Source of the DNA: Pectobacterium actinidiae
GTDB lineage: Bacteria > Pseudomonadota > Gammaproteobacteria > Enterobacterales > Enterobacteriaceae
Direction of reading: 5' to 3'
Length of the DNA: 64,000 nucleotides
Assembly: GCF_000803315.1 (NCBI RefSeq)
Contig: NZ_JRMH01000001.1
Span: 1,860,001 to 1,924,000 of the forward strand
The notes beneath the pieces are model-generated. The model saw only the letters and a program-made list of their open reading frames with translations. It ran no database searches and was not told the DNA's origin. Position numbers and translations under genes: made by a program. Shown here piece by piece: positions 1-64,000 of this stretch; position 1 is the stretch's first letter, and each line of letters opens with the position of its first letter.

Positions 1-205
1 AGTGATGGCGGAAATCAGTAACCACGTGTATTACGCGAGCGGTAATCTGGCTTCCTTGCCGTTGGTGAACGAAGAGATTCGTAACAACCCAGGCGTTTAT
101 CCGCCAGCGGATGTGCGTGCCAAACTGTTTACGCTTAAAGTGCAATCTCCTCAGATTGACCGTACGCGTACTCGTGCATGGACTAAGGTTAAAAGCGGCA
201 AGTAG
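1..205 (+). CDS. potF: Putrescine-binding periplasmic protein PotF, 3' end only
   Basis: This is the C-terminal end of the periplasmic putrescine receptor of the PotFGHI ABC importer; the rest lies left of the window. The reading frame begins at base 2 and ends at a TAG at 203-205. The visible residues (ending TRAWTKVKSGK) closely match the end of E. coli PotF, including the ISNHVYYASGNLASLPLV stretch. It is followed by potG, potH and potI in the same direction, which is the conserved operon order. Nothing can be said about its start or signal peptide from this window. Confidence 0.95.
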   Translation, partial: VMAEISNHVYYASGNLASLPLVNEEIRNNPGVYPPADVRAKLFTLKVQSPQIDRTRTRAWTKVKSGK

Positions 206-285
206 CCTCTTGGGTCTGAATCGTTACCCACACGCTTGACGGTTGCTGGCTACGGCAACCAGGTAATGGATGGGTATAAAATGTG

Positions 286-314
286 GCAAACAGGCGGGTA
301 ATCCGCCTGTTTGC
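286..314 (+). other. Intercistronic hairpin between potF and potG
   Basis: A perfect 12-bp inverted repeat (GCAAACAGGCGG at 286-297, complement at 303-314) with a 5-nt loop lies between potF and potG. No uninterrupted T-tract follows, so it is more likely an mRNA-stabilising or partially terminating hairpin than a full terminator. Such a structure would let the binding-protein message accumulate above the transporter message, which is common in ABC operons (inference). Confidence 0.7.
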
Positions 315-408
315 GCTCTATATAGTGTCACATCGCTGAATGTAAAAAGTGCCGAATGGCGTTATCAGTGGTGTGGCTTGTTCTGCTTTTGCCGGAGAGC
401 AATGCGAA

Positions 409-1542
409 GTGAATGACGCGATCCCCCGCCCTCAATCAAAACCCCAAAAAGCGGCCACGCCGCTGCTGGAAGTGCGTAACCTGACGAAATCGTTCGATGG
501 TCAGGCCGCCGTTGATGATGTCAGCCTGACGATTTATAAAGGCGAAATTTTTGCACTACTGGGCGCTTCTGGCTGTGGGAAATCCACGCTGCTGCGTATG
601 CTGGCGGGTTTTGAGCTTCCCACGCAGGGGCAGATTGTTCTGGATGGCCAGGATTTGTCATTGGTGCCGCCTTACCAGCGTCCCATCAATATGATGTTCC
701 AGTCTTATGCGCTGTTCCCACATATGACAGTGGAAAAGAATATCGCGTTTGGTCTGAAACAGGACAAACTGCCGCGCGCAGAAATTAAAGATCGTGTGGA
801 AGAGATGCTGTCGCTGGTGCACATGCAGGAGTTCGCCAATCGTAAACCGCATCAGCTTTCCGGCGGACAGCGTCAGCGTGTTGCGCTAGCTCGTAGTCTG
901 GCGAAGCGTCCCAAACTGCTGCTGCTGGACGAACCCATGGGGGCGCTGGACAAAAAATTACGCGACCGTATGCAGCTTGAAGTCGTCGATATTCTGGAAC
1001 GCGTGGGCGTGACCTGCGTGATGGTGACGCACGATCAGGAAGAAGCCATGACCATGGCGGGTCGTATTGCCATTATGAATCGTGGGAAATTCGTACAGAT
1101 TGGTGAACCGGAAGAGATTTATGAACACCCGAACACGCGTTTTAGTGCGGAGTTCATCGGCTCGGTTAATATGTTTGAAGGGATCTTGCAGGAGCGTCAG
1201 GACGATGCGCTGATCATTAAAAGCCCCGGACTGGTGCATCCGCTGAAGGTGGATTCGGATGTCTCGGTGGTCGATGGTGTCCCGGTCTACATCGCGTTGC
1301 GTCCTGAAAAAATCATGCTGTGCGAAGAGGTTCCGGCCGATGGCTGTAACTTTGCGGTAGGGGAAGTTGTTCATATCGCCTATCTGGGCGACTTGTCGAT
1401 TTACCACGTCAGGCTCAACAGCGGGCAAACTATTAGCGCGCAGTTACAAAATGCCTACCGCTATCGCAAAGGCACGCCGACCTGGGGAGATGAGGTTCGG
1501 CTGTGTTGGGATGCGGATAGCTGTGTGGTTCTGACGGTGTAG
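409..1542 (+). CDS. potG: Putrescine ABC transporter ATP-binding protein PotG
   Basis: Cytoplasmic ATPase that powers putrescine uptake with PotF, PotH and PotI. The 377-residue product has Walker A GASGCGKST at residues 52-60, the LSGGQRQR signature, Walker B (LLLLDEP), the switch histidine in VMVTHDQEEA, and a C-terminal TOBE-like regulatory part. I chose the GTG at 409 because GGAGAG at 394-399 is a well-spaced ribosome site and the start VNDAIPR and the length agree with E. coli PotG. An in-frame GTG at 349 would add 20 residues and has no comparable site. It is followed 14 nt later by potH. Confidence 0.95.
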   Translation: MNDAIPRPQSKPQKAATPLLEVRNLTKSFDGQAAVDDVSLTIYKGEIFALLGASGCGKSTLLRMLAGFELPTQGQIVLDGQDLSLVPPYQRPINMMFQSYALFPHMTVEKNIAFGLKQDKLPRAEIKDRVEEMLSLVHMQEFANRKPHQLSGGQRQRVALARSLAKRPKLLLLDEPMGALDKKLRDRMQLEVVDILERVGVTCVMVTHDQEEAMTMAGRIAIMNRGKFVQIGEPEEIYEHPNTRFSAEFIGSVNMFEGILQERQDDALIIKSPGLVHPLKVDSDVSVVDGVPVYIALRPEKIMLCEEVPADGCNFAVGEVVHIAYLGDLSIYHVRLNSGQTISAQLQNAYRYRKGTPTWGDEVRLCWDADSCVVLTV

Positions 1543-1556
1543 CGAGGACGAATGTC

Positions 1557-2522
1557 ATGACTCTATTTCCCGAACATAACACGGCGGAACCACCGGGCAA
1601 GGCCAGACTCTGGCTCCGTGTGCTGATGGCACGCTGGCGTCAAAAACATGGGCGCAAGCTGGTCATCGCGCTGCCGTATCTGTGGCTGCTGCTGCTGTTC
1701 ATGCTGCCGTTCCTGATCGTGTTCAAAATCAGTCTTGCAGAGATGGCGCGGGCGATCCCGCCTTATACCGATCTGGTCTCGTGGCTGGACGGCAAGCTGG
1801 ATATTTCCCTGAACCTTGGGAACTATCTGCATTTGTTGGACGATCCGCTGTATTTCGATGCCTATATGCAATCGCTTCAGGTTGCAGCCGTGTCGACACT
1901 GTGCTGTCTGTTCATCGGCTACCCGCTGGCCTGGGCGGTGGCGCACAGTAAACCGTCAACGCGTAATATCCTGTTGTTGCTGGTGATTCTTCCATCGTGG
2001 ACATCATTCCTGATTCGCGTCTACGCCTGGATGGGGATTCTGAAAAATAACGGTATCCTGAATAATTTCCTGCTGTGGCTGGGCGTGATCGATGAACCGC
2101 TGGTCATTCTGCACACCAATTTGGCGGTGTATATCGGTGTCGTGTATTCCTATCTGCCGTTTATGGTGTTGCCGATCTATACCGCGCTGATGCGTCTGGA
2201 CTATTCGTTAGTGGAAGCGTCGTTGGATTTAGGCGCACGACCGCTGAAAACCTTCTTCAGCGTGATCGTTCCCTTAACGAAAGGCGGAATTATTGCGGGC
2301 TCAATGCTGGTCTTCATCCCTGCGGTAGGGGAGTACGTGATTCCAGAACTGCTCGGCGGGCCAGACAGCATCATGATTGGCCGTATTCTGTGGCAGGAAT
2401 TCTTTAATAACCGCGATTGGCCTGTGGCATCTGCCGTTGCCGTCGTCATGCTGCTACTGTTGATTATGCCGATTATCTGGTTCCACAAACATCAGAGTAA
2501 AACGGCGGAGGGTGAAGCGTGA
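1557..2522 (+). CDS. potH: Putrescine ABC transporter permease PotH
   Basis: Inner-membrane permease subunit of the putrescine importer, 321 residues, about six transmembrane segments beginning near residue 35 (LVIALPYLWLLLLFMLPFL). The cytoplasmic EAA loop that contacts PotG is visible as EASLDLGARPLKTFF. The ATG at 1557 has GAGGA at 1543-1547 upstream; another ATG at 1552 is out of frame. The stop overlaps the potI start by four bases, which suggests coupled translation. Sequence matches E. coli PotH closely, apart from a slightly longer N-terminus. Confidence 0.95.
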   Translation: MTLFPEHNTAEPPGKARLWLRVLMARWRQKHGRKLVIALPYLWLLLLFMLPFLIVFKISLAEMARAIPPYTDLVSWLDGKLDISLNLGNYLHLLDDPLYFDAYMQSLQVAAVSTLCCLFIGYPLAWAVAHSKPSTRNILLLLVILPSWTSFLIRVYAWMGILKNNGILNNFLLWLGVIDEPLVILHTNLAVYIGVVYSYLPFMVLPIYTALMRLDYSLVEASLDLGARPLKTFFSVIVPLTKGGIIAGSMLVFIPAVGEYVIPELLGGPDSIMIGRILWQEFFNNRDWPVASAVAVVMLLLLIMPIIWFHKHQSKTAEGEA

Positions 2523-3364
2523 ATAATTTACCTGTCGTTCGCTCACCGTGGCGTATTGTGATTTTGGTGCTGTGCTTTACGTTCCTCTATGCGCCGATGC
2601 TGATGCTGGTGATCTACTCGTTCAACAGTTCCAAGCTGGTGACCGTATGGGCTGGCTGGTCAGCACGCTGGTACGTCGAACTGTTCCACAATACGGCGAT
2701 GATCAGCGCGGTGCTCCTGAGCCTGACGATTGCCGCCGCCTCGGCAACGATGGCTGTGATTCTTGGGACGATCGCCGCCGTGGTCATGGTGCGTTTTGGC
2801 CGTTTCCGTGGATCCAATGGATTTGCTTTTATGCTGACAGCACCGCTGGTCATGCCAGATGTCATTACCGGTCTGTCGCTGCTGTTACTCTTTGTTGCAC
2901 TAGGGCATGCCATTGGGTGGCCAGCAGAGCGAGGCATGTTCACCATCTGGCTGGCGCACGTCACGTTCTGTACCGCCTATGTCACCGTGGTGATCAGCGC
3001 TCGCCTGCGTGAGCTTGATCGTTCGATTGAAGAAGCCGCGATGGATCTGGGGGCGAATCCGCTCAAGGTGTTCTTCATTATCACCGTGCCGATGATTGCT
3101 CCCGCACTGCTTTCCGGCTGGCTGCTAGCGTTTACGCTGTCGCTGGACGATCTGGTTATCGCCAGCTTTGTCGCAGGGCCTGGCTCGACAACGTTGCCAA
3201 TGCTGGTGTTCTCCAGCGTCAGAATGGGCGTTAATCCACAAATTAACGCATTGGCTTCCCTGATATTGTTAGTCGTTGGTATTATTGGGTTTATTGCTTG
3301 GTGGTTTATGGCGAGAGCAGAGAAGCAGCGTTATCGTGATATGCAAAAAGCGAGACGCGGCTGA
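2519..3364 (+). CDS. potI: Putrescine ABC transporter permease PotI
   Basis: Second membrane permease of the putrescine importer, 281 residues and about six membrane segments; it pairs with PotH to form the channel. The EAA loop appears as EEAAMDLGANPLKVFF. The start is a GTG at 2519 that overlaps the potH stop (GTGA), so translation is probably coupled. It is the last gene of the operon and is followed by a terminator at 3406-3443. Confidence 0.95.
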   Translation: MNNLPVVRSPWRIVILVLCFTFLYAPMLMLVIYSFNSSKLVTVWAGWSARWYVELFHNTAMISAVLLSLTIAAASATMAVILGTIAAVVMVRFGRFRGSNGFAFMLTAPLVMPDVITGLSLLLLFVALGHAIGWPAERGMFTIWLAHVTFCTAYVTVVISARLRELDRSIEEAAMDLGANPLKVFFIITVPMIAPALLSGWLLAFTLSLDDLVIASFVAGPGSTTLPMLVFSSVRMGVNPQINALASLILLVVGIIGFIAWWFMARAEKQRYRDMQKARRG

Positions 3365-3405
3365 TTCGATTTCTCATCGTAGTTTGTTAGCCTAGCGAAG
3401 ATTTC

Positions 3406-3443
3406 CAGCAACGCCGCCAGAGTATGGGGGCGTTGCTGTTTTA
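3406..3443 (+). terminator. Rho-independent terminator of the potFGHI operon
   Basis: CAGCAACGCC at 3406-3415 pairs with GGCGTTGCTG at 3429-3438 and is followed by TTTTAT. It lies about 40 nt after the potI stop. Because it covers the region where the longest ybjO reading frame would begin, it also argues that ybjO starts further downstream. Confidence 0.8.
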
Positions 3444-3546
3444 TATAGGGTATATATTGGCATCGGATTCTATATTGGTGCTGTATTTTTGGCGGGTAAA
3501 CGCCGCAGGAAGGGAGAGCGTTGAAATTCTGTACACGAAGAAGGAA

Positions 3547-3999
3547 ATGACACAACGCAAAGTTTATGCCCCGGTGCCGGTGATGGTGGCGGGGATTGCG
3601 ATTATTGCTACCCGATTCCTGGGAATTTTGCTACTGGTGTGGGAGTTAGGGCTCAGCGATTTGAGCGGCTGGATTGGCAGCAACGCGGAAGCCTGGGATT
3701 CAACGCTGGTGTTATTACTATCGCTGATGATTGTCGGTGTTGAAATTCGCTGTGGTTTTGCCGTTTTGGCCGGTGTGAACTGGGGGCGATGGGGTTATGT
3801 GGTCTGTCAGACCGTTGTCGTGTGTTACCTGCTGCTGGCATCGTTCAGTGAATTTATGCCGGCGATATTTCATATCTCAGGAGAGAACAACGCTGCCGTG
3901 CTGCATCAACTCCTGCTGCAAAAGATCCCGGATTTTCTGGTGATTGTTTTACTGTTTCTGCCACGGCGCAGTAAGCGCTTTTTTCTGCGGCAGAAATAG
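3547..3999 (+). CDS. ybjO: YbjO-family (DUF2593) inner-membrane protein
   Basis: Small membrane protein of unknown function, 150 residues from this start. Three to four hydrophobic segments are visible, and the C-terminal part (LLLQKIPDFLVIVLLFLPRRSKRFF) resembles E. coli YbjO, which also lies between potI and rlmC. The open frame continues upstream to 3424 but there it runs through the potI terminator, so I prefer the ATG at 3547. AAGGA is only one base away from that ATG, which is unusually close. A short out-of-frame reading frame (TTG at 3521) ends in a TGA overlapping this ATG. No function is assigned. Confidence 0.75.
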   Translation: MTQRKVYAPVPVMVAGIAIIATRFLGILLLVWELGLSDLSGWIGSNAEAWDSTLVLLLSLMIVGVEIRCGFAVLAGVNWGRWGYVVCQTVVVCYLLLASFSEFMPAIFHISGENNAAVLHQLLLQKIPDFLVIVLLFLPRRSKRFFLRQK

Positions 4000-4031
4000 G
4001 CAATTTTCTTTTATGAGCTAATCTGGCAACT

Positions 4032-4071
4032 GGCGTCACCATGAATCAGCAAAAGGTCGCAGGGTGACGCC
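4032..4071 (+). other. Inverted repeat downstream of ybjO, next to the rlmC promoter
   Basis: GGCGTCACC at 4032-4040 is the perfect complement of GGTGACGCC at 4063-4071, separated by 22 nt. It lies between the ybjO stop and the rlmC -10 box. It may end ybjO transcription, but no T-tract follows, so its role is unclear. Confidence 0.4.
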
Positions 4072-4078
4072 GCCAGAG

Positions 4079-4087
4079 TGATATAAT
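4079..4087 (+). promoter_or_regulatory. Probable extended -10 promoter of rlmC
   Basis: TGATATAAT combines an exact TATAAT (4082-4087) with the upstream TG of an extended -10 element. No good -35 hexamer is seen at 16-18 bp, which fits extended -10 promoters. It would give a leader of about 30 nt before the rlmC ATG at 4124. Confidence 0.6.
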
Positions 4088-4123
4088 CCCCGCATTCCGT
4101 ATTATTTTAATAGTTAGATTTTT

Positions 4124-5257
4124 ATGCATTGTGCCCGCTACAGTACGGGAACCTGTCGTTCCTGCCAATGGTTGGAAAAAGCCTACCCGCAGCAATTGTC
4201 TGATAAGCAACAGCATCTTGAAGATTTGCTGCAATCACATGCTGTGCAGCGCTGGTTGCCCGTGCAACCTTCTACGCAGTCTGCCTTTCGTAATAAAGCC
4301 AAAATGGTGGTGAGTGGTAGCGTGGAACGCCCGCTGCTGGGGATGCTGCATCGCGATGGAACGGCGGTGGATCTCTGCGACTGCCCGCTTTATCCGCCTA
4401 GCTTCGCGCCAGTTTTTGACGTGCTTAAAGTGTTCATCGCCCGTGCGGGGTTGACGCCTTATAACGTGGAGCGCCGCCGTGGGGAACTGAAATATTTGCT
4501 GCTGACGGAAAGTACGCAGCACGGTACGTTCATGCTGCGCTTTGTCTTGCGCTCGGAAACCAAGCTGGCGCAGCTGCGAACTGCATTGCCATGGATACAG
4601 CAGCAGTTGCCCCAGCTTGAGGTCATATCCGCCAACATTCAACCTGTGCATCAGGCGATTATGGAAGGGAAGACGGAGATTATCCTGAGTGACGCAGCCG
4701 CGCTGGCTGAACAATTCAATCAGGTGCCGCTGTATATCCGTCCGCAAAGCTTTTTCCAGACGAACCCGCAGGTGGCAGCCTCGCTGTATGCGACGGCACG
4801 CGAGTGGGTGGCAGAATTAACTATTACCAGCATGTGGGATCTGTTTTGCGGGGTAGGCGGGTTTGGCCTGCACTGTGTGTCATCTGAGATGCGTCTGACG
4901 GGTATTGAAATCAGTGCTGAGGCGATAGCCTGTGCGCGTCGTTCTGCTGAGCAGCTCGGTTTAACTCAGGTGGAGTTTCAGGCGTTGGATTCAACACAGT
5001 TTGCTACAGGTAAAGCGGAAATTCCCGATCTGGTGTTGGTCAATCCGCCGCGCCGCGGTATCGGCAGCGAACTGTGCGCCTACCTGAGTCGCATGGCACC
5101 AGACTATATTCTCTATTCCAGCTGTAACGCTGAAAGCATGGCGAAAGATATGACGGAATTGGCGAATTACCGTGCGCTGCGCGTACAACTGTTCGATATG
5201 TTCCCGCATACGGCGCACTACGAAGTGCTGACGTTACTGAAGCGCATTGATGACTAG
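4124..5257 (+). CDS. rlmC: 23S rRNA (uracil-747-C5)-methyltransferase RlmC
   Basis: SAM-dependent methyltransferase that forms m5U747 in 23S rRNA (formerly RumB/YbjF). The 377-residue product carries the iron-sulfur cysteines C3, C11, C14 and C87, the SAM-binding motif [12 protein letters not shown] near 239-250, the NPPRRGIG motif near 307-314, and the catalytic nucleophile C334 in [10 protein letters not shown]. Length and all motifs match E. coli RlmC. The gene stands alone and converges with artJ. Confidence 0.95.
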
Positions 5258-5321
5258 GACAAAAGTCAGGACATCTGAATGCTTTGTGGGATTTGCTATA
5301 AAAGGCGTAAAAAGTGGAAGC

Positions 5322-5348
5322 GTAGAACCGTAGAACCGTAGAACCGTA
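5322..5348. repeat. Three tandem copies of an 8-bp unit GTAGAACC
   Basis: GTAGAACC occurs at 5322-5329, 5330-5337 and 5338-5345, followed by a partial GTA. It lies 65 bp after the rlmC stop and just before the inverted-repeat element. Octamer repeats of this kind can vary in number between strains by slippage. Confidence 0.8.
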
Positions 5349-5368
5349 TTGATAAAACTATTTGCGGA

Positions 5369-5486
5369 ACGAGAACGGTGATAATGGAATAGAAGAGTAA
5401 AGCGTTTGCGCCATGGATGGCGCAATCCGAGCGTACATGGACGTATTTACAGCGTCTTTACGATCTATCCATTATCACCGCTCTAC
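5369..5486. repeat. Long imperfect inverted repeat, possible MITE-like intergenic element
   Basis: The outer arms share a 13-nt core CGGTGATAATGGA (5376-5388) that reappears inverted at 5468-5480, with further matches (TAGA, TAAAG) on the inner side. A perfect hairpin GCGCCAT-gg-ATGGCGC lies inside at 5408-5423, and a TACATGGACGTATTTACAGCG-like stretch follows. No open frame of interest is present. From memory it resembles dispersed palindromic elements of soft-rot bacteria, but no second copy is in this window. Confidence 0.55.
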
Positions 5487-5499
5487 ACACTTTATCGAC

Positions 5500-5532
5500 A
5501 GCGTAACGCGGTGTATCACACCGCGTTACGCT
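5500..5532 (-). terminator. Perfect hairpin just downstream of artJ
   Basis: A perfect 15-bp stem (AGCGTAACGCGGTGT at 5500-5514, complement at 5518-5532) with a 3-nt loop lies 10 nt after the artJ stop on the minus strand. It probably ends artJ transcription and also protects the converging rlmC message. There is no T-tract on either side, so termination without Rho is not certain. Confidence 0.6.
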
Positions 5533-5541
5533 AAGTGGATC

Positions 5542-6273
5542 TTATTGCGGGAACCACTTGTCGTTAATGCTTTTATACGTGCCGTCAGCTTTGATGGCAT
5601 CCAGCGCTTTATTCAACTTCTCCAGCAGTGCTTTGTCATCGGGACGAACGGCGATGCCCAGTCCGGTGCCGAAGTATTCTGCGTCAGTCACATGTTCGCC
5701 AACCGTTGCCAGTTCAGGGTTCGTCTTAATCCACTCGTTGACGACGGCGGTATCCCCGAATACGCCATCAATACGGCCATTCTTCAGGTCCAGTACCGCG
5801 TTCTGGTAGCTATCATAAGAAACGGTTTGCACTTCCGGGTGCTTATCGTGCATGTATTTCTGGTGCGTGGTGCCGTTTTCCATCCCGATACGTTTGCCTT
5901 TCATCGCAGCGAAGTCGCTGAATTTCCCTTTTTGCGCGATAACCACGGCTGAGTTGGCATAGTAAGGCTGTGTGAACGCGACCTGCTTGCTACGCTCTGG
6001 CGTGATGTCCATACCGGAAATCACTGCGTCATAGCGGCGGAATTTCAGTGCAGGGATCAGGCTGTCAAACGCCTGATTGGTGAACGTACAAGTCGCTTGC
6101 ATTTGCTTACACAGCGCTTTCGCCAGATCCATATCGAAACCGACGATTTCGTTACTGGCATCCAGCGACTCAAATGGTGGGTAGGTGGCTGATGACGCAA
6201 AACGGATGGTGTCTGCGGCGGTGGCGCTGAAGGCAATTCCTGCCAGTAACGTGGCGAGCACTAATTTTTTCAT
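5542..6273 (-). CDS. artJ: Arginine-binding periplasmic protein ArtJ
   Basis: Periplasmic solute receptor of the arginine ABC importer. The 243-residue product has a Sec signal peptide (MKKLVLATLLAGIAFSATAA) and a solute-binding family 3 fold with YPPFESLDASNEIVGFDMDL, the conserved SGMDITPERSKQV, and GVFGDTAVV. It is closer to E. coli ArtJ than to ArtI, with shared features such as GMENGTTHQKY and the C-terminus KWFPQ. It is a separate unit downstream of the artPIQM operon, preceded by its own terminator and by two ARG boxes, so repression by ArgR with arginine is likely. Confidence 0.93.
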   Translation of the reverse strand: MKKLVLATLLAGIAFSATAADTIRFASSATYPPFESLDASNEIVGFDMDLAKALCKQMQATCTFTNQAFDSLIPALKFRRYDAVISGMDITPERSKQVAFTQPYYANSAVVIAQKGKFSDFAAMKGKRIGMENGTTHQKYMHDKHPEVQTVSYDSYQNAVLDLKNGRIDGVFGDTAVVNEWIKTNPELATVGEHVTDAEYFGTGLGIAVRPDDKALLEKLNKALDAIKADGTYKSINDKWFPQ

Positions 6274-6351
6274 TACCTACTCCTGTTTTTCTTATATTGA
6301 TAAATATATGTGCGGAAGGATTCCGACAGCATGGCAGTTACCATGCCACTG

Positions 6352-6390
6352 ATTGAATTTGTATGCAATTAAAATGATTATTGAGTCGAT
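6352..6390 (-). promoter_or_regulatory. Two ARG boxes (ArgR operator) upstream of artJ
   Basis: The 18-bp ARG-box consensus is WNTGAATWWWWATTCANW. Bases 6352-6369 match at 16 of 18 positions and bases 6373-6390 match at about 14 of 18. The boxes are separated by exactly 3 bp, the usual spacing for the ArgR hexamer. They lie 80-117 bp upstream of the artJ ATG. E. coli artJ is ArgR-repressed, so this fits established knowledge. Confidence 0.75.
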
Positions 6391-6454
6391 TTTCTGCATA
6401 TTTTTACATCAGCAGGCAATGACCTGTAAGGGGGCGGTCAGGGATGGCACGCCA

Positions 6455-6483
6455 TAAAAAAGCAGGCTATCAAAGCCTGCTTT
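6455..6483 (-). terminator. Terminator of the artPIQM operon
   Basis: Read on the minus strand, AAAGCAGGCT (complement of 6474-6483) pairs with AGCCTGCTTT (complement of 6459-6468) around a 5-nt loop, followed by TTTT into ATGG. It lies 36 nt beyond the artM stop and separates the operon from the artJ promoter. Confidence 0.85.
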
Positions 6484-6518
6484 CTAAGTGGATAAGGTGC
6501 GGATAAATGCGATAAGGA

Positions 6519-7187
6519 TTAATTACGGCGCTCGAATGCCAGTGAGCGACGCTCAATCCAGCGCATCAATAGCGTTAGTAACCCGTTGACGCACAAGTAG
6601 ATGATCCCTGCGGCACCAAACACCATTACGTCATACGTCCGGCCGTACATCAGTTGGCTGTAGCCCATGACTTCCATCAGCGTGATGGTGTAAGCCAGTG
6701 ATGTACTCTTAAACACCAGCACCACTTCATTTGAATAAGAAGACAGCGCACGCTTAAACGCAAACGGCAGCAAAATGCGTAATGTTTGCTTCTGATCCAT
6801 CCCCAACGCCGCACAGGATTGCCACTGTCCAGCAGGAATCGCTTTTACCGCACCATAGAACAGCTGCGTAGTATACGCTGCACTGTTGAGCGCCAGCGCC
6901 ACCATCGCACACAGCCACGGCTGCGAAAGCAGGTTCCATAGCCAAGGGATTTGCTGGATAGAAGTAAACTGTCCGGGCCCGTAGTAAATCAGGAAGATTT
7001 GCACCAGCAGCGGTGTACCGGTAAACAGCGTAATGTAGCCTTTCGCCAACAGTGATATGACAGGCGTTTTGAGCGTCAGCACAACAGTCAGCAGTAGTGA
7101 TAGCACCAGCGCTACGACGATGGAAACGGCCGTTAAAGTCAGGCTGGTATGCAGGCCTTTTACTAGCTCAGGTAAATAAGCGAGCAT
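6519..7187 (-). CDS. artM: Arginine ABC transporter permease ArtM
   Basis: Inner-membrane permease of the arginine importer, 222 residues, same length as E. coli ArtM. About five hydrophobic segments are visible, starting with LTLTAVSIVVALVLSLLLTV. The conserved polar amino-acid permease stretches include TLFTGTPLLVQIFLIYYGPG and the ArtP-contacting loop ALGMDQKQTLRILLP. Its ATG shares a base with the artQ TGA (TGATG), so translation is probably coupled. It is the last gene of artP-artI-artQ-artM. Confidence 0.95.
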   Translation of the reverse strand: MLAYLPELVKGLHTSLTLTAVSIVVALVLSLLLTVVLTLKTPVISLLAKGYITLFTGTPLLVQIFLIYYGPGQFTSIQQIPWLWNLLSQPWLCAMVALALNSAAYTTQLFYGAVKAIPAGQWQSCAALGMDQKQTLRILLPFAFKRALSSYSNEVVLVFKSTSLAYTITLMEVMGYSQLMYGRTYDVMVFGAAGIIYLCVNGLLTLLMRWIERRSLAFERRN

Positions 7188-7903
7188 CAGGAAGGCCTCC
7201 GCTCAAAACGCGTAGTGCGCAGTTCAATGCGTTTCAGCACATACTGACTTAACAGCGTAATAATCAAATAGATCGCCGCCGCGACAACGTACCAGGTGAA
7301 GGGCTCCTGCGTCCGTGTCGCAATACTTTTGGTTTGCAGCATCAAATCGTTCACGCTGATCAGCGACACCAGCGCGGTATCTTTCAGCAATACCAGCCAC
7401 TGATTGCCTAATCCAGGCAGGGCGTGACGCCACATTTGCGGCATGATCAGACGGAAAAAGATTGCGGATTTACTGAGCCCTAGCGCCTGACCCGATTCCC
7501 ATTGCCCTTGCGGGACGGCTTTCAGCGCGCCGCGTAGCGTTTGGGATGCGTAAGCAGCATACAGCAGCGCCAGCGCAATCACGCCGCACAGGAATGGGCT
7601 GATTTCAAACATGCCGATATCCAGTTTGACCGGAATCTGCACGATGAAGAGATTCAGAGTAAAGCCGTCTGCCAATATCATTAACAACTGAGAAGAGCCG
7701 AAATAGATGAACAGCACGACCAGAATTTCTGGCAGGCCGCGCAACAGCGTCACGACGGCGGTTCCCGTCCAGCTAACGGCTTTCCAGCGGACAGTTTCCC
7801 AAACGGCGAACAGCATCGCCAGCGCGAGGCCGAGCACCAGTGCACAAACGGCAAGGCCGACGGTCATCCCGGCGGCGCTTGCAAGAGGTTGAAATTCAAT
7901 CAT
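7187..7903 (-). CDS. artQ: Arginine ABC transporter permease ArtQ
   Basis: Partner permease of ArtM, 238 residues as in E. coli. It shows the polar amino-acid permease pattern with [22 protein letters not shown] near residue 55 and the coupling loop [18 protein letters not shown] near residue 150. It begins 11 nt after artI and overlaps artM by one base. It acts in the inner membrane together with ArtM, ArtP and the binding proteins ArtI and ArtJ. Confidence 0.95.
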
Positions 7904-7914
7904 TGAGCGTCAGA

Positions 7915-8646
7915 TTACTGCTGGAACCATTTTTTGTAGATGGTCTCGTAAGTGCCATCCTGTTTAATTTTGTTGAGTGCATCGTCGAATTTCTTCAGCA
8001 GCTCATCGTTGTTCTGGCGCACGGCGATGCCCAGACCGATACCGAAGTAACCTTTATCTGTCACTTTCTGACCAAGGGTTGCCAGCGCATCGTTCTGCTT
8101 CAACCATTCGTTGACCACAGCGGTATCACCAAACACGGCATCCAGACGACCATTTTTCAGATCCAGCACCGCATTTTGATAGCTGTCGTAAGGGACGGTT
8201 TTGATATCGCTATGCTTTTCCATCAGATACTTCTGGTGGGTGGTACCATTTTGTACCCCAACGCGTTTGCCTGTCAGCGCGGCGATATCAGCAACTTTCC
8301 CTTTCTGGGCAATAAACTGAGCGGAGTTGTCATAGTAAGGCTGGGTGAATGACACCTGCTGTTGACGTTCAGGCGTAATATCCATTCCCGCGATGACGGC
8401 TTCGAAACGACGGAATTTCAGGCCGGGGATCAGGCTGTCAAATGCCTGATTGCTGAACGTACAGGTTGCCTGCATTTCTTTGCACAGAGCATTAGCCAGA
8501 TCGATATCAAAACCTTGGATCTGGTTATTGGCATCGACAAATTCGAACGGAGGGTAGGAGGCTTCGGTCGCGAAACGGATGGTGTCCGCAGCATGAGCAG
8601 AGGCGGCACTAACGGCGAATAAGGCTGCAACAATCAACTTTTTCAT
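7915..8646 (-). CDS. artI: Arginine-transport periplasmic binding protein ArtI
   Basis: Periplasmic receptor encoded inside the art operon, 243 residues from this start. It has a signal peptide (MKKLIVAALFAVSAASAHAA), the binding-protein motif ATEASYPPFEFVDANNQIQG, and GVQNGTTHQKY and YETIYKKWFQQ, which match ArtI rather than ArtJ. The frame extends eight residues upstream, but AGGAAA lies at proper distance from this ATG and is too close for the earlier ones. Duplication of the receptor (ArtI and ArtJ) is the normal enterobacterial arrangement. Confidence 0.93.
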   Translation of the reverse strand: MKKLIVAALFAVSAASAHAADTIRFATEASYPPFEFVDANNQIQGFDIDLANALCKEMQATCTFSNQAFDSLIPGLKFRRFEAVIAGMDITPERQQQVSFTQPYYDNSAQFIAQKGKVADIAALTGKRVGVQNGTTHQKYLMEKHSDIKTVPYDSYQNAVLDLKNGRLDAVFGDTAVVNEWLKQNDALATLGQKVTDKGYFGIGLGIAVRQNNDELLKKFDDALNKIKQDGTYETIYKKWFQQ

Positions 8647-8666
8647 TATCATTTTCCTGATAGTAA

Positions 8667-9395
8667 TCAATGTGATAAATAACCAGCGAATTCAGGCGTC
8701 TGCGGCTGGGTAAAGTGCGTCGCATCCCCTTGTTCAACGATGCGGCCGTTTTCCATATAAACCACCCGGCTGGCCGTTTTACGGGCAAATTCGACTTCAT
8801 GAGTAACGATGACCTGCGTAATGCCGGTTTGCGCTAATTCACGGATGATATTGACGACCTGAGCTGTAATCTCTGGATCCAGCGCGGCAGTGGGTTCATC
8901 AAATAGCAGAACCTGAGGTTCCATCATCAGCGCACGGGCAATCGCGACACGCTGTTGCTGTCCACCAGAAAGATGGAGAGGGAAGCGATCGGCAAAGTCA
9001 TTGAGGCGCAGGCGCGTCAGCAGTTTGTCCGCTCGCGCTTTGGCTTCTTCTTTACTCAGCCCCAGCACGCGGCAGGGCGCTTCAATCAGGTTTTGCACCA
9101 CGGTCAAATGCGGCCACAAATTATATTGCTGGAACACCATTCCGACGTTCTGACGCAACTCACGGATCGCGCTGTCGGATGGCGTGCGCTGAAAATCAAA
9201 CTGATTACCGGCGATGGAAAGCTTGCCAGAACGTGGCATTTCCAACAGATTAAGAACGCGTATCAGCGAGCTCTTTCCTGCCCCGCTGGGACCAAGAAGC
9301 ACCAGCGTTTCACCCGCAGGACAATCGAGGGTGATATCAAATAGCGCCTGGTATGTGCCGTAGAAACAGTTAATGCCGTTTAGTTGAATACTCAT
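8667..9395 (-). CDS. artP: Arginine ABC transporter ATP-binding protein ArtP
   Basis: ATPase of the arginine importer, 242 residues, the E. coli length, beginning MSIQLNG. Walker [10 protein letters not shown] lies near residue 36, the [14 protein letters not shown] signature near 142, and Walker [14 protein letters not shown] near 162. An in-frame upstream ATG at 9416 would add seven residues (MSIQFLR), duplicating MSIQ; neither start has a strong ribosome site, so the start is the least certain part. It is first in the operon artP-artI-artQ-artM. Confidence 0.93.
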
Positions 9396-9499
9396 GCGTA
9401 AGAATTGAATAGACATTGATGCGGCGAATGTTAACGTCGGCAGAATAGTTATGCAATCACCGGGGGTTAAAATTTGCCAATAAGCGATTTGTTGGTTAA

Positions 9500-9531
9500 A
9501 TAATAGCACAAAATAGCGACTTACGGCTGAG
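9500..9531 (-). promoter_or_regulatory. Possible extended -10 promoter of artPIQM
   Basis: On the minus strand TGCTATTAT forms an extended -10 element (TATTAT complement of 9500-9505); the -35 region is poor. It would give a leader of about 100 nt before artP. A weak ARG-box-like sequence (about 14 of 18) lies at 9440-9457, inside the leader, without a paired second box, so ArgR control of this operon is only a suggestion. Confidence 0.4.
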
Positions 9532-9591
9532 CACGTGCTTTCCCATCAGTAGCGCTGGCATTGACACTAAAACACAGTGAAAGGAGACGAG

Positions 9592-9915
9592 ATGCAATTA
9601 TCCACTACGCCGAATCTGGAAGGCTTCACCATTACTGAATATTGTGGTGTTGTGACTGGCGAAGCCATTCTTGGCGCAAACATCTTCCGGGATTTTTTTG
9701 CCAGCATCCGCGATGTCGTTGGCGGCCGGTCTGGTGCCTATGAGAAGGAGCTACGTAAGGCGCGGCAGATTGCGTTCAAAGAGTTACAGGAGCAAGCCGA
9801 AGATTTAGGAGCGAACGCCATTGTGGGCATCGATCTTGACTATGAAACCGTCGGGAAGGACGGCAGTATGCTGATGGTGACCGTCAGCGGTACGGCGGTA
9901 AAGGTTCGCCGCTAG
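9592..9915 (+). CDS. ybjQ: YbjQ family (UPF0145) protein
   Basis: Small conserved protein of 107 residues, same length as E. coli YbjQ. The core [19 protein letters not shown] and [16 protein letters not shown] is typical of the UPF0145/YbjQ family, a fold thought to form pentameric rings; the cellular role is not known. The ATG at 9592 has AAGGAG at 9581-9586. It lies directly before amiD and divergent from artP, as in E. coli. Confidence 0.92.
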
Positions 9916-9960
9916 CAGGTGAAGTATCTGGCGGAAAACAAGCACAATAGTGGAATAACG

Positions 9961-10788
9961 ATGTTGAAATGGATCGTCTGCATAGCGCTGGGGCTGTTGG
10001 CGGGTTGCCAATCCGCTTCTTCGCTGAAAGAACAGAATAATTATGTACTGGAGACCGCAGTGCAGTCGCGGGCGCAGGAGCCCCGTATCCGCTTTCTGGT
10101 GATTCACTACACGGCGGAAGATTTTGCTACCTCTCTGAATATTCTGACGGATGAGCACGTTAGCGCCCATTATCTGATCCCAGCACACCCGCCTTTGCAG
10201 CGTGGCAAGCCGCTTGCCTGGCAACTGGTGCCTGAATCTCAGGCTGCCTGGCATGCGGGAGCCAGTAGCTGGCGCGGGTTTAGTCGGCTGAATAATTCTT
10301 CGATTGGTATTGAGATCGAAAACGCGGGTTATCAGCGCACCCTAACAGGCTATACGTGGGAGCCGTTTACCGCCTCGCAGATTCAGCTCGTGACCGCGAT
10401 CGCCCGCGATATTGTCGATCGCTATCAGATTGCCCCGCAGAACGTGGTGGCGCACAGCGATATTGCCCCACAGCGCAAACAAGACCCTGGACCGCTGTTC
10501 CCTTGGCAGGCGCTAGCGCAAGCAGGCATTGGTGCCTGGCCAGATGCGCCGCGGGTTGCGTTCTATTTGAACGGAAGACTGCCGATGCAGCCGGTGGATG
10601 AAGCGGTTCTGCTGGAAAAACTGGGGCGCTATGGCTATTCGGTACAAGACGCGATGACGGCGCGTGAAAAGCGACAGGTGATTGCCGCTTTCCAGATGCA
10701 TTTCCGCCCTGAAAATTATCAAGGCCAGCCAGATGCGCAGAGTGAGGCGATTGTTGATGCGCTGCTGGAGAAATACGGCAGCCGCTAA
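9961..10788 (+). CDS. amiD: N-acetylmuramoyl-L-alanine amidase AmiD, outer-membrane lipoprotein
   Basis: Zinc amidase that cleaves the bond between N-acetylmuramic acid and the peptide, including anhydro-muropeptides. The 275-residue product begins with a lipoprotein signal ending LLAGC, with C16 as the likely lipidation site. The Amidase_2 domain has the zinc ligand H49 in VIHYTAED, a second histidine in [16 protein letters not shown], and GIEIEN. A C-terminal helical peptidoglycan-binding part follows. The stop overlaps that of the convergent ybjT by three bases. Confidence 0.93.
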
Positions 10789-12221
10789 ACCGTTTCCTTC
10801 TCTGCCAGTTTCGCAATACGTGCCGCCATGCCGCGGAAGATAAATAAGTGGGCGGGCATCATCAGAAACCAGTAGACCAGCCCGTTGAACCCGGAAGGGT
10901 GCCAGCGGGCGCGGACATCAACGGTTCGATGAGTGCCTTTGTCCGTGATGGTAAAGTTGAGTTTACCCAGCCCCGGCGCTTTCATGCCAAATAGCAGCAC
11001 CAGCTGACGCTGTGGCTTGATCGAGATAACCTTCCAACCGTCAATCTTGTCACCCACTTCCAGTGTCGGACGCTCAGGGCGTCCGTAAATCACGCTGTTG
11101 CCGCAGAGATCGTCCAGCCGGGCACGGATATTCCACAGCGTATTCGCATAAAAATAGCCTTCTTTTCCGCCGACCTGCTGAATGACCTGCCAGAGTGCCT
11201 GACTGGAAGCAGATGTCTCTATCGTATGACCCGCCTGTTTAGGGTAAAAACCGTAATTTGGCTTCCAGCGTGCGCGCACCTCGGTGTCATCGCCCCAGTC
11301 GGCCTGCTGCACGCTCTCCATTTCGCTTTGCAGCGTGAAGCGCACGGCGTCATCAAAGCTAATTAGCGTTTGTGGGATCAATGTCTGGAGTTCGCGTCCA
11401 TCGGCCTGTAAATCGTGTTTTAACCCCTGAATCAGTGCGCGGGCGATAGACGGGGGAACCGATGTCACCAGATGCAAGAACCAGACGGACACCAGATGTG
11501 TTGGCATGGGAACGGGGATCAGCACTCTGCGCTTGCCGCTGATCTGAATGAAACGCTCGAACATGGTCTGGTAGCTGATATATTCGGGGCCTGCGGCATC
11601 CATGATGCGGTTTTCTGTCGCGGGGTGCTGCGCGATATTGATCAGATACACCAGCAGGTTTTCCAGTGCAATGGGGGACGATTTAGATCGCACCCAGCGC
11701 GGCGGTGTCAGTATCGGCAGGTTATAGACCATATCGCGCATGATCTCGAACGCCGCCGAACCGGTACCGATAATAATACCCGCACGCAGCTCTGTAACGG
11801 GAATACCGCTGCTGCGTAAAACATCTCCCGTGATCTGGCGTGCCTGCATATGCGGTGAGGTATCGTCTTTCGCTTGAAGCGATCCCAGATAGATAATCTG
11901 TTTTACGCGGCTCGAGGCCAGTGCTAATAACAGATTCATGGCGGTCATCCGCTCTCTTGCCACGAAGTCCGCACCGTCGCCCATACTGTGCACCAGATAA
12001 TAGAGCGTTTCCGCTCCCCACAGACCATCAGGCAGGCTTTCTGGCTTAGCGAGATCAACCTGTTGGCAGTCGACGCCGGGCCAATTCCGTGACGCGAGGG
12101 ATTCAGTATTCCGACCAGCAGCGATGACTCGCTTGCCTTGTTTGCTTAATCGTTCGGTTAAATGGCGGCCAATGTAGCCAGTTGCGCCCAGAATCAGGAT
12201 TGGGGCTGAGGGGGATGTCAT
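10785..12221 (-). CDS. ybjT: YbjT-like NAD(P)-binding SDR/DUF2867 protein
   Basis: Predicted oxidoreductase-like protein of 478 residues. The N-terminal atypical short-chain dehydrogenase domain has the nucleotide motif [10 protein letters not shown] near residue 12 and an NmrA-like layout (YYLVHSMG). The C-terminal half corresponds to the DUF2867 region with a hydrophobic end ([16 protein letters not shown]). The function is not established. I chose the ATG at 12221, with GGAG ten bases upstream; a TTG at 12242 is the alternative. E. coli genes ybjS, ltaE and poxB that lie around ybjT are absent here. Confidence 0.9.
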
Positions 12222-12300
12222 GTGCCAGCGGCTCCACAGCAAAAGTTAACCATGGCTTACTATAATCGGGAAAAGACAAAGGGGGAAAGGGCAAAAAACG

Positions 12301-12459
12301 ATGAAAAGTATAGGATTACGACTCGCCTGGAACCAAGCGCAATTTAACATGACCTACCTGCCCGATAGCCGAAGCTACCGAACAGAAGGGGGTAAAACGC
12401 GGGCGTATCAGGCCAGAACGGTGTCGCCTTGCAGCTGGCAACTACAGGCTAAAACATAG
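12301..12459 (+). CDS. Candidate small protein, 52 residues, function unknown
   Basis: A short open frame with an ATG at 12301 preceded by a purine-rich GGGGGAAAGGG stretch (possible ribosome site). It runs 52 codons and overlaps the 3' end of hcr on the other strand by about 50 bases. It has no recognisable domain and no signal peptide. It may be a chance frame in the ybjT-hcr gap; the good ribosome site is the only positive sign. Confidence 0.2.
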   Translation: MKSIGLRLAWNQAQFNMTYLPDSRSYRTEGGKTRAYQARTVSPCSWQLQAKT

Positions 12460-13433
12460 CCCTGTTCGATCTCGGCTGGTGTTAGCGTCATGGTACTGCT
12501 GGTGGTGTAATGACCGGATAGCACGCGGGTTTTACAGCTCCCGCAAACACCGGCGCGGCAGGCGGCGACAACCGGCACCTTATTGGCTTCCAGTGCGGTC
12601 AGCAGGCTGATGCCGACCGGAACGCGCAGGTTTTTCAGCGGACGGCTGATGGTCAGCGTGAGCTGATCGGCATCTTCATCCAGTACTTCATCTGCCGGGC
12701 GGAACTGTTCTTTGAAGATGCGGGTTGAGGCAACGCCACGCTGCTGACTCAGGGTTTCAATCTGGTTCATGTACGGTGCCGGGCCGCAGGTCATCACGGT
12801 GCGGCTGGCGATATCCGGCACCTGTTCGACCAACAGGTCGCCGCTGATACGTCCAGAGAGGAAGCCGGGCGCCGCGTCAAACTCTGCCATCAGCGTCAGA
12901 TGCAGTTGCTGTGGATAACGCTGCACCAGATCCTGCCATTCTTTGGCGAAAATCACCTGTAGCGGATTGCGCACGTTGAAAATAACGTGGATATCGGTTT
13001 GCGGTTTGTTTGCCAGCAGCCAGCGGCACATCGACATAATCGGCGTGACGCCGCCGCCTGCCGCCGCCATCAGGTAACGATCGCTGACGGCGTTGGCACA
13101 GGTAAACTCGCCCTGTGCATCGGATAGCCACAGATAATCACCGACTTTCAGCGCTTGGGTCAGCCAGCGAGAGCCGACACCGTCGTCCAGCCTTCTTACC
13201 GTCAACGTGATAAAACGGCTGAGACCCGGTGACGAAGAAATTGTATAGGCTCGTAGCGTCTCCGCGCTGTTGGCAATGCTGACTAACGCATACTGACCTG
13301 GCTGATACGGATAAAAATCATGATTAACCAGTGAAATCGTCCAGACATCCGGTGTTTCCTGAGTAATCGAGTGTACCTGCATGCGGTTAGAACACAGCGG
13401 TGTCGGCCCAATCTGTAGTGCGGGCATGGTCAT
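12408..13433 (-). CDS. hcr: NADH oxidoreductase Hcr (hybrid-cluster protein reductase)
   Basis: Electron donor for Hcp; it passes electrons from NADH through FAD and a [2Fe-2S] cluster. The 341-residue product has an FAD-binding domain (RAYTISSSPG), an NAD-binding domain (AAAGGGVTPIMSM and MTCGPAPYM) and a C-terminal plant-type ferredoxin domain with cysteines in ACRAGVCGSC and LACSC. The ATG at 13433 has GGAGA six bases upstream. It follows hcp in the same direction, 139 bp apart, forming the hcp-hcr unit. Confidence 0.94.
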   Translation of the reverse strand: MTMPALQIGPTPLCSNRMQVHSITQETPDVWTISLVNHDFYPYQPGQYALVSIANSAETLRAYTISSSPGLSRFITLTVRRLDDGVGSRWLTQALKVGDYLWLSDAQGEFTCANAVSDRYLMAAAGGGVTPIMSMCRWLLANKPQTDIHVIFNVRNPLQVIFAKEWQDLVQRYPQQLHLTLMAEFDAAPGFLSGRISGDLLVEQVPDIASRTVMTCGPAPYMNQIETLSQQRGVASTRIFKEQFRPADEVLDEDADQLTLTISRPLKNLRVPVGISLLTALEANKVPVVAACRAGVCGSCKTRVLSGHYTTSSTMTLTPAEIEQGYVLACSCQLQGDTVLA

Positions 13434-13501
13434 AATCAATCTCCATAACAAACGGGTACGGTGAAGCGTGTAAAAATGGCAGCCCATAAGACCGCGGGCT
13501 T

Positions 13502-13533
13502 AGCGTGAGGCATCAATGCCGACACCTCACGCT
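13502..13533 (-). other. Hairpin between hcp and hcr
   Basis: AGCGTGAGG at 13502-13510 is complementary to CCTCACGCT at 13525-13533. It sits in the hcp-hcr gap, lacks a T-tract, and may lower hcr expression relative to hcp or stabilise the hcp end of the message. Confidence 0.5.
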
Positions 13534-13572
13534 GCGTGGCGAGGAACGCGCTCCTCCGTCCGCATTAATTCA

Positions 13573-15225
13573 TCAAGCGGCCAGAATGGTGTTCATGTCC
13601 TGTTCAACGGTGGTAATCGCTCGCATACCGAATTTGTCGTTCAGAATGGCAAGCAGGTTGTCCGTCAGGAAGCCCGGAGCCGTCGGCCCGGTGTAGATAT
13701 TCTTCACGCCGAGGGACAGCAGGGTGAGCAGGATGACAATCGCTTTCTGTTCAAACCAGGACAGCACCAGACTCAGCGGCAGGTCGTTCACGCCGCAGCC
13801 CAATTTTTCCGCCAGTTTCACGGCCAGAATAATTGCCGCGTAGGCGTCATTACATTGGCCGACATCCAGCAGACGTGGCAGGCCTTCCAGCGTACCGAAG
13901 TCCAGTTTGTTGAAACGGTATTTACCGCAGGCCAGCGTCATGATCAGGCAGTCTTGCGGAACGTTCAGCGTAAAGTCCGTGAAGTAGCTACGTTCTTCAC
14001 GGCTACCGTCACATCCACCAACCAGGAAGACGTGGCGCAGTTTTTTCTGTGCTACTAAATCGATGACGGTATCCGCGGCGCTCAGCAGCGTTTCACGACC
14101 AAAGCCGACGGTGATCATGTGCTCGATTTCGCTGTAGGGGAAACCCGCCAGCCCCTGTGCCTGTTTGATGACCGGGCTGAAATCGTCGCCTTCCAGGTGG
14201 TTCACGCCTGGCCAGCCAACGATGCTGCGCGTCCAGATGCGGTCACCATAGTTACCTACGTTTGGATCGATAATGCAGTTAGAGGTCATGACGATTGCGC
14301 CAGGGAATTTGGCAAACTCAGTCTGCTGGTTCTGCCAACCGCTGCCGTAGTTACCCGCCAGATGCGTGAATTTTTTCAGCTCTGGGTAACCGTGCGCAGG
14401 CAGCATCTCGCCGTGAGTATAAATATTCACGCCAGTGCCTTCGGTTTGCTCCAGCAGCATGCGCAGGTCTTTCAGGTCATGACCGGAAATCAGAATCGCT
14501 TTACCCGCAATCGGGCGGACGTTAACGGAGGTCGGCTGTGGATGACCGTAAGCATTGGTTTCGCCATGGTCGAGGATCGCCATGACGTTGAAGTTCATTT
14601 TGCCGATGCCCATGGCGTTGTTCAGCAGGGTATCAACATCGGATGGCTGAGTACCCAGCCATGCCATGAAGGCATGATATTCGGCATAAATCGCGTTGTC
14701 ATACTGACCGAGAACGTGGGCATGTTCCATGTAGGCCGCCGCGCCTTTCAGTCCGTAGAGGTTGAGCATACGCAGGCCGTGAATGTCGTCGCCCACGCTG
14801 GCCTTATCGCTGTCCAGCGCAAAATCCGCCGCCTGTTGCAGTAAGGTCGGAATATCGTTACCAGCCAGTTGCAGGGCTGCCATTGGGTGATCCACGGTCG
14901 CGGTGGCATCGTGCAGGCGGCAGCGAACAGCCAGAGACTCACGCAGTGTAATGGCTTCCTGTGCGTAGCCAATTATGCGTTGGGAATCGAAGTTAACGTT
15001 GGTCAACGTCGAGAAGAAGGCGCGTGGCGCAAAGTTGTCGACATCATGATCGATGATATCCAGCTCGCGCGCTTTCAGCGCCCAGGCAGAAAGCCCTTGC
15101 AGCACAGCAACCAGCAGGTCTTGCAGATCGGAGGTTTCTGCGGTTTTGCCGCACATGCCCTGCGCGTAAGAGCAGCCGTTTCCAACAGGGGTACGAATCG
15201 TTTGTTCACATTGCACACAAAACAT
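13573..15225 (-). CDS. hcp: Hybrid-cluster protein Hcp
   Basis: Iron-sulfur protein with a hybrid Fe-S-O cluster that acts as a high-affinity NO reductase under anaerobic conditions, also described as a hydroxylamine reductase and S-nitrosylase. The 550 residues match the E. coli length. The N-terminal cysteines C3, C6, C18 and C25 bind the first cluster; hybrid-cluster ligands are seen around [12 protein letters not shown] and ACGKYRF. Electrons come from Hcr, encoded next. An NsrR-like box and an FNR-like site lie upstream. Confidence 0.96.
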
Positions 15226-15241
15226 AATGACTTCCTTTTTT

Positions 15242-15264
15242 AAGTTGCATTTAAAATGCTTGTT
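15242..15264 (-). promoter_or_regulatory. NsrR-like operator upstream of hcp
   Basis: The sequence is an 11-1-11 dyad: AAGTTGCATTT at 15242-15252, one base, and AAATGCTTGTT at 15254-15264. It matches the enterobacterial NsrR half-site (AAGATGCATTT) well on both sides. It lies 17-39 bp upstream of the hcp ATG. NsrR is the NO-sensing repressor of hcp-hcr in E. coli, so NO would relieve repression here. Confidence 0.72.
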
Positions 15265-15324
15265 TAAAGCATAGTGTCAGCCGAGGTAGGTAAAAAGGCT
15301 TTTTTACTGCAACTTTAGGTAAAT

Positions 15325-15338
15325 TTGATTTAGCGCAA
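15325..15338 (-). promoter_or_regulatory. FNR-like site upstream of hcp
   Basis: TTGATttagCGCAA matches 8 of 10 fixed bases of the FNR consensus TTGATNNNNATCAA. If transcription starts about 7 bp after TATGCT (complement of 15268-15273), the site is centred near -70, an upstream class I-type position. FNR activation of hcp-hcr from an upstream site is established for E. coli; the start site here is inferred. Confidence 0.5.
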
Positions 15339-15414
15339 ATTTGGTGATGGGCAATGAAAATCACTCTCAATCACAGCCCATAAACGAGGGGGGAGAACGG
15401 TATTTAGCGTGCGC

Positions 15415-16314
15415 TTATGAAGAAAAGAGCGCCATCAGTATGGGTGCCGCTAGGCTTAATAAGAAACCATGTACGATAGCCGCAGGCACGACGTCGATAC
15501 CCGCGCTGCGCTGTAAGACGGGTAGCGTGAAATCCATCGAGGTTGCACCGCAAAGGCCTAACGCACAGGAGCGATTACGTTGTGCCAACACGGGAACCAG
15601 CATAATTGCCAGTAGCTCGCGAGTCAGATCGTTGAAAAACGCGGTGCTGCCGATGACGGGCCCGAGGGCATCGGTCAGCAGAATGCCTGACAGGGAATAC
15701 CATCCATAGCCGGATGCCATCGCCAGACCGGTTTTCAGCGGCAGCCCCAGAATCCATGCGGCAAGCAGGCCGCCACCGAGCGCGCTAATCCCGACGATAA
15801 GTGCAATAACCAGACCGCGACGATTTAAGACAATTTGGCGCAACGTCATCCCGCTGTTACGCAGTTGAACACCGACCAAAAAGAGCAGGAAGATCAGTGC
15901 ATATTCGCTGCCTTTGCTGGCGTAGGTGAATCCCGGCCATTGCGTTAAGCCCAGCAGGAAACCACCGGATACCACGCCGCAGAGTTTTAACGATTCAAGG
16001 ATCATTCGCAGTCGGGAAGGCGGAGCCTCATCTCTATACTTGCTACGCCACGCGCTGCGTTTTTCCCACAGCCACAGGGCAATGCCGTTTGCCGCGACAA
16101 TACAGAATGCGAAGACGGCAGTGTAGCGGAAGATCAGTAACAAATTGCTGCTGAGATTTTCCAGAAAGGCCAGGCTGATGCCCATCAAAAACAGAATAAC
16201 GTACACCATCCAACTCAGTAGTTGGTTAATCAGCTGTAATGCTTTTTTGCCGCGCATTGGTACCAGATAGCCAATGATGAGCGGTAATAAAATAATTAAT
16301 AATCCTGAATACAT
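15415..16314 (-). CDS. lysO: L-lysine exporter LysO
   Basis: Inner-membrane lysine and thialysine exporter (formerly YbjE), 299 residues, matching E. coli length. About eight to ten hydrophobic segments are visible. Conserved stretches include LLFLVGVQLRNSGMTLRQIV, SGYGWYSLSGILLTDALGP and LGLCGATSMDFTLPVLQR. The ATG at 16314 gives the E. coli-like start MYSGLL; a GTG directly before it is better spaced from AAGGA. It is encoded upstream of hcp in the same direction. I saw no ARG box in its upstream region. Confidence 0.93.
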   Translation of the reverse strand: MYSGLLIILLPLIIGYLVPMRGKKALQLINQLLSWMVYVILFLMGISLAFLENLSSNLLLIFRYTAVFAFCIVAANGIALWLWEKRSAWRSKYRDEAPPSRLRMILESLKLCGVVSGGFLLGLTQWPGFTYASKGSEYALIFLLFLVGVQLRNSGMTLRQIVLNRRGLVIALIVGISALGGGLLAAWILGLPLKTGLAMASGYGWYSLSGILLTDALGPVIGSTAFFNDLTRELLAIMLVPVLAQRNRSCALGLCGATSMDFTLPVLQRSAGIDVVPAAIVHGFLLSLAAPILMALFSS

Positions 16315-16625
16315 CACAGAATTGATGTCCTTACGCGAGAAAAACGGCGCTAACCCGTATTTTAGGATTGGCGAGGGTTGCCGTAGTCAAACAATGAGGC
16401 TTTTCTTCTTCATTTCTACCCCGATAGATATCGGCACGGCGGAAACACAAACCGTTCGTTAACAACATCGTGGGATTCATCGGCTACACTTGGCGGGAAG
16501 AAAAACGATAATCTATTAAAATTAAACAAATTATCGGGGTGAGTAAAGCGCTGTCTGGCAGGATATTCTATACGGTGAGCGTTTTTGCAGCAGAAACTCG
16601 CAGGCAGTTGCTACAGGAGAGAAGG
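16315..16625. other. Divergent intergenic region lysO / ybjD
   Basis: This stretch has no convincing gene. It holds two dyads: CCGATA-ga-TATCGG at 16421-16434, and CGATAAT at 16506-16512 facing ATTATCG at 16530-16536. The ybjD ribosome site (GGAGA) lies at 16616-16620. The frame of ybjD stays open upstream to about 16539, but E. coli-like sequence begins only at 16626. Confidence 0.6.
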
Positions 16626-18290
16626 ATGCATCTGGAAAGTATTGAGATCCTGGGATTTCGGGGAATCAATCGTCTGTCGCTGACGCTGGACGAGAACAAT
16701 GTACTGATTGGTGAGAATGCCTGGGGGAAATCCAGCCTGCTGGATGCGCTCTCGCTGCTGTTGGCACCGACATTGCCGCTTTATCATTTTGATATGCAGG
16801 ATTTTCACTTCACGCCGGGGGATGAAAATAGTCGGGAAAAGCATCTTCAGATTATTTTCACGTTTTGCGAGACGGCACCCGGCCATCATCTTTCCCCTCG
16901 CTACCGTTCGCTGAGCCCCGTTTGGATAGAGGGGGAAGCGTCGCTCTACCGCGTTTTTTATCGGCTGGAAGGTGAGGTGGACGAAAGTCAGTCAGTCTTC
17001 ACCTGGCGCAGCTTTCTGGACGCTGACGGGCACCCGATACCGCTGGATGATATTGATGAGCTGGCCAGAGAGATTATCCGCCTGCATCCGGTGTTGCGGC
17101 TGCGCGACGCACGTTTTATGCGGCGCCTGCGCTCCGGGACGCTGGCTGCGACGTTAGATAACAGTAATGAAAAGCTGGCCCAGCAGTTTGAACAACTGAT
17201 GCGCGAACTGGTGCAGAATCCGCAGAAGCTGACGGATAAAGAGTTGCGTCAGGGGTTAGTGGCGATGCGGCAACTGTTGGAGCACTATTTTTCCGAGCAA
17301 AGCGCCACGGGCAATGACCGACGCCATCATCGACATGCGCGAACACACAACGGTAAATCGTGGCGATCGCTGGACAACATTAACCGTCTGATTGCCGATC
17401 CAAATAGCCGTAGTCGCCGCATTATCCTGCTGGAATTGTTTTCTACGCTGTTACAGGCGAAAGGATCGGTTGTGTTGGATCCTCATGCGCGTCCGCTCTT
17501 GCTGATTGAAGACCCCGAAACCCGGTTGCACCCGATTATGCTATCTGTCGCCTGGGGGCTTCTGACGCAATTGCCGCTTCAAAAAGTCACGACAACGAAC
17601 TCGGGAGAGCTGTTGTCGCTGGTGCCGATGGAACAGGTGTGCCGTCTGGTGCGGGAATCCTCACGGGTTGCGACGTACCGTATTGGCCGTCAGGGGATGA
17701 ATGCGGAAGATAGTCGACGTATTGCGTTTCATATTCGTATGAATAGGCCTTCCTCACTCTTCGCCCGCTGCTGGCTGCTGGTGGAAGGGGAAACCGAAGT
17801 CTGGATGCTGAATGAACTGGCGCGCCAATGTGGGCACCATTTTGAGGCGGAAGGGGTAAAAGTGATCGAGTTTGCCCAGTCTGGGCTTCGGCCATTATTG
17901 AGGTTTGCACGTCGTATGGGGATTGAATGGCATGTGCTAGTCGATGGCGACGACGCGGGGAAAAAATATGCCGCGACGGCGAAAAGCATGTTAACCGCAC
18001 AGGACGAGCGTGAGCGCGACCATTTGACCGTCTTGCCCGCATCGGACATGGAACACTACATGTATCGTGAGGGGTTCAGCCATGTTTATCACCGCATCGC
18101 GCAACTGCCGGAAAAAGTGCCGCTCTCGATGCATAAAATCATCATCAAGGCTATCCATCGTTCATCCAAGCCCGATCTGGCAATTGAAGTGGCGATGGAA
18201 GCCGCGGCGATGGGCAGCGAGGCAATTCCACCGCTTATTCGCAGCATGTTCTCCCGCGTACTGTGGTTGGCACGCGGGCGTGCTGATTAA
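16626..18290 (+). CDS. ybjD: YbjD, OLD-family ATPase/Toprim nuclease-like protein
   Basis: Predicted ATP-dependent endonuclease of the OLD family, 554 residues. The N-terminal AAA/ABC-type ATPase has Walker A GENAWGKS at residues 29-36, and the later LLIEDPETRLHP and ATPase-type TTNSGELLS. The C-terminal Toprim domain shows LLVEGETEVWML and VLVDGDDAGKKYA, with the acidic residues needed for metal binding. E. coli YbjD has the same layout and position before cspD. Its role is unproven; OLD nucleases act in DNA repair or phage defence. GGAGA lies six bases before the ATG. Confidence 0.9.
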   Translation: MHLESIEILGFRGINRLSLTLDENNVLIGENAWGKSSLLDALSLLLAPTLPLYHFDMQDFHFTPGDENSREKHLQIIFTFCETAPGHHLSPRYRSLSPVWIEGEASLYRVFYRLEGEVDESQSVFTWRSFLDADGHPIPLDDIDELAREIIRLHPVLRLRDARFMRRLRSGTLAATLDNSNEKLAQQFEQLMRELVQNPQKLTDKELRQGLVAMRQLLEHYFSEQSATGNDRRHHRHARTHNGKSWRSLDNINRLIADPNSRSRRIILLELFSTLLQAKGSVVLDPHARPLLLIEDPETRLHPIMLSVAWGLLTQLPLQKVTTTNSGELLSLVPMEQVCRLVRESSRVATYRIGRQGMNAEDSRRIAFHIRMNRPSSLFARCWLLVEGETEVWMLNELARQCGHHFEAEGVKVIEFAQSGLRPLLRFARRMGIEWHVLVDGDDAGKKYAATAKSMLTAQDERERDHLTVLPASDMEHYMYREGFSHVYHRIAQLPEKVPLSMHKIIIKAIHRSSKPDLAIEVAMEAAAMGSEAIPPLIRSMFSRVLWLARGRAD

Positions 18291-18295
18291 TTCAT

Positions 18296-18332
18296 GATAA
18301 AAAAATGCCGTTCGGTGTATCGAACGGCATTT
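18296..18332. terminator. Bidirectional terminator between ybjD and cspD
   Basis: AAATGCCGTTCG at 18303-18314 pairs with CGAACGGCATTT at 18321-18332. On the minus strand a run of seven T follows the stem, making it a strong terminator for cspD. On the plus strand it can also end ybjD, whose stop is at 18288-18290. Confidence 0.85.
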
Positions 18333-18400
18333 GTCGCATTATAGTCATTTTATGGTTTAGCGTAGCGTGTTCTGAGTAGAGGTGTAGGGTATAGCAGGGG

Positions 18401-18622
18401 TCAGGATGCGGCCTCGGCGATTTGCGGCACGATCAGGCAGGCGTGATTGCCTTTCGGCCCTTGATGAACATCAAACCTGACAATCTGTCCGGCTTTCAGA
18501 GTCCGGTAGCCATCCATTTGAATGGTTGAGTAGTGCGCGAAGATATCGTCACCGCCCCCTTCTGGACAGATAAAACCAAACCCTTTGGCATTATTGAACC
18601 ATTTAACAGTACCTGTCTCCAT
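18401..18622 (-). CDS. cspD: Cold-shock-domain protein CspD
   Basis: Single-stranded DNA-binding inhibitor of replication, induced in stationary phase and by starvation rather than by cold. The 73 residues form one cold-shock domain with RNP1-like KGFGFI at 13-18 and RNP2-like DIFAHY near 26-31. YSTIQMDGYRTLKAGQ identifies CspD rather than CspA-type paralogs. It is divergent from clpS, the conserved neighbour. Confidence 0.95.
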   Translation of the reverse strand: METGTVKWFNNAKGFGFICPEGGGDDIFAHYSTIQMDGYRTLKAGQIVRFDVHQGPKGNHACLIVPQIAEAAS

Positions 18623-19044
18623 GCATTGACATCCTTCGCAAGAGTATTCTTTTTAGTAAGGTGTGGTTATTTGGTTACTACAAATACGAATTGATTAAAA
18701 CCTCATCAATTCATTCGTACACTTTAGTGAAATCGATCTCGGCGTCAAGCGATCCACCGCGCGGTGAGGAGGGCAGTTTGCCAAAGTTTGATGCAGATAA
18801 CGCTATTCATGAATCCACGGACGCGTTGCGCTATCAAGATATCGGTTACAGACCTTGAATTTTGCTTTCCGGGAACCATTTACTCCCTCAGGTGGTAAAA
18901 TAAAAAGCAGACGTGCTACTGTAAATGTAGAGATACCCGTCATCTTTCAAGTCGCAGGCGTTCATTTCCTGCTTCTCGGATCTATTAGGAATAAACAGAC
19001 CAATGTCGTGAGTCGCGATATTCGTTACATGATGTGGATAGAGA
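18623..19044. other. Divergent intergenic region cspD / clpS
   Basis: This 422-bp stretch has no convincing gene. It contains the divergent promoters of cspD and clpS. The part at about 18931-18957, with ATACCCGTCATCTTTCAAGT, resembles a short dispersed repeat I recall from soft-rot bacteria, Yersinia and Serratia. Short open frames on the plus strand here have no ribosome site or recognisable product. Confidence 0.5.
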
Positions 19045-19365
19045 ATGGGAAACAACAGTACGTGGTCACAATCTGAGAACCTGACCACCGATAAACAGAA
19101 AGAAAAATTGCAGCCGCCTTCCATGTATAACGTGGTGTTAAATAACGATGATTACACCCCGATGGAATTTGTTATTGACGTTCTGCAAAAGTTCTTTTCT
19201 TATGATATTGAACGTGCAACGCAGCTTATGTTAACTGTGCATTATCAGGGTAAAGCGATTTGTGGCGTATTTAGCGCTGAAGTGGCTGAGACCAAGGTCG
19301 TACAAGTCAATCGTTATGCCAGAGAAAACGAGCACCCGCTGCTCTGTACGCTGGAAAAAGCCTGA
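19045..19365 (+). CDS. clpS: ClpAP adaptor protein ClpS
   Basis: N-recognin that delivers N-end-rule substrates (N-terminal Leu, Phe, Tyr, Trp) to ClpA. The 106 residues equal the E. coli length. A flexible N-terminal tail is followed by the core [24 protein letters not shown], which forms the substrate pocket, and [20 protein letters not shown]. It lies 29 bp before clpA and is probably co-transcribed with it. With aat nearby, the window encodes much of the Leu/N-end-rule pathway. Confidence 0.96.
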
Positions 19366-19394
19366 AGTCAGGCGATTTATTGGGAGAGGTGCCT

Positions 19395-21668
19395 ATGCTC
19401 AATCAAGAACTGGAACTCAGTCTCAACATGGCTTTCGCCAGAGCGCGTGAGCACCGACACGAGTTTATGACCGTGGAGCACCTGCTGTTGGCTCTGCTCA
19501 GTAACCCTGCCGCCCGTGAAGCATTGGAAGCCTGCACGGTAGATTTAGCCGCCCTGCGCCAGGAACTGGAAGCGTTCATTGAGCAAACCACACCAACATT
19601 ACCGCAGAGTGACGACGAGCGCGAAACGCAACCCACGCTCAGCTTCCAGCGCGTACTCCAGCGCGCCGTCTTCCACGTGCAGTCCTCCGGCCGCAGCGAA
19701 GTGTCTGGCGCCAACGTTCTGGTTGCGATTTTTAGCGAGCAGGAATCTCAGGCCGCCTACCTGTTGCGCAAACATGACGTCAGCCGTTTGGATGTCGTGA
19801 ATTTCATTTCTCACGGCACGCGTAAAGAAGAATCCGATCAGGCGCCAAACCCTGAAAGTCCCGTCAATGAAGAACAGGCAGGAGGGGAAGATCGTATGGA
19901 AAACTTCACCACCAATCTGAATCAACTGGCTCGCGTTGGCGGTATCGATCCGCTCATTGGCCGGGATAAGGAACTGGAGCGCACTATTCAGGTATTGTGT
20001 CGTCGCCGTAAAAATAACCCGCTGCTGGTTGGCGAATCCGGCGTTGGGAAAACCGCGATTGCTGAAGGGCTGGCCTGGCGTATTGTGCAGGGCGATGTAC
20101 CGGAAGTCATGGCGGAGTGCACTCTGTACTCGCTGGACATCGGTGCGCTGCTGGCAGGCACCAAATACCGTGGTGATTTTGAAAAACGCTTCAAGGCGCT
20201 GTTGAAGCAGTTGGAGCAGGATAAAAACAGTATTCTGTTCATTGATGAAATCCACACGATTATCGGCGCTGGCGCGGCATCCGGTGGTCAGGTCGATGCC
20301 GCTAATCTGATTAAACCACTGCTTTCCAGCGGCAAGATTCGTGTTATCGGCTCTACCACCTATCAGGAATTCAGCAATATCTTTGAAAAGGATCGGGCGC
20401 TGGCGCGTCGTTTCCAGAAAATCGATATCACTGAACCGAGCGTGGAAGAAACCATACAAATCATTAATGGTTTGAAGCCGAAATATGAGGCTCACCATGA
20501 TGTTCGCTATACGTCGAAAGCGGTGCGTGCCGCGGTGGAGCTGGCCGTTAAATATATCAACGATCGCCACCTGCCGGATAAAGCGATTGATGTGATCGAT
20601 GAGGCCGGTGCGCGCAGCCGTCTGATGCCGGTCAGCAAGCGTAAGAAAACGGTCAATGTGAGTGACATCGAATCGGTTGTTGCTCGTATCGCTCGTATTC
20701 CAGAAAAAACCGTCTCAGCCAGCGATCGCGATGTGCTGAAAAATCTCAGCGACCGCCTGAAAATGCTGGTATTTGGGCAGGACAAAGCAATCGAAGCCCT
20801 GTCTGAGTCTATCAAGATGAGCCGAGCAGGGCTGGGTCAGGAGCGTAAACCCGTCGGTTCCTTCCTGTTCGCGGGTCCTACCGGTGTCGGTAAGACGGAA
20901 GTGACATTACAGCTGGCAAAAGCGCTGGATATTGAACTGCTGCGCTTTGATATGTCCGAATACATGGAACGCCATACGGTTAGCCGCTTGATTGGCGCGC
21001 CTCCCGGCTATGTGGGCTACGATCAAGGCGGTCTGTTAACAGATGCGGTGATTAAGCATCCTCATGCGGTACTGCTGCTGGATGAGATCGAAAAAGCGCA
21101 TCCTGACGTCTTTAACCTGCTGTTGCAGGTGATGGATAACGGGACGTTGACGGACAACAATGGCCGTAAAGCGGATTTCCGCAATGTCATTGTCGTCATG
21201 ACCACCAATGCGGGCGTGCGGGAAACCCAGCGTAAATCCATCGGCATCATCCATCAGGACAACAGTACTGATGCGATGGAAGAAATTAAGAAGGTGTTTA
21301 CGCCGGAGTTCCGTAACCGTCTTGATGGCATTATCTGGTTCAACCATTTGTCGACCGATGTCATTCAGCAGGTTGTCGATAAGTTTATCGTAGAACTTCA
21401 GGCGCAGTTGGATGCGAAAGGCGTATCGCTGGAAGTGAGCGATGAAGCGCGCGACTGGCTGGCAGAGAAAGGCTACGACAAAGCAATGGGTGCCCGACCA
21501 ATGGCACGCGTGATGCAGGAAAGCCTCAAGAAACCGCTGGCCAACGAGCTGCTGTTTGGTTCGCTGGTGGACGGTGGCTCCGTCACAGTGGAACTGGATA
21601 AAGAGACGCAACAGTTGACTTACGGCTTCCAGAGCGCACAGAAGCGGAAAGCAGAAAGCGTTAATTAA
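19395..21668 (+). CDS. clpA: ATP-dependent Clp protease ATP-binding subunit ClpA
   Basis: Hexameric AAA+ unfoldase that feeds substrates to ClpP. The 757-residue product has a Clp N domain, D1 with Walker A GESGVGKT and Walker B LFIDEIH, and D2 with GPTGVGKT and LLLDEIE. The ATG at 19395 has GGAGAGG five bases upstream. Two details stand out. The ClpP-binding tripeptide, IGL in E. coli, is IGI here (21240-21248). An internal ATG at 19896 (codon 168) follows a GGAGGGG ribosome site, the position of the short ClpA form in E. coli. Confidence 0.96.
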   Translation: MLNQELELSLNMAFARAREHRHEFMTVEHLLLALLSNPAAREALEACTVDLAALRQELEAFIEQTTPTLPQSDDERETQPTLSFQRVLQRAVFHVQSSGRSEVSGANVLVAIFSEQESQAAYLLRKHDVSRLDVVNFISHGTRKEESDQAPNPESPVNEEQAGGEDRMENFTTNLNQLARVGGIDPLIGRDKELERTIQVLCRRRKNNPLLVGESGVGKTAIAEGLAWRIVQGDVPEVMAECTLYSLDIGALLAGTKYRGDFEKRFKALLKQLEQDKNSILFIDEIHTIIGAGAASGGQVDAANLIKPLLSSGKIRVIGSTTYQEFSNIFEKDRALARRFQKIDITEPSVEETIQIINGLKPKYEAHHDVRYTSKAVRAAVELAVKYINDRHLPDKAIDVIDEAGARSRLMPVSKRKKTVNVSDIESVVARIARIPEKTVSASDRDVLKNLSDRLKMLVFGQDKAIEALSESIKMSRAGLGQERKPVGSFLFAGPTGVGKTEVTLQLAKALDIELLRFDMSEYMERHTVSRLIGAPPGYVGYDQGGLLTDAVIKHPHAVLLLDEIEKAHPDVFNLLLQVMDNGTLTDNNGRKADFRNVIVVMTTNAGVRETQRKSIGIIHQDNSTDAMEEIKKVFTPEFRNRLDGIIWFNHLSTDVIQQVVDKFIVELQAQLDAKGVSLEVSDEARDWLAEKGYDKAMGARPMARVMQESLKKPLANELLFGSLVDGGSVTVELDKETQQLTYGFQSAQKRKAESVN

Positions 21669-21690
21669 TCAATATCGCGTGTTATCTAAG

Positions 21691-21715
21691 AGGGATGCTG
21701 AGGCATCCCTTTTTT
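21691..21715 (+). terminator. Terminator of clpS-clpA
   Basis: AGGGATGC at 21691-21698 pairs with GCATCCCT at 21703-21710 around a TGAG loop and runs into six T. It lies 22 nt after the clpA stop. Confidence 0.9.
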
Positions 21716-21739
21716 ACATCCTTTCGCGAGAGTCTCTCC

Positions 21740-21774
21740 AAAAAACAAAAGCCCTTGCCATGAAGGGAAGGGCT
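21740..21774 (-). terminator. Terminator of infA
   Basis: On the minus strand AGCCCTT (complement of 21768-21774) pairs with AAGGGCT (complement of 21750-21756), followed by TTTGTTTTTT. It lies about 55 nt beyond the infA stop. Confidence 0.8.
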
Positions 21775-21827
21775 GGGGAGGGAGTCACATCCTCATATAT
21801 CGCTAATACCAGCGATGAGCTAACCGG

Positions 21828-22064
<237 letters not shown>

Positions 22065-22159
22065 CTACCTTTATTTTTTAACCGCAAGATAATGCCGAAA
22101 AACCGACATTATGTAAAGAAGCGTTCACGTTTGGAGCGTTATTTACACGCTTTCTTCTA

Positions 22160-22864
22160 TCACCGCGTCGGTTCGGCGAGCTGTTGTGGTAGCCAACAAC
22201 GGTCATCGACGGCAATATCCTGCCACTGAAAAAGCTGTTGCAGAAAGCGTTCGCGGGGAATTTCACTCACGCCCAGTGACGCCGTATGGGAATTTAACAC
22301 CTGACAATCAATCAAATGACCGCCGTGGTGAATAAAATGCTGTTGAAACGCCAACAGCGCATATTTTGAGGCGTTATCCATGCGGCTGAACATGGATTCA
22401 CCGCAAAATAATCGCCCTTGTTCAATACCATATAATCCACCAACCAGTGTGCCATTGTGCCACACTTCGACGGAATGTGCTTTCCCAACCTGATGAAGCT
22501 GGCGATAAGCTGAAATGATGTCTGGCGTAATCCAGGTACCATCATGGTGTTCATGCGCACAGGCGTGGATGACATCATCAAATGCCTGATTGAGCGTGGC
22601 ATGAAAAGTATGGCGCTTCAGGAATTTTTTCATGCTGCGGCTGAGATGAAATTCGCCGGGAAACAGAACCGCACGCTGATTCGGAGACCACCATAAGATA
22701 GGTTCACCGGGGGAGTACCAGGGGAAAATGCCCTGTCGGTAAGCCGCATTTAGGCGGGCAACGGAGAGATCGCCGCCAACGGCCAGCAGGCCGTTAGGGT
22801 CATCCAGCGCCTGGTTCGGATCAGGGAACTGAAGCGATTGAAGCGAAAGCTGATATAGACGCAT
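22160..22864 (-). CDS. aat: Leucyl/phenylalanyl-tRNA-protein transferase Aat
   Basis: Transfers Leu or Phe from aminoacyl-tRNA to proteins with N-terminal Arg or Lys, marking them for ClpS/ClpAP. The 234 residues equal the E. coli length. Conserved family motifs are [38 protein letters not shown] and [19 protein letters not shown]. It begins 32 nt after the cydC stop in the same direction and is probably co-transcribed with cydDC. Confidence 0.96.
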
Positions 22865-22896
22865 GTTTTAAACGTTGTGTTTCAACTGAGTTTGCC

Positions 22897-24636
22897 CTAA
22901 ACGTGTTGGCGGAATTGCCAATAACGGCCTTGCTGTGCCATTAAAGCCTGATGGCTGCCCTGTTCGATCACTTTGCCATCGTCCAGGATACAGATGCGAT
23001 CCATCGATTCTAAGCCGTATAGCCGATGAGTGATGACAATCAGCGTCTTATCTGCACAGTGTTGGCGGAGCAGTTGCAGAATACGCTTTTCGGTTTCTGC
23101 ATCCAACCCTTCAGTCGGTTCATCCAATAGCACAAGCGGGGCGTCATGCAATAATGCCCGCGCTAGCGCGATACGGCGCTGTTCGCCACCGGACAGTTGT
23201 CGGCCGCCTTCTCCCAGCCAGGCATTCAGCCCCTCGTTTTCCAGCAGTTTTTCTAACCCAACTTGCTCTAATACCTCGGCCAGCTTTTCATCTCGTGCGG
23301 CCGGTGCCGCTAGCAGTAAGTTATCACGTAGCGTTGCGCTGAAAATATGCACGCGTTGTGGAACCACGCTCATCATGGCGCGGAGATCGCCTTCTCGCCA
23401 CTCGGCAAGGGGATGACCATTCAGGGTAATGTTCCCGTATTCACAATTCCATGCCCGGGTCAGCAACTGCAATAGCGTTGATTTCCCGCATCCGGTTCGC
23501 CCCAGCAGCGCCAGATGCTCGCCCGGCTGAATGGAAAGGGTAATATTCTGCAACACAGGCTGGGGTTGACCAGGATACGTGAAACCGACATGTGAGAGTT
23601 CGAGTGACGCCTCACGCGAAGTGTCTGGTCCATGCTCTGGGAACGTGACGTCAACGGGCTGGCGAATGATTTGATCGACCCGAGCAGCAGAGGCAATCAC
23701 TTGTCCCATGTGCTGGAAGGCCACCGTGACGGGGGCCAGCGCTTCGAAGGCGGCAAGCGAGGCGAACACAAACAGCGCAATCAACGCACCGGGCTGTGGA
23801 TTACCGCCAACGCCATCGGCTGCCAGCCACAGAATCAGGGTAACGGTCAGCCCGCTGCATAAAATCATCACCGCCTGCGATAGACCAGTAAGGTTGGCCT
23901 GCTGACGTTGGCGACGCAGCCAGTTAATTTCCACCAGAGCCAACTGTTGACGCACGCGACTGAGTGCGCCGAAAACGGTGAGTTCCGCCTGACCTTGCAG
24001 CCAGGTCGTTAGCTGAAGACGGTATTGTGCACGCAGCGCGGTCAAATCCTGCCCGATGCCGTTCCCCGCCTGATAAAAGATAATCGGCAGGCACAGGAGC
24101 AGTACCAGCATAATGGCACCCAGCGTCAGAGCCAGTGAGGCATCAATGAAGCTCAGGCCGTAACAGACGATAAGAATGGCGGCGAATGCGCTGACGATGG
24201 GGGAAATCACGCGAAGATAGAGGTGGTCGAGCGTATCTACATCCGCCACGAGCCGGTTTAGCAGTTCAGCTTGACGAAATTGTGCCAATCCACCTGGAGA
24301 GAGTGGCAGAATGCGAGAAAAAGTGAAAACACGCAATCGCAGCAGAACACGGAAGGTGGCATCGTGGCTGACCACTCTTTCCCCATAGCGCCCGGCTGTA
24401 CGGGCGATAGCTGCGCCGCGTACGCCAGCAGCAGGTAGCATATAGTTAAAGGTGAGCAGCCCGACGATCCCCGCCAGCGCGGCACCCGCCAGAAACCAGC
24501 CGGATAGGGCGAGTAGACCAATACTGGCCAGCAACGTAGCAATGGCCAATACCACGCCCAAACTCAAATACCAGAAGTGCTGACGATAAAGTGCCAGAAA
24601 CGGTTTCAATACCTGCATTGTTTTCATCTGAGCCAT
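22897..24636 (-). CDS. cydC: Glutathione/cysteine ABC exporter subunit CydC
   Basis: Half of the heterodimeric CydDC ABC exporter that sends glutathione and cysteine to the periplasm and is needed to assemble cytochrome bd. The 579 residues contain an N-terminal six-helix membrane domain and a C-terminal ATPase with Walker A GRTGCGKST, signature LSGGEQRR and Walker B PLVLLDEPTEGLD. The ATG overlaps the cydD TAA (TAATG), so translation is coupled. The N-terminus is about six residues longer than E. coli CydC; ATGs at 24627 and 24618 are alternatives. Confidence 0.94.
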   Translation of the reverse strand: MAQMKTMQVLKPFLALYRQHFWYLSLGVVLAIATLLASIGLLALSGWFLAGAALAGIVGLLTFNYMLPAAGVRGAAIARTAGRYGERVVSHDATFRVLLRLRVFTFSRILPLSPGGLAQFRQAELLNRLVADVDTLDHLYLRVISPIVSAFAAILIVCYGLSFIDASLALTLGAIMLVLLLCLPIIFYQAGNGIGQDLTALRAQYRLQLTTWLQGQAELTVFGALSRVRQQLALVEINWLRRQRQQANLTGLSQAVMILCSGLTVTLILWLAADGVGGNPQPGALIALFVFASLAAFEALAPVTVAFQHMGQVIASAARVDQIIRQPVDVTFPEHGPDTSREASLELSHVGFTYPGQPQPVLQNITLSIQPGEHLALLGRTGCGKSTLLQLLTRAWNCEYGNITLNGHPLAEWREGDLRAMMSVVPQRVHIFSATLRDNLLLAAPAARDEKLAEVLEQVGLEKLLENEGLNAWLGEGGRQLSGGEQRRIALARALLHDAPLVLLDEPTEGLDAETEKRILQLLRQHCADKTLIVITHRLYGLESMDRICILDDGKVIEQGSHQALMAQQGRYWQFRQHV

Positions 24637-26402
24637 TACAGCGCCCCCTGTCGTTGTGCCAGTAGCGTCGCGAAGGGACCCGCTTCGGCTCGGAGCGTTT
24701 GATAATCCCCTTGTTGAATTAATCGACCGCTGTCCATGACCCAGATCGCGTCATACTCGGCGATCTCGGTAAGCTGATGCGTTACTAGCAGTGTGGTCTG
24801 CGAACGCGCAGCGTCGTTCAGCGCCGTCATGACAAGATCCTCGCTATGGGCATCCAGACTGGCCGACGGCTCATCCAACAGCAGTAAGTTGCAAGGATGA
24901 ATAAGCGCACGGGCAACGGCGACGCGCTGTGCCTGTCCGACGGAGAGGCGTGCCGCACCGTCACCGATTGTTGTTTCCAAACCCTGAGGAAGCTGCGGTA
25001 AAAATTCCTGTACATACGCGCGCTCAATCGCCTGCTGCAATTCCACAATACTGGCCTGTGGATTACCCAGCAGAATATTGCTGCGTAGCGTCTGTTCCGG
25101 CAAATGAGGGTTTTGCCCGACCCAGCTCAACTGCTGACGCCATGATTCAGGCGTCAGCGTGTTCAACGCCTGACCGTTGACGGTGAGTGAACCACGATAG
25201 GGCAGGAATCCCAGCAGGACATTAAGCAGTGAGCTTTTTCCTGCTCCGCTGAGACCGACCAGTGCGATACGTTCACCTGCGCGAATATCGAACGTCAACG
25301 GTTGGGTCAGCGGAGTGCCATTTGGTGCGAGGACAACCAGGTTTTCCGCTCGGATAGCAATGGCGCTATCGCTGCTGAATTCGTGTGTGCCAAAGCCGAC
25401 CGTTTCGCCTTCCTTTGACAAAAACGTCACCAGGGATTCTGCTGCGCCGATAGCCTGAGCCTTGGCATGATAGAAAGTGCCCAAATCGCGTAAAGGCTGA
25501 AAGAATTCTGGAGCCAGAATCAATACGAGAAAGCCAGCGAAGAGCGTCACACCCATGCCGTAATGGCCAAAATCCAGTTCCCCGAGATAAGAGAAACCGA
25601 AATAGACGGCGACAACGGCGATTGAAATGGAAGCGAAAAATTCTAGTACGCCTGAGGAGAGAAACGCCATGCGCAGCACTTCCATCGTGCGACTACGAAA
25701 ATCCTCGGAAGCATGGCGGATTTGTTCAGTTTCGGCCTTGCCACGATGGAACAGACGCAGTGTCTCCATCCCGCGCAGGCGATCGAGGAAGTGTCCGCTC
25801 AGGCGTGCTAATGCCAGAAAGTTACGTCGGTTGGCATCTGCCGCACCCATGCCAACCAGTGCCATAAAAAGCGGGATGAGAGGAGCCGTTAGAAACAGAA
25901 TCAGACCCGCGGCCCAGTTGAGCGGAAAAATCGTGATTAAGATAAGCAGCGGGATCAGCGCGGCAAGATACATTTGCGGCAGATAGCGGGCGTAATAGTC
26001 CTGCATATCATCAACCTGCTCAAGAATCATCGTTGCCCAACTGCCGGCGGGTTTGCCCTGTACCCAGGCAGGGCCCAACTGTTGCAATCGATCCAGTACC
26101 AGCTTACGAATTTGCTGTCGAACGGCTTGCCCGCAAAGAAAACCAACACGCTCGCGTAATAGACTGTTGAGTGCGCGCAGAATAAATGTGGCAATCAGCA
26201 GGAGGAAAGGGGAGAGCAAGGATTCGCGAGTGGCATGCTCGATGATCAAAGCATGAAGCAGCGTAGCTAACAGCCAGGCTTGTGCCACGATCAACGCGCC
26301 GCTCAGGAATCCAAGCAGGAGTGAAATCCGTAGCCAACGTTGCGCCAGCTTACTCTGCTGTTTCAGCCAGGCGGTCAGTTCTTGCTGTCTGGTTTTTTTC
26401 AT
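24636..26402 (-). CDS. cydD: Glutathione/cysteine ABC exporter subunit CydD
   Basis: Partner of CydC in the inner membrane, 588 residues, same length as E. coli CydD. Hydrophobic segments lie near residues 25-50, 60-75 and 145-185. The C-terminal ATPase has Walker A GLSGAGKSS, a signature in the variant form LSVGQAQR, and Walker B LLLLDEPSASLD. It is first in the cydD-cydC-aat unit. The 238 bp to trxB carry the trxB terminator and presumably the cydD promoter. Confidence 0.95.
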   Translation of the reverse strand: MKKTRQQELTAWLKQQSKLAQRWLRISLLLGFLSGALIVAQAWLLATLLHALIIEHATRESLLSPFLLLIATFILRALNSLLRERVGFLCGQAVRQQIRKLVLDRLQQLGPAWVQGKPAGSWATMILEQVDDMQDYYARYLPQMYLAALIPLLILITIFPLNWAAGLILFLTAPLIPLFMALVGMGAADANRRNFLALARLSGHFLDRLRGMETLRLFHRGKAETEQIRHASEDFRSRTMEVLRMAFLSSGVLEFFASISIAVVAVYFGFSYLGELDFGHYGMGVTLFAGFLVLILAPEFFQPLRDLGTFYHAKAQAIGAAESLVTFLSKEGETVGFGTHEFSSDSAIAIRAENLVVLAPNGTPLTQPLTFDIRAGERIALVGLSGAGKSSLLNVLLGFLPYRGSLTVNGQALNTLTPESWRQQLSWVGQNPHLPEQTLRSNILLGNPQASIVELQQAIERAYVQEFLPQLPQGLETTIGDGAARLSVGQAQRVAVARALIHPCNLLLLDEPSASLDAHSEDLVMTALNDAARSQTTLLVTHQLTEIAEYDAIWVMDSGRLIQQGDYQTLRAEAGPFATLLAQRQGAL

Positions 26403-26602
26403 CGGGCACCAGTTCGTTATATTGCAGAAATGGACTTAACAGAAAATAACTCTCATGTAACTGTTAGTTAACAAAATTATCTTCTATCACGCAGAATGAC
26501 GCCATGTTACCGCGACAGTGACGTGCTGCAAACGAAAAGGAGAGGGGAAATAGATGAGGCGATCAATTTTTGTGTTGCGGAAGGCAAACCTGATGTGAGG
26601 AA

Positions 26603-26628
26603 AACGGAACGGCTGTTGCCGCTCCGTT
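26603..26628 (-). terminator. Terminator of trxB
   Basis: An 11-bp stem with one mismatch (26603-26613 against 26618-26628, TGTT loop) lies just after the trxB stop on the minus strand. The T-tract is short (four T, partly in the stem). Confidence 0.65.
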
Positions 26629-26640
26629 ATAGGTACTGTC

Positions 26641-28220
<1,580 letters not shown>

Positions 28221-28715
28221 ATGGTAGACACTAAAAAACGGCCAGGAAAAGATCTCGATCGTATTGATCGTAACATCCTGAACGAATTGCAAAAAGATGG
28301 GCGTATTTCCAATGTCGAGCTTTCCAAACGTGTTGGGCTGTCGCCAACACCCTGTCTGGAACGTGTACGTCGTCTGGAAAGACAGGGCTTCATTAACGGC
28401 TACACAGCGCTACTAAACCCGCATTATCTGGATGCGTCACTGCTGGTTTTTGTTGAAATAACGCTAAACCGCGGCGCGCCTGATGTGTTTGAACAGTTCA
28501 ACGCTGCGGTGCAAAAGCTGGAAGAAATTCAGGAGTGTCATCTGGTTTCCGGTGATTTTGACTATCTGTTGAAAACGCGTGTGCCAGACATGTCCGCTTA
28601 CCGTAAGCTCCTGGGTGAAACGCTGCTGCGTTTACCGGGCGTAAACGACACCCGTACCTACGTGGTGATGGAAGAAGTGAAGCAAAGCAATCGTCTGGTT
28701 ATTAAGACGCGATAA
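28221..28715 (+). CDS. lrp: Leucine-responsive regulatory protein Lrp
   Basis: Global DNA-binding regulator of amino-acid metabolism, transport and surface structures. The 164 residues equal E. coli Lrp and are nearly identical to it. The N-terminal helix-turn-helix is seen in RISNVELSKRVGLSPTPCLERVRRLE (given here by position, about 28-53), followed by the RAM ligand-binding domain (VSGDFDYLLKTRVPDM). It stands alone upstream of ftsK. serC, further along, is an established Lrp target in E. coli. Confidence 0.97.
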   Translation: MVDTKKRPGKDLDRIDRNILNELQKDGRISNVELSKRVGLSPTPCLERVRRLERQGFINGYTALLNPHYLDASLLVFVEITLNRGAPDVFEQFNAAVQKLEEIQECHLVSGDFDYLLKTRVPDMSAYRKLLGETLLRLPGVNDTRTYVVMEEVKQSNRLVIKTR

Positions 28716-28773
28716 ACGTGTGGGTGCAAAACCCGATAAATTCAGCTACACTCCTGTGAATTTATACAGTCCC

Positions 28774-28795
28774 AGCGCCGGGTTTTCTCGGCGCT
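28774..28795 (+). terminator. Terminator-like hairpin between lrp and ftsK
   Basis: AGCGCCG at 28774-28780 pairs with CGGCGCT at 28789-28795, followed by TTGTC. It lies 59 nt after the lrp stop and 35 nt before ftsK. Confidence 0.65.
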
Positions 28796-28829
28796 TTGTC
28801 ATAAACCTTACAGGCCCCTGGAGAGACTC

Positions 28830-31800
28830 TTGAGCCAGGAATATACAGAAGATAAAGACGTTACCCTGAAAAAGCTCAGTGGAACACGTCGTTTGCTTGA
28901 AGCGATTTTAATCGTTGTGGCACTTTTTGCGGTTTATCTTAGTGTCGCACTACTCAGTTTCAGCCCCTCCGATCCCAGCTGGTCACAGACTGCATGGCAT
29001 GAACCTATTCACAACCTTGGTGGTGTAGCGGGGGCATGGCTGGCGGATACGCTGTTCTTTATTTTTGGTGTGCTAGCCTACGCCATTCCGCCGATTATGT
29101 TATCCCTGTGCTGGGCTGCTTTCCGCCAGCGTGATAACAGCCAGACGATTGACTACTTTACCTTTTCACTCCGCCTGATTGGGACATTGGCGCTGATCCT
29201 GACCTCTTGCGGTCTGGCTGCGTTGAATATTGACGATCTCTACTATTTTGCTTCCGGTGGTGTTCTGGGAAGCTTGTTGAGCAGCTCAATGATCCCACGT
29301 TTCAACAGCATGGGGGCGACGCTGATTCTCCTGTGCGTGTGGGGAGCAGGGCTAACGCTGTTTACCGGCTGGTCATGGTTAACGATTGCTGAAAAAATTG
29401 GTGCGGGTGTATTGGGCTGTCTGACATTTATGTCAAACCGTTCACGCCGCGATGAGGACTACCGCGAAGAACACGATCGCGAAGAAGATGAACGTGATGT
29501 GCTTAACCTGCGCCACGATGAAACCTCAGGTGAGGCAATAACACAACAGCGTGATGACGATGATGTCCTGTTTTCTGCCCCTTCCGTTGCTGATGCGGTA
29601 AACGACACGGCGGCAGAGAATAAGGTAGAAGCGTCATCACCATTGACGGAGAACGCACCGACAGCGACACAACCGGCGAGCTCCGCTGAAACGCCAGTGA
29701 TAGGGGCAACATTGTCTGATGCAGCAGTGCCTGATTCAGCATTACCAGGATCGGCATTCCCTGGATCATCGTCTGGCATTGTGCCACCTGTTACCCCATC
29801 TGCGATTGATTCGACGCCGTCGCTAAACCCGCCGCTGTATTCGTTTGAAGTCCCCGAAACGCCAGCGACAATCCCAGATATCGCAACTTCAGATGAACGC
29901 CATAGCAGTCTGTATGCACCTTACGGAAATACTTACGGAGAGAGTGCCGTACCGCCGATTGTCACATCTCCCGTGGTTCAACCGTTTGCTGAGCCACCAC
30001 AGCCTGCACGTGATATGGATTCCAATGCGAATAACACCTTTATGCCTGCGTTCAGTGCCGATGGGGATGATAATCCGCAAATTAAACGCGGCGTAGGACC
30101 AGAACTGCCGCGCCCTAATCCGGTGCGTATTCCCACTCGTCGCGAGCTGGCGTCATACGGAATCAAACTGCCGTCGCAGCGGCTGGCGGAAGAGCAAGCA
30201 AGGTTGCAGGCGCAGAACGGTAGCGCAGAAACTGAATTGGCGAATGACGTGTATCAGGAAGAGACTCCGGATGACATCGCCCAGCAGGAAGCGGCATTGC
30301 AGCAAGCGTATCTGGATCAGCAACGTCAGCGTTATGGCGATGAGTACCCGTTACAGGAAGACGATGAAGACACGCTCCTGCAAGCGCAGCTAGCCAGAGA
30401 TTTCGCGGCACAGCAGCAGTCACGTTATGACGCCAGCGCGTTCCAGCACGATAAAGAAACGCCTGCTCCGACTGCACCGCCTGTGGTCCATGAGCCCGTT
30501 CAGCCAAATCCTGTAGTACCTCAAGTAATACCGCAAGCCGTGTCACATGACGCTTTTTCATTTTCACCGTTTAGTGCGGAGAATGAACGCGAGGCTGAAT
30601 CGCATACGTTCAGCGAATCCACCTACCCGCAGCCGTCCTATAGCGTTGAGCCAGAACTTCCACCGATGCATGCTGGTGAAGATGAGGATGACGACGATGA
30701 GCGTAACCCGTTGACGGTGAGTCAGCCTGCGCAGCCGATGTCAGCGCCTATTGAGGCTGCGAAACAGGAGAATACGCCAGCGCACCATCCGGCAATGGAT
30801 GGTTTGATTCACCCGTTCCTGGTGCGTAATGAACAACCGCTACAAAAGCCGACTACGCCGCTACCAACGTTGGATTTGTTGACCCCACCACGAGCAAGCG
30901 AAGCGCCTGTTGATAATTTCGCCTTGGAACAGACGGCGCGACTGATTGAAGCGCGTCTGGCGGATTTCCGGGTAAAAGCAGATGTGGTCGATCACTCTCC
31001 TGGACCAGTCATCACGCGGTTTGAATTGGATCTGGCTCCAGGCGTTAAAGCGGCTCGTATCTCGAATCTGTCACGCGATTTGGCGCGTTCACTGTCGGTT
31101 GTCGCGGTGCGTATTGTTGAGGTGATCCCCGGCCGGCCGTATGTCGGGTTGGAACTGCCGAATGCGCATCGTCAAACGGTTTATCTGCGCGAAGTGTTGG
31201 ACTGCGACCAGTTCCGGGATAATCCATCGCCGTTGTCGATTGTGCTGGGTAAAGATATTGCAGGCGAGCCTGTCGTTGCCGATCTGGCAAAAATGCCACA
31301 CCTGCTGGTTGCCGGTACAACGGGGTCGGGTAAATCGGTCGGCGTCAACGCCATGATCATCAGTATGTTGTATAAAGCTACGCCGGAAGACGTACGCTTT
31401 ATTATGATTGACCCGAAAATGCTGGAGCTCTCGGTTTACGAAGGCATTCCGCATTTGTTGACGGAAGTCGTGACCGATATGAAAGATGCAGCCAACGCGC
31501 TACGCTGGTGTGTCGGTGAAATGGAGCGCCGTTACAAGCTGATGTCAGCCCTTGGTGTACGTAATCTGGCGGGATACAACGAACGGGTGATGACGGCAAA
31601 TGCGATGGGACGCCCGATCCCCGATCCGTTCTGGAAACCGGGTGACAGTATGGATATGACACCGCCAGTACTGGAAAAATTGCCGTATATCGTGGTGATG
31701 GTCGATGAATTTGCTGACCTGATGATGGCGGTGGGTAAGAAAGTTGAAGAGCTGATTGCCCGGCTGGCGCAAAAAGCGCGTGCTGCCGGTATTCACCTGG

Positions 31801-32336
31801 TACTGGCGACGCAGCGTCCTTCCGTTGATGTAATCACCGGATTGATCAAAGCGAATATTCCGACGCGTATCGCGTTTACTGTGTCCAGCAAAATTGACTC
31901 ACGGACTATCCTCGATCAAGGTGGCGCGGAATCGCTATTGGGGATGGGGGATATGCTGTATATGGCACCTAACTCCTCGATACCTGTCCGTGTTCATGGT
32001 GCTTTTGTGCGCGATGAGGAAGTTCACGCTGTCGTTCAGGATTGGAAAGCGCGCGGTCGCCCTCAATATATCGATAATATTATCAGTGGTGGCGACGATG
32101 CTGAAGGCGGAGGTCTCGGTCTTGATGGCGATGAAGAACTCGATCCGCTATTCGATCAGGCAGTAGAGTTTGTGGTCGATAAACGGCGTGCGTCCATTTC
32201 CGGTGTACAGCGCCAGTTCCGAATTGGCTATAACCGCGCCGCGCGAATCGTTGAGCAAATGGAGGCGCAGGGTATCGTCAGCTCTCCAGGGCACAACGGT
32301 AACCGTGAGGTATTGGCACCGCCATCAATGGAATAA
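28830..32336 (+). CDS. ftsK: DNA translocase FtsK
   Basis: Septal DNA pump that couples division to chromosome segregation and XerCD/dif resolution. The 1168-residue product has an N-terminal membrane domain with about four helices (to residue 210), a long low-complexity linker rich in Pro, Gln, Glu and Asp (about 210-690), the motor with Walker A GTTGSGKS at 829-836 and [13 protein letters not shown], and the C-terminal gamma domain ([20 protein letters not shown]). The TTG start with GGAGAG upstream is as in E. coli. It is shorter than the 1329-residue E. coli protein, the difference lying in the linker. Confidence 0.96.
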
Positions 32337-32365
32337 GCGCATTGTATTGATTGACCTCACCCACT

Positions 32366-32391
32366 ATAAGGGCTGCGTGAGCAGCCCTTAT
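32366..32391 (+). terminator. Hairpin after ftsK
   Basis: A perfect 11-bp stem (ATAAGGGCTGC at 32366-32376 with its complement at 32381-32391) and a GTGA loop lie 30 nt after the ftsK stop. No T-tract follows, so the strength of termination is uncertain. Confidence 0.55.
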
Positions 32392-32568
32392 GCAAAGAAG
32401 CGTAAAACCGATAATAAGCAGATAATTCACCTATCATCGTCCGAGTGGGTTCAGATAACATAGATCTACGAATAACACCGATTCTGTAAAGAACATTGGC
32501 GCTAGGCAAAGCGTCTGACTTCGATAGATAACGGTTTGTTATATTAAGAAATTCAAAGGATTATGCGT

Positions 32569-33180
32569 ATGAAAAAGTGGTTAGCTATCAGTTGCCTGAT
32601 TGCAGGTGTTACCTCAACCGCTGTCTATGCAGACGCGGCAAAAGATTTGCAGGGGCGCCTCAATAAAGTAAACAGTTTCCACGCCAATTTTAGCCAGAAA
32701 GTTACCAGCGCTGACGGTGCAGCCGTGCAGGAAGGGGAAGGCGAATTGTGGTTGAAACGTCCTAACCTATTTAACTGGAAAACCACCTCACCTGACGAAA
32801 GTACGTTGATTTCTGACGGCAAAACACTGTGGTTCTACAATCCGTTTGTTGAACAAGTCACGGCAACCTGGCTGAAAGATGCAACAGGAAATACGCCATT
32901 TATTCTGATTACACGTAACGACACTAGCGACTGGAATAAATACGATGTGCGTCAGAAAGGCGATGATTTTGAACTTACGCCGAAGTCAGCAAGCGGCAAT
33001 CTAAAGCAATTCGCGATTAATGTGACGACAAGCGGCACAATCAAGCAGTTTACCGCGACGGAACAAGATGGGCAGCGGAGCACTTATGTGCTGAAGAACC
33101 AGCAAAATGGCGCTGTTGATGCCGCGCAATTCACGTTCACGCCGCCGAAAGGTGTCACGCTGGATGACCAGCGTCAGTGA
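32569..33180 (+). CDS. lolA: Outer-membrane lipoprotein carrier protein LolA
   Basis: Periplasmic chaperone that carries lipoproteins from LolCDE to LolB. The 203-residue product has a Sec signal peptide ([21 protein letters not shown]) and the conserved body [33 protein letters not shown] and NPFVEQ-type lipid-cavity residues. I chose the ATG at 32569, eight bases after AAGGA (32556-32560); the ATG at 32563 is only two bases away from it. rarA follows seven bases after the stop. Confidence 0.95.
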
Positions 33181-33187
33181 GGCCAGA

Positions 33188-34531
33188 GTGAGCAATCTGT
33201 CCCTTGATTTTTCCCATAATGAATTCCAACCGCTGGCCGCACGTATGCGGCCTGCGACGTTGGCACAGTATATCGGTCAACAGCACCTGTTAGGTGCCGG
33301 TAAGCCTCTGCCACGGGCCATTGAGGCTGGGCAGTTACACTCAATGATTCTCTGGGGGCCGCCAGGAACGGGAAAAACCACGCTGGCAGAACTGATCGGG
33401 CATTACGGGCAAGCGGATGTTGAACGTATTTCCGCTGTGACATCCGGTATCAAGGAAATTCGTGAAGCGATTGAGCGCGCCCGACAAAATCGCAATGCGG
33501 GGCGTCGCACTATTTTGTTTGTCGATGAGGTCCATCGTTTCAACAAAAGTCAGCAGGATGCATTTCTGCCACATATTGAAGATGGAACGATCACCTTTAT
33601 TGGTGCGACAACGGAAAATCCTTCTTTCGAACTCAATTCCGCATTGTTATCGCGCGCCCGCGTCTATTTGCTAAAAGCGCTGACGGCAGAAGATATCGAG
33701 CAGGTCTTGCAGCAGGCAATGAGCGACAGCGAGAGAGGGTACGGCGGACAGAATATTGTCCTGCCAGCCGAAACTGCGCGAATGCTGGCCGAATTGGTCA
33801 ACGGTGATGCCAGGCGTGCACTGAATAGTCTCGAAATGATGGCGGACATGGCGGAAATTGACGCGCAGGGCATGCGTGTCCTGACGCCAGCACTCCTCAA
33901 CGAAATTGCTGGCGAGCGTAGTGCTCGCTTTGATAACAAAGGCGATCGCTATTACGACCTGATTTCAGCGTTACATAAATCGGTAAGAGGCTCTGCGCCT
34001 GATGCGGCGCTTTATTGGTACGCGAGAATCATCACCGCTGGCGGCGATCCGCTGTATGTTGCCCGACGGCTGTTGGCGATTGCGTCGGAAGACGTCGGTA
34101 ATGCGGATCCGCGTGCGATGCAAGTGGCGATCTCCGCCTGGGATTGCTTTACCCGCGTTGGTCCGGCAGAAGGGGAGCGCGCCATCGCTCAGGCGATTGT
34201 TTATCTGGCCTGTGCTCCTAAAAGTAACGCGGTATATAGCGCGTTTAAAGCCGCGATGCAGGATGCACGTGAAAAGCCAGATTATGATGTTCCCGAGCAT
34301 TTGCGCAATGCGCCTACCCGGTTGATGAAAGAAATGGGGCTCGGAGCAGAATATCGGTACGCACACAATGAACCCAATGCCTATGCGGCTGGTGAGAGCT
34401 ATTTTCCGCCGGAAATGGCCGATACGCACTATTACGCGCCGACCTCACGTGGCCTTGAGGGTAAAATTGGTGAAAAGCTCGCCTGGCTTGCCACTCAGGA
34501 TCAAAATAGCCCGACAAAACGCTACCGTTGA
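33188..34531 (+). CDS. rarA: Replication-associated recombination protein RarA
   Basis: AAA+ ATPase (MgsA/YcaJ) related to clamp-loader subunits and RuvB; it acts at stalled replication forks and binds SSB. The 447 residues equal the E. coli length. Walker A is GPPGTGKTT near residue 58 and Walker B is LFVDEVHRF near 110, with sensor 1 in [12 protein letters not shown]. The start is a GTG at 33188 giving [13 protein letters not shown] overlapping the lolA stop serves as ribosome site. It lies in the conserved order lolA-rarA-serS. Confidence 0.96.
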
Positions 34532-34583
34532 ACTAAGCGTTGCGGTAAGGTTATTGCGGTATTTTCTGAAACCGGCCGCGTAG

Positions 34584-35930
<1,347 letters not shown>

Positions 35931-35944
35931 TCGCTGATGACCTG

Positions 35945-35970
35945 AAAAAGCGCCTAAGGGCGCTTTTTTT
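35945..35970 (+). terminator. Terminator of serS
   Basis: AAAAGCGCC at 35946-35954 pairs with GGCGCTTTT at 35959-35967 and continues into a run of seven T. It lies 15 nt after the serS stop. Confidence 0.92.
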
Positions 35971-36245
35971 ACGCCATAGGTTCGGTAATATTTTTTCATC
36001 GTAAAAATAGTATCTCTCCCTTAAATAATCCGCGTTACTTAAATTTTAAGTTAAAACTGATTTTAAATCAGTGGGGTAGCGGATTTCTGTTTTTTAGCGT
36101 AGCGGGCTTCCTGTTGGTGTTGATTAATTCTTTCAATCCATCATTTGAGAAAGGACTTTTAGCACTTTTTGCCCGGATTGACTTTTATATACGCAGTGGC
36201 ATGATGCGCTCACTCTTCTCCGGTTGTTTGGTTATCCACTTCGCT

Positions 36246-37400
36246 ATGTCTGCTTATTCCCGCCCAGTGCTGTTATTGCTCTGCGGACTTTTGCTGCTGA
36301 CGGTTTGTATCTCGGTATTAAATACCCTGGTACCACTTTGGCTGAGTTATCAATCACTTCCCGTCTGGCAGGTTGGCCTTGTTGGTTCATCCTACTTTGG
36401 CGGCAATCTGGTCGGAACGCTTTTAGCGGGTAAACTAATCAAACTTTATGGGTTTAACCGTAGCTATTATTTCGCGGCTTTATTATTTGGGATCGCGATT
36501 GTTGGCCTCGGTATTTCTGCTGATATTAGTAGTTGGCTGTTATGGCGTTTTCTTGCCGGTATCGGCTGTGCATTAATCTGGGTCGTGGTTGAAAGCGCTT
36601 TGTTATGCAGCGGAACGCCGACGCAGAGAGGGCAACTGCTGGCTGCTTATATGATTGCTTATTACCTCGGTAGCGTGGTTGGACAGCTCCTGCTTGGCGT
36701 ATTGCCTGACGCAGTACTGAACGTGCTGCCGTGGATGGTCGCGCTAGTTATTTTTGCAGTATTACCGCTGCTGTTTACTCGTCTCCCTACGCCGCCAGAG
36801 CAACAAGAAAAGCATGTCAATATGTGGAAAATGCTGACGTATCGTAGTGCCCGATTAGGAGTGCACGGCTGTATCATTTCCGGTGCAATTTTAGGATCGT
36901 TGTATGGCCTGATGCCGCTTTATCTCTCTCATCAGGGAATGAATGATGCGCAGGTTGGATACTGGATGGCGCTGTTGATTAGCTCCGGCATTATTGGTCA
37001 ATGGCCTGTTGGACGTATGGCCGATCGTTATGGTCGGTTGCTGGTTCTGCGGGTATTGGTTTTTGTGGTGATTGTTGGCTGTATTGCGATGTTAAGTATT
37101 AGCCACTATGCCATGGCACCGTCGCTGTTCCTGCTGGGGTGCGCTGGTTTTACGCTGTACCCTGTTGCCATGTCGTGGGCATGTGAAAAAGTGCGTCCTG
37201 ACGAATTGGTCGCGATGAATCAGGCCTTGCTCCTCAGCTATACGCTTGGCAGTCTTTGCGGACCAAGCGTTGCTGCGGTATTGATGCAGAGTTACTCCGA
37301 TCGATTGCTGTTTGTATTGATCGCGGTTGTCGCCATGATCTACCTGATGCTGTTGCTCAGAAAAGCCGATCATCATCCAACGCCATTAGCTGCTGCCTGA
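36246..37400 (+). CDS. ycaD: YcaD-like MFS transporter
   Basis: Predicted inner-membrane transporter of the major facilitator superfamily, 384 residues and about 12 helices. Its sequence follows E. coli YcaD (382 residues), including [38 protein letters not shown] and [17 protein letters not shown]. The substrate is unknown. I chose the ATG at 36246 (MSAYSRPV) because similarity begins there; the frame stays open to 36114 and no start has a good ribosome site. Its end overlaps the convergent LysR gene by 15 bp. Confidence 0.88.
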
Positions 37401-38327
37401 GCTAACGACATCGAGGCTGGCTAACGAACTTTGTCCCGCTTCTACCATGTTATTCCACAGCGCTTCGGCTACTGGGCTAAGGCGCTGTTTTGCGTTTCGC
37501 ACCAGATAAAATATGCTGGTTAGCTTTAAACGATCTGGAGCAACTGCTGAAAGCCTCCCTTTTTCCACCCAAGATGCTGCATAGTGGTCGGGGAGAAAGC
37601 CAATATGCGTTCCTGCTAGCAGAAGTAACAGGCTGCCTTCAAGGTGCCAGGCGGTCTGGTGGTAACCTTGCTTTGATACCGAGCCTAGTTGTTTAGATAT
37701 CTCGTTAACGGCGTGTCCGCCAATTAACAGCCTGCGAGGATTGAGTTCACCATTCATCCATTCACGTTCGATCATGTCAGCATTTTCTGCTAGAGAATAA
37801 AAGTAGCTGTGTTCAACAAAGACAGGCTGATAAAAAATGTCTGCGGGAATGTCATCGGGCAGGGCGCTTAGAACAACATCGAGATGACCGTTTTTTAACC
37901 GTTCCATGAGCGGAAGGTATTCCATAATTTCGATTTCGACATTAACTTCCGGGCTTTGATCATAAAGATGAGATATTGCTTCAGATACAACGTTATTGGG
38001 GTGTGTGGCGATATTATCCAAACAGCCTAATTTTACCTTACCTATCAGTTGATGTTTGATACGGGCTAGTCTGTTAGCAAAATCATCGAGCGTTGAAATG
38101 ACAGATTTTGCTTCCTGATAGACAACTTCACCTTCAGTTGTTAAGGCAAAACCTCCTCTGCCACGTTCACACAAAACCAGGCCAAGAGTATCTTCAAGCC
38201 GAGACAGATAGTGACTTAGGACGGGTTGGCTTAAGCCTGTCGCGGTTTGTGCATTGGTAATGCCTTGTTTTTCAACGATTTTACAAAAAAGCTTTAACCA
38301 GCGGATCTCCAGCTTATCTAAGCGCAT
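37386..38327 (-). CDS. LysR-family regulator of the adjacent hydantoin-type operon
   Basis: Transcription factor of 313 residues. The N-terminal winged helix-turn-helix covers about 10-70 ([33 protein letters not shown], by position). The C-terminal part is a periplasmic-binding-protein-like effector domain with [11 protein letters not shown] and a hydrophobic [19 protein letters not shown]. It is transcribed away from the NCS1 permease operon, so it most likely controls that operon in response to the imported compound or a product. The effector cannot be told from sequence. E. coli has no counterpart at this site. Confidence 0.9.
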
Positions 38328-38349
38328 AGCATTTCCTTCGCATACATTA

Positions 38350-38395
38350 CATATCTGAATGTTAACATCAAAATATATCTGTATTAATCGATATG
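38350..38395. promoter_or_regulatory. Candidate LysR operator in the divergent region
   Basis: CATATC at 38350-38355 faces GATATG at 38390-38395, and ATATCTG is directly repeated at 38351-38357 and 38375-38381, 24 bp apart. A GTTAAC palindrome lies at 38361-38366. The region starts 23 bp upstream of the LysR start codon, the usual place for LysR autoregulatory and activation sites. This is inference from layout. Confidence 0.4.
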
Positions 38396-38419
38396 AAACC
38401 CATTTATCTTGTTCTTACG

Positions 38420-38437
38420 CCACATTAATTGATGTGG
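38420..38437. promoter_or_regulatory. Short dyad CCACAT-N6-ATGTGG
   Basis: A perfect 6-bp inverted repeat with a 6-nt centre (CCACAT at 38420-38425, ATGTGG at 38432-38437) lies in the lysR-permease gap, between the candidate LysR operator and the leader hairpin. It may be another binding site or part of the promoter. Confidence 0.35.
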
Positions 38438-38489
38438 TCGCCACAAAAACGTGGTTTATGCGTCACATCAGGGTCTCTCATAAAAGCAT

Positions 38490-38521
38490 AATGGTGTCGT
38501 TAGCTTGCTGACGACACCATT
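38490..38521 (+). other. Leader hairpin upstream of the NCS1 permease gene
   Basis: AATGGTGTCGT at 38490-38500 pairs with ACGACACCATT at 38511-38521, an 11-bp perfect stem. It lies about 80 nt before the permease start, after the likely promoter, so it would be in the 5' leader. No T-tract follows. It may be an attenuation or protein-binding element, or the remnant of a terminator. Confidence 0.5.
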
Positions 38522-38601
38522 GTTCTATACGTTGCCAAACAACCTCTATAAAATATCACAACGATACAATAATTATTTGCTGCTTATTTAATGGAGGAAT
38601 T

Positions 38602-39933
38602 ATGTCTCAAGGGAATGCTGTGCCTGAAAAAGAACAACAGGAGCGGCAAATCTATGATTACGAATACGAACCTGTCCCTGCCGAAGCCAGAAAAAGCTGG
38701 TATGTCATTGCCCTGATATGGCTAGCTATAGGGATCGATATTTCTGGCTTGTTTCTAGGGTCTTTTCTAAGTAGTGGATTATCATTTTCTCAGGCTGTCA
38801 GCGCCACGCTTATTGGATCAGCATTGCTGGGTGTTCTTGCTGCCTTGTGTGCGAATGTCGGTTATGGATGTGGATTATCGACCACACTACTCAGTATCTC
38901 CGTTTTTGGGCGATTAGGTGGCAAAGTTATTGGCGTATTTTCCGCTGTTTCACTGGTTGGGTGGTTTGCCTTTCAACTCGATTTCTTTGGTGTGATGCTG
39001 CAAAAAGCACTGTCACATTATCAGCTTGAACCTGGACGCTTTTTTATCCTGCTTTTTGGTATGGCACTGATGGCATCAACGGCCATTTGGGGCGTTAGGG
39101 CGTTAGGGAAACTAAGCGCATTAAGTGTTCCGCTAATGCTTATACTCATTGTTTCAGGAATATATCTTGCGGCTAGTGGTCATTCTTCTCCTACCGACGT
39201 TGTCATTAAAAACCCGATAAGCTTAGGGAGCGCTATTTCTTACGTGGTTTCTATCTGGATAGTGGCGGCAAGTATCATGTCGCCTGATATCGCACGTTAT
39301 TCCAGAACACGTAAAGATGCCATATTGGGCTCAGGTTTGGGGTTCTTACTGGGAAACAGCGCAACGATTCTTGTCGCACTCATATTGACCCATATGGTTG
39401 GTAGTGACGATTTAGTCGAAATATTTTTTACTATAGGACTCGGTGTTTCAGCGATTGTGATTTTAATTTTCGCGCAATGGACGACGAATAGTTCTAATTT
39501 AATTTCAGCCTCATTAGGCCTCTCTGTCGTTGTCAGAGCAATATCTCGGCCAATATTAGTTGTGTTAATGGCATTTGCTGGTCTGCTTCTGGCTTATAAC
39601 GGCATGATTAATAACTTTACTCAGTTTTTGTCGTTACTGGGTGTCCTGATTTCCCCTATTGCAGGGGTTTACCTTGCTGAATATTACTTTTTTGACTCTT
39701 CGCGTCTAAAGCAGGACGCATCACAACCACCATTACTGAATATTTGTGCATCTATCGCATGGTTATGCGGCAGTTCTGTCAGTTTATTAACCGCTACAGA
39801 TTTTTTTGATTTGTTTACGATCACATCTGTTTCTACGCTGGATGGCATAATAATCAGCCTTGTGATGTATATCGTTATGCGGAAAATGTTCCCGCAGTTG
39901 GTGGAGTCTTCCCACCCACACTCTAAACCCTAG
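38602..39933 (+). CDS. NCS1-family (CodB-like) permease
   Basis: Inner-membrane symporter of the purine-cytosine permease/NCS1 family, 443 residues with about 12 helices. The N-terminal cytoplasmic tail (DYEYEPVPAEARKSWY) precedes the first helix, as in CodB. Family members import cytosine, purines, allantoin or hydantoins. With a DUF917 protein and a HyuA-like protein encoded next, a hydantoin-like or related cyclic ureide substrate is likely (inference). GGAGGAAT at 38592-38599 is a strong ribosome site. The gene looks AT-richer than its flanking core genes. Confidence 0.85.
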   Translation: MSQGNAVPEKEQQERQIYDYEYEPVPAEARKSWYVIALIWLAIGIDISGLFLGSFLSSGLSFSQAVSATLIGSALLGVLAALCANVGYGCGLSTTLLSISVFGRLGGKVIGVFSAVSLVGWFAFQLDFFGVMLQKALSHYQLEPGRFFILLFGMALMASTAIWGVRALGKLSALSVPLMLILIVSGIYLAASGHSSPTDVVIKNPISLGSAISYVVSIWIVAASIMSPDIARYSRTRKDAILGSGLGFLLGNSATILVALILTHMVGSDDLVEIFFTIGLGVSAIVILIFAQWTTNSSNLISASLGLSVVVRAISRPILVVLMAFAGLLLAYNGMINNFTQFLSLLGVLISPIAGVYLAEYYFFDSSRLKQDASQPPLLNICASIAWLCGSSVSLLTATDFFDLFTITSVSTLDGIIISLVMYIVMRKMFPQLVESSHPHSKP

Positions 39934-39959
39934 GTTACTCAGTGGGGATTGGATAAGTA

Positions 39960-41069
39960 ATGGTTCGCTATATTGATTTTGAAATGATTGATGACATAGC
40001 GCTGGGAGCCTCAATTCTTGGTACTGGCGGCGGTGGCGATCCTTATTTGGGATCGCTAATTGCAAAAAATGCTTTGCGCCACGGGAAGCCTGTAACGTTA
40101 TGCAATTTGGATGACGTAAAAGATAACGATCTTTTTATCCCATGCAGTACGATGGGGGCACCGACAGTCTCTGTGGAAAAAATCATTTCACCGCGGCAAA
40201 TTCTTCTGGCATTTGAAACAATGGAAAATTATCTCGCTGAGTCAGCAGTTGGGACTTTTTCCATCGAAGTCGGCGGCATCAATTCGTTAATACCGTTAGT
40301 GGTTGCGGCCGCAAAAGGGTTACCTGTTATCGATTGTGACGCGATGGGGAGAGCCTTTCCCGAAGCGCAGATGGTGACCTTTTTTCTCGATGATTTAACC
40401 TCTGCTCCGAATACATTGGCGGATGAGAAAGGTAATGCAGTCATCCTTAATCCCATTGATGGTATGTGGTCGGAACGGTTGGCCCGCTCAATTGTGGAGC
40501 AAATGGGAGCAGCCTGCGCCATGTGTGATTACCCACTGCGCGGTAGTCAGCTTAAGCGTAGCGCCATCAAAGGAACGCTGACGCTAGCGCGGGATATAGG
40601 AAGAATGCTTCGTCTGGCTCACCAGTCGGGCAGCCATCCTGTGCAGTCTCTGCTTACGGTGCTGAATGGTCATATTGTTGCATCAGGGAAAATTGTTGAT
40701 GTAGCACGACGCACAACCGGTGGTTTTGCTCGGGGTAACGTGGTGCTGGATGGCATGGGGAACGATAGAGGCGAATCGTTTACGGTACTTTTCCAGAATG
40801 AGTTATTGCTCGCTTATCGCTCATCACAGGTGAAAAAACCTACACAGGATAATCTGCTGGCCGTTGTGCCTGATTTAATCTCCATAGTAGATAGTGAAAC
40901 CGGACGTCCGATTATCACGGAACATTTACGTTATGGGCAGCGAGTCGATGTGATTGCCTATCCGTGCAATGACAAGTGGCGAACGCCAAAAGGGATTGAC
41001 GTTGCGGGGCCGGAGTATTTCGGTTATCCGGTGCAGTATGTGCCGATAGAACGGCTTGCAAATCGCTGA
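39960..41069 (+). CDS. DUF917 family protein (S-methyl-thiohydantoin desulfurase-like)
   Basis: Protein of 369 residues in the DUF917 family. The glycine-rich motif LGTGGGGDPYLG lies at about 20-31, followed by CSTMGAPTVSVEK and the central DCDAMGRAFPEAQM, both typical of this family. Newer domain naming links the family to S-methyl-thiohydantoin desulfurase, but few members have been studied. The gene is 26 bp after the permease and 10 bp before the HyuA-like gene, so the three form one operon. The actual reaction is not known. Confidence 0.82.
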   Translation: MVRYIDFEMIDDIALGASILGTGGGGDPYLGSLIAKNALRHGKPVTLCNLDDVKDNDLFIPCSTMGAPTVSVEKIISPRQILLAFETMENYLAESAVGTFSIEVGGINSLIPLVVAAAKGLPVIDCDAMGRAFPEAQMVTFFLDDLTSAPNTLADEKGNAVILNPIDGMWSERLARSIVEQMGAACAMCDYPLRGSQLKRSAIKGTLTLARDIGRMLRLAHQSGSHPVQSLLTVLNGHIVASGKIVDVARRTTGGFARGNVVLDGMGNDRGESFTVLFQNELLLAYRSSQVKKPTQDNLLAVVPDLISIVDSETGRPIITEHLRYGQRVDVIAYPCNDKWRTPKGIDVAGPEYFGYPVQYVPIERLANR

Positions 41070-41079
41070 GGCTTTCCCG

Positions 41080-42648
41080 ATGTTACATAAAAATGATTAC
41101 CGACTCGGGATTGATGTCGGCGGCACCAACACGGATGCGGCAATTTTAGATGTTGATCTACACTGCATCGCGACGGCCAAATTTCCTACCAGCCTGGATA
41201 TCTACAGCGGCATCGAACGGGTGATTGCGGAAGTATTGGCGCAGTCTGGCATCGCCCCGCAGCATATTCGCTATGCGATGTTGGGGACAACCCAATGTAC
41301 CAATGCCATTGTTGAGCGGAAAGGGCTGGATCGCGTCGGAATGTTGCGCCTTAGCCTGCCAAGTAGCGATAGCGTCCCGCCGCTGTTTGGTTGGGATGAC
41401 GAGTGGCAAAGGACATTAGGCGAGCATTTCTATCAGATTCATGGCGGCTATGAATTCGATGGTCGAGAGATTCATTCTGTACTGCGGAATGAAGTGCTGG
41501 CAGTTTGTGACAAGATGCGTGGCCATGTCGATAGCGTGGCTATCTGTGGTGTATTTTCTCCCGTAAATAATGAACAGGAACTACAGGTTGCCCAGTGGGT
41601 GAGCGCGGCATTGCCAGAGGTTTCTGTGTCGTTATCCCATCGGATAGGCAGCACTGGATTGTTGGAAAGGGAAAACGCGACCATCCTGAATGCATCGTTG
41701 CAAAGCACCGCGAACCGCTTTGTTAACGGCTTTACGCAAGCGCTAGTCCGGCACGGTATCAAGGCTACGCCATTCTTCGGGCAAAATGATGGCACATTGA
41801 TGTCCGAGAGTATGGTGAAGCAATATCCCATTTTGACGATGGCCTGTGGGCCAACAAACTCGATTCGTGGGGCGTGCCACCTTTCGGGACTGAATAATGC
41901 GCTAATTATCGATGTCGGCGGTACGACGACAGACATTGGCGTGTTGGTGAATGGCTTCCCGCGTGAATCGGCAATCGCCGTTGAGGTCGGTGATGTGCGG
42001 ACGAATTTCAGAATGCCAGACATTATTTCTATCGGCATTGGCGGTGGAACCTGCGTGCGGCAGTCTCAGGATGGGAAACTCACCCTTGGGCCGGATAGTG
42101 TCGGCTATCGCCTGCTTGAACAGGGGATCAGCTTTGGCGGGGAGACGTTAACGCTTAGCGATATCATGCTGCAACTTCATCGTGAGAGATGGACTACGGC
42201 GCTTCCTCTTCCGCTGCCCGAACTGGATAACGCTCTTTGCCAGCAGGCTTATCGCCAGATGATTGATAAAGTGGAAAGTGCTATCGATCGGATCAAATCG
42301 TCAAACACGGCAATTCCCGCGGTGCTTGTGGGCGGTGGCAGTATTTTACTGCCTGATGTTTTATCTGGTGTCAGTCAGGTCATGCGCCCGCAGAATTTTG
42401 ATGCGGCAAATGCGGTTGGTGTTGCGTTAGGGAAGGTGGGTGCACAGATCGAGCGCGTAGTTAAAATGCCTGATAACGATCGCGAGAAGATAAAAAGTGA
42501 ATTGCAGCAGCAAACCAGGTTTCTTGCACAAGAGATGGGTGCCATGCCGGGCAGCGTTGAAATCATCGACTATCAGGAAATTCCGTTGGCTTATCTGCCA
42601 GGGAATGCGGTGCAGGTGAAAATCAAGGCGGCAGGGAATTTGGCTTAG
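41080..42648 (+). CDS. HyuA-like hydantoinase/oxoprolinase family ATPase
   Basis: Protein of 522 residues with a hydantoinase A/oxoprolinase fold of the ASKHA ATPase superfamily. The first phosphate motif GIDVGGTNTD is at 10-19 and the second, IIDVGGTTTDIG, near 276-287. Such enzymes use ATP to open hydantoin or 5-oxoproline rings, usually with a HyuB partner. No HyuB gene is here; the DUF917 protein takes its place in the operon. The ATG at 41080 has GAGG (41068-41071) eight bases upstream. Confidence 0.85.
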   Translation: MLHKNDYRLGIDVGGTNTDAAILDVDLHCIATAKFPTSLDIYSGIERVIAEVLAQSGIAPQHIRYAMLGTTQCTNAIVERKGLDRVGMLRLSLPSSDSVPPLFGWDDEWQRTLGEHFYQIHGGYEFDGREIHSVLRNEVLAVCDKMRGHVDSVAICGVFSPVNNEQELQVAQWVSAALPEVSVSLSHRIGSTGLLERENATILNASLQSTANRFVNGFTQALVRHGIKATPFFGQNDGTLMSESMVKQYPILTMACGPTNSIRGACHLSGLNNALIIDVGGTTTDIGVLVNGFPRESAIAVEVGDVRTNFRMPDIISIGIGGGTCVRQSQDGKLTLGPDSVGYRLLEQGISFGGETLTLSDIMLQLHRERWTTALPLPLPELDNALCQQAYRQMIDKVESAIDRIKSSNTAIPAVLVGGGSILLPDVLSGVSQVMRPQNFDAANAVGVALGKVGAQIERVVKMPDNDREKIKSELQQQTRFLAQEMGAMPGSVEIIDYQEIPLAYLPGNAVQVKIKAAGNLA

Positions 42649-42690
42649 CGTCGCGCATTAACACTGCGGTGATATCTACTCGCAAAATGA

Positions 42691-42719
42691 AAATAGCGCG
42701 CCATGAGCGCGCTATTTTT
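42691..42719. terminator. Bidirectional terminator between the hydantoin-type operon and pflA
   Basis: AAATAGCGCGC at 42691-42701 pairs with GCGCGCTATTT at 42707-42717 and is followed by T on the plus strand; on the minus strand TTTTCATTTTG follows. It serves both converging units. Confidence 0.9.
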
Positions 42720-42736
42720 CCAGAAAGCGTCAGACG

Positions 42737-43477
42737 TTAGTACATGACCTTGTGACCGTAACTTTCAAGAATCGATTTAATACGATCCATCGTGTCGGCC
42801 TTCGGCGGTTTAACACCGTCTAATTTGTACTCTTCACCCATCGCAATCCACTTGTGTTTGCCAAGTTCATGATAAGGAAGAAGCTCAATTTTCTCGATGT
42901 TTGTCATATCCTTGGTGAATTCGCCCAGCTTGTGTGCGGACGCATCATCGTCAGACCAGCCTGGAACGACGACATAACGAATCCAGGTACGCTGGTTGCG
43001 TTTTGCCAAATAGCGAGCGAAATCCAGAGTACGGTGATTGGATACGCCAACTAAATTCTGGTGTATGTCGTCATTCATTTGCTTCAGATCGAGCATCACT
43101 AAATCGCTGACGTCCAATAGCTCGTCAATGACGGGGTCGTAACGACGAACGAACCCATTGGTGTCCAAACAGGTGTTGATGCCTTCAGCCTTACAGGCAC
43201 GGAACCAGTCACGCACAAACTCGGCTTGCAGAATGGCCTCTCCGCCAGATGCCGTTACGCCGCCGCCTGATGCATTCATAAAGTGGCGATAGGTTACGAC
43301 TTCTTTCATAAGCTCCTCAACTGTCACTTCCTTACCGCCGTGTGTATCCCAGGTATCACGGTTATGACAATACAGGCAGCGCATCAGGCAGCCTTGAAAG
43401 AAGATGATGAAACGGATACCTGGGCCATCGACGGTGCCACAGGATTCAAAGGAATGGATGCGACCGATTACTGACAT
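42737..43477 (-). CDS. pflA: Pyruvate formate-lyase 1-activating enzyme PflA
   Basis: Radical SAM enzyme that creates the glycyl radical on PflB. The 246 residues equal the E. coli length. The 4Fe-4S cluster motif CLMRCLYC lies near residues 30-37, with [14 protein letters not shown] further on for SAM binding. The ATG at 43477 begins [14 protein letters not shown], identical to the E. coli start. It lies 269 bp downstream of pflB, behind the pflB terminator, so it is at least partly expressed on its own. Confidence 0.97.
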
Positions 43478-43690
43478 TGCGAGGTTTTCTCCAAATTTGA
43501 CCGAACAATAGCGGTCTTTATGAGCGCAGTCATAAGAAAGCAGGTACCACTCTGACAGGGATTTCTGACAGAAGAACACCGTGTGACAGATGCTGCGTCG
43601 AATCTGTTTTGCAAGCCATCCACATGATGAGGGCAACATAGCGGGCTGGCAAAACAGGTTAACAATCTGAACGACAAGCGAGGGTGAGAA

Positions 43691-43716
43691 AAAGGCCCCA
43701 CTGACGTGGAGCCTTT
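43691..43716 (-). terminator. Terminator of focA-pflB
   Basis: An 11-bp stem with one mismatch (43691-43701 against 43706-43716) and TGAC loop lies 31 nt past the pflB stop. On the minus strand it runs into TTTTTCTC. Confidence 0.85.
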
Positions 43717-43746
43717 ATTTTACGCCTTTTCAGACAGTCATGGAAA

Positions 43747-46029
<2,283 letters not shown>

Positions 46030-46086
46030 TTTACACCTACCTTTGATATGGATTTCTTAAAATCCGACGTTGCGGCCGATTGCACC

Positions 46087-46947
46087 TTAGTGGTGCTTGT
46101 CTCCACCGCGCAAATAAATTACCCAATATGTCAAACCGACCATGACGCCGCCTCCGATGATGTTCCCTAGGGTGACGGGAATCAGGTTATCGGTAATAAA
46201 GTGGCTAACGGTTAAATGTTCAAACTGAGACGGCACCATACCTATCGCATTCCAGAATTCTGGAGCCGCAAAATTTTTGATAACGATGCCCATAGGTATC
46301 ATGAACATGTTGGCGATACTGTGTTCAAAGCCGCTGGAAACAAACATGGCGACAGGCAAAATCATGGCAAACATTTTGTCGGTAAGCGTACGGCCGGAAT
46401 AGCTCATCCACACGGCCAGACAAACCAGCAGGTTGGCGAGAATCCCCAGACACAACGCTTCAACGAACGTGTGTTCAAGTTTGTGTTCTGCCGTTTGCAG
46501 GACGTTGAGGCCCCACGCACCGTTTGCGACCATATGCTCTCCCGAGAACCAGATAAGCCCAACGAAGAAGAGTGCACCAATCAGGTTGCCGACATAGACA
46601 TTTGCCCAATTATAGGCTAGTTGCTTCCAGGTAATACGTCCACTGGCTTTGGCAATCACGATAAGAACGGTTGAGGTAAATAAGTCTGCACCGCAGACGA
46701 CAACCAACATGAGGCCAAGGGAGAAACAGATACCACCGATCAATTTCGCGATGCCGAAAGGAATCGTCGCGGTTCCAGTGGTAGCCGTAATATAAAAGAC
46801 GAAGGCGATCGAAATAAACACACCCGCAGTGATCGCTAAATAAAACGTCGTACACGGTTGTTTTGTAGCTTTATAGACTCCGGCGTCTTCAGCAACTTTT
46901 GCCATAGCGGCCGGGAGTAATAGAGTAAAGGGGTTGTCAGCTTTCAC
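46087..46947 (-). CDS. focA: Formate channel FocA
   Basis: Pentameric inner-membrane channel that passes formate out of, and back into, the cell. The 286 residues contain six hydrophobic segments. The family motifs YLAITAGVFISIAFVFYIT, CGADLFTSTVLIV and SGFEHSIANMFMIPMG are present, with the pore histidine in the last one (GFEHS). The start is a GTG at 46947, as in E. coli. It leads the focA-pflB operon; an FNR-like site lies 62-75 bp upstream. Confidence 0.96.
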   Translation of the reverse strand: MKADNPFTLLLPAAMAKVAEDAGVYKATKQPCTTFYLAITAGVFISIAFVFYITATTGTATIPFGIAKLIGGICFSLGLMLVVVCGADLFTSTVLIVIAKASGRITWKQLAYNWANVYVGNLIGALFFVGLIWFSGEHMVANGAWGLNVLQTAEHKLEHTFVEALCLGILANLLVCLAVWMSYSGRTLTDKMFAMILPVAMFVSSGFEHSIANMFMIPMGIVIKNFAAPEFWNAIGMVPSQFEHLTVSHFITDNLIPVTLGNIIGGGVMVGLTYWVIYLRGGDKHH

Positions 46948-47008
46948 ACTAACTCTCTCTTAAAAATTATCAGCGTTGAGATACTAACAAAGCAGTATAC
47001 GGTAAAAT

Positions 47009-47022
47009 TTGACGTGGATCAT
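47009..47022 (-). promoter_or_regulatory. FNR-like site upstream of focA
   Basis: TTGACgtggATCAT matches 8 of 10 fixed positions of the FNR consensus. It is centred about 68 bp upstream of the focA start codon. FNR activation of focA-pfl under anaerobic conditions is established for E. coli. Confidence 0.5.
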
Positions 47023-47289
47023 ATTGCAAGAAATTAACAGGTTAGCAAGCAGGGTGGGATACGGGGATTTCATGGTTAATTAATTGAATTTTATAATAAA
47101 AAAATATTTTAAATTTTGCGAAAAGATTTGAATGACAGACGTTAAACCTACCGATTTAGCGTTAAAAAAAATCATGTTTTGTAGAATTTCAGTACCACCT
47201 TGTCGAGGTAATTTAATTAAAAATTCACTATTCAATAACAATGTTCTGATTATGCATTACGAATAATAAATATTGCCCTCTGGATAATA

Positions 47290-47318
47290 AAATAGCCCTT
47301 TAAAATAAAGGGCTATTT
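47290..47318 (-). terminator. Terminator of ycaO
   Basis: AAATAGCCCTTT at 47290-47301 pairs with AAAGGGCTATTT at 47307-47318. On the minus strand the stem runs into TTATTATCC. It lies 68 nt past the ycaO stop. Confidence 0.8.
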
Positions 47319-47386
47319 GTCGATTGTTATTTGTACTAGATCGCACTCATCGATATAAGATACGTTCTGACGGCATCACTCTGACG

Positions 47387-49150
47387 TTATTTTGCCTGCC
47401 AATAACGACGTTTCGCCTGTTGCAGTTTTTCATAGGCAGCAAGCAGTGACTGGTGCGCAGGTAAAGCGTTAAAGGTGTCATCCACGGCAAACAGACCATA
47501 GAAGCACGCTTCACCAGCAATGGCGGCGCTGGCGGCATCGACCGTCTCGCTGCCGTACATTTTGGTAAAGGCGTCATAATATTCTGCTGGGTCGCGCTCA
47601 GGTTCTTGCGCCAGTAACAATAGAGTTTGCAGGCAACGGTAATAATTGCTGCGCTGTGCCGTAAAGACGGAGCCGTTGAAATCTTGTGTCCACTCTGTCC
47701 AGGTCAGCGCCTGATCCAGATCGCCACCAGCCAGAGCCAGCATCGCTTTCAATTCGCCAACGCGCAGCGTGAACCAGCCATTATCTTTGCCAGTGGCAAT
47801 ACCCAGCAGCTCACGTACGCGAGTGAAATCATCCAGCCCTTCGTCATCCAACTGTTGCAACAGAGTCAGATAGTCTTCTTTTTCCCATTTGCTGTCAGGT
47901 AGCGCCAGCAGCGTGTCACGCAGATGAGCGCCCATGCTGTTATTGGCTAACAACAGATCGTCAGCAGGGTAGATGTCCGACATTCCCGGTACGATGATGC
48001 GGCAGGCATAAACAGCCAGATGCTCATAGTCAGCAATGTAGACTTCTTTATCTTCCTGCTTGAAAATCGCCATCAAGGTAGCAAATTCTTCTTCCGTCGA
48101 TCCTTTAAAGCTCCAATCTGCAAATTCATAATCCGCTTGCTTCTTGAACATATCCCAGGAGATCAGGCCGCTGGAATCGATAAAGTGGGTTTCCAGATTA
48201 GCGTGCTCGGCAACTTCCTCATCATCGAATGTTGGTGGGGTGAACACGTCCAGATCTTTCAATCCACGGCCTTGCAGCAGTTCGGTAACGGTACGCTCCA
48301 GTGCCACGCCGAAATCAGGGTGCGCGCCGAACGAGGCAAAACAGGTGCCATTCGCGGGGTTAAACAGCACCACGCAGATAACCGGATATTTCCCGCCCAG
48401 TGAGGCATCGTAAGAGAAAATCGGGAAACCTTCTTTTTCCAGCGTTGCAATCGCTTCGACCACACCTGGATAACGGTTTAGCACCTCTTGCGGAATTTCC
48501 GGCAGACTGATGGATTCAGCGATGATGCGGTTTTTGATGCTGCGCTCAAACACTTCAGATAGCCCCTGAACGCGGGCTTCGTTGGCGGTGTTACCTGCGG
48601 ACATCCCGTTAGAAACGTACAGGTTACCGATGATGTTCATCGGAATATAGACAGTTTGCTGATCGGACTGACGAGTAAATGGCAGCGCGCAAATGCCTCT
48701 GTCAGCATTGCCGGATTGCAGATCGATCAAATCGCTAGCGCTCAATTCCTGATCAGGATCGTAAAACTGGTGCAGACGGGCATCCAGAATACCTTCCGGT
48801 AGCGCATCATTTTCTGGAATAGGGAACCATTTTTCATTTGGGTAATGGACGAAATCGCCGTTAGCGATGCTTTTGCCGAGATAGAAGTCAGCAAAGAAAT
48901 AGTTGGTGGACAGACGCTCGAAATACTCACCTAACGCAGAGGCCAGTGCCGCTTTCTTACTGGCGCCTTTACCGTTAGTGAAGCAGAGTGGGCAATCACG
49001 GTCTCGAATATGGACAGACCAGACGTTTGGCACCGGGTTCAGCCATGACGCTTCTTCGATGTTAAACCCCAGGTCCTGGAGCTGTTGTTGAAAACGGGCG
49101 ATGGAATCTTCCAGGGCGGCGTCTTTGCCTGGGATAAACGTTTGAGTCAT
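47387..49150 (-). CDS. ycaO: YcaO protein, ATP-dependent cyclodehydratase-family factor for S12 methylthiolation
   Basis: Founding member type of the YcaO superfamily. In E. coli it assists RimO in beta-methylthiolation of ribosomal protein S12. The 587-residue product has the YcaO ATP-binding core (SALGEYFERLSTNYFF, NEARVQGLSEVFER, FGAHPDFGVALERTVTELLQ) and a C-terminal helical extension of about 170 residues, which distinguishes it from peptide cyclodehydratases. No RiPP precursor or dehydrogenase gene is nearby, so a housekeeping role is likely. The start MTQTFIPG matches E. coli. Confidence 0.95.
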   Translation of the reverse strand: MTQTFIPGKDAALEDSIARFQQQLQDLGFNIEEASWLNPVPNVWSVHIRDRDCPLCFTNGKGASKKAALASALGEYFERLSTNYFFADFYLGKSIANGDFVHYPNEKWFPIPENDALPEGILDARLHQFYDPDQELSASDLIDLQSGNADRGICALPFTRQSDQQTVYIPMNIIGNLYVSNGMSAGNTANEARVQGLSEVFERSIKNRIIAESISLPEIPQEVLNRYPGVVEAIATLEKEGFPIFSYDASLGGKYPVICVVLFNPANGTCFASFGAHPDFGVALERTVTELLQGRGLKDLDVFTPPTFDDEEVAEHANLETHFIDSSGLISWDMFKKQADYEFADWSFKGSTEEEFATLMAIFKQEDKEVYIADYEHLAVYACRIIVPGMSDIYPADDLLLANNSMGAHLRDTLLALPDSKWEKEDYLTLLQQLDDEGLDDFTRVRELLGIATGKDNGWFTLRVGELKAMLALAGGDLDQALTWTEWTQDFNGSVFTAQRSNYYRCLQTLLLLAQEPERDPAEYYDAFTKMYGSETVDAASAAIAGEACFYGLFAVDDTFNALPAHQSLLAAYEKLQQAKRRYWQAK

Positions 49151-49479
49151 GGTGTTCACTCTTATCGAGATTAGCGGAAGCGGCATGATACGGATTTTTC
49201 TGTTCAGACTCTATTTATTCATAACAGATCGGCAACAGTGAAAAAGAACAGGCTGCGTAACGTGCCGTTTTGCATAATGAAAGCGCAATAAGCGTTGCAG
49301 CCGCGATTGACGAGTGATAAAACCGATAGCAGGGTAAAAGTAGTGTGGTTATGGCGGCTGTTCCGTTATAACTACTATCTTGTAACAGCGGTATTTTTAT
49401 AATCGTCAGGTTTATAAAAATGGTATTTGTAACAACGGTGATAAAAAGAACCGCTATTTTTCAGGTGTGGTGAGGGGAA
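49151..49479. other. Divergent intergenic region ycaO / serC
   Basis: This 329-bp stretch has no gene. It must hold the divergent promoters of ycaO and serC. A perfect TATAAT lies at 49398-49403, about 75 bp before serC, but with a poor -35 region. A TTGACG at 49307-49312 is another promoter element candidate. In E. coli serC is activated by Lrp and Crp; no clear binding site could be picked by eye. Confidence 0.5.
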
Positions 49480-50565
49480 ATGACTCAGATTTTTAATTTT
49501 AGCGCCGGTCCAGCAATGCTGCCGGTTGAAGTACTGCGTCGTGCTGAACAGGAGTTGTGTAATTGGAATGGTCTGGGCACATCGGTCATGGAAATCAGCC
49601 ACCGCAGTAAAGAGTTTATGCAGGTTGCCGCTGAGTCCGAACAAGATCTGCGTGATTTGCTGAAAATCCCCTCTAACTACAAAGTGCTTTTTTGCCACGG
49701 TGGTGCGCGTGCGCAATTTGCGGCAGTACCGTTAAATCTTCTGGGCGAACGCTCAACGGCCGACTATATCGACGGCGGATATTGGGCACACAGCGCAATC
49801 AATGAAGCAGAGAAATACTGCACACCTAACGTGATTGACGTGAAAACGCGCGTAGGCGAACTGCGTGGTATTAAGCCGATGCGTGAATGGACATTGTCTG
49901 ATGACGCGGCATTTGTACATTACTGCCCGAATGAAACCATTGACGGTGTTGCAATCGAAGAAGAACCGGATTTTGGCGATAAAATTGTGGTCGCCGACTA
50001 TTCTTCCAGCATCCTGTCTCGCCGTATTGATGTCAGCCGTTACGGCGTGATCTACGCTGGTGCGCAGAAAAACATCGGTCCGGCCGGTCTGACGCTGGTT
50101 ATCGTGCGTGACGATTTACTGGGCAAAGCGCGTCGTGAGCTGCCATCGATACTGGATTATCAGGTTCTGGCGGACAACGACTCTATGTTTAACACGCCGC
50201 CAACGTTTGCCTGGTACTTGTCCGGCATGGTCTTCAAATGGCTGAAAGAGAACGGCGGTCTGGCTGAAATGGAAAAACGTAACCAGGAAAAAGCTGACCT
50301 GCTGTATAGCGCGATTGACGGTAACGATTTCTATCGTAATGACGTCGCCGTAGCGAACCGTTCTCGCATGAATGTGCCGTTCCTGCTGGCGGACTCTGCG
50401 CTGGATAAAGTCTTCCTGGAAGAATCCGTTGCTGCGGGTCTGCACGCGCTGAAAGGCCATCGCGTAGTGGGCGGTATGCGTGCTTCTATCTACAATGCGA
50501 TGCCGCTGGAAGGCGTGAAAGCGCTGACGGAATTCATGTCTGACTTCGCGCGTCGCCACGGTTGA
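49480..50565 (+). CDS. serC: Phosphoserine aminotransferase SerC
   Basis: PLP enzyme of serine biosynthesis (3-phosphohydroxypyruvate to phosphoserine) and of pyridoxal phosphate synthesis. The 361 residues show [11 protein letters not shown] at the start, the PLP-binding lysine in [12 protein letters not shown], and SRMNVPF and [16 protein letters not shown] near the end. It is followed by aroA after 81 bp with a terminator-like hairpin between them; serC-aroA is a known mixed-function operon. Confidence 0.97.
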
Positions 50566-50596
50566 TTAAGACCGCCCCTCGATACATTTTGATCAG

Positions 50597-50618
50597 CCCC
50601 GGACTTTCCGGGGTTTTT
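50597..50618 (+). terminator. Attenuating terminator between serC and aroA
   Basis: CCCCGGA at 50597-50603 pairs with TCCGGGG at 50607-50613, followed by five T. It lies 31 nt after serC and 28 nt before aroA, so some transcripts probably stop here and aroA is made at a lower level. Confidence 0.8.
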
Positions 50619-50646
50619 ATGTCCACGTTGAAAGAATAGGCTTTAC

Positions 50647-51936
50647 ATGCAGGAATCCCTGACGCTACAACCCATCAAACTGATTAACGGTACCCTTAAC
50701 CTTCCTGGCTCAAAAAGCGTCTCTAACCGTGCGCTTTTGCTGGCGGCCCTGGCTGAAGGAAAGACCCGGCTGACTAACCTGTTAGACAGTGATGATGTTC
50801 GCCATATGCTTACCGCTCTAACGGCATTGGGCGTAGAATATCATCTGTCGTCTGACCGGACCGTGTGTGAGATTACGGGGCTGGGTGGGGCGTTTACGGC
50901 ATCGCAGCCGCTGGAACTGTTTCTGGGAAATGCAGGGACAGCGATGCGTCCACTGGCTGCTGCGTTGTGTCTGACCGATGGCGATATTGTACTGACGGGC
51001 GAGCCGCGGATGAAAGAGCGTCCGATCGGACATCTGGTCGATGCACTGCGTCAGGGCGGGGCGAATATTGATTATCTGGAGCAGGAAAACTACCCACCGC
51101 TTCGTCTTCACGGTGGTTTTCAGGGCGGTGACATCAGCGTAGATGGCAGCGTATCAAGCCAGTTCCTGACCGCGCTGTTGATGACTGCGCCTTTGGCTAT
51201 GCAGGATACGCAAATCAGCATTCAGGGCGATCTGGTATCCAAACCGTATATCGATATCACGCTGCATATGATGAAAGCGTTTGGTATTGAAGTACGTCAT
51301 GAAAACTATCAGCGATTCGTCGTGGCAGGTCGCCAGCGGTATCGCTCACCGGGTGATTATCTGGTGGAAGGCGATGCGTCATCGGCCTCTTACTTTCTGG
51401 CCGCCGCGGCGATTAAAGGTGGCGTTGTACGCGTCACTGGCGTAGGCCGTAACAGCGTACAGGGCGATATCCGCTTCGCTGATGTCTTGGAAAAGATGGG
51501 CGCGATCGTTCGCTGGGGTGAGGATTATATCGAATGTGAACGCGGTGAACTGCACGCGATCGACATGGATATGAACCACATTCCTGATGCGGCAATGACA
51601 ATCGCGACGGCGGCACTTTTCGCTCAGGGCGGTACGACCACGTTGCGTAATATCTATAACTGGCGCGTGAAAGAGACCGATCGTCTGGCGGCAATGGCGA
51701 TTGAGCTGCGTAAAGTTGGTGCGGAGGTGGAAGAGGGTAACGATTACATTCGCATTACGCCGCCGACCACGCTGAAAGCGGCAGAAATCGGTACGTACAA
51801 CGATCACCGTATGGCGATGTGTTTCTCGCTAGTGGCGCTATCGGATACCCCTGTCACGATTCTGGATCCGAAATGTACAGCTAAAACCTTCCCTGACTAC
51901 TTTGAACAGCTGGCGCGTCTCAGCGAGCTGGCTTGA
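50647..51936 (+). CDS. aroA: 5-enolpyruvylshikimate-3-phosphate synthase AroA
   Basis: Shikimate-pathway enzyme joining phosphoenolpyruvate to shikimate 3-phosphate. The 429-residue product is a class I enzyme: it has [16 protein letters not shown] (residues 21-36) and the unmodified [13 protein letters not shown] motif (91-103), with G97 and P102 in the positions that make the enzyme glyphosate-sensitive. It lies between serC and cmk as in other enterobacteria. Confidence 0.97.
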
Positions 51937-51948
51937 TTTCTCTCTTCT

Positions 51949-51973
51949 AAGGCACGTTTTTCGTGCCTTTTTT
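51949..51973 (+). terminator. Terminator of aroA
   Basis: AAGGCACG at 51949-51956 pairs with CGTGCCTT at 51962-51969, with a T-rich loop and six T at the end. It lies 13 nt after the aroA stop. Confidence 0.9.
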
Positions 51974-52159
51974 GCTATCAAGTTTTCCCAAGGTTCGCTC
52001 AACTTTTCTTCTGAAATTGCGTAACGCATTCAGAGAATGCCTTATTTTTCCCACCATTCTGGCATTGGGGTAACCTTTCTCTGCATTGATGCGTATAATG
52101 AGGTTCCGTGATGCCATAAAACGGCATAAGCGGAACTTCCCAGTATTAAGGAGAGAGAA

Positions 52160-52837
52160 ATGACGGTGATGGCACCGGTAATTACGGTTGACGGACCGAG
52201 TGGCGCAGGCAAAGGTACCTTGTGTAAGGCATTGGCTGAGGCTTTACAATGGAATCTGCTGGACTCGGGGGCTATCTATCGTGTTTTGGCTCTGGCAGCA
52301 TTGCACCATCATGTGGATATCAGCTCGGAAGACGCGCTGGTTCCACTGGCTTCTCATCTTGATGTGCGCTTTGTCGCAGAAGACGGGCAGTTGAAAGTCA
52401 TTCTGGAAGGTGAAGACGTTAGCCATGAAATTCGTACCGAAGCGGTAGGCAATACGGCGTCTCAGGCTGCGGCTTTCCCTCGCGTTCGTGAAGCTTTGTT
52501 ACGTCGGCAGCGCGCTTTCCGTGAGGCTCCTGGGCTAATTGCCGATGGCCGTGATATGGGAACGGTGGTCTTTCCTGATGCACCGGTGAAGATTTTCCTG
52601 GATGCCAGCGCGCAAGAACGTGCACAACGTCGCATGCTACAGTTGCAGGGGAAGGGCTTTAATGTTAACTTTGAACGTCTTTTGTCTGAGATAAAAGAAC
52701 GGGATGAGCGCGATCGCAACCGCCCCGTTGCGCCGTTAGTGCCTGCTGCCGATGCATTGGTGCTGGATTCAACGGAAATGACAATCGATGAAGTGATAGC
52801 GCGCGCGTTGGCTTATGCCCGCGAAATTTTAGCGTAA
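52160..52837 (+). CDS. cmk: Cytidylate kinase Cmk
   Basis: Phosphorylates CMP and dCMP with ATP. The 225-residue product has the P-loop [10 protein letters not shown] at residues 11-20, the nucleotide-binding stretch [21 protein letters not shown], and [13 protein letters not shown] near the LID region. AAGGAGAG precedes the ATG. rpsA follows after 115 bp; in E. coli rpsA is partly transcribed from promoters upstream of and inside cmk. Confidence 0.97.
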
Positions 52838-52859
52838 TCACAAAAAACTGAATTTTTAC

Positions 52860-52952
52860 CTCGCTGTAAGGATGCACAGCGAGGCATGTTAAACAACCCC
52901 ATCGAGCAGGATGCCAGATGGACGTTAAAATGAAACCCTTAAGATTATCAAC
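52860..52952 (+). promoter_or_regulatory. rpsA translation-control leader with GGA hairpins
   Basis: CTCGCTGT at 52860-52867 pairs with ACAGCGAG at 52876-52883 and exposes GGA in its loop. A second hairpin (CATC at 52900-52903 with GATG at 52917-52920, inner GC pair) also has GGA in the loop. No good Shine-Dalgarno sequence precedes the rpsA ATG. Gamma-proteobacterial rpsA leaders are known to replace a strong Shine-Dalgarno with folded GGA-loop hairpins, which allow autogenous repression by S1. Confidence 0.65.
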
Positions 52953-54626
52953 ATGACTGAATCTTTTGCTCAACTCTTTGAAGAATCCCTGAAAGAAATC
53001 GAAACCCGTCCTGGTTCCATCGTACGCGGTGTTGTTGTTGCTATTGACAAAGATGTCGTACTGGTTGACGCCGGTCTGAAATCTGAATCTGCCATTCCGG
53101 TAGAGCAATTCAAGAACGCACAGGGCGAACTGGAAATTCAGGTTGGTGATGAAGTTGACGTTGCTCTGGACGCTATCGAAGATGGCTTCGGTGAAACGCT
53201 GCTTTCTCGCGAAAAAGCTAAACGTCATGAAGCATGGCTGACGCTGGAAAAAGCCTACGAAGAAGCTGCAACGGTTACCGGTATTATCAACGGTAAAGTT
53301 AAAGGCGGTTTCACTGTTGAGCTGAACGGCATTCGTGCGTTCCTGCCAGGTTCTCTGGTAGACGTTCGTCCGGTTCGCGACACGCTGCATCTGGAAGGCA
53401 AAGAGCTTGAGTTCAAAGTTATCAAGCTGGATCAGAAACGCAACAACGTTGTTGTTTCCCGCCGTGCAGTTATCGAATCTGAAAACAGCGCTGAGCGCGA
53501 TCAACTGCTGGAAAACCTGCAGGAAGGCATGGAAGTCAAAGGTATCGTTAAGAACCTTACTGACTACGGTGCATTCGTTGATCTGGGCGGCGTTGATGGC
53601 CTGCTGCATATCACTGATATGGCTTGGAAACGTGTTAAACACCCAAGCGAAATCGTCAATGTGGGCGACGAAATCACTGTTAAAGTGCTGAAGTTCGACC
53701 GCGAGCGTACTCGTGTATCTCTGGGCCTGAAACAGCTGGGCGAAGATCCATGGGTTGCTATCGCTAAGCGTTACCCAGAAAGCACGCGTCTGACTGGTCG
53801 CGTGACTAACCTGACTGACTACGGTTGCTTCGTTGAAATCGAAGAAGGCGTTGAAGGTCTGGTACACGTTTCTGAAATGGATTGGACCAACAAAAACATC
53901 CACCCGTCCAAAGTTGTTAACGTTGGCGACGTAGTGGAAGTGATGGTTCTGGACATCGACGAAGAACGTCGTCGTATCTCTCTGGGCCTGAAACAGTGCA
54001 AATCTAACCCATGGCAGCTGTTCGCAGAAACCCACAACAAGGGCGACCGCGTTGAAGGTAAAATCAAGTCTATCACTGACTTCGGTATCTTCATCGGTCT
54101 GGACGGCGGCATCGACGGTCTGGTGCACCTGTCCGACATTTCCTGGAACGTGGCTGGCGAAGAAGCCGTTCGCGAATACAAGAAAGGTGATGAAATCGCC
54201 GCTGTTGTTCTGCAGGTTGATGCAGAGCGCGAGCGTATCTCTCTGGGTGTGAAACAACTGGCTGAAGATCCATTCAATAACTACCTGTCTGTTAACAAGA
54301 AAGGTGCTATTGTTACTGGTAAAGTTACAGCAGTTGACGCCAAAGGTGCTACAGTTGAATTAGCAGACGGCGTAGAAGGCTATCTGCGTGCTTCTGAAGC
54401 CTCTCGCGATCGCATTGAAGACGCAACGCTGGTACTGAACGTTGGCGACAGCGTTGAAGCGAAATACACTGGTGTTGATCGTAAAAACCGCGTTGTTAGC
54501 CTGTCTGTTCGTGCGAAAGATGAAGCTGACGAGAAAGATGCAATCGCAACTGTTAACAACAAGCCGGAAGAAAACAATTTCTCCAGCGCGATGGCAGAAG
54601 CGTTCAAAGCAGCTAAAGGCGAGTAA
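52953..54626 (+). CDS. rpsA: 30S ribosomal protein S1
   Basis: Ribosomal protein that binds mRNA and helps start translation of structured messages. The 557 residues hold six S1 (OB-fold) repeats; several are clear from the recurrent [20 protein letters not shown] and [20 protein letters not shown] patterns, each followed by RISLGLKQ or RVSLGLKQ. Codons are those of a highly expressed gene. The start lacks a strong ribosome site (see leader). Confidence 0.98.
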
Positions 54627-54636
54627 TCACAACGGT

Positions 54637-54664
54637 AGAATGAGCAACGCAAGTTGCTCATTCT
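54637..54664 (+). terminator. Terminator-like hairpin after rpsA
   Basis: A perfect 12-bp stem (54637-54648 with 54653-54664) and GCAA tetraloop lies 10 nt after the rpsA stop. The 3' tail is not a T-run, so read-through into ihfB is likely. Confidence 0.7.
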
Positions 54665-54715
54665 TGTAACGGTAGTCAGTTATCCTGGTTATTGATAACC
54701 GCACTTGGAGGAGCT

Positions 54716-55000
54716 ATGACCAAGTCTGAACTTATTGAAAGGCTTGCTGGACAGCAATCTCATATCCCAGCCAAAGTGGTTGAGGATGCAGTGAAAGAAA
54801 TGCTCGAACAAATGGCTTCTACGCTAGCCGAAGGCGACCGTATTGAAATCCGTGGGTTTGGCAGTTTTTCACTTCACTACCGTGCACCGCGTGTAGGTCG
54901 TAATCCAAAAACGGGTGACAAAGTTGAGTTGGAAGGTAAGTACGTCCCTCACTTTAAGCCAGGTAAGGAACTACGCGACCGCGCTAATATTTACGGCTAA
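54716..55000 (+). CDS. ihfB: Integration host factor subunit beta
   Basis: DNA-bending nucleoid protein subunit, 94 residues as in E. coli. It forms a heterodimer with IhfA. The DNA-binding arm is seen in [19 protein letters not shown], and the fold begins [25 protein letters not shown] at 54707-54713 precedes the ATG; longer frames from 54692 lack such a site. In E. coli ihfB is followed by ycaI and msbA, but here the histidine operon comes next. Confidence 0.97.
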
Positions 55001-55026
55001 TCATTAGTCCTAAATACCAGCCTTAT

Positions 55027-55052
55027 AAAAGCACCCATCTTGGGTGCTTTTT
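55027..55052 (+). terminator. Terminator of ihfB
   Basis: AAAAGCACCC at 55027-55036 pairs with GGGTGCTTTT at 55042-55051 around an ATCTT loop and ends in six T. Confidence 0.92.
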
Positions 55053-55123
55053 TACATTTATAACCAGCATCCTCTTCGTCTTCCGTCGATATGACGCGGT
55101 TATCTGACACCGTGTAGGCTATT

Positions 55124-55150
55124 CCGCGTTATCAGCGATCGATAACGCGG
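55124..55150 (-). terminator. Hairpin at the end of the his operon
   Basis: A perfect 10-bp stem (CCGCGTTATC at 55124-55133, complement at 55141-55150) lies 9 nt past the hisI stop. No T-tract is present, so it may protect the 3' end or act with Rho. Confidence 0.6.
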
Positions 55151-55159
55151 GGAACAGGC

Positions 55160-55785
55160 TTACTTATTATGACGTTCTTTCAGGCGATTGATGATAGTCG
55201 CCAGATCTAAATCCTGATCCTGCAACAGCACCAGCAGGTGGTACATTAAATCCGCGGCTTCGTTGGTCAATTCTTCGCGGTCATGCACCGTGGCGGCTAA
55301 TGCCGCTTCCAATCCTTCTTCACCGACCTTCTGAGCAATGCGCTTGGTGCCGCTGGCATACAGACGCGCAGTATAAGAGCTATCCGGGTCAGCATGCTTA
55401 CGCTCGGCTAGCAGTTGTTCCAACTGATAGAGGAACGTCCAGTCGCTGGCAGCAGGCGAGAAGCAGCTACTGGTGCCAAGGTGACAGGTTGGCCCGATTG
55501 GGTTAACCAGAATCAGCAGCGTGTCATTATCGCAATCCGGCGTGATAGAGACGACATTCAGGAAATGGCCGGAAGATTCACCTTTCGTCCACAACCGTTG
55601 CTTAGTCCGCGAGAAAAACGTCACTTTGCCGCTTTCTTCCGTGGCTTGCAAAGCATCCTGATTCATGTAGCCCAGCATCAACACTTCACCAGATACCGCA
55701 TGTTGCACGACAACGGGCAGCATGCCGTCCGTTTTTTCCCAATCGAGCTGGTTTCGTTGTTCGTCGTTTAAAAAGAACCTTTCGC

Positions 55786-55792
<7 letters not shown>
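55160..55792 (-). CDS. hisI: Bifunctional phosphoribosyl-AMP cyclohydrolase / phosphoribosyl-ATP pyrophosphatase HisIE
   Basis: Carries out the second and third steps of histidine synthesis. The 210 residues fuse HisI (about 1-115; [11 protein letters not shown], zinc-site residues in [12 protein letters not shown] and GPTCHLG) and HisE (about 116-210; [13 protein letters not shown] and [13 protein letters not shown]). It starts with a GTG at 55792, overlaps hisF by seven bases, and is the last gene of the operon. Confidence 0.95.
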
Positions 55793-57287
<1,495 letters not shown>

Positions 57288-57878
57288 CTACATCTCCAGA
57301 AAGTTTTTCAGCAGTTGCGCGCCCGCCGCACCCGAACGCTCAGGGTGGAACTGCACGCCAAAGAAATTATCTTTTTCCAGCGCAGCGGTGAAGGCTTCGC
57401 CGTAATTGGCTTGGGCAATCGTGTTTTCGCAGACAGGCATGGCATAGCTGTGAACGAAATAGAAATAGGCACCTTCATCGATATCGCGGAACAAACGATG
57501 TCCGGCCTTCGGAATGACTTGATTCCAGCCCATATGCGGCAGCGGTAAGCCGTGGTCAACCATCTTTTTCACAGGCGAATCGACAATCCCGAGCGTGGGA
57601 ATGCCGCCATTTTCGTCGCTGTTTGTGCCCAATAACTGCATGCCGAGACAAATACCGAGAACAGGTTGAGTACAAGCTTTGATCAACGCAATCAGCTCGC
57701 GCTCTTCCAGTTGATTCATCGCGGCTTGCGCGGTACCAACGCCCGGCAGAAACAGCTTGTCCGCTTGCAGGACAATCTCGGCCTCGCGGCTTACAACTGG
57801 CGTATACCCCAACCGCTGCACGGCATAGGTCACCGAAGAAAGGTTAGCGCAACCAGTATCAAGAATGACGACCTTCAT
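57288..57878 (-). CDS. hisH: Imidazole glycerol phosphate synthase glutaminase subunit HisH
   Basis: Class I glutamine amidotransferase that supplies ammonia to HisF. The 196 residues show the nucleophile cysteine in [11 protein letters not shown] near residue 77 and the His-Glu pair in VQFHPERSG near 178-180. The ATG overlaps the hisB stop by one base (TAATG), suggesting coupled translation. Confidence 0.97.
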
Positions 57879-58945
57879 TAGAGCACTCCTTTCGAGCTCG
57901 GCAGCGTATCACCCTCGACGCGAATGGCCTGACGCAGCGTGCGCCCGAAAACTTTGAACAGGCTTTCCACACGGTGATGATCGTTACGTCCCTTGGTTTT
58001 CAGGTGCAGCGTACAGGCCATGGAATAAGACAGTGAACGGAAGAAGTGTTCGACCATTTCTGTACTCAGGTCGCCCACGCGCTGGTAGCTGAACTCCGCT
58101 TTGTATTCCAGATGCGGACGCCCGGAAATATCCAGCGCACAGCGTGCCAGACACTCATCCATCGGTAGAACAAAGCCAAAGCGGCCAATGCCGCGTTTGT
58201 CGCCCAGCGCTTTATTTAGGGCTTCGCCCAGCGCCAAACCGGTATCTTCAACCGTGTGGTGATCGTCGATGTACAGATCGCCTTTCACTTCAATTTTCAT
58301 GCGGAAGCCGCCGTGGGTGGCGATTTGATCCAGCATATGATCGAAGAAGCCGACGCCAGTATTGATTTTGCTGCCGCCTTCCTGATCAAGCCAGACGTTC
58401 ACATCAATCGCAGTTTCACGCGTGACGCGGTTGACGTGCGCATGGCGGTCACGCTTAGTTAACTGGTTGGTAATCGCTTGCCAGTTTAGTCCGCCACGCT
58501 GATAGAGCAGGCCGGTTATTCCCATGTTCTGCGCCAGTTGGATATCGGTCTGCCGGTCGCCGATAACGTAGCTATTCGCCACATCCATCAAACCGTTGTT
58601 CAAATAGGCCGTCACCAGCTCGGTCTTGGGTTTGCGACAGGTGCAGTTATCAGCAGGTAAATGCGGGCAGATCAGCACTTGCTCAAAACGGATGCCCTGC
58701 GATGTCAGAATCTGCATCATCAGGTTGTGCGGTGGATCGAAGGTTTCCTGTGGAAAACTATTGGTTCCTAACCCATCCTGATTCGTGATCATCACCAGCG
58801 TATAACCGGCTTTTTGCAGCGCCAGCAGTGAGGGAATGACATCGGGTTCCAGCGCCAGTTTATCCAGACGGTCAACCTGAAAATCCTCGGGCGGTTCAGC
58901 AATCAATGTTCCGTCACGGTCGATAAAGAGGTATTTCTGGCTCAC
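57878..58945 (-). CDS. hisB: Bifunctional histidinol-phosphatase / imidazoleglycerol-phosphate dehydratase HisB
   Basis: Two-domain enzyme of 355 residues. The N-terminal HAD phosphatase has the catalytic DRDGT at 9-13 and a zinc-binding stretch [11 protein letters not shown] near 93-103. The C-terminal dehydratase (about 165-355) has the manganese-binding motifs [14 protein letters not shown] and [10 protein letters not shown] and their second copies [14 protein letters not shown] and NDHHRVES. The fused form is typical of enterobacteria. Confidence 0.97.
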
Positions 58946-58960
58946 GTGAGCTCCTTAAAA

Positions 58961-61359
<2,399 letters not shown>

Positions 61360-61364
61360 CGCCA

Positions 61365-62264
61365 TCACTCCATCATTTTTTCAATAGGCAGAACCAGAAT
61401 GGAGCTGGCACCCAACGATTTCAGTTTTTCCATCGTTTCCCAAAACAGCGTTTCGCTGCTGACCATGTGCATGGCAACGCGACGTTGATCGCCAGCCAGC
61501 GGCAGAATGGTTGGGCGCTCCGCACCCGGTAACAGGGCGATGATTTCATCCAGGCGCTCGCTTGGTGCGTGCAGCATGATGTATTTTGATTCACGCGCCT
61601 GAATCACGCCTTGCATACGGGTCAGCAGTTTATCGATTAACTGTTGTTTCTCCGCAGGCATCTCACCGTCACGTTGAATCAGGCTGGCCTTAGAACGGTA
61701 AATGACTTCCACTTCACGCAGGCCGTTAGCTTCCAGCGTAGCACCGGTTGATACCAGATCGCAGATGGCATCGGCCAGACCAGCGCGTGGAGCCACTTCG
61801 ACGGAACCGTTGAGCAGGCAGGATTTGAAATTGACGGATTGTCTGTCGAGATATTGTTTGAGCAGGTGAGGGTAAGAGGTGGCAATACGTTTGTTTTGCA
61901 GACATTCAGGGCCGGTATAGGCTTCATCCAGCGGCATCGCCAGCGACAGGCGGCAGCCGCCGAAATCCAGACGGCGCAGCGTGAAGTAACGCGGATCTTC
62001 GCCCTGTGCACGACGGTTTAACAGCTCTTCTTCCAGCACGTTTTCGCCGATGATGCCTAGATCGACCACACCATCCATAACCAGACCGGGGATATCGTCA
62101 TCGCGTACGCGCAGGATATCAATCGGCATATTTTCTGCGAACGCGATCAGGCGCTGTTGCTGTAAGTTGATTTTGATCCCGCAGCGCGCCAGCAGTTCGC
62201 GTGAATCGTCGCTCAGGCGGCCTGACTTCTGCATTGCTATCCGTAAACGTGTTTTATCCAGCAT
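61365..62264 (-). CDS. hisG: ATP phosphoribosyltransferase HisG
   Basis: First, histidine-inhibited enzyme of the pathway, joining ATP and PRPP. The 299 residues correspond to the long form with a C-terminal regulatory domain, as in E. coli. The PRPP-binding loop appears in [18 protein letters not shown] near 170-185. It is the first structural gene after the leader, with 219 bp containing the attenuator between hisL and hisG. Confidence 0.97.
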
Positions 62265-62341
62265 GGAAACCTCATTAACCTGTCAAATTTAAATTTTTGG
62301 AAATAGAGCGAGCATAAAAAAACGTCGGGAACGTTTTTTAA

Positions 62342-62387
62342 CGTTGCATAGCAACGGCCTGCAAGGTGCGCGCAAGGATAGCGCGCA
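62342..62387 (-). other. Two extra hairpins between the his attenuator and hisG
   Basis: CGTTGC-ata-GCAACG (62342-62356) and TGCGCGC-N7-GCGCGCA (62367-62387) are perfect dyads immediately downstream of the attenuator on the minus strand. A third, A/T-rich dyad with an ACGT core lies at about 62317-62340. They could be processing or stability elements of the long his mRNA. Confidence 0.5.
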
Positions 62388-62388
62388 T

Positions 62389-62420
62389 AAAAAAACCCTC
62401 GGAAGGTGATCTTCCGAGGG
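62389..62420 (-). terminator. his operon attenuator terminator
   Basis: CCCTCGGAAG and CTTCCGAGGG form a perfect 10-bp stem (62396-62405 and 62411-62420) followed on the minus strand by seven T. It lies 63 nt beyond the end of the His-rich leader peptide, as expected for the his attenuator: stalling at His codons would prevent it from forming. Confidence 0.92.
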
Positions 62421-62483
62421 CTCTTTCTGTGTTCTGCGCCACTGGAAGATCTGAACGTCTTCCAGCACCAATTGCCCGAAAGA

Positions 62484-62531
62484 CTAATCAGGATGATGGT
62501 GATGATGGTGGTTAAACAGAACGCGTGTCAT
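62484..62531 (-). CDS. hisL: his operon leader peptide HisL
   Basis: Leader peptide of 15 residues, MTRVLFNHHHHHHPD, with six consecutive His codons (CAC CAT CAT CAC CAT CAT). It resembles the E. coli leader MTRVQFKH7PD but has one His fewer. Ribosome stalling on these codons when histidyl-tRNA is scarce lets transcription pass the attenuator. The ribosome site is AAGAGAC upstream of the ATG. Confidence 0.95.
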   Translation of the reverse strand: MTRVLFNHHHHHHPD

Positions 62532-62587
62532 AAGATGTCTCTTTGTTGTGTCAGTGTTTATTAAATCAATAATGATTTCTGTCGAAT

Positions 62588-62617
62588 AACCTAAACCATG
62601 TTCGGGCTGTTGTGCAA
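62588..62617 (-). promoter_or_regulatory. his operon promoter
   Basis: On the minus strand a -35 TTGCAC (complement of 62612-62617) is followed after 18 bp by -10 TAGGTT (complement of 62588-62593). The GGTTTAGGTTA context is the same as at the E. coli and Salmonella primary his promoter. It lies about 57 bp upstream of the hisL ATG. Confidence 0.75.
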
Positions 62618-62811
62618 CATTTTTTTAGCAGATGTGGGAAGTTCGTTTTGGTTGAGTGATGTGCCAGCATAATCGCGCTGGATATCCGCTTTTGATAGGC
62701 AGAAAAGACTACGGAAATCGGACAGGCATCCGTAGCGGTGGGCATGAAAGCCGTTTACTCTGTAGGCGTGCGTGATGTTAATAACAGGCTCCTTGCAGGG
62801 GAGAACGGCTG

Positions 62812-63651
62812 ATGAAAAAAGTATCGATTGTTGGATTGGGCTGGTTGGGTATGCCGCTGGCTCTGGCACTGAATGGGCACGGCTACCATGTGACAGGGAC
62901 GAAAACCACTCAGGATGGCGTGGAAGCGGCGCGTATGAGCGGCATTGAGTGCTATCAACTGGCTCTGACGCCTGAACTGGAATGCGATGCTGACGAGCTT
63001 AACGCTTTACTACAACAGGTTGACGTATTAGTCGTGACGCTACCCGCCAGTCGAACGGCGGAAGGAGGCGATGGGTATGCGCAAGCGGTACAGCAACTGG
63101 TGAATATGGCGCGCGTGTTTCATGTCCCGCGTATTATCTTCACCAGCTCAACGTCGGTTTATGGCGATAGCAGCGGCACGGCAAGAGAAAACTCGCCGCT
63201 ACAACCGACGACGGTAGCAGGGAAGACGCTGGTGTCCCTCGAACAGTGGTTGCAGCATCTACCCGATACCTCCGTGGATATTTTGCGGCTTGCGGGGCTA
63301 GTTGGTGGCGATCGCCATCCAGGGCGTTTCCTTGCTGGCAAAACCAATCTGCCGCGTGGCAATCATGGCGTGAATCTGGTGCATCAGGAAGATGTGTTGG
63401 CGGCGATTCTCTTGCTGCTTAAGCTCCCGACCGGTGGGCATATCTATAACCTGTGTGCGCCAGAACATCCTGCCAGACAGGATTTTTATCCTGAACAGGC
63501 GCGCAGATTGCACCTGTCTCCGCCGCAGTTTGCACCCGTAACCGATAGCGCTCAGGGGAAAATTGTTGATGGGCAGCGCATCTGCCATGAACTTGGGTTT
63601 GACTATCAGTACCCTAATCCCTCAACGATGCCGTTGAATCAGGGCTTGTAG
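62812..63651 (+). CDS. yeeZ: YeeZ-like NAD(P)-dependent epimerase/reductase
   Basis: Atypical short-chain dehydrogenase of 279 residues, divergent from the his operon as yeeZ is in E. coli. The nucleotide-binding motif GLGWLGMPLA lies at 8-17, followed by TKTTQDGVEAARMSGI; FTSSTSVYGD near 104-113 has the Ser and Tyr of an extended SDR. The substrate is unknown. GGGGAG lies ten bases before the ATG. Two hairpins follow the stop. Confidence 0.9.
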   Translation: MKKVSIVGLGWLGMPLALALNGHGYHVTGTKTTQDGVEAARMSGIECYQLALTPELECDADELNALLQQVDVLVVTLPASRTAEGGDGYAQAVQQLVNMARVFHVPRIIFTSSTSVYGDSSGTARENSPLQPTTVAGKTLVSLEQWLQHLPDTSVDILRLAGLVGGDRHPGRFLAGKTNLPRGNHGVNLVHQEDVLAAILLLLKLPTGGHIYNLCAPEHPARQDFYPEQARRLHLSPPQFAPVTDSAQGKIVDGQRICHELGFDYQYPNPSTMPLNQGL

Positions 63652-63701
63652 CTAACTGGCTTGTTTATCACGATTTTTTGATAATGCTATAGGGTTTCTG
63701 A

Positions 63702-63735
63702 CACGCCCGGATGCGCGTGAAACCATCCGGGCGTG
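63702..63735. terminator. Hairpin downstream of yeeZ
   Basis: A perfect 12-bp stem (CACGCCCGGATG at 63702-63713, complement at 63724-63735) with a 10-nt loop lies 50 nt after the yeeZ stop. No T-tract follows on the plus strand. Confidence 0.6.
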
Positions 63736-63748
63736 AGTGGTAAAATTC

Positions 63749-63771
63749 AGCCCTGACGCGATATCAGGGCT
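63749..63771 (-). terminator. Hairpin downstream of the chemoreceptor gene
   Basis: AGCCCTGA at 63749-63756 pairs with TCAGGGCT at 63764-63771. It lies 13 nt beyond the chemoreceptor stop on the minus strand, where GAATTTTAC follows the stem, giving a short T-run. It is a probable terminator. Confidence 0.65.
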
Positions 63772-63784
63772 AGAAGGCAAAACG

Positions 63785-64000
63785 TTAGAAGGTTGTCCAA
63801 CCTGAATCCTGCGACTGTTTTGATGCCGGAGGCAGGCGTTTCTGCTGTGGCGGCAAACCGGAGAGCGTTGCTTTTGGTTTACGCCCCTCGTGATCGGACA
63901 GACGGAAGTTCGCTACCATACTTTCGAGTATCGCGGACTGTTCTTCCAGCGAGTTAGCGGAGATTGAGGATTCCATTACCAGCGCCGCATTCTGCTGCGT
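63785..64000 (-). CDS. Methyl-accepting chemotaxis protein, 3' end only
   Basis: The last 71 residues of a chemoreceptor; the rest is beyond the right edge. TQQNAALVMESSISANSLEEQ is the end of the conserved signalling/methylation helix bundle (second methylation region). A flexible linker follows and the protein ends SGWTTF. This resembles the C-terminal NWETF pentapeptide of Tar and Tsr that binds CheR and CheB. The sensed ligand cannot be told. Confidence 0.9.
   Translation of the reverse strand, partial: TQQNAALVMESSISANSLEEQSAILESMVANFRLSDHEGRKPKATLSGLPPQQKRLPPASKQSQDSGWTTF

Follow-up and report, generated by a model that had tools for sequence, protein, structure and literature searches.

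A conserved DUF917–HyuA gene pair with a divergent LysR gene and an NCS1 permease in Pectobacterium actinidiae: a possible uptake and ring-opening module for cyclic amides

Related systems and layout of the locus

Genes annotated as DUF917 and hydantoinase/oxoprolinase adjoin in gut, food, soil and plant bacteria. Among described two-protein enzymes of lactam or hydantoin chemistry, CapAB caprolactamase, 5-oxoprolinase and N-methylhydantoinase combine an ASKHA kinase subunit, bearing the motifs DxGGTxTD and DxGGT, with HyuB. In caprolactamase, mutation of the Asp residues in the phosphate motifs led to less product, according to the available part of PMC8453981. The locus analysed here resembles these systems in kinase type, motifs, expected chemistry and two-protein design, but has a DUF917 protein as the partner. 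The only named functions of DUF917 proteins are those of the thiohydantoin (NF058529) and S-methyl thiohydantoin (NF058532) desulfurases. From comparisons, the accessible text of PMC11055893 already suggests that DUF917 proteins may open hydantoin-like rings. The annotations permease, DUF917 and hydantoinase also stand together in published tables for Clostridioides difficile (PMC12915319) and Lactobacillus rhamnosus (PMC7513527), where the portions available assign no function. In the literature searched, whose coverage largely leaves out subscription journals, no experimental function for the DUF917–HyuA pair was found. The data below set the pair apart from both the desulfurases and the HyuA–HyuB enzymes, and provide defined residues and an assay with two proteins.

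The window, a stretch of 64,000 nucleotides from P. actinidiae, contains a block of four genes between ycaD and pflA, as determined by ORF calls and Pfam search:

37386..38327, minus strand: LysR-type regulator, 313 aa (ORF call; Pfam HTH_1, LysR_substrate)
38602..39933, plus strand: NCS1-family permease, 443 aa (PF02133)
39960..41069, plus strand: DUF917 protein of the S-Me-THD family, 369 aa (PF06032, PF20906; S-Me-THD_N and _C)
41080..42648, plus strand: short HyuA-type ASKHA ATPase, 522 aa (PF05378, PF01968)
42690..42719, no strand assigned: hairpin with A and T runs in the HyuA–pflA intergenic region (direct sequence reading)

The arrangement was as given in the preliminary description: between ycaD and pflA, LysR is oriented divergently from an operon of NCS1 permease, DUF917 and HyuA, with gaps of 26 bp (permease–DUF917) and 10 bp (DUF917–HyuA). 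The 3' ends of the LysR gene and ycaD overlap tail to tail by 15 bp. HyuA was taken from the ATG at 41080, the start in the mechanical ORF list being a TTG at 41056. The stretch after HyuA up to 42720 was intergenic, and its hairpin is probably a bidirectional terminator. The additional statement that the gene order of E. coli is interrupted by the block calls for caution, since ycaD and pflA were not directly adjacent in the E. coli record examined; ycaM lay between them, and dmsABC and ycaC lay between serS and ycaD. Five of 12 same-family genomes had only 54–108 bp between the aligned ycaD and pflA ends, so the block is absent from these, and two had 0.6–1.0 kb; in the remaining five, ycaD was outside the roughly 1.5 kb fetched.

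Recurrence of the gene set and its importers

The neighbourhood search proposed in the preliminary description recovered the full set, in the same order, in 14 of 16 Pectobacterium, Brenneria and Samsonia loci. The incomplete ones were L027, truncated at the edge of its contig, and L041 (Pectobacterium sp. PL152), in which the permease and DUF917 frames were broken. The LysR gene was present in 15 of these 16 loci (L027 ends at the contig edge) and in all 11 Vibrio loci, at 38–41% identity. In addition, a DUF917 match was obtained in 24/24 other same-genus genomes searched; that of G022 was split into three.

Across a sample of 398 genomes from the phylum, a DUF917 gene adjoined all 12 HyuA rows at E <= 1e-40, three of which come from the window's own genus, and all 14 DUF917 rows at E <= 1e-60 were located in HyuA operons. 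DUF917–HyuA is a conserved pair. It recurred in Vibrio, Bacillota, Actinomycetota, Alphaproteobacteria and Haloferax, with NCS1, ABC or TonB-type uptake genes beside it. Leaving aside Pectobacteriaceae and Vibrio, the fetched loci combined the pair with NCS1 in 14 cases, with ABC importers in 13 and with a shared TonB-type receptor gene in four, one of which also had NCS1. Thus, the enzyme pair and an importer travel together; no clear importer was directly attached in five fetched modules (L043, L102, L105, L118 and L127). The frequent linkage to importers argues against the reading that the pair is a sensor or detoxifier rather than an enzyme of a nutrient pathway, as do the site-like residues fixed in the main copies. 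Degenerate second DUF917/HyuA copies, such as L052 beside a sigma-54-dependent regulator, would suit such a role, and so would a nitrosative-stress regulator study with a table that lists positive fold changes for the permease, DUF917 and hydantoinase genes of C. difficile (available part of PMC12915319). We regard this role as improbable.

Both the pair and the four-gene set therefore recur elsewhere, and the phosphate-binding residues of HyuA, the acidic residues of DUF917 and the Mhp1-type residues of the permease were present. Neither missing site residues nor a lack of co-conservation, which the preliminary description took as grounds for abandoning the pathway idea, was encountered.

Site residues and candidate substrates

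The window HyuA matched the Pfam domains of its family and carried both phosphate-binding Asp motifs, at D12 and D278. These motifs were retained in 47 of 50 short HyuA rows, the other three being degenerate. The GxxPGP adenosine motif was missing from all 50 short rows, the window HyuA among them; it was present in all three long rows. Furthermore, the C-terminal domain PF19278 (Hydant_A_C), found in the long HyuA L098:713-2791, gave no match in the window HyuA at E <= 0.001. At about 520 aa, the window HyuA differs in these features from the HyuA–HyuB class, and its nucleotide and reaction could differ because GxxPGP and the C-terminal domain are lacking. Searching the genome for the HyuB family (PF02538) returned 0 matches, the control being positive in 6/14 genomes. 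Relatives in the PDB were N-methylhydantoinase 7hk5, 6yra and acetone/acetophenone carboxylase subunits; 6yra was labelled 5-oxoprolinase in the sequence-search listing and titled caprolactamase in the Foldseek result.

The DUF917 protein matched PF06032 and PF20906 at 181.9 and 227 bits against 27. E73, E103, N108, D127 and E172 were fixed in all 59 DUF917 rows from HyuA operons; a further DUF917 protein, that of L131 beside a degenerate HyuA-like gene, was without E73 and E103. No His or Cys reached at least 90% across the 51 main paired rows; hence, an Asp-His-Asp-His metal site like that of HyuB is not conserved. We propose, by analogy, that DUF917 could be the hydrolytic partner of HyuA. 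The only solved relative found was PDB 2o3i (Chromobacterium violaceum CV_3147, deposited as a hypothetical protein), which matched by sequence (E 3.2e-15) and was the top Foldseek match of the weak DUF917 model. AlphaFold gave only poor models for the two enzymes (mean pLDDT 50.6 and 59.1), too weak for active-site reading, and Foldseek with the DUF917 and HyuA models confirmed the families only.

The preliminary description had suggested a (methyl)thiohydantoin as a substrate. The desulfurases share PF06032/PF20906 and an expected small-ring chemistry with the window DUF917 protein, which nevertheless scored only 88.4 of 450 bits for NF058532 and 81.8 of 440 bits for NF058529. In place of the E73, E103, G106, N108, D127, M129 and E172 of the paired rows, the five desulfurase-type rows had P or A, Q, K, S, V, D and S, respectively, whereas the window protein carries E103, G106, N108, D127, M129 and E172. 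L112, the only one of the five scored against the desulfurase model, passed its cut-off and lies in an ergothioneine cluster beside thiourocanate hydratase, ErtD and ErtE, with no HyuA relative at that locus. Those partner genes were absent from the block, and an ErtD search of the genome, run without its own positive control, gave no match. On model scores, residues and gene context, the thiohydantoin and S-methyl thiohydantoin pathway was thus rejected for the window. Removal of sulfur from (S-methyl) thiohydantoins by DUF917, followed by opening of the resulting hydantoin by HyuA, would agree with the desulfurases being the only NCBIfam functions for the DUF917 matches here. It would also agree with a Streptomycetaceae plasmid (L057) on which an OsmC protein and a protein closely matching the L-cysteine desulfhydrase Cds1 (572.1 of 600 bits) come after the module, a hint of a sulfur-containing product in that plasmid. 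However, Cds1 occurred in this one locus of those searched and the block holds no sulfur gene; a sulfur substrate was not generalised from it, and we give the desulfurization scheme little credence. Two frames after DUF917 in Embleya had no NCBIfam match.

The permease belongs to NCS1 (PF02133, 72.2 bits against a cut-off of 23.5), and CodB and Mhp1 were its nearest solved structures. Its W121, Q125, W219, N296 and N299 aligned with W117, Q121, W220, N314 and N318 of Mhp1, the hydantoin carrier. The Trp stacking residue is common to all three proteins, and the polar Q121 and N318 of Mhp1 are kept. Gly219 of Mhp1, which also binds hydantoin, corresponded to Ile218. Gln105 of CodB, which binds cytosine, corresponded to Leu118, and the score for the cytosine permease model was 202.2 bits where 326 are required; on these two grounds CodB was rejected. 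These binding roles are taken from the available parts of PMC4195764 and PMC9379551, and the former notes that W117, Q121 and N318 are important in other NCS1 carriers too, so the ring site is no proof of a hydantoin-like ligand.

Such a site would nonetheless suit an ATP-dependent hydantoinase converting 5-substituted hydantoins to N-carbamoyl amino acids, and sequence and structure comparisons in the accessible text of PMC11055893 suggest that DUF917 proteins are hydantoinases with N-carbamoyl products. Among paired relatives, AroM genes lay near L103, L104, L105 and L127, and Asp/Glu/hydantoin racemase genes near L044, L102, L121, L123, L124 and L125. The block itself has neither a racemase nor a dedicated carbamoylase. 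In a survey of 12 of the 16 M20 matches in the genome, the sole carbamoylase-type enzyme recognised scored as an allantoate amidohydrolase (817.9 bits, the cut-off being 584). For this reason, a ring giving an amino acid or dipeptide fits somewhat better than plain hydantoin, itself a possible substrate, and we consider the hydantoinase reading rather unlikely.

Opening of cyclic dipeptides to dipeptides for ordinary peptidases would need no extra enzyme. Dipeptide-type ABC importers occurred in several relatives (e.g., SBP_bac_5 in L103), and in Alloyangia an isoaspartyl peptidase and a dipeptidase came after two DUF917–HyuA pairs. This last arrangement was seen in one fetched locus only, and other nearby hydrolases were on the opposite strand (an aminopeptidase P fragment in L054 and an M20 hydrolase in L127). 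Transport of cyclic dipeptides is not known for NCS1 carriers, which counts against this substrate. Cyclodipeptide-oxidase clusters show an enrichment of PF06032 genes, although the authors tie these clusters to hydantoin or allantoin chemistry (available part of PMC11055893). Cyclic dipeptides as the specific substrate seem to us a minority prospect.

Overall, we judge it about evenly balanced that the block is a minimal module for uptake and ATP-dependent ring opening of a small cyclic amide, such as a lactam, cyclic dipeptide or hydantoin. LysR would sense the compound and switch on the divergent operon, and the NCS1 permease would take in the ring, stacked on W121 and held by Q125 and N299. 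HyuA, an ASKHA-fold kinase, would use ATP to phosphorylate the carbonyl oxygen of the ring, a step also proposed for 5-oxoprolinase and caprolactamase. DUF917, in the place of HyuB, would add water to the activated ring and open it, a step likened to that of its desulfurase cousins, which take their name from the displacement of sulfur at a comparable activated carbon. The open product would enter central metabolism without a dedicated carbamoylase; therefore, an amino acid or dipeptide would be a likelier product than an N-carbamoyl amino acid. Of the self-contained uptake and degradation pathway first suggested for the block, the regulated uptake-plus-enzyme module was retained and the (methyl)thiohydantoin was not.

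Exchanged alleles and the LysR–permease intergenic region

Two segments of the block showed an identity drop among Pectobacterium strains:

37400..38050, minus strand: part of LysR exchanged between allele classes, ligand (effector)-binding domain (identity drop, own tree)
38700..40250, plus strand: exchanged segment with most of the permease and roughly the first 100 DUF917 codons (identity drop, tree conflict)

The LysR segment had 64–72% DNA identity to class B strains, with flanks at about 90%, and a tree of its own. AU tests rejected the HyuA tree for this segment and for the permease/DUF917 N-terminal segment. Against six class B strains, dS was 1.86–2.66 for the permease and 0.33–0.68 for HyuA. 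Fast amino-acid change alone was ruled out, since dS was also high in the exchanged segments, and a control comparison ruled out ordinary background divergence as the source of the alleles. In Pectobacterium, the ligand-binding region of LysR and the segment of permease and DUF917 N-terminus thus occur as deeply diverged alleles that have been exchanged between species, while the promoter and HyuA, around which they lie, are conserved. If the exchange concerns specificity, strains with near-identical HyuA and different permease/DUF917 N-terminal segments should differ in substrate, which offers a natural experiment. We suggest, tentatively and with less than even confidence, that DUF917 and short HyuA may constitute a separate class of ATP-dependent cyclic-amide hydrolases in bacteria and archaea, with DUF917 substituting for HyuB and with swappable importers, whose specificity in Pectobacterium would be kept diverse by exchange of ligand-facing parts (LysR ligand-binding domain, permease and DUF917 N-terminus) while promoter and ATPase stay fixed.

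The regulator matched both the HTH and the substrate domain of LysR proteins, and among the 25 NCBIfam models listed, out of 46 matched, none reached its cut-off. Simple scans of 38300–38640 returned no promoters or terminators. The intergenic region contained the following elements:

38359..38368, no strand assigned: perfect palindrome ATGTTAACAT in a conserved block upstream of LysR
38490..38521, plus strand: hairpin of 14 pairs with a 4-nt loop and compensatory changes

The palindrome was invariant in 14/14 aligned intergenic regions and is a candidate LysR operator. The hairpin had no Rfam match, and a known RNA element was rejected on this ground. In the alignment, 99% of its cells were paired and both sides had changed at 7 of the 14 pairs; its covariation score was reached by 0/500 shuffles, and slid versions scored far lower. 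It is possibly a leader or insulator element.

Gene content and distribution of the block

The preliminary description had placed four genes here, with intergenic gaps of 26 and 10 bp in the operon; open reading frames and sequence bore out both the positions and the gaps. Pfam domains are given in brackets.

37386–38327, minus strand: LysR regulator (HTH_1, LysR_substrate)
38602–39933, plus strand: NCS1 permease (Transp_cyt_pur)
39960–41069, plus strand: DUF917 protein (S-Me-THD_N, S-Me-THD_C)
41080–42648, plus strand: HyuA (Hydant_A_N and Hydantoinase_A, Hydantoinase A)

The ycaD and LysR genes overlapped tail to tail by 15 bp, and a hairpin flanked by A and T runs was read from the sequence of the HyuA-pflA gap. 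Identity to Pectobacterium carotovorum DSM 30168 was 96%, which makes Pectobacterium the probable genus.

A DUF917 match was obtained in 24/24 other same-genus genomes searched, that of genome G022 being split in three pieces. In a set of 27 loci (11 Pectobacterium, 4 Brenneria, 1 Samsonia, and 11 Vibrio), ycaD and pflA flanked the block of the 16 Pectobacteriaceae loci in every case where the contig showed both, and 14 of the 16 had the four genes in order. The identical order was observed in 11/11 Vibrio loci, with identities to the window of 38–41% (LysR), 54–55% (NCS1), 59–61% (DUF917), and 56–59% (HyuA); serS, ycaD, and pflA had no match in these Vibrio stretches. A PflA search of 12 genomes of the same family located ycaD 54–108 bp from pflA in five and 0.6–1.0 kb away in two, as measured between aligned ends; in the remaining five, ycaD was not seen within the fetched stretch. 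The gap was occupied by ycaM in one E. coli record, and DUF917-HyuA DNA had no match at blastn sensitivity in any E. coli genome of the collection. DUF917 matches (E ≤ 1e-20) were present in 6/369 class-level genomes, including the window's own, and 136 of 72,556 plasmid records matched the window DUF917. In the loci of Pectobacterium sp. PL152 (L041) and G022 (L045), the permease and DUF917 frames were broken, and LysR, HyuA, and the flanking genes were intact; either decay or sequencing error is possible.

The DUF917-HyuA module and its substrate

Searches with HyuA (E ≤ 1e-40) and DUF917 (E ≤ 1e-10) over the same 398 phylum genomes gave 12 rows, 3 of them from the window's genus, and 24 rows, respectively. 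Comparison of the neighbourhood across genomes, as the preliminary description had proposed, revealed a co-conserved pair: a DUF917 row adjoined the HyuA row in 12/12 cases, and Vibrio kept the four-gene order. Each of the 14 DUF917 rows that reached E ≤ 1e-60 was part of a DUF917-HyuA operon. The 10 weaker rows had no HyuA row at E ≤ 1e-40, and a HyuA relative was not found in their stretches (loci L106–L114 and L120). Regulators near annotated pairs were PucR, TetR, Lrp, LuxR-type, or sigma-54.

The pair was accompanied by NCS1 in Geobacillus, Peribacillus, Planococcus (as two overlapping pieces), Listeria, Enterococcus, Lactiplantibacillus, Limosilactobacillus, Arsenophonus, and Sodalis, and by ABC importers in Mesorhizobium, Rhizobium, Aminobacter, Aureimonas, Alloyangia, Qingshengfaniella, and the archaeon Haloferax.

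Table. Importers at fetched loci other than Pectobacteriaceae and Vibrio.
NCS1 importer, 14 loci: L052, L053, L054, L055, L057, L058, L059, L062, L063, L098, L116, L122, L126, L128
ABC importer, 13 loci: L056, L060, L061, L123, L124, L125, L129, L159 (annotation); L100, L101, L103, L104, L117 (alignment)
Shared gene, 4 loci: L044, L098, L099, L115 (Pfam in L115: TonB-dependent receptor)

A clear directly attached importer was not found in the fetched stretches of L043, L102, L105, L118, and L127. Permease, DUF917, and hydantoinase annotations are carried in tables for C. difficile (PMC12915319) and L. rhamnosus (PMC7513527). Two or three DUF917 genes were located close to one HyuA in L123, L124, L125, L056, and L159, where DUF917 may form hetero-oligomers.

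The nearest solved proteins of HyuA in sequence were N-methylhydantoinase 7hk5, caprolactamase 6yra, and acetone/acetophenone carboxylase subunits. The caprolactamase paper, from which the HyuA motif names and the two-subunit model are taken, proposes that CapA forms an activated lactim and CapB performs metal-assisted hydrolysis (PMC8453981). The phosphate motifs around D12 and D278 were both retained in 47/50 short module HyuA rows, whereas the adenosine motif GxxPGP was present in 0/50 short and 3/3 long rows. The 3/50 short rows without phosphate motifs were degenerate further copies. Degenerate further HyuA copies in which the phosphate motifs were not intact were located at L052:4201-5592, L063:255-3485, and L121:2734-4305; a divergent DUF917 copy and an intact module lay near each of them. 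HyuB had no match in the window's own genome, and we infer that DUF917 would stand in for it as the partner of HyuA. Unlike HyuB, DUF917 lacks a conserved Asp-His-Asp-His site, since no His or Cys was at least 90% conserved in the 51 main paired DUF917 rows. Structure prediction covered the two proteins as single chains, with 20 and 19 sequences, and gave weak models. The conserved module is a predicted novel form of the ATP-dependent hydantoinase/oxoprolinase kind; no characterised function for a LysR/NCS1/DUF917/HyuA module was found in the literature searched.

NCBIfam assigns two functions to DUF917, S-methyl thiohydantoin desulfurase and thiohydantoin desulfurase, for which the window DUF917 scored 88.4 of 450 and 81.8 of 440 bits, respectively. 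Locus L112 exceeded the latter cut-off (601.8 of 440 bits); its neighbours were thiourocanate hydratase, hydantoin-5-propionate amidohydrolase ErtD, and N-carbamyl-glutamate amidohydrolase ErtE, and a HyuA relative was not found in its stretch. In a 72-row alignment, E73, E103, N108, D127, and E172 were invariant in 59/59 DUF917 rows of HyuA operons, and the five desulfurase-type rows (L112, scored against the model, and L110, L111, L114, and L120, grouped with it by tree) had P or A, Q, S, V, and S at these places. The exception was L131, of the group "other" and adjoining a degenerate HyuA-like gene, with D in place of E73 and A in place of E103. The desulfurase residue set looks derived, because the unpaired rows L107, L108, L109, and L119 retain E103 and E172. 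A desulfurase role for the window DUF917 is opposed by scores far under the cut-offs, the differing fixed residues, and the HyuA partner, and the thiohydantoin pathway suggested in the preliminary description was therefore set aside. An ErtD relative was not found in the window's own genome by a search without positive control. Of 16 M20-family matches there, 12 were compared with ErtE, and L149 alone, an allantoate amidohydrolase by NCBIfam, aligned well. Another DUF917 type occurred in the same-family genome G743 (L113:6710-7762); it matched both desulfurase models, in each case with a score short of the cut-off (238.8 of 440 and 215 of 450 bits).

Mhp1 binds hydantoin through Trp117, Gln121, Asn318, and the Gly219 backbone (PMC4195764), and CodB binds cytosine through Gln105 and Trp108 (PMC9379551). 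The window permease has W121, Q125, and N299 at the Trp117, Gln121, and Asn318 places of Mhp1, I218 at that of Gly219, and Leu118 at that of CodB Gln105; the other aligned permease rows had the Gln in 18/20 and the Asn318 equivalent in 20/20. Because the Trp, Gln, and Asn are also described as important in other NCS1 carriers (PMC4195764), these residues favour a planar amide ring as the ligand without naming it.

Gene neighbours in relatives gave mixed substrate hints: racemases or AroM in ten paired loci, an isoaspartyl peptidase and a dipeptidase in Alloyangia, and a cysteine desulfhydrase match, close to the cut-off, on one Streptomycetaceae plasmid, with no counterpart among the other loci searched. 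Hydantoinase activity of DUF917 has been suggested from comparisons (PMC11055893). Since the window module has no carbamoylase of its own, in our judgement it is best explained by ring opening to an amino acid or dipeptide.

Exchanged allele segments

Segments of the block have been exchanged between alleles, and this pattern is unexpected. Class B strains (P. brasiliense, versatile, aroidearum, betavasculorum, zantedeschiae, CFBP8739, and PL152) shared 81–98% identity with the window across ycaD, HyuA, pflA, and the HTH/promoter region of LysR. Identity was 61–79% over the ligand-binding region of LysR and over a stretch that starts inside the permease and extends into DUF917; deeper in DUF917 there was a transition at 78–89%. 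The hyperdivergent segments were as follows, in a neighbourhood otherwise about 90% identical.

37400–38050: exchanged allele segment
38700–40250: exchanged allele segment

The window allele type was also found in P. carotovorum and P. fontis, with a close variant in P. polonicum; in P. peruviense, a LysR of the window type stood beside a permease of a third, deep type. Third-position GC (LysR 0.41, NCS1 0.40, DUF917 0.46, and HyuA 0.55) shifted at the same border as the exchanged segments.

In the HyuA tree, P. carotovorum, P. brasiliense, and P. versatile clustered with the window (support 94). In the permease/DUF917-N tree, its companions were P. carotovorum, P. fontis, and P. polonicum, and class B joined Samsonia (support 100). 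Within the genus, the flank tree had little resolution. The AU test rejected the HyuA topology for the permease (p 2e-93) and LysR (2e-56) segments; for HyuA, it rejected that of the permease (3e-103). Conflict was also seen between the permease tree and the LysR tree (AU 0.001 and 3e-34; SH 0.08 for the second). Between the window and P. versatile, dS was 1.99 for the permease and 0.33 for HyuA. For DUF917 residues 1–100, dN was 0.30–0.34 against six class B strains and lower, 0.15, against Brenneria alni; for residues 236–369 it was 0.03–0.07. The LysR HTH, outside the segments, had a dS of 0.72–1.23 within Pectobacterium and is not a clean low-divergence control.

As a background control, 300-bp bins below 78% identity were counted over 35–38 kb around the block in five genomes, little-aligned bins being uncounted. 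Low bins numbered 5/118 (G011), 5/119 (G013), 8/119 (G024), 8/126 (G012), and 3/126 in the contrast genome with a window-type allele (G010); all of those in G011 and G013, 6/8 in each of G024 and G012, and none in G010 were within the exchanged segments. Outside the block, 29601–29900 and 30501–30800 were low-identity bins against G010, G012, and G024. We hypothesize that the segment exchange changes specificity.

The LysR-permease intergenic region

Two elements were located between LysR and the permease.

38359–38368: invariant palindrome near LysR
38490–38521: hairpin

The hairpin was paired in 99% of cells, with both sides changed in 7/14 pairs, and its covariation was strong across Pectobacterium, Samsonia, and Brenneria. 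It is a possible attenuator or insulator, because in two Brenneria rows it ends in a five-T run, two of which are the final bases of the stem.
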